Assembly: GCA_964035545.1 (NCBI GenBank)
Contig: OZ037772.1
Coordinates: forward strand, 62,001 to 126,000
Reading direction: 5' to 3'
DNA from: Bugula neritina
Taxonomy: Eukaryota > Bryozoa > Gymnolaemata > Cheilostomatida > Bugulidae
DNA length: 64,000 nt
The notes below the pieces were generated by a model. The model did no database searches. It worked only from the letters and a program-made list of their open reading frames with translations, and was not told the DNA's origin. Within the stretch, counting starts at the first letter, position 1. Every line of letters begins with the position of its first letter. Shown piece after piece: positions 1 to 64,000 of the stretch. A program made the translations under genes and the position numbers.

Positions 1-3000
1 CATTTATATACTAGTAACATTATATTACTACATTTATATACTAGTAACATTATATTACTACATTTATATATTAGTAACATTATATTACTACATTTATATA
101 CTAATAACATTATATTACTACATTTATATACTAATAACATTATATTACTACATTTATATACTAGTAACATTATATTACTACATTTATATACTAGTAACAT
201 TATATTACTACATTTATATACTAATAACGTTATATTACTACATTTATATACTAGTAACATTATATTACTACATTTATATACTAGTAACATTATATTACTA
301 CATTTATATACTAATAACATTATATTACTACATTTATATACTAATAACATTATATTACTACATTTATATACTAATAACATTATATTACTACATTTATATA
401 CTAGTAACATTATATTACTACATTTATATACTAGTAACATTATATTACTACATTTATATACTAGTAACATTATATTACTACATTTATATACTAGTAACAT
501 TATATTACTACATTTATATACTAATAACATTATATTACTACATTTATATACTAATAACATTATATTACTACATTTATATACTAGTAACATTATATTACTA
601 CATTTATATACTAGTAACATTATATTACTACATTTATATACTAGTAACATTATATTACTACATTTATATACTAGTAACATTATATTACTACATTTATATA
701 CTAGTAACATTATATTACTACATTTATATACTAGTAACATTATATTACTACATTTATATACTAATAACATTATATTACTACATTTATATACTAATAACAT
801 TATATTACTACATTTATATACTAATAGCGTTATATTACTACATTTATATACTAATAACATTATATTACTACATTTATATACTAGTAACATTATATTACTA
901 CATTTATATACTAGTAACATTATATTACTACATTTATATACTAGTAACATTATATTACTACATTTATATACTAATAACATTATATTACTACATTTATATA
1001 CTAATAACATTATATTACTACATTTATATACTAATAACATTATATTACTACATTTATATACTAGTAACATTATATTACTACATTTATATACTAATAACAT
1101 TATATTACTACATTTATATACTAGTAACATTATATTACTACATATATATACTAGTAACATTATATTACTACATTTATATACTAATAACATTATATTACTA
1201 CATTTATATACTAATAACATTATATTACTACATTTATATACTAGTAACATTATATTACTACATTTATATACAAATAACATTATATTACTACATTTATATA
1301 CTAATAACATTATATTACTACATTTATATACTAGTAACATTATATTACTACATTTATATACTAATAACATTATATTACTACATTTATATACTAATAACAT
1401 TATATTACTACATATATATACTAATAACATTATATTACTACATTTATATACTAGTAACATTATATTACTACATTTATATACTAATAACATTATATTACTA
1501 CATTTATATACTAGTAACATTATATTACTACATTTATATACTAGTAACATTATATTACTACATTTATATACTAATAACATTATATTACTACATTTATATA
1601 CTAATAACATTATATTACTACATTTATATACTAGTAACATTATATTACTACATTTATATACTAATAGCATTATATTACTACATTTATATACTAGTAACAT
1701 TATATTACTACATTTATATACTAATAACATTACATTACTACATTTACATACTAATAACATTACATTACTACATTTATATACTAATAGCATTATATTACTA
1801 CATTTATATACTAATAGCATTATATTACTACATTTATATACTAATAGCATTATATTACTACATTTATATACTAATAACATTATATTACTACATTTATATA
1901 CTAATAACATTATATTACTACATTTATATACTAATAACATTATATTACTACATTTATATACTAATAACATTATATTACTACATTTATATACTAGTAACAT
2001 TATATTACTACATTTATATACTAGTAACATTATATTACTACATTTACATACTAGTAACATTATATTACTACATTTATATACTAGTAACATTATATTACTA
2101 CATTTATATACTAGTAACATTATATTACTACATTTATATACTAATAACGTTATATTACTACATTTATATACTAATAACATTATATTACTACATTTATATA
2201 CTAGTAACATTATATTACTACATTTATATACTAGTAGCATTATATTACTACATATATATACTAGTAACATTATATTACTACATTTATATACTAGTAACAT
2301 TATATTACTACATTTATATACTAGTAACATTATATTACTACATTTATATACTAATAACATTATATTACTACATTTATATACTAATAACATTATATTACTA
2401 CATTTATATACTAATAACATTATATTACTACATTTATATACTAATAACATTATATTACTACATTTATATACTAATAACATTATATTACTACATTTATATA
2501 CTAATAACATTATATTACTACATTTATATACTAGTAACATTATATTACTACATTTATATACTAATAACATTATATTACCACATTTATATACTAGTAACAT
2601 TATATTACTACATTTATATACTAGTAACATTATATTACTACATTTATATACTAATAGCATTATATTACTACATTTATATACTAGTAACATTATATTACTA
2701 CATTTATATACTAGTAACGTTATATTACTACATTTATATACTAATAACATTATATTACTACATTTATATACTAGTAACATTATATTACTACATTTATATA
2801 CTAGTAACATTATATTACTACATTTATATACTAATAACATTATATTACTACATTTATATACTAGTAACATTATATTACTACATTTATATATTAGTAACAT
2901 TATATTACTACATTTACATACTAGTAACATTATATTACTACATTTATATACTAATAGCATTATATTACTACATTTATATACTAGTAACATTATATTACTA

Positions 3001-3402
3001 CATTTATATACTAGTAACATTATATTACTACATTTATATACTAGTAACATTATATTACTACATTTATATACTAATAACGTTATATTACTACATTTATATA
3101 CTAATAACATTATATTACTACATTTATATACTAATAGCATTATATTACTACATTTATATACTAATAACATTATATTACTACATTTATATACCAATAACAT
3201 TATATTACTACATTTATATACTAATAACATTATATTACCACATTTATATACTAGTAACATTATATTACTACATTTATATACTAATAACATTATATTACTA
3301 CATTTATATACTAGTAACATTATATTACTACATTTATATACTAATAACATTATATTACTACATTTATATACTAGTAACATTATATTACTACATTTATATA
3401 CA
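1..3402. repeat. 30-bp minisatellite, about 113 copies
   Basis: A tandem array with period exactly 30 bp (unit begins CATTTATATACTA and ends TATATTACTA) runs from the window edge to about 3402 with essentially no indels. Copies differ mainly at one site (CTAGTAAC versus CTAATAAC). It lies in the GAPVD1 intron downstream of exon 30 and continues off the left edge. Confidence 0.98.
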
Positions 3403-3577
3403 AATAGATTCACTGGACACATTAATTACTATATTGCATGCCAATATTACACTATATGTATATCACTATATTACACACATATATTACTACATTAAACATA
3501 TATATTACCTTATCACATACACATATTACTATATTACACATGTGCTACTATACTAGAATACAATAAGAGAGGCAAAC
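3403..3577. other. Non-repetitive remnant of GAPVD1 intron 30
   Basis: AT-rich intron sequence between the 30-bp array and the exon 30 donor, containing degenerate copies of a TATTACTATATTACA-like motif that may be decayed array material. No gene seen. Confidence 0.6.
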
Positions 3578-35675
<32,098 letters not shown>

Positions 35676-38424
35676 GTTGAGAGGTCAATGCCCTTATTAC
35701 AGTGATCTCTTCATCACAGAACAAGAGATGTTGTGCCAATCAACCAAGTCTAATGTACCCAATGCAGTGTGACCACTAAAAAAAGACAAAATAAATATAA
35801 GACTCAGCTGTAAAAGTCTAACCACAAAGCAGATGCAACTTACAGCTAAACCTTAATGAGGTCAATATAGAAACTTTTAGTTACAGCATTATTTATTCTT
35901 ATTATTTTTTATTCTTATTATTTTTTTATTCTTATTATTTATTCTTATTATTATTTATTCTTATTATTCATTCTTATTATTTATTACACGAATATACTTG
36001 ACATTCTTAATTTATCAATAATAGAAATACCTAACTAAATGAATTTAACAGAGTTATTCCTAGTGCATGATTCTCAAGAAATTAGTATTCAGGAAGTACA
36101 AACTAACAATAGTCATAGTGAGTAACTCACAGTCAGTGTGCAAATCTGGCTCACACTATTACTAACTACATTAAAAGTAGCAGTAAATCAGATAAACAAG
36201 TAAATTTAATCTTAAGGTAATCGTTAATTACAACTCAAATCTGTTTGTTAAGTCCTACTATTGAGTGATTAATTTGATATGATTATTTGATATTGATAGA
36301 GTTGGACTACTTTGAGGCATAAGTTCAATTCTCTATTTTAATTTTGTCCCAACATCTAAGCCTCAACAGCCACAGTGACTGTTTGAGTCAAAGAGAAACT
36401 CAAATGGCACTACTCTATACAAGTGAAGTTGAATGCCTGACTCAAATATGCTAACACTGTCAGTATGTCTATTGCTATACTAATAATAACTGTAACTAGT
36501 GCAATACAGCGCTAATAATAATATACTATACATATTAGCATCACTAACATTAACCCTAAGACTATTGGTATTATACTAGTATGATCGGTTTCATCCCAGA
36601 TAGACCCTAGGCTAAATTCCCCACTTAGACGCTTCCCAGTTAGAGGCTATTTTTATTTCTGTACCATTACATGTAATAATATACCTATAATATACACCTA
36701 TATAAATGTTGCATTGATTGCTAAATAGCTATAGCTAATAGCTATAGTAGCTAATATAAATCATCTGGGATAATATTCCAACTTCCTCTAAAAGATACTT
36801 ATTAACAAAACATCTTTTCACACAACAAGTTTAGAAAATGAAAAATTAATAAGTAAATGCAGATTAAAGGAATTTATTTATGTACTAAATAACAAGCAGT
36901 TGATTCCAGGTTATTTCAATATACCTATATTTCAAAAATATTCAAATAAATTGCACATAGAATATATATTGCACCAAAATAAATAAATAGCTTCTAACTG
37001 GGAAGCATCCATGTGGGATGACACTGTATGATCAGTATTGCTGCTGTTATTAGATCAGCCTGACTCTTACTCTTAGGAAGAGTCAGCGACCTCCAATACA
37101 TTTATTCTAATTCCTGTGTGTTTTATTCTAATTTCAAATTTATATAAAGGGATTTAAATATTATTTGATGGAAGACTAAATTTTATTCTTTGTGATTCTG
37201 CTTGTATGCAACTTTTTTGCATTATTTACTCAGATAATAATTCATTATATAACAACTTGTATTAAAATGATATTATTATTATATTACCGATACCAAAGTA
37301 ATGTATTTCAATCTGTATAGCATTACTAATACCATTAGAGTAAATGCAAAACTAATCCAATTGGTATAACAGTATAAGTATTAGTATTGCTACTAGTATG
37401 AGTAAAAAGAAGGGTAGTTATACTTATAGTACTAATACTCTAATACTAATACTTAAGTTAGTGGGTAGTTAAACTTCAACTTTCCCTTTTAGTTGAACGC
37501 TTACTTAGTTTTAAGCCAAGTACTACTACTTGAACTAGTAATAGTAGTAGTATATTAGGTCTAGTACTACTACTAGTGTACTACTACTAGTGTGCTAATA
37601 CTAGTGCATTACTACTACAACTAGTAATGTACTACTACTAGTGTACTACTAGTATTACCACTGCCACCACCACTACTAATTCTACTACTACTAGTACTAG
37701 TAGAAGTAGCATTACTTCAAGTTTAGCGACGAAAGGGTGGGAAGCAATCACAATGTGAATTTGAATTTTTGTCACTCTATTAGGTTTATAAATCGTAGGA
37801 CTAAATTGATAACACTAATAACTAAGAAGTAATAACATCATATTATTAGTGACAGCGATTAGGAATTTTTATTAATAATAAATTATCATTTATGATTGTG
37901 GGAATCACTCACCGACTGAATCATAATCATTATTGACTAATGTCAGTGAGGTATTACTGATAGTATTATTATTACTGATGAGTATTACAGTATTAGTATA
38001 CTATTGCCTTTGGTAGTACAACTTCATTTATGATTTACTGTTAGTGAAACTATAACTATAAGTCAATCACTATCACTCAATTACTGAATCAGTGTATCAC
38101 AATAAATAAATGTATAATTAATAATTGTCAAACTTATTAATAATATCATTGCTTCAAACTTGATCATCACTTAACTTCATTTTCATAAGCTACCTAATTC
38201 TATAGTCTTAGACGTATAGCAATTGATATATCTGATCAATGTTCTCTACAAATTGACATAGTAATAGTTTGGCAACAGTAGGCGTTCTTCAACATCTACT
38301 AAATGTGTACAAAATTGGCATCCGGTTATGCGCGGTGAATTTACATCTTAGAGACAACGAGCAGACAACTTCACCTAGATTCGCCCAGCAGTCAGTGTAC
38401 TGCAGGAAAAATGGAACTTGCATT
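35676..38424. promoter_or_regulatory. Intergenic region containing the GAPVD1 promoter (location inferred)
   Basis: AT-rich DNA upstream of the GAPVD1 start. It includes a TTATT-rich tract (35885-35985) and scattered CTA/AGT microsatellite fragments (37530-37700). No gene is recognisable and no core promoter motif can be assigned with confidence. Confidence 0.4.
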
Positions 38425-38432
38425 CTATAGAG

Positions 38433-38704
38433 CAGGGATGATCAACCTTACAGAGCAAAAGCCACCTATTAGGATTTCGCCTGAGCCCACAGCATTGTTC
38501 AAATTACTTTGTTGTAAATTTCTGTGAATCATTACACCATAAGTTATAACATCTACTGCAGGCTGCATGTTTTGAAACACTATAAAAACAAGACATCTAC
38601 AGGTTGATTTTTCCAATGATTCATGACTGTGAAATGAATTCAATTGCTATGCCTTTGAGGGTCACATTACTGTAGACTGGGGGCCCACCTGTTGCACAGC
38701 CTTG
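38433..38704. mobile_element. hAT-like MITE
   Basis: The left terminus CAGGGATGATCAACCT and the complement of the right terminus CAAGGCTGTGCAACAGG are imperfect inverted repeats. Flanks CTATAGAG (38425-38432) and TCATAGAG (38705-38712) agree at 6 of 8 positions, as expected for an aged 8-bp hAT target duplication. The interior shares GAGGGTCACAT and CTGGGGGCCC with the element at 13295-13738. No transposase. Confidence 0.65.
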
Positions 38705-38811
38705 TCATAGAGAGTAATACTAGGGGATTATTAATTTTAACCTAAATATTAATGCTATTGTCTACTAATTAGATTTATGCAAAAAAACAAAACACGTTAT
38801 GTAGTACACAG

Positions 38812-38817
38812 TTTATT
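38812..38817 (-). terminator. RPS18 polyadenylation signal AATAAA
   Basis: AATAAA on the minus strand about 40 bp beyond the RPS18 stop codon. Confidence 0.8.
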
Positions 38818-38856
38818 GACTCAAAAGCATTGCTCATACAGAAAGAGTTGAATAAA

Positions 38857-41240
38857 TTATTTCTTTTTCGATACACCAACAGTTCTCCCCCTACGTCCAG
38901 TGGTCTTTGTGTGCTGTCCACGGACTCGCAGGCCCCAGTAGTGACGGAGACCTCTGTGTAGTCTGATCTTCTTCATTCTCTCCATGTCTTCTCTCATCTT
39001 GTTATCTAGAACGTTGGCTATAACCTGCAACATTGAACTACTGTGAACACAAATGTTACAGGAAAAGACAACTTGTTTAGCTCTAAACCCCTAGCCAAGA
39101 CTTTATTCAAAAGTTTCATGTCCCGCATCGCCTATCGTCTACCTATTATTTTTGCTTGTATCTATGCCAGTGATAAAAAGGCTATCTGAAAGATGTTCAA
39201 AGATTACTCGGAACTTGGCATTGAGTATCAAAACAGTGACTTGCACACTCAGCAAATCACCAAAGAACTTGCTATCAAATATATAATAGACAATGACCAT
39301 TTTATCAATAACTTTCTGAGTCAATGCCCCTCTGGAAGATATCGAGCCATCAAATATAGAGGGTCATGAAGCAGAGATAGCTTCTAACGACATCTTGTAT
39401 ATACTTTAAATCAGCTTCTATTTTAAATAATCTACCAGAGTTGTGACTATGTTTCTTTCAATTTTGTTTATGCCTACTTATGTTATAGCCAGCATTCACA
39501 CTGAATTTCACAAAGTGGTGTCATGTCTGTGATATGCAATAAATCAATCAATTAACTTAGCATGAAACTGCAGCATATTTATCTAGTAAGATATTATTTT
39601 CAGAGAAGCTAAAAAGTCTGAAATAAATTCCTAAAAACAATTGTTATAAGTACTGATTACTAAATTAAAAGATCAACCAAATATAAATAAATTTTTATGC
39701 AACTTTCAATAGCAATGTGTTCATAAAAGATATTATAGGACTCAATGACTGCACAGCATCTGAAAATTCTACCTATTGTTACACAAACATCTACTAATTC
39801 CAGCTCACGGAATTTAACTTGCATTACTAAAACTTGAGGCTCTGAAGTTAGAATTTAATGAATATTATGACTATATGACTATGTAGCTACAAACACACTG
39901 CACACAGTAACCAACACACTGCACACAGTAACTAACACACTATGCCCAGTCGCACACACATCAACATGAGATGCTAACCTGTGATGTTTTACCATCTTTG
40001 ATGTCTCTCTGTCTGTTGAGGAACCAGTCGGGGATCTTGTACTGTCGGGGGTTAGACATCACTGTGATAACCTGCTGCACCTGTGAATATATATTATAAA
40101 TAAATGTAATATACAATATCACAAAGATATATAAGTACAGAGTTGACCATTCCAGTCTCACAAATGCTGCCACAAATGCCAGCACATTTTGTATGACCTT
40201 TGATCTTACACCTGACAAATAAACCTGGTTCAGGTGCTCAGCAGGCTGAAGGAAGACACACAGAGGAAAACAGGCAACAGTCTAGCCGACAGCAGAATAT
40301 GTCAAGTAACAATAGACAGCAGGTGTAAGTTAGTCTCAAACATTTGCAAGTCAATTAATTTTCCTTTGTATAAAAATATAATAACTTTAGGTTATCAAGT
40401 GACTCAACTCAGCAGTAAGAATGCTCACCAGTTGCGGTACTTAGATTAGTTGATTAGGGACTGACCTCCTCCTCTGACAGCTCTCCTGCTCGCTTTCTGA
40501 TGTCAATATCGGCTTTTCGGAGCACAGCGTAGGCATATCGCCGTCCAATTCCTTTAATAGATGTTAAAGCATACAAGATGCATATGTTTCCATCGATATT
40601 GGTGTTGAAAATACGCAAAATATGCTGAAACTTTTCTGGTAGTAGCAGCGCCTAAAGTAAATTATTATAAATATAATTATCATGTTGCAGTTGTCATAAA
40701 AGCTATCAAATATCAATTCAATGTAATCAAAGCATAAACTGAAATTATAACTTGGTAACGCAAACTGTCTACCAGGCTGAGGTTGCTAGTTTGGCTAAAG
40801 TAAAACTAAAGTCTAAAGACTAAAAGTAAGAGGCAACACTCGACAGTAAAACTAAAAGTATTACTGTTATATTTATTAGCTTTAAGTAAAAAGTTTAGTT
40901 CTACCGTCAGCGTCACAATTTACAAATACAACTACTCAGTTAAACTTGGGAGTGTACATTAATCAATATCAATATCATGATGGCTAAAATTATTTATTGT
41001 GTTGGTATAATAATAATGTGTAAATATATTTTTTACCAATACATAATGATAATCCGACGCCTGAGGTCATATTCAGTTAAATTTATGTTAAATATCATCA
41101 CTATAGGCTATCTAAGGCAATGAGTAAATGTAAAAAAAACCTTTACAAACAAATATACCCGTTCATTGGGTAAATTTTAGATGTGTGGATAGAGATGTGA
41201 ACAGATAAAATATGGCATAAACTCTGAAGTAACTCACCAT
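38857..41240 (-). CDS. RPS18: Ribosomal protein S18 (uS13), four exons
   Basis: Small-subunit protein of the 40S head (bacterial S13 family). Exons: 41238-41240 (ATG only), 40466-40651, 39979-40080, 38857-39024. They join in phase 0 to give exactly 152 codons, the usual length in animals. The sequence reads [20 protein letters not shown], then [38 protein letters not shown] and, at the C-terminus, [20 protein letters not shown]. The first intron follows the initiator ATG immediately (ATG|GTGAGT). One oddity is [14 protein letters not shown], where most orthologues have basic residues after NIDG. AATAAA follows the stop. Introns 1-3 (586, 385 and 954 bp) hold no clear additional gene. This is a housekeeping gene and likely the most highly expressed in the window. 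Confidence 0.97.
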
Positions 41241-41255
41241 GACGCGTATTGTGTT

Positions 41256-41264
41256 AAAGAGGAA
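41256..41264 (-). promoter_or_regulatory. Possible 5'TOP tract of RPS18
   Basis: The minus strand reads TTCCTCTTTAACAC about 15 bp before the ATG. A pyrimidine run at the transcription start is typical of translationally controlled ribosomal protein mRNAs. The start site itself is inferred. Confidence 0.5.
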
Positions 41265-42279
41265 CCAGAGGCTGATTACGGTCATGCGCATCACATTTTG
41301 TTTATATCAATAGCACCAAACCGAAACTGAAGTTTTTCAGCAAGCACTTCCTGTTTAGACTTGACGGTGGAATTTACCCCCAGGTTAAAGTTTCAGTTCG
41401 GTGGGTCAAGTTTTTACCCATTGAACTGAAAACTTATAGAACTTTTCAGTTCGGTGTTTTTACCAGTCCAACGATTATTAGATTAGAATCAATTATATGC
41501 TGATCACTCACAGTCACATTGTAATTGTCAGACTCAGTTTAACTGCGAGTGTCCCTGGGGCTGCCAGTGTCACACTCACAGTGGGCGCGGCCGTCGTAGT
41601 GAGACTCAGACTCAGACTGAGATTCATTTCTTGCAGTTAGTTTTACTAACTCGAATTTCGATTTGGTGACTTAGGGTGTGTTAAACTTAAGACTGATAAT
41701 ATTAGTACTAGTATCTGTAAGTAATGGTATGGCCGCATTATTGTTACTATACGTATTACTATTACTTTTACAGTAAAACTTTTACTTTTAGTATCACAAT
41801 TTTAATTTACAAAATGAATATTAATATATCAATATGTAATACTAATAATAATTCGATTTAGATTTACCACCACTATCAGTATCAGTACACTTTTGCTATC
41901 AGTATAATAATAATAATCATGACAGACAGACAATGGTAATGATAATATTAATTATAATGATAACCATGTTTGACTATCACCATAGGTTGACTTTGTTAAT
42001 TTATCATATCAACTATTACTATAACTTGAAGCTTAGCATAACTAACATTTAATATGATAATAATTTAAAGCATCGCTATGTGTGCCATCAAATTCAATTG
42101 GACCACTTTAGAGTTATGCTATTCAATTTAAATATCAAAGTACTTTATCACTAGTTAGTTAATTATCACAATGACTAGTAATCGCTTCTTGTAATTGTAA
42201 GAATAAACTTTATTTCAAAGTTTATTAACACTTGAATTTCAAAAGGAATAAACTTGATGCGATAGTGGATCAGAGTTTA
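41265..42279. other. RPS18 upstream region
   Basis: AT-rich intergenic DNA with a short GC-rich island at about 41550-41600. Several copies of a TTTCAGTTCGGTG motif lie near 41385-41460, with an inverted copy at 41320. Overlapping AATAAA motifs on both strands occur near 42210-42225. No gene seen. Confidence 0.5.
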
Positions 42280-42347
42280 CTATAACCAAGCATTGTTCAG
42301 GCTTTCTCTAACTAAAAGCATAGCTGCCGCAATTTCATCATCAGCCA
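42280..42347 (-). CDS. Possible terminal exon of an unrecognised gene
   Basis: After a good acceptor (CTCTATTTTCCAG) the minus strand reads in one frame ADDEIAAAMLLVRESLNNAW plus Leu and a stop (TAG at 42280-42282). AATAAA lies about 60 bp downstream. The peptide is amphipathic and protein-like, but no upstream exons were identified and the family is unknown, so this is tentative. Confidence 0.3.
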
Positions 42348-42539
42348 CTGGAAAATAGAGTAACAGTCAACATGACTGAATTATAAATATCCATATTTAT
42401 ATAATGATTATCAAAGTAGTTGTATGAGTTGCATATAAAAAAATGTACATGGCGTAGGATTAAATATGGGTTCATCACACTCAAACTACTGGAAAGTAGA
42501 AAATAAAATTTATTGACTCACAGGATTGTTGACTCTCCT

Positions 42540-42615
42540 TTGACATGATAGATGAGGATTGAACTGTGCAACTTAGCAGTTTTGTGTTCTTCAAGCTGCT
42601 AAGTTATAGGCTATT
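42540..42615 (-). mobile_element. tRNA-like SINE fragment
   Basis: The minus strand reads TATAACTTAGCAGCTTGAAG and, about 35 bp later, a B-box-like AGTTCAATCC. It is diverged, and no cloverleaf was fully confirmed. Confidence 0.4.
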
Positions 42616-43441
42616 TGCATTGATATCGGTAAAGAAATAAATAAATGATTTTTTATGAAAGGTTATTGATTAAGATGAATAAAACGTGCTGATTTTGATA
42701 AGGTTGTGTTTATAGTTTTTGGTTTGACAAACAAGCAGCACCTAATGTTGCAGATGGCTGGTAAAACCGGCGCTATTTGAGAAACTGCAAATCTACAATC
42801 ACTTTCTGCAGTTACAGGCTAGAGTTACAAGCTATAACATTCAAACAATTAGAAATTGATATTTGAAAACTGTAGTAGAAATTTGTGCATGGAATAACTG
42901 TTGAGGGGAATACGGTGGAAACACTAGAGCCTCTGTTAGACAGCTGCAGCTGTGAGCTCAGCATGGTGTAGCTATTCAATGCAACTGACTGTTTGTGTAC
43001 CAGTGTCAACACTAAACTTTTGTTAACGTAATTTTTATGTCATTTTGCATGGCTTGTTGTTGATGATCAGTCCTTGGTTGGGAAACCTTCACAGATGTAG
43101 TGTAAAATATTATGCTCAGAGTATGTGTATCTTTTACAGGATTTTCTTATCAAATAACCATGATGGCAGAATCCAGAGTCGTGGAAAAAAAGACTCAACA
43201 ATTCGTATCGCTGTGGGTACTGCTCGCAGTACTTCAACAAACTTGAAGATCCCAGAACTCTGCCCTGTCTGCATGTGTACTGCATGAGATGTTTGAAGAC
43301 TGACATTGGTGGTAGGAAGGATCATATCAGATGTGCTTATTGTAGGTGAGTTACAGTACATAATGTATTATATCATGACTTAGATTTCTTTTCTCACCCC
43401 TATAATATAGGAGTTGTCTAATCTGTATCTTTGAAGAGCCA

Positions 43442-43528
43442 ACAATAACGGGCTTTCCATGTACCGATCTCAGATCGATCTCGCTGAGATCGATCTGAGA
43501 TCGGTCCATGGAAAGCCGGTGATTGTTT
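43442..43528. repeat. Near-perfect 87-bp palindrome (compact foldback/MITE)
   Basis: The left arm (ATAACGGGCTTTCCATGTAC then CGATCTCAGATCGATCTC) and right arm are reverse complements with about three mismatches over 41 bp around the axis near 43484. Arms contain nested GATC palindromes. It lies inside the intron of the TRIM relic. Confidence 0.9.
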
Positions 43529-43544
43529 TATGTAGATTATGTAA

Positions 43545-43690
43545 CATATCTCATATTATGTAATATATGGTATATTATGTAATATATCTTATATTATGTA
43601 ATATATGGTATGTTATGTAATATATCTTATATTATGTAATATATGGTATGTTATGTAATATATCTTATATTATGTAATTATTTATAATTA
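43545..43690. repeat. About 36-bp AT-rich tandem repeat
   Basis: Three to four copies of TATCTTATATTATGTAATAT followed by ATGGTATGTTATGTAA. Confidence 0.85.
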
Positions 43691-44151
43691 TATTTGCAGA
43701 GCACTGAGTTTTTATGTTGAGTTTCTCCATGTTGTCATTTATTATGAAGTGAACAGTAGAGCAGCTCAGTGAATAATTCAATACTTACTGGTAGAACTTT
43801 ATTATCTTCAACATAATCTGCTTAGTTCCATGTTTAAAGAAATTCTTTCTGAGTGAGAAATATATTTGAAATTTATTGTATTAATATCGAATATATTTTA
43901 GTTACTATATTATACTAGAAAGTAGAAAGTTGCTTGTAGTGGTGTCAGCTGTTGTGATGTTACTGTAGTCTGTCTGTTTGTCTCAAACTGATTCAATCTG
44001 ACATTATATTTTTAAAGGTGAACTGATGGTAACGATTCCCAGAGAAAGTCTTGGTGTGAGTGACTTGGTGTGGGACATTGCTGTGTATAACAGAGACACA
44101 GTGTTTCTAGCATGTGAAGATGGTATGAGGAAATACACAATAAAATACTAA

Positions 44152-45788
44152 ACTTATCAGCTACAGTTTACTAATAATCAGCTCAGTGAGGTCATCAATA
44201 CACACCCATAGTACATGTCAAATATAATATATTGTGTTCTACTCACAGTATAATATTATATATTCCACAGGACTTACACTGCTTATATGCAGTATTTGAT
44301 GTTGATTAGTAATTATTATGTAACATATTTACTTTGCTATGTTGTCAATACTCTGTTATAGTCACATTTACTCAATAAAGTTTGTTTGTAGAACTTATTG
44401 TTATGACTGGTTTATGACTCATCTACTTACTTAGTCATCATAATTTAAATATTATTTGCTTTTTCATGTCAATAACCCTTCATCATAAAGTAGTTGCTGT
44501 ATATAACTTGTTAGTTCAAATGACCTGTACAGAATAGATCAAATATTCTTGCAGATATGCATATTTTGTAAGTGTTGTATATGAAAAGATTCACTGCAGT
44601 AACTTCTCAGCAAGGTTCTCCTGTAATAGCCTAATAAAAGCCTCAGAAACTACAAGTCTAAAATTTGTGTGGACAAATGTCCCAGTATGAGAGAGTTGTA
44701 AATTGCTGGTTAAAGACAACTCCAACCCCACCATGCATAAAGTTAAGGGTCTAACTGCATACCAAACTCAGTACTGATGCAAGACAATTCCAATAATTAA
44801 ATTAAGTTCATCTCCTTTCCGAGCTTGATATAATTGCATCTTGCAGCGCCTGCTCCACAATGCCTAGCAACATGTCAACAAATATAATCCAGCCTGTCAC
44901 GTGACTAACATTACGGATGTAAGACAGCATTGCATTGCTAAACTTGGCACACAAGTTACTCCACTGTAAGTTCTCTCTATACCTTGCATCTAATTCACTA
45001 GCATCTATGTTTGTTTATAAAATAATATCTCTAGTCTCAGCCAGCAATTAGCTTGCTTTATTTTTTTTCCATTCAAGAAGCAGAACACTAGATGCATAAA
45101 GAACATTGTATTGAATCACAAGACTGTGAGTCACTAAGTGATTCAGTCTTTAATAAAAGTAATAATATCAATATAAATAATCAACTGTAGCCTATTATAT
45201 TCTATAGGAATATGATAAACCAGAATTGTGTAAAATAATTTACATATAAAAGCCTGGAATATTGTTCATAGTGTGACATGAAACACAAATATAAAAATAG
45301 ATATGCTATGGCCAATACAAAGTCTACCAAATATGCTAGTAACTAGTAACTAGTAACTAGTAACTAAATATGTACTATTAACTATATACAAACAATACAA
45401 TACATTAACCTGCAATACGTTGCACTAATGTCAGTGACTTGTTTTGTGAAAATACATAACACATGAGTTACCTTTGGGCTTAGATTCAATACATTTTTGG
45501 GATTATTGATATCAGCGAGCTGTGCATATAAAAAAATCTAGTCGCAAGAACTTTCTACATTCCAACTAAAATTCTTGCATTATCTATATAATGATCATTA
45601 GCTGGCAGGGTTGCGTCACCCTGAAACTATTGTGCTATCTCACACATGTCCTTGTGTAATTTAAATAGGAGTTATGCTTCACCTAAACAAGTGCATCACA
45701 TGACATAGCACTATCTGTGCCCTTTAAAACACTAGCTGAGTTACAATTAGTAGTAACAGAGACTGGATATCAGCTACCAACTCTCTAG
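44152..45788. other. Intergenic, AT-rich
   Basis: The first 60-80 bp still match the flank of the minus-strand TRIM gene (CAGCTACAGTTTACTAATAA, also found inverted near 59590-59620). The rest contains only short repeats (TAGTAACTAGTAACTAG near 45340). No gene seen. Confidence 0.6.
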
Positions 45789-46751
45789 TCAAGCTCTCTG
45801 TCCACCATTCATTGGGGAGACTTTGTTGAATCTTTTCAGTTTCAAATGACTTCGAACTACACTAAGATATTTAGGGTGAAAGCAAGCAAACAGAGGGATA
45901 TTGACAATACTATAAAGTGAGGTTAGCACAGCACCAACAGCTTCTACTGTGTCTGTTATTAGAGGAGAGACCTTCAGTATTGTACAGATTACAAACATGA
46001 CTGTAGAGATGAGCGAGGACTGACAGATGATTTATATCAAAATGATGTATTTGCTTGCTGCCATAAGGACCCTGTTATTGGCAGCATTACTGCTTACCAT
46101 TTCTCTCAGCTTCCTCCACACTTTCACCAACAACACTGTGATTAGTATGGAGAGAGTGAGGACTGTCACTACATACAGACTACCTACTAAGGAGCCTGTC
46201 AGAGTCTTCTCAGCTATCTGAACCTTGAGTGAAGCCTGACACAGTGGATGTGCTATAACTAAGCTGCCAATTGCTTTCAACAAGAAAGCTAGAACATATA
46301 GAAATACAGTGAAACTCTTCAGGTTGACTATGAGGACATGAGTACTATAGCTGTATGGTCTACATACACCTACGTACTTCTCAACACTGGCAACCAGAAA
46401 TACCATAAATCTCAACAAAGAAGCATAACCGGTCAAATTTCCTATTGCTTTAAATGTCCAGTAAGCAGCGGCGACAGGAAGTTGAAGAATTAAATGTCTA
46501 ATGTCGCAGTTTAAGTATACTACGAGGATAATGTTAGTGGTAATGTCACTAACACTGATGTTTATCAGAACCCAGAAGTATTTGGTAGTCTTCAGCTCCT
46601 TCATATCATTCAGTATGAGCAGATGGAGAATGTTCAGAAGTATGGAGAGGCAGTTGATTCCGACGTAGATCTCATTGAATGGCTGATAGCAGAGAACTGT
46701 CTCGTTATCACATGGCAGGATCTCCTCGTATGCTGAACTATAGTTTCCCAT
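45789..46751 (-). pseudogene. Class A (rhodopsin-like) GPCR with one in-frame stop in TM6
   Basis: A single-exon frame from ATG 46751 reads MGNYSSAYEEILPCDNETVL (N-glycosylation sites), then TM1 (SILLNILHLLIL), TM2 with ISVSDI (conserved Asp), TM3 ending VEKYVGVCRP (E/DRY position), TM4, TM5 (VVTVLTLSILITVLLVKVW) and the start of TM6 (KYIILI). TAA at 46032-46034 then interrupts. The same frame continues for 80 codons without gaps: IICQSSLISTVMFVICTILK (rest of TM6), TM7 with SIVNIPLF in the NPxxY position, and a short basic tail ending at 45789. Total about 320 codons, normal for the class. The likely causes are a recent pseudogene, an allelic null or an assembly error; readthrough is less likely. 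Ligand unknown. Confidence 0.85.
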
Positions 46752-46984
46752 TCTCTGCTGGATACCAACTGGGAGTCTCCTGTGTCACTAGTTGTCTATG
46801 TAAGAGAATACAGTTGATAGTAACAATGGTACTGAACAGGTTTTTCAAGTTAACACGTGAAATATGTATGAGTAATGTGTAAGTACGTCTCAAATACTGT
46901 AAACTGGATTTAGGATTTATACAGCTTCAACTAGTCAGTATACTGTACGCCATCTTAAGGTGTATAATGACTCATGTCTGTATG

Positions 46985-47480
46985 ATTTATAATAATATGT
47001 TCTGTGTTCTGTATAATATGTACTGTATACTGTATAATATGTACTGTATACTGTATAACATGTACTGTATACTGTATAATATGTACTGTATAATATGTAC
47101 TGTATACTGTATAATATGTACTGTATACTGTATAATATGTACTGTATACTGTATAATATGTACTGTATACTGTATAATATGTACTGTATACTGTATAATA
47201 TGTACTGTATACTGTATAATATGTACTGTATACTGTATAATATGTACTGTATACTGTATAATATGTACTGTATACTGTATAATATGTACTGTATACTGTA
47301 TAATATGTACTGTATACTGTATAATATATACGGTATACTGTATAATATGAACTGTATACTGTATAATATGTACTGTATAATATGCACTGTATACTCTGTA
47401 ATATGTACTGTATACTGTATAATATGTACTGTATACTGTATAATATGTACTGTGTACTGTATAATATGTACTGTATACTC
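46985..47480. repeat. 21-bp minisatellite, about 23 copies
   Basis: Unit TGTACTGTATACTGTATAAT plus one base, with a few 10-bp partial units, about 230 bp upstream of the GPCR start. It decays into TATACT-rich sequence up to about 47830. Confidence 0.95.
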
Positions 47481-48386
47481 TGTACTACGACATTTGCTAT
47501 ATAATACTGTGTTACATGTATACTGTTACACTACACAAAATAAACCGCTTAATATACTATAGCATACACTGTATACTATACTATGTATACCACAGTGTAG
47601 CCTACTACATATTTTAATATACTATAATATATACTACATACTATACAGTAAACAATATGTAATATATACTATTTACTGTATACTGAATGGGTACTATAGC
47701 CCACATTATATGCTGTACACTGTATTCTATGCACTATAAACTATATACAATGTATATGCTAATATATACTATACACTGTATACTGTATAGAGTGTATAGT
47801 ATACATGCACACAAGTATACTGATATTTATATTCTTACTGTTTCCCCAGACTTTCCACTTTACTCCAGCTAATAGAATATCTGTAACATTGAGAGAGACA
47901 AGCAAGGCCACTCTACTGTGTCTACTTAATGCCTTTGTTTTCCTGAATACAAGCTACTTATAGCATTTAATATTCATTCTTTTTTTTGCAAATATACTTA
48001 AATAGATTATTATTACCAACACATGGGTTGGCTGTAATGCTGTTAGCATAGTGTATAGTCATGTTGGAGGTTAAATGAGACACCAGGAACAGGATGTGAT
48101 AATCCATTGTGTAGTCTGTGTTACATGATTTATTTGATTTTAATAGAGTGAAGAGTATGGATTGTAGCACTGACTTAGTATATATACTATATTATATGTA
48201 ACAGTGACTTAGTATATATACTATAGTACTATATACTATATATATACTATATTATTATATGTAACACTGCCTTAGTATAATATATAACATATTATATGTA
48301 ACACTGCCTTTACACACCTTTTAAATATGCTTTAGTAGAAACATAAGTTTTTACTATTGCGAAGGTGTGGGCCATGGTACTCTGTT

Positions 48387-48432
48387 CTGTGCTGATGAGG
48401 GGACAAACCCCGAAACAGCCGCTGTCCACAGA
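48387..48432 (+). ncRNA. Type I hammerhead ribozyme (candidate)
   Basis: All elements of the hammerhead core are present in order: stem I 5' strand CTGTG (48387-48391); CTGATGA (48392-48398); stem II GGGG/CCCC with loop ACAAA (48399-48411); GAAA (48412-48415); stem III CAG/CTG with loop CCG (48416-48424); cleavage triplet GTC (48424-48426); stem I 3' strand CACAG (48427-48431), which pairs exactly with CTGTG and adds an A-T pair at 48432. Cleavage is predicted after 48426. Minimal type I hammerheads with a short stem III are known from Penelope-like elements and retrozymes of animals. No reverse transcriptase is nearby. Confidence 0.8.
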
Positions 48433-48435
48433 TTG

Positions 48436-48436
<1 letters not shown>

Positions 48437-48483
<47 letters not shown>
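48437..48483. repeat. (TA)n microsatellite
   Basis: Perfect TA dinucleotides starting 5 bp after the hammerhead stem I. Confidence 0.98.
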
Positions 48484-48488
<5 letters not shown>

Positions 48489-48569
48489 CTCACGCAAGTT
48501 TATAGTCGCTATCCCTGTTAGAAAACCCCTGATGGGAGGGTTTTTGTTAAATAAGGCTAAGGACTTATT

Positions 48570-48696
48570 TAAATGAGGCACAGGAGCAATTATGACTGGA
48601 TGCTCTTCTTAACATCACCAGTGGCCTTTGTCTGGGATTGAACCCGTGACCTTCGGGCTTACTAGGCAAACGCTCTAACCCCTAGACCACAGCTAC
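48570..48696 (-). mobile_element. tRNA-derived SINE
   Basis: The minus strand reads GTGGTCTAGGGGTTAGAG (A box) and GGTTCAATCCC (B box, complement of 48634-48644) about 30 bp apart, with anticodon-arm-like sequence between. It continues as a non-tRNA body containing AAGAGCATCCAGTCATAA, a motif seen in several animal SINE families. This is the best-preserved SINE in the window. Confidence 0.8.
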
Positions 48697-49649
48697 TTCA
48701 TCCCTGTTATATATACTAATAATATATATTATATTAAATGTAACAGTGAATTGGTACATATAATAATACTATATATTATATTAAATGTAGCAGGAATTTA
48801 GTATGTATGTTTTATATATAATATGGTTTATATGGCACTTTAAAGAGCCATATTGTTTTATTATATTACACAATAATCTGATATTAAAGTTTGTTATATT
48901 ATTATTGCATATCATTTGATGTTTTATGTTTATATTTAGTTTATATTATATCATATTAGGCCTTCATAGTAGTTTAATATAGTTTATTATGCTATATACT
49001 CCATTACATTATACTATGTTATTACAATCTAACACTAATGCATGAACAATTCCAATTGATATTCTAGCTCACTGAAGTTTATTTGGAGTTGTTTCTCTTG
49101 GTAAATCTTTTTATCTGTTAACTAACATTTATGTTTATGTAACTAGTTATTAAAACACAAACAATTTTGAAATAATTATAATTATATTTTGCATTATCTA
49201 AAATGTTTACTTTAAACAAAGAATCTACAATTTGTTTCAAATGTAATTAAACACTTTTATACTTGAAAATTCTTTAGTATATTGTAATGGAAGACAAAAC
49301 AATCTGGCAGCAGTAGAACAAGCTACAAATGTCCCAATTTTACATGGTCTATTTGGTTTTTTGAATGCGGCTATTGTAATGACTGCCGCAGTAATGCCAT
49401 TGTGAATCCAGAACTAGTACCATGTCTGTACTGTTTCCAAAAACTTCAACTTGCAAATATAGTTTACAATCTAACTATATATATATATATAGTTATTGTC
49501 ATTTTTTGTCATTTCTTGTCATTTCTTGTCGCAGTTGCTTGGTAGATTAGGTTTGTGCATAGGCATTTAACATTCAATTACTTGTGATATATACACATTA
49601 TTTATATGGCAATTTACATTTAATGGTAAATTATTCCTTATTTTGTACA

Positions 49650-50600
49650 GTACGTTATGTATATTTTAAATTAGTCATCAAACTCAACATTTATTAGGAG
49701 TTGCCTATTCTGTTAAAATTTTTAGGAAAGCTACCTGCATTTTTGTTTATGTAAGTTATTGGTTACAAATGAACGGTTATACAATATTTTTAAAATTTAT
49801 TCTTTAAGCATTTGAAAAATTTATTTTAAGCAAAATAATTGTTGGGGGCTTTAAAAACTATTTGACACCTTTTTAGAAAACTATTTGCATTGTATATATT
49901 GAGTAACTTTCCACTGGCAGTTATTTTCTAAAGGGATGTCTGAAAAACCTCTATTTTGTAATCTTTGAATATGGCTACTTCACTGGTAGCTGTTGATATT
50001 AAGATATTGTTTAAATAGCTCAATTAGCAACCACATCATGTAACATAAGTGAAATTTTAGTTGTAACAGATGTAAATTATCTGATTTTACTGCAATATGA
50101 ATATTTATTACTTACCTCTGTGGTGTGTTGTGTAAACCTCAGGCTAAAATTTTTTATTAAATTGCTATTTTTGGTCAATTTATGTTAATTAAGAGTTACT
50201 TCCCCTGCTAACTTCTTTTATGACTCAACATTAAATTTTCTACGTAATTTTTTAGTAACTAATAGAAGGTTTTTTTATATATGTTACAATAAAGCTTTAA
50301 TTACAATAAAATGTTGTTTTAACACTAAGTAGCATTTTCAACTGCAATTCAAACACTTTTTTACACAAAATATGTGTTGTATGTAAATTCACTTTTGTAA
50401 ACCGATGAATGAGATAGTAGCAATATTTGTGAGTGACTACATAATTGTTAGTTACGGTATATAGCTTAATAAATATTATATACTTATATAAACAGCAACC
50501 ACCTCATGGTAATTGACTGACTAATTTATACTGCATTACCATCATTCCTATTTCCATCATACAAATATTGTGACCAAACTAAATGTTCATGCATGTTTAG
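49650..50600. repeat. Diverged direct duplication, copy 1
   Basis: Shares ordered landmarks with 53090-54120: AACTCAACATTTATTAGGAG, TTTGGCTACTT-like, GAGTTACTTCCCCTGCTAAC, and CTAATTTATACTGCATTACC. Non-coding; stops in all frames. Confidence 0.6.
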
Positions 50601-52398
50601 AAGTCTTCTGTTAGATACTTCCTAACACAGATGAGTTCTCTCAGTGCAACCAGACTATTATATGATAATATATATTATATTTAGTTGTCACAAATTCTAC
50701 TCTATAAACCATATGTTATACTCTCTTCTGTTATTAGCCTGCACTTTATCATACTTATGAGTACATGTAGCTATTTTTTAATATTAATAATAATCTAAAT
50801 GCACTAATTCATAACTTGAATTATGCCAGTTACACTTAATTCATGGCCTTTGCAGAGTAAATTAGAATTTCCTAAATTTATGCATTAAGAGTATAAAAGC
50901 AGATGTGATAAAATTCCTATATATTAACAATAAAAGAGTATTAACTACTGGATATCTCATATTTATTTTTGTTTAGAATATTTGTCTGCAGTCAGTGGAG
51001 ACCTCATATAACTGTATGCTAATTCTACCTTAACCAGGGTTGGGCTGAAAGTTTCACACTTCGGCATTTGTTTTGGCAAAGTGGAATTTGTTTAAAATAA
51101 ATTATTTAAATAAATTTTGAGTCATTATTACAAGACCATAATTTATAGGCAAAGGTGTGTTATTTATAACTTGGTATACAAGCTATCAAAGTTTATACGT
51201 ACTATAAGTTGTATTATAGCTGACCACACTACCTAAGTGTAGCAGATGATGCAAACCATGGTACAGCACATAGCCTGAAATCAAAAGGTCATGATACTCA
51301 GGAGTTGTTTCCCCTGCAAAACTGTTGTAGCACACAATGGCCTTTTGTAGTTATCTACTGGCAACAATCATAATAAAAGTTTATGTACACTTAAATATAA
51401 TTATTGTTCTAAATTTAAATGCATGTTTTCTTATTATTTTCAAATATATGAAATAAATTTCGCAAACAGAAAAGAAACCTTTTTAATATTCATAAGTTGT
51501 ATAATGGTTGGCTCTTTGATTGCCTCTTGTTATGTAGATTAGCTAGTAGCTTACTGTTTAGCTCAATGGCTTGAATTTTGTATATCCGATGAAGCTTTAT
51601 AAATTACATAACGTACACCATACAGTAAGAATGTTCTAGTATATATATAACATAATCGTTAATCTTGTAACTAAAATGAGCTTCTATCCCAGATATGTAC
51701 TGCCTTTATCTTAAAGGAGATAGGGTGATAATGATGAACTCTTTATTTGATAAAATAATACAAGAAAAAAAGAAAATACCTCTATTTGCAGGCAAAGATG
51801 AAAGGTTAATATTTCCGCATGTATAAAAATACAATCTACAGTATAGTTGCTTTCTGTACAACAGTTTTCACAAATATTATAAGATACATATAATATTAGC
51901 AATACAGTATAATACTAAAAATAAAGATTGTATTGAGTATAAGAATAGCAATTATTTGATATTTCTTTCAAAAGAGTTATGTCAGTGATTGTGCTGCGTC
52001 TTATCTGAGGCTGATGTCTGCTGAGCTGGTCTCCATCATAAACAACAGACGACCCTAGTCAGCTATTCTTACTAGAGTTGTCTTCTCTACCACTCCAGTT
52101 GTTCAGTTGAGTTCAATAAGTAAATATATTAATATTTAGAATCATTTTGAGGTAACAGCAATTGACTATTGAATAACAACCATCTACTGTGTCGTACACA
52201 GGGCATTTGAAATTAAGTTCTTTATTTATGTTTATTAGCTGCAATACCATTAGTTGTATTTAGGGTTGAGTTTGCTGTAATGAAAGTACTTGTATTCACA
52301 TTGTTTGTATGAGAACTTATATATTATGTGGTGAATTGTTTTTGTTTTGTATAGCTACGTAAATTTCAACATTTTTGTAACATTATTATATAATAGAG

Positions 52399-52810
52399 CA
52401 TGTAAATTTGGTACATTCACTATCTTGTACCAACTCTAAGATACTCACCACTATAACTTATATAAGCTTCTGCAAGTTCAAATGCAAAATGCATTCTTCT
52501 AGAAAACAGCTGTGCAACTTTTATCACATGGATTCTATTATTTCATATCTTAAGTTTATGAGTTTGAGTTCCCTTTTTAGATTATTTAAATTAAGTGTTC
52601 AAAAGAGGCAATTAAAAGTTGAGTATTTGCAAAATTACCCTGGTAAACTATTACCACACTTGCATACTTGATGGTTTGTTTATTGACATAGTGGTGAGTG
52701 AGCTGGTTGTTTTTGGCAGTTTTGCATTTGAACTTGCAGAAGTTTATGTAAGTCATAGCGGTGAGCACTTTAGAGTTGGTACAAGATAGTAAATGTACCA
52801 AATTTACATG
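52399..52810. mobile_element. MITE-like element with about 95-bp terminal inverted repeats
   Basis: The left end CATGTAAATTTGGTACATTC and the complement of the right end match over about 95 bp, through CTATCTTGTACCAACTCTAA to TTGAACTTGCAGAAG-type sequence (left arm 52399-52497, right arm 52718-52810). There is a unique centre of about 220 bp and no transposase. A related single end may occur at 49325-49345 (TTTTACATGGTCTA). Confidence 0.8.
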
Positions 52811-53089
52811 GTCTACTACCTTAAGGTAGGTTATACATGCTTAATTGGTCACCTTTGGTCACCTTTCACCGCCGTGGTCCTGCGCGGTTGGCAGGAGGTT
52901 ATATGCTTAATTAGTATCATTAAACTCAATTGCAGTATTTCCTTATTTTTTGACATTGTGTTATAAAATATAGTTTGTTTTCTATTTACGACATAATATA
53001 TCACAATACATCTTTATAATATTTTCGTATTAAATTTTATACGTTATATATTGAGTAATCTTATACTACATTATTTATTACAAGCTGAC

Positions 53090-54120
53090 AGTGATGTATG
53101 ATCTTTAGCTTATGGTTCTTATTAGTCAATATTATTTTTTCTGAACTCAACGTTGATTAGGAGTTGCTTCCCCCGCTTCTTTTATAAATGTCAACAGCAA
53201 TCCTGTTGTTTAGTTTTCTAACATAAATGAAAACTAATGCAAAAATTTTGAAATGTTATTTTTAAGTATATTATACAGCATATATTTTTAAAAAAGTTTA
53301 AGTAATTGCTTCAACAAAAATTGGACACTTTTCTATAAGAAACTTGCATTGTATATACAAAATAACTTGCCATTGCTCAGTAAATTGTACCAGGTCATCT
53401 TTGTAGACTGAGTTTTTTGGATTTGGCTACTTTACAGTGGCCATTATTTACAAACCTAAGACTACTGCATCAGTGAAGGCAATTTGCCAACAAGCTAATA
53501 TTAAATGACTGGCGAAATGACTGGCGAAATGACTGGCGAAATGACTGGCGAAATGACTGGCGAAATGACTGGCGAAATGACTGGCGAAATGACTGGCGAA
53601 ATGACTGGCGAAATGACCTAATTGTACTGCGATATCAATACCAACTCTATAGAATACTTACTGCATCACAATTGTGTAGAAGCTTTAATCTTTCATAAAT
53701 ATTATTGTGCCTGTTAATCATGTAAATCAGGAGTTGCTTCTCTTGCTAACTTATTCTACAAGTCCACATTAGTTCTTCAGCATAACTTATTATTTATTGT
53801 TGAAAAACTTTTTTGATTTGTATTTTAAATCAACGTTGGAAACAGAAAAACAAATTTCGAACACCGAAAGTTCAACTGTATTTAAACACAAAATATGTTG
53901 TGTATGTAAAGGCACATTTTACTTCATCATCGTAGATGTCATAATAGTCGTAATAAATAGTAGAATTATTTATACATGGCTATACCTGACCGTTAGCCAT
54001 AGCATAGCATATTAGCAGTGACTAACTCATGATAATAAGCTGACTTATTTATACTGTATTACCATCATCTCTATTAATAGCTCTTCAGCTTAGAAATATT
54101 GTAAGTTGTAACTAAATAGT
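53090..54120. repeat. Diverged direct duplication, copy 2
   Basis: Copy of 49650-50600 at an offset of about 3.5 kb (AACTCAACGTTGATTAGGAG, ATTTGGCTACTTTACAGTGG, GGAGTTGCTTCTCTTGCTAA, ATTTATACTGTATTACCATC). Confidence 0.6.
53506..53620. repeat. 12-bp minisatellite
   Basis: About ten perfect copies of ATGACTGGCGAA inside duplication copy 2. The array is absent from copy 1, so it expanded after the duplication. Confidence 0.96.
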
Positions 54121-54183
54121 CTTGTAACCAGTGATGCATGCAGTTGGTAATATTCGTGTTCACATGTTTTCTTTTAGCTCAGT

Positions 54184-54720
54184 GGTTCCCAACCTAGAGG
54201 GAATTCCCCCTAGGGGAAAATTTGGACATTTTGGAGAAGAATTTAAATGTTGAAAAATTCACGAAGTTTTATAAGGGCTTTTTGGGCTCTTACAGGTTAT
54301 ATCTATATGTGTATATATCTACAAACCTTCATCTTAGTTCCCTATTTAACCAAACTATATCCTACAATCTCAGTTTACTTTGACATAAATGTGTTTTTTA
54401 ATTACTCTACCCTAACTGCTTTCTGTACTACTTTCATTTGGAGGTCAAAAAATTTGCTTGAAGCAACAGGCCAACTTTTAGCAGCCATGCAAGTCAATCT
54501 CTATATAAACTGTATACTAAATACTTTGTAAATATATTTGCTACACTAAATAATTTGAACCTAAAAATGCAGGAGTGCAATCATCATTTTATTGCTTTTC
54601 ATTGCAGCATACATCAGTGTTTTAAAGTTACACTAAAATGGTGGTGTCTCTTTCAAAAACATGGTGACTTTCCACACACTCAATAAACTTTTATAGGAGA
54701 ACAACCTGTAACAATTTCTG
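54184..54720. mobile_element. hAT-like non-autonomous repeat
   Basis: Begins CAGTGGTTCCCAACCT, a typical hAT terminus, and shares ordered sequence with the copy at 62974-63580 (AAAAATTCAC, GAACCTAAAAATG/GAACCTAAAATG, CACTCAATAAA, ACAACCTGT). The right end is degraded. Confidence 0.6.
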
Positions 54721-57354
54721 GTAACAATGACATGCAGGTAATAATTGACACTGTTGTTAAAATCTTCCCAAAATCTTCCCTAAATATTCAACTTCAATAT
54801 TGAAAATGTGCCATTTTTACCTAGTTTTCCATTTGTGCCACGACTACCTGTGCCATTTTACTTGTGCTATTTTCACCAGACACCACCTGTTCTAGATAAG
54901 TTTTTAAAAAAAGTTCCATGCATCTCTATGAAATCTTAATAAAATTTTAACAATATTTCTCTAATCGCGCTATAACCTCCCAAAGAAAAAGAGCTAGATT
55001 CTTAGCTTAGCATGTGAAAAATTCCAACGCTTTGTAGAAAAGATTCCAAAGGAGTTACAGGAGGGTAATTTGAATTTTTTTTTCAATTGATGTATTGTGG
55101 GTAGTGGTCCAGTAAAATGGCAAAGGTGATAATGACACAAATGAAAAAGTAAGTTAAAATGTCACATGGCACTACCTGTCACATTATACTATATTATTAC
55201 ATAATTCAAACACTGTTTTATAAACTTTTGTTTTAGCAATATTATTCCAGTTTTCTTTTTGTGTATTAGCAGTTGCCTCTCTTGCAATTTTTTTGTAGAG
55301 GTTAACAGCATTTCTGCTCATGTTATTAATAATTAATAATCAAAACTTTATAAAACTATTTTCAAAATTATTCATCAAAAATTAAATCGTGTTTATTGAA
55401 CAGAAACTTAATCAAATTTTTTCAATGATATTTTAACACTTTGATATATACAATTATATTGTTATTGTCAATCTGTAATTTTGTATAGATACTCTCGTTT
55501 TGTAGTGTTAGGTCACATATATATATAATTATTTGAAGGTGGCTGCTTAACTGTCAGCCCATGTATAGCAATAACATTTTGATATAACAACTTTACATAA
55601 ACAAACTCTGTATACTGACTGCATCTTTACACTCTGTGTTTCAAGGTGCTGCAGGGTTGTTGAACTTATAATACTATTCTGTTCTATAAATTATATTCAA
55701 TGAATTGCAGTCTTTTCAAGTTACTCAAGTAAGATCTATAATATACTGTCTGAGTGATACGCATTATATAGTCATAGATCAGTAGTAACTTATAATTATC
55801 TGACAACACTTCTAGATTCACTCAGTAAAACTTTCACCTGCCACATTATTTAGTTTAATTGGAGGATTTTAAATATAATAGTTCATCAAATTTATAATTT
55901 GTCTAACAATTGACAATACAGTGTTTATTTCAGTATAGTTTTTTATTGCAATTAATTAATTAGTTATTAAAAGCAATTGCTGTCGCCTGGTCTAACCTGA
56001 TCATCCAGCTACTTAAGCAGCTGCACATTGTAGGCTGTAATAAATGAGAGCAGGTTATGACAGCAACTGAATTATCTTCTCTTGTTTTCTCCACTCGGCG
56101 CTGTAGTTGACAAATCATCCTTGTTTAGACAGTATTTATATACACTTGTCTCCTAGAATACCTACATGTACATGTATAGTGTAGTGGAAGCTGTTTCACC
56201 ACTCACAAGTCATAAAAATCCTCTACAACACATGTACATTGAAGAAGAGAATATAAGTTTCCATATATAACTGTATCATGCAGTTATAATGTATAAAAAG
56301 TAGAGGCTATAGGCCACAATAGATTAAAAGTCTTGTCTACTGAACATCCCATTTCTAATAACTCCATCTGCTGGAAATATTTTTCAGACAACGGAACCTA
56401 ACTTTGGGATTCCCTCTATAAAAGGTATAAATTGTAGGGAATACCAATTTTGGAATACCCTCTATATAAGAGGTAGTTGTAGGGCCTACTCTCTAACCAC
56501 TTCTATAGCAGGCAAGTATCTGAGCAATTGCAGTATTTTTATTCTGAGAATGATATCAATAAAAGGAGTGGAAGTGATTGAATAGCTAGTAACCCCTACA
56601 TTTAGTACAACTTAATTCTTGCTCATATACAACATTGTTGATCATTCGTTTATATGAAGAGAGTTTGTCAAATGCTACATAAAAAGTACTTAAAATGATG
56701 CCATATAGACATTAGTGTAGTCTCATGGTATTTGAATTATTAGATAACTATATTCTCTGCTCAAGATTAATATCAACTGGCCACTGTATTTGCTACTCAT
56801 CTACTTTTAGAGTTACTTCCCCTGTAGAGTTCATTAGCTTTTTGTAGTTATAGATGCTAACTAAATTTTTACTTACCGATTGGGACTGATTAGAAAACAA
56901 CTCAAAGTCAAATATTTTTTTAATTAAAGATATGACATAAGTTTTGTAAATTAAAAAGAAACAGATTTCCATTCAACATTTGAATTTGTTTTAGTATAAT
57001 ATGGTTGTCCATTCAATAGCTTATGTAATTGTATATTGTGTAGCACATTTGATATACTATTTGGCAATGCATGACTTGCAATTTGCATAGGAAAACAAAC
57101 TCATATCAAAATACATAGCATGCGTCATAAAATAAGAAAATTCAATTGGAGAATATACATAGGACCACCTTCTAAAACTCTATAAAATAGAATGTAAAAT
57201 ATTGCAGTATAAATCTTTACAAGCTGCCACTCTCTGATAATCCATCTCAACTGCTATTATTTGTATTAAAATAGGATAGTTAAATGTTGAGGTTTAGTTA
57301 CAGGGGTATTAGCTAATGGGTTCCTTTAATATGTGTACCAGGTATATCTTAGCA

Positions 57355-57640
57355 AAAATTTGATATTGTATCCTAGCAACACTGCTATATTGTATCCTAG
57401 TGAAATTGTTGTCTTGGATCGTAGTGACATCGTTATACTGTATCCTAGCAACATATTGTCTTCTTTTATTCTAGTGACTTATTACATTGTCAACTAGTAT
57501 TAGGGTGTTATTGTATCCTAGCAACAATGTTATATTGTATCCTATAGCAACAGCGTTATATACTGTATTATAGCATCATTCTCGCAGCATTGCATTGTAT
57601 CCTAGCAACATCATGTCTATATTGTGTCACCTTTATAAAC
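57355..57640. repeat. Degenerate minisatellite, period about 35-40 bp
   Basis: Seven or more diverged copies of ATTGTATCCTAGCAACA spaced 30-45 bp apart. Confidence 0.8.
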
Positions 57641-59621
57641 AATCTGTATTAATAATTTCAAAATTGCAGTAGTTACATGATGATCTGAAATCAACTCTAA
57701 AGAGTAGAGCATAACTATATCTGAAAGTTATATTTAGATTATAAAGCTAACTCGGCTTAAACATTCAGGGACCGACATTTAAAGTCTTTTTCTGATGTGT
57801 TTTCACTGTATGTATTAATATTCTCCATATAAAAATGTATATATGAAATTATGAAAGTAAAGTAGAGCTCAACTTACATGTAATATTATGAGAAAGTTTA
57901 TTAACAAAGCAATGTTATTTGTAACAAGCTATAATGTTGAAACACAGCATGTAAAGAGTATAAATATAGCTAGTATTTAATAATTGATAAAGTAATTACA
58001 TTACTCATCAAACTTATCAACAAATTGTTGCTATGATTCATATTTTTATGGCCAGTGACTGCAATGTTCCCAGCAACTTCATAGTTGAACTTAGAAATAA
58101 TATGCCGATACTATTTTGTTATTAAGCTATCTGATTCTAATAAATTTTATTGCAATTCGGAGACTAAAACACCAACTTTTATATTCTTCAAAGTTTATTA
58201 GTTTATTGCCTTTGGCGAATAGACGATGTACTTATATGTTAATAATTATATCCCCTACACCTTCTCAATTATTACTTTTTGTTGCGTCAACTTCATTAAT
58301 TCACTACGTTTACAAAGGGTATCAAAGAACGATCAGACGAGTCAGATTTCATTTTAAAAAGTAAGCTTCAGGATTAATACAATTTCAACGAGTTTCAGTT
58401 TGACTAAAAAGGGGTACCCAGACAAGCGTTATTAACTGAAAGTTAGAACTTTTTCAGCAAAGGTATTAACGCAGCTTAACACTCTAAAGTTGTCACTGTT
58501 AATGTTAGCAATGTTCGATCTAACAATTATTCACATATCACTTATAAAAACTTGAAGCAATTTGGCCTGAAGGTATAAGTATAACACAAGCACTATTGTT
58601 TGTAAATTCACAGATATATATGTGTGTCCAAATGTCGATAGAGTAAGTTGTAAGGACATATATGTCCCTTTAGTCAAGTGCATGAAGGTTACCACCCACA
58701 GCACACTGTGGTTGAAGTTAAGAATCAAATTCCAACCTGTAATGTAATCAGCCCTGCAGGTTAAAATAATACAAACTCATTAGTAAAACTTCCTACTATA
58801 ATAGCTATATTTAAAAAAGTTGAGTTTACATGTAAATGTTACCATCACCATTTGGAAACTAGTTTCAATTTACACAAGAGCTCTAAGCTGTTGCATGAGA
58901 ACAGAATGTCCAATCAGATGGTAGCATTGCAATATACTGTTTACTAAAAGGATGCATTTAGACATGCTTAGGAGTTGTCTTCTATTATACCTCATGATAT
59001 TTCTACCAGGTGAATGGGGAACATGTCATAATTAAACTGCAACCAATTGAACTAAACTCATCAAATTACACAGATTTTACAAAGCAGCTGTATCACAGAC
59101 AGCTCATGTGTAGAGTAAAACAGTGTTTATATCTAGTTGATTGCCTTATATATTATTTATCAGATTCCTGATTGCATGACAAGAAACAATTTGATTGGCT
59201 ACTCAATACTGTTGTATACACAGCAATGGAATGCATATTATTTTGAATGGTTGGAATAAATTTGCTAAGTCATGTTGGAGTTACTTGCACCTGCATGTCA
59301 ATTCAGTGAATAAATTCTCCCACAAACAAGTCATTTACAGTTACTGCTCCAGTATAGATTATTGTTACTAACCGAACTCAACTTGAACTAAAGCTAATGA
59401 GGCATGAAAACAGACTATGTTTTCGCTAACAAATAAACTTTATTAGATGGTAAAATAGCAACATATATTTGATACAGTAAAACATCTCATATCCAACTAT
59501 AATTACAGAGTGTGTGTATTGATGAATTGTAATGAATATAATTATGTTGATGGCAAATATTATCCAATTCATCTCTAAGGACCTCACTGAGCTGATTATT
59601 AGTAAACTGTAGCTGGTAAGT

Positions 59622-62600
59622 TTAGTATTTTATTGTGTATCTCCTCAGACCACCATCTAAACATGCTAGAAACACTGAGTCTCTGTTATACACAGCAATG
59701 TGTCTCACCCAGTCACTCACACCAAGACTTTCTCTGGGAACAGTAAGCACCAGTTGACCTGTAAATAATAGCATCATATTGTATCAGTTGGTGTGTATTG
59801 AGAGAAACAGACAGACTGCCTTTAAAGATGGAACCAAGCAGGTTATATGCATGAAGTAAATATACTCAAATAGAAAATAGTGCCTCCTTATACAACTGTA
59901 TTGACCTTGACCCACAAACCTAGCCTGTGGCTCTGAGCAAGAACACACCCACATGTCTACTTTTAATAATACTGCAGCTACTCCAACATTATCACATATT
60001 AAATACTTGACAAGAACCAACCACAGCCACCTGAGTCTCACCAGCAAACACTGCTCTACCAGCCATCATCAAGTTACATAGTCTCAGTAATGGCAGTCAA
60101 AAAGTATCAAATTATTCATATCTAAATTATCTGATGACCAAAACAACAGCAGCACTAGACTGAAGTTAAACTACAACTTATAACTCATGTGTAGCTGGCA
60201 GTCTGTACAGTTGTTAGACTGAGCACCTCTAAAATTACTGTAAAACACTTGCATAGTATACTAACTAGACATGCTGATAGGTGGGTTTGAACCCCTTGCA
60301 GCACCAACTCACTTAGCAATGTGGAGTCCCTATCCTCTACACTACCAGGTGAACCCTTGGAAAGGAAGACTGAATAGAGAGTTTACTAAGAGCTCACTGC
60401 ACACTACACAGAGTACACCTTAAACCTATACAATATAATATACACTTCTACCTGTGCTTACATCCTGCATGTTACTGCAGCTGGAAATAAACTTATTGTA
60501 GGGAGGCAGTATTATTCACTAATATTATTATTAGCTACAAGTCATGTGATGAAGAATATAACATCTACTATCAGCATGTTACAGTCTTTATTACATAACT
60601 TTTAGCTGAAAATAACATCAGTGACTTGATAAATACTAACAATATCATAATATATCTTATGAGTGGAAGTTGTTTACTGTTGATTATTAGGATATATTAT
60701 TTACTGCAACATAATTATATATAAAATAACTAAACTTACTATAATAAACAGAGTATTTACCTTCAAGTGAGAGGATGAGGAGAGGTCCTATCCCTGTACA
60801 GATGTGAATCAGTTCAGATGTTGGATCAAAGGAAATACCAGATGGTAGTGAGATGTGAGGAAACTCCCACATTAGAGTGAGAGTTGTGTTCTCCACTTTA
60901 TATCTTCTCACTTTACCATCTTCAGTGCAGTCTCCTATGAGGAGAGTTGAGTCTGGGAGGATGCATACAGGGTAAGGGTTCTCCATCTCAGGAAGTGGGA
61001 ACTTCTGTATTTTATTGTCAACTAGGTTACAGACTACCAGCTGATTCTCTCTCTTGTCTACAATACAGAGCAGTGAGTCGTGCTGAGCTATTCTATGGTA
61101 AGGGAAGGGTACATCTAATGGCTGCTTGCAGACAGAGCGAGTCTTCTCAAAGGAGTTCGGATCAAGAAGTGAGACTTCAGCTGTTTCCTCCTCTCTGTTA
61201 TACCAGCTGCCAACCATCACCCCTTCAGGTTGGATTATCTCCCCCCACCCTGTAGTGTTGGTGTGTTTCACTGAGCTGATAGTATCCAGAGTCTCTCTAT
61301 TTATTACTTCTACACCTTCTCGTGTCCAACACATCAGATGTCCATCAGCTGAGATGTTTACTGAGATACACCAGTCACGTACAGGAAGTCCATCAGACTG
61401 GAGAGAAGCTGGTGGCTGCAGCAGCTTCAGTCCCAGACTGTCTTCACTGTCTGCAACAACAAAATAACAATTCTATAACTTGAGAATCTCATCACCTGAG
61501 GAGGTGGGAACAGATTTTCAAACTTAAAATAAAAAGATGTTTTAAATACAAGCAGTCTGTAGTTACTACAAGTTGCTATGTGATGCACAGGTCTAAGTGA
61601 GAATATTGTGTTAATACTGACAGGAGGTAGTCAGCATAACACAGTTTAGCAGCTCACTTATACATCATAAACTCTGAAACACTGCAAAAATGTCTCATAA
61701 TGTGAGAGTAGAACAAAACTTAATTTCTAATAAATAAACTCTATCTACTTATTCTACTATTTAAATATTCAGTGAAAACAACTCACATGATTACAAGCAG
61801 AAAGTTATTTATAGTTAGTGTTACTATTTATAGACTCCACCTACATGTTGGTACCAAGATGCTGTCTGGAAGTACACACTTCTCTATTACACCAATATCT
61901 GTAGCCTTTTCCACCTTCTCACTCATCTCTCTGTAGTCTCTCACAATCCCTGCATCATTGAACTTATCAACTGCATGTTGTACTGTGTCCAGCAGAGACT
62001 GTCTGTCCATTGTCTTACTCAAGGCCAGCTCTATTCTATAATTATCCACTATCTGTGTGCAGCTCTTCAAATATCCATATATTTCTAGCCTCAGGTTTGT
62101 AGCTCTCTTTCTAATCTCTGCTATCTAATAAATAGTAACACAGCGTAACCACATCTGCACCTCACAACCTCTGCACTCGAAATGAAGGTGACAGATCACC
62201 CACTGAGTGGACAATGACTCAGTCACGTGACACTCTATACACAGCAGAGAGCTAGTACATCACGTGACTAGTCTCCTCCTCCTGACACCTGTCAATCACT
62301 CAGACAGCCAACCTCTCTGTGTGTGAGTGATTGACAGTTGCAGAAGGATGAGTGAGTCATCTGTACTGACAGGTTCCTCTGCACTGAGTAACGTGTGATG
62401 AATGACTACTGCTACTTGTACACAGAATGATAATACTTCAATGGCCAGTTAATTCTAGTGACAAATGAAATTTATTTCTATTTACAACTCAAAGACCAAG
62501 TGCAAATTCCAATTTCAGCCAACCAGAAATACATTAGAGGACATCACCATGTCAGCATACCTGAGCGTCAGCCACAGCGTTTACTCTGGCAACCATCTTC

Positions 62601-64000
62601 TTCACTTCATCTTCTATTTTACTCAGTTCTTTCCAGGCATCCTTTGAGATGTCATTCAACTCTGCAACTTTCTCAGACAGAGTCTCTATTCCACCAGTCA
62701 GACTTTCTCGTAACTCACAAGACAAATCACTCAAAGATGCCAAGTCATGGGATGCTACTGTCTCTTCTGTATACATAAAATCACACTATTCATAAAATCA
62801 TTTTTAGATATGATATTGTACTTATCCTACACCTACTACCTGTACCTACAGGTTGGTGATGTATCACTATACACATACTATGTAATTACTAGACAGTTGG
62901 TTGGACTAGAAATATTTCACAGGTTAGCTCATTAATCACTGCACTTGGAATAATATAATTGAAAAAATTAGAGCAGTGACTCCCAACCTTGGGGGATTCC
63001 CCTTGCAGGGAATTTGGGCTTTCCAGGGGTTTCATTTCTCAAAAATTCACACAGTTTACCAGCTCTTTGAGCTCTTGCCTTGTTTTCCAGGTTACATGTA
63101 TTATGTATAACTATAACTAAACTCAAGTTGTGGCAGACACTGGTCCATGTCAAACACAAAGTGCCTTTTCCTTTTCTACCCTAGCTGCTACCCCTCCTAT
63201 ACTATGAATAGAGGTTAAAAAGTTTCTTGAAAGTAAAAACCAACAGCAAGTTTTTGCAGTCAGTGGATCTCCATAAACTACTTATTGCATACCTAGTAGT
63301 TATATTTGCTGTACTAAAAACTCTGAACCTAAAATGAATGAGTATAATCATCAACTCACTGCTTTTAATAGCAGCATCAATGCTTTCAAAGCTGAACTGA
63401 AGTTGCGGCAGACACTGGCCGATGTCAAATACAAAGTGCTTTTTTCTACACTCAATGAATTATTAGGAAAACAACCTGTCCCAGATTTTCTTTATAAATG
63501 AAATTACAATTTTATCAAAGAGGCGGAAACTTATAAGAAAACATTTATAAAAAGGGGATGGTATAAAAAAGGTGGGACACCACTGAGTTAAAGCTATGCC
63601 TATACCATCTTATCAAGGAAACAAACACTTGAAGGATGAAGTATACTAAATATTCAACATAACAGTGAGAATATAAACTCCTGCACTATCCACTTCTGTC
63701 TCACACAAACCTTAATGCTGACAAACTGACTTCCTCTTTTACTGTTACATAACTCACTTTAATAATAAAATAATAAATAACAGGTTCTTGTAACATTTCT
63801 CAGCTTCTTTCTACAGAAATAGAAACAGCAAGTAAATACCTGTCTTATCCTTACAGCCAGTCCTCATATCACATCTCAAACAGAATATCTGGTGACACTT
63901 GGAACACACTTCTGTCAGCTGTTCCTGTTTATGATGTTCACATTCAGTTATAGTATATCTTTGGGGAGAAGCTCTGTAGACCTCAATGTCAATAAACTGA
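59622..64000 (-). CDS. TRIM-type RING/B-box protein with beta-propeller C-terminus; 5' end outside window
   Basis: Probable E3 ubiquitin ligase. Visible exons: 63840->64000, 62561-62766, 61845-62124, 60761-61450, 59622-59758; phases 1, 0, 1, 1 agree and all junctions are GT-AG. Exon 1 in view carries a B-box zinc finger (CEHHKQEQLTEVCSKCHQIF, then CLRC). The next two encode a coiled coil (ELRESLTGGIETLSEKVAEL, VQHAVDKFNDAGIVRDYREM). The 690-bp exon begins the propeller (SADGHLMCWTREGVEV, LLCIVDKRENQLVVCNLV, SLPSGISFDPTSELIHICTG), and the last exon ends GVSDWVRHIAVYNRDSVFLA ...YTIKY-stop. The RING exon should lie right of 64000; a relic RING on the plus strand at 43211-43345 shows its likely form. 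The exon C donor must be T|GTAGGT, since the other candidate gives a stop. Substrate unknown. Confidence 0.88.
60270..60360 (-). mobile_element. tRNA-derived SINE
   Basis: The minus strand has CCTGGTAGTGTAGAGGATAG (A box) and, about 40 bp on, GGGGTTCAAACCC (B box at 60283-60293). It lies in the last intron of the TRIM gene, in the gene's sense orientation. Confidence 0.6.
62974..63587. mobile_element. hAT-like non-autonomous repeat in TRIM intron
   Basis: The left terminus CAGTGACTCCCAACCTTGGG and the complement of the right terminus CAGTGGTGTCCCACC form imperfect inverted repeats. Flanks AATTAGAG and AGTTAAAG agree at 6 of 8 bases, consistent with an aged 8-bp target duplication. Internal sequence matches 54184-54720. 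Confidence 0.65.

Follow-up and report, generated by a model that had tools for sequence, protein, structure and literature searches.

What kind of sequence is a hammerhead-like motif that lies beside a TA repeat and a SINE in the genome of the bryozoan Bugula neritina, and how did it come to be there? The motif was noticed in a 64,000 nt stretch of contig OZ037772.1 (positions 62,001 to 126,000 of the forward strand; hereafter, the window), and a preliminary description took it for a complete type I hammerhead ribozyme, perhaps a solo non-autonomous copy from the world of retrozymes and Penelope-like elements (PLEs), perhaps a new SINE-linked ribozyme family. As far as the letters go, that reading is sound. 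The invariant core (CUGANGA, GAA and UH at the cut site) is all present, and stems I, II and III pair without mismatch as had been claimed, with stem III read here as ACAG/CTGT and stem I open (Table 1). Stem I can be extended by an outer pairing of TACTC with GAGGTA, with one bulge. The extended stem I with its internal loop and the 5-nt loop II are both present, and a contact between these loops lies beyond the reach of secondary structure.

Table 1. Coordinates of the hammerhead motif and its neighbours in the window, and of PLE hammerheads at other loci
Feature	Position	Strand	Remarks
Type I hammerhead ribozyme, core and stems I–III	48387–48431	+	predicted cut between 48426 and 48427
Stem I	CTGTG 48387–48391 / CACAG 48427–48431	+	from the letters
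CTGATGA core segment	48392–48398	+	from the letters
Stem II (whole 48399–48411)	GGGG 48399–48402, loop ACAAA, CCCC 48408–48411	+	from the letters
GAA core segment	48412–48414	+	from the letters
Stem III (whole 48415–48425)	ACAG 48415–48418, loop CCG, CTGT 48422–48425	+	from the letters
C17	48426	+	from the letters
5'-truncated retrozyme-like copy, about half of the 272-bp unit	48309–48440	+	3' end GAGGTA; full unit in locus L004
(TA)23 microsatellite at the 3' junction of the element	48439–48484	.	46 nt; Tandem Repeats Finder
tRNA-like SINE copy (query stretch)	48481–48700	-	neighbour, outside the element
Hammerhead of a PLE, close to its 3' end	L032: 2117–2165	-	RF00163, below gathering score
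PLE hammerhead motif	L025: about 1270–1330	+	by eye

Taken by itself, the motif in the window would rank as a reasonable candidate only. Its bare core pattern, with an expectation of 0.09 for the window, is found there once, and 8 of 100 shuffled sequences had at least one, so that its presence there is only moderately unlikely by chance. The hammerhead fold (-12.7 kcal/mol) lies about 7 kcal/mol above the minimum-energy structure (-19.8 kcal/mol), and the minimum energy itself is ordinary in comparison with shuffled sequences (z of -1.83, -0.76 and +0.15 for 46, 71 and 97 nt, respectively). The covariance-model search suggested as a check gave a negative result, with no Rfam family reaching its gathering score in the window. 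The best hammerhead match on the motif was to RAGATH-1-hammerhead (RF03152; 18.9 bits, E 0.17 in the 67 bp searched), and a longer stretch of 221 bp scored 15.0 bits (E 4.1), the cut-off being 56.3 in both cases; such a threshold is an aid to detection and not a defining trait of hammerheads.

Matches elsewhere in the genome decide the matter. A search of the 215.8 Mb assembly (295 contigs) with the 27-nt core pattern CTGATGAGGGGACAAACCCCGAAACAG, allowing up to three mismatches, returned 577 matches (291 + 286), while the reversed control pattern returned none (0 + 0), and on this scale the earlier judgment that chance is an unlikely explanation stands. The core matches are dispersed over many contigs, and adjacent ones are frequently spaced 272 bp apart. 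The tandem and dispersed copies that the preliminary description had proposed to look for are thus present: with the 272-bp unit of locus L004 as the query, units were found head-to-tail in runs of 0.2 to 5, and the full-length ones listed are 94–100% identical (40 of 635 candidates scored). COX1 matches were seen on contigs C17, C196, C65 and C295, of which the one on C295 is mitochondrial and reads well with TGA as Trp and AGR as Ser (by eye), and the copy on C17, free of in-frame stops, may belong to an associated microbe; the assembly may include companions of the host.

The unit has a GC content of 45.6% and, folded as a circle, an energy of -103.5 kcal/mol, compared with -68.9 kcal/mol in 100 dinucleotide shuffles (z -6.9). 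It is too short to encode a reverse transcriptase and a GIY-YIG endonuclease, and no pol III A/B box consensus was matched within it. Its size is within the 150–450 bp of metazoan non-LTR retrozymes, with one type I hammerhead in each tandem unit, and the GC content below 50%, strongly self-paired RNA, dispersed and non-coding copies, and PLEs in the same genome are further traits of that group. By its anatomy, the family is metazoan non-LTR retrozyme-like, with self-cleavage predicted. Among 92 ribozyme instances from the fetched loci and the window, counted after exclusion of matches not spanning positions 13–57 of the 66-nt query, the core (11 letters checked) is intact in 78, and core and paired stems I–III are kept in 72. 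No compensatory changes were seen among these instances, the copies being too alike for that test. Since stem III is nearly palindromic, dimeric ribozymes are conceivable. Two variants of the arrays were observed: an 8-bp duplication (ACAGCTGC) within stem III of one array unit of L004 (near 1501–1560), and a short array in L002 (about 1362–1550) where the ribozyme is directly followed by GTTTACACACC, giving a unit of roughly half size by internal deletion.

Similar repeats are known from several systems. The metazoan non-LTR retrozymes treated in passages of PMC7229834 likewise consist of short units arranged head-to-tail, each containing one type I hammerhead, in dimers to multimers, with RNAs of about 170–400 nt, low GC, strong self-pairing and PLEs in the same genome. 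The hammerhead satellites of schistosomes and newts, in the parts of PMC4918200 and PMC7229834 that concern them, also form tandem arrays in animal genomes, with a repeat length of a few hundred bp, but by their descriptions have a different unit; the schistosome repeat contains a tRNA sequence, unlike the unit described here, with its lack of an A/B box match. In plants, the retroviroid-like DNA of carnation, CarSV, resembles the family in being the multimeric DNA of a small viroid-like RNA in microsatellite-like genome sequence, but is linked to a pararetrovirus (PMC9695139, in part).

It is close to certain that the feature in the window is a truncated copy of this family. Its last two bases overlap the TA tract, and its 66-nt ribozyme stretch is a variant counted in 10 of the 92 motif instances, the window included. 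The copy carries a single ribozyme and so cannot itself release a unit circle. The neighbours named in the preliminary description, a TA repeat and a SINE (tRNA-like, minus strand), were both found, and the reported lack of reverse transcriptase and GIY-YIG sequence nearby agrees with a tblastn search using three PLE protein pieces, which found no match in the window (E up to 1e-6). The TA repeat is the key feature at this locus, being the insertion target of the family. Elsewhere in the window, positions 1–48000 are very dense in mini- and microsatellites (for example 1–3406, 17231–19441, 21256–24225 and 26266–30001), Tandem Repeats Finder giving 79 rows across the whole window, and an open frame on the minus strand (46032–46784) resembles a seven-helix membrane receptor by eye, without a Pfam match.

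The SINE, in contrast, appears to be a bystander. A SINE-linked ribozyme family was the second of the two readings offered at the outset, and the adjacency of SINE and ribozyme in the window speaks for it. However, the SINE matches well at five other places (L044, L017, L070 = L022, L031, and L021 = L008) as well as at two short stretches of the window, with neither a TA tract nor a retrozyme at the end of any of them, while the listed retrozyme junctions show TA and not this SINE. A sixth match, cut off (L105), adjoins the TA tract of a PLE. These loci had been fetched for a nearby retrozyme, and the comparison is a look at junctions rather than a survey of the genome. A SINE-linked family is extremely improbable on this evidence, and it is the reading as a solo non-autonomous copy that holds.

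The insertion junctions reveal how the copies end. From 68 loci, 77 non-redundant insertions were parsed, with matches below 60 bp or within 60 nt of a locus end dropped before counting. The loci had been picked either by an exact match to the 27-nt core (on the first-listed contigs; 78 places chosen, 40 stretches retrieved) or by the best full-unit match, so young and intact copies are over-represented. In 76 of the 77 insertions, the 3' end lies beyond the cut site of the ribozyme, typically 14 nt past it, where CCACAGATTGAGGTA is followed by TA repeats; some stop a few letters sooner. The exception (L064) has its 3' end inside the ribozyme, yet beside TA. With pure TA runs of 8 nt or more scored up to 6 nt from a junction, 75 of 77 insertions have one on the 3' side (the exceptions being L006 and one insertion of L041), 59 on the 5' side and 58 on both, whereas random places taken from the window and from the distal flanks of the same loci have such a run in 1.3% and 2.1% of cases, respectively. 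The window copy, with TA on its 3' side and no pure TA run at its 5' side, is one of the 18 that lack the latter.

The 5' ends are spread around the whole unit, not quite uniformly (KS p 0.013), and the insertions range from 62 to 1375 nt, 41 of 77 being longer than one unit (>275 nt) and 34 shorter. Their lengths do not depart significantly from an exponential fall-off with a mean fitted to the data (KS p 0.22). Among the 59 5' junctions flanked by TA, there are 46 at which the first bases of the element continue the TA alternation for at least 1 nt, mostly for 1–3 nt; the expectation is 27% for random ends, or about 47% once alignment creep is taken into account. Within a (TA)n tract, a target-site duplication is not discernible from the surrounding repeat. 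Satellite-like DNA spreading by unequal crossing-over and segmental duplication, without retrotransposition, could account for head-to-tail units that are near identical in most arrays. It fits poorly with sites dispersed on many contigs among flanks that are unrelated by eye, with a pair of unlike ends (one near-constant, the other variable) that mostly lie at TA, and with the large share of insertions below unit length, and we regard it as very improbable.

The position of the 3' ends also bears on the RNA that was copied. With 76 of 77 ends past the cut, the template was continuous across the cut site, either a closed circle or an uncut multimer, and was not a cleaved linear monomer. Adjacent full units differ at 0–2 positions in 10 of 13 arrays, and in L088 an adjacent pair differs by 1 while a third unit beyond a gap differs by 9–10. 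Separate arrays are also alike, with a median of 5 differences between arrays (3.5 among multi-unit arrays) and only 1–2 among those of one subfamily (L084, L085, L087, L089 and L090), which makes homogeneity within arrays weak evidence. The remaining three arrays have unlike units, differing at 5 (L028), 13 (L035) and 10 (L086) positions, and do not fit repeated passage round a single circle; they may stem from multimeric transcripts, template switching or later change.

These three arrays, together with the finding that cleaved monomers were not the template, lend some weight to the idea that the ribozyme is dispensable for spread and that uncut multimeric transcripts, not circles, were copied, as does the observation that ribozyme mutants of an Anolis PLE left insertion in vitro unchanged (PMC11167929). 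Against this, the core is intact in most instances, albeit in a sample biased toward intact cores, and 5' truncation shortens copies, so that regrowth to several units would need a circle or very long transcripts. A dispensable ribozyme is, in our view, rather unlikely. The ends of the insertions are best accounted for by target-primed copying, at TA tracts, of a putative circle.

Which enzyme would do the copying? LINEs were considered as partners and rejected: in 20 stretches from four families, none of the 17 readable 3' junctions has a TA tail (of the unreadable stretches, L125 is off target, and L120 and L122 end short of the junction). Their tails are (AAAC)n, an A-run region, AAGT-like repeats or a short ACA end, and the TA runs of one locus (L126) lie farther out, inside a tandem repeat. 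According to part of PMC8969392, a work that also treats animal retrozymes and the PLE hypothesis, LINE 3' ends commonly have AT-rich microsatellites nearby, a point in favour of TA tracts being generally attractive sites.

PLEs had seemed absent, as a Pfam search for GIY-YIG gave one match, but this proved to be a false negative, the domain scoring at or below the Pfam cut-off. Open frames in the flanks of the retrozymes include PLE-like proteins of two types, assigned by eye from domains and layout. For the first type, L059 matches RVT_1 (E 1e-9) and a piece in L058 scores 22.4 bits for GIY-YIG, just below the cut-off of 22.6. The other type is represented by five pieces, of which one has a sub-threshold match to RVT_1 and four are without a Pfam match. 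By tblastn with the three protein pieces, PLE coding sequence is present in 14 of 80 retrozyme loci, a count that includes overlaps (L004, L005, L012 and L036 are one place, and L027 and L045 another).

The second type carries a hammerhead after its reading frame, which in L032 scores 25.9 bits with RF00163 (E 1.1e-4 in 141 bp; gathering score 34). A search of the whole genome with RF00163 gave no match, but says little, since it was silent in the control genomes too and missed the PLE hammerhead found locally; a pattern for the classical PLE hammerhead with UCC/GGA in stem II also had no match. On its 3' side the second type terminates either 62 or 132 nt beyond the predicted cut, and where the junction is visible both kinds of end reach TA. 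The two alternative ends recall the optional tail of PLEs. All 20 fetched PLE ends, taken from 44 matches and chosen among those extending to the end of the query, are in TA repeats, some of which soon pass into GT or CA repeats. An 18-mer from the PLE 3' end has 94 sites in the genome, 85 of which continue with two bases and (TA)4, and the first PLE type likewise ends in a long TA tract (L058). On contig C9, PLE 3' ends occur on one strand at 2730336, 2733064, 2735650 and 2738230, 2.6–2.7 kb apart, like a tandem PLE array.

The similarity in sequence between PLE and retrozyme is not significant, 25 of 300 shuffles scoring as high, so the link between them rests on the common target, the ribozyme class and the neighbourhood. 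It is accordingly conceivable that the same retrozyme family has a partner other than a PLE, with fragile (TA)n tracts capturing the cDNA of whichever reverse transcriptase is present. The missing common sequence favours such capture, the microhomology at 5' junctions fits end joining, and the insertion of L064, with its 3' end inside the ribozyme, can be read in the same way. TA tracts also carry other insertions: long inverted-repeat stretches adjoin the same tracts in L001 and L003 (by eye), which suggests that mobile elements of several kinds reside in TA microsatellites, and such tracts could be generally attractive, break-prone sites. On the other side, the LINE junctions are free of (TA)n tails, SINE copies were seen mostly away from TA, the PLE copies show the same type of junction as the retrozymes, and passive capture does not predict a near-constant 3' end. 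Capture by a non-PLE enzyme is possible but doubtful, and the action of a PLE on the retrozyme is the best-supported hypothesis for the partner.

We consider it probable that the motif in the window is the ribozyme carried by a single, 5'-truncated copy from a non-autonomous, non-LTR retrozyme family, which is moved by PLE-type machinery via an RNA circle at (TA)n; cleavage, circles and the action of PLEs we infer from the arrangement of the copies. Under this proposal, copies with at least two ribozymes would be transcribed and cut at sites equivalent to 48426/48427, and the unit-length RNA would be circularised by a host ligase. In other animals, such circularisation was shown by Cervera & de la Peña 2020 (PMC7229834, in part). 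The next step would fall to a PLE-type reverse transcriptase/endonuclease encoded in the same genome: having opened a (TA)n microsatellite, it would prime at a constant position of the circle, about 14 nt beyond the cut, and continue copying round until it falls off. The cDNA would then be joined by its far end to the opposite side of the tract, mostly through 1–3 nt of microhomology. The cycle explains the observed anatomy, with a near-constant 3' end, a variable 5' end, 0.2–5 units and TA at most ends. The more specific proposition, that retrozyme circles are copied on (TA)n by a hammerhead-bearing PLE through target-primed rolling-circle reverse transcription, such that the shared target identifies the autonomous partner and one internal-start mechanism serves both, has in our estimate about an even chance of being correct.

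Such an internal start has a parallel among PLEs with minimal type I hammerheads (PAc, Anolis; PMC11167929), which share with the elements described here the hammerhead, tandem copies and an AT-rich target. The Anolis PLE prefers AT-rich DNA and starts its cDNA inside the RNA, past the cut, at a place that does not match the cut DNA (PMC11167929). It has two start sites, a trait to which the two 3' ends of the PLE in B. neritina may correspond by analogy. Unlike PLEs, the element in the window is non-coding, and the retrozyme 3' end lies 14 nt past the cut, much closer to it than the PLE ends.

New here is a near-constant 3' end just past the cut, at a pure TA microsatellite, in an animal retrozyme family. 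In the part of the literature covered, we came across neither a retrozyme nor a PLE described as targeting (TA)n. Other microsatellites reportedly harbour PLEs in an algal group. The (TA)n target, the near-constant 3' end and a ribozyme below Rfam thresholds distinguish the family from the retrozymes in the available portions of PMC7229834, the main text of which does not use the word "microsatellite".

As to the enzymes that move animal retrozymes, PLEs are the favoured guess, argued from co-occurrence and shared traits in the relevant passages of PMC7229834 and PMC7761336, whereas in B. neritina a PLE is tied to the same target. With a retrozyme and a PLE that share one narrow, recognisable target in one genome, this guess becomes a testable pairing, and the constant 3' end, variable 5' end and smooth range of lengths are a record, in DNA, of how the RNA template was read.
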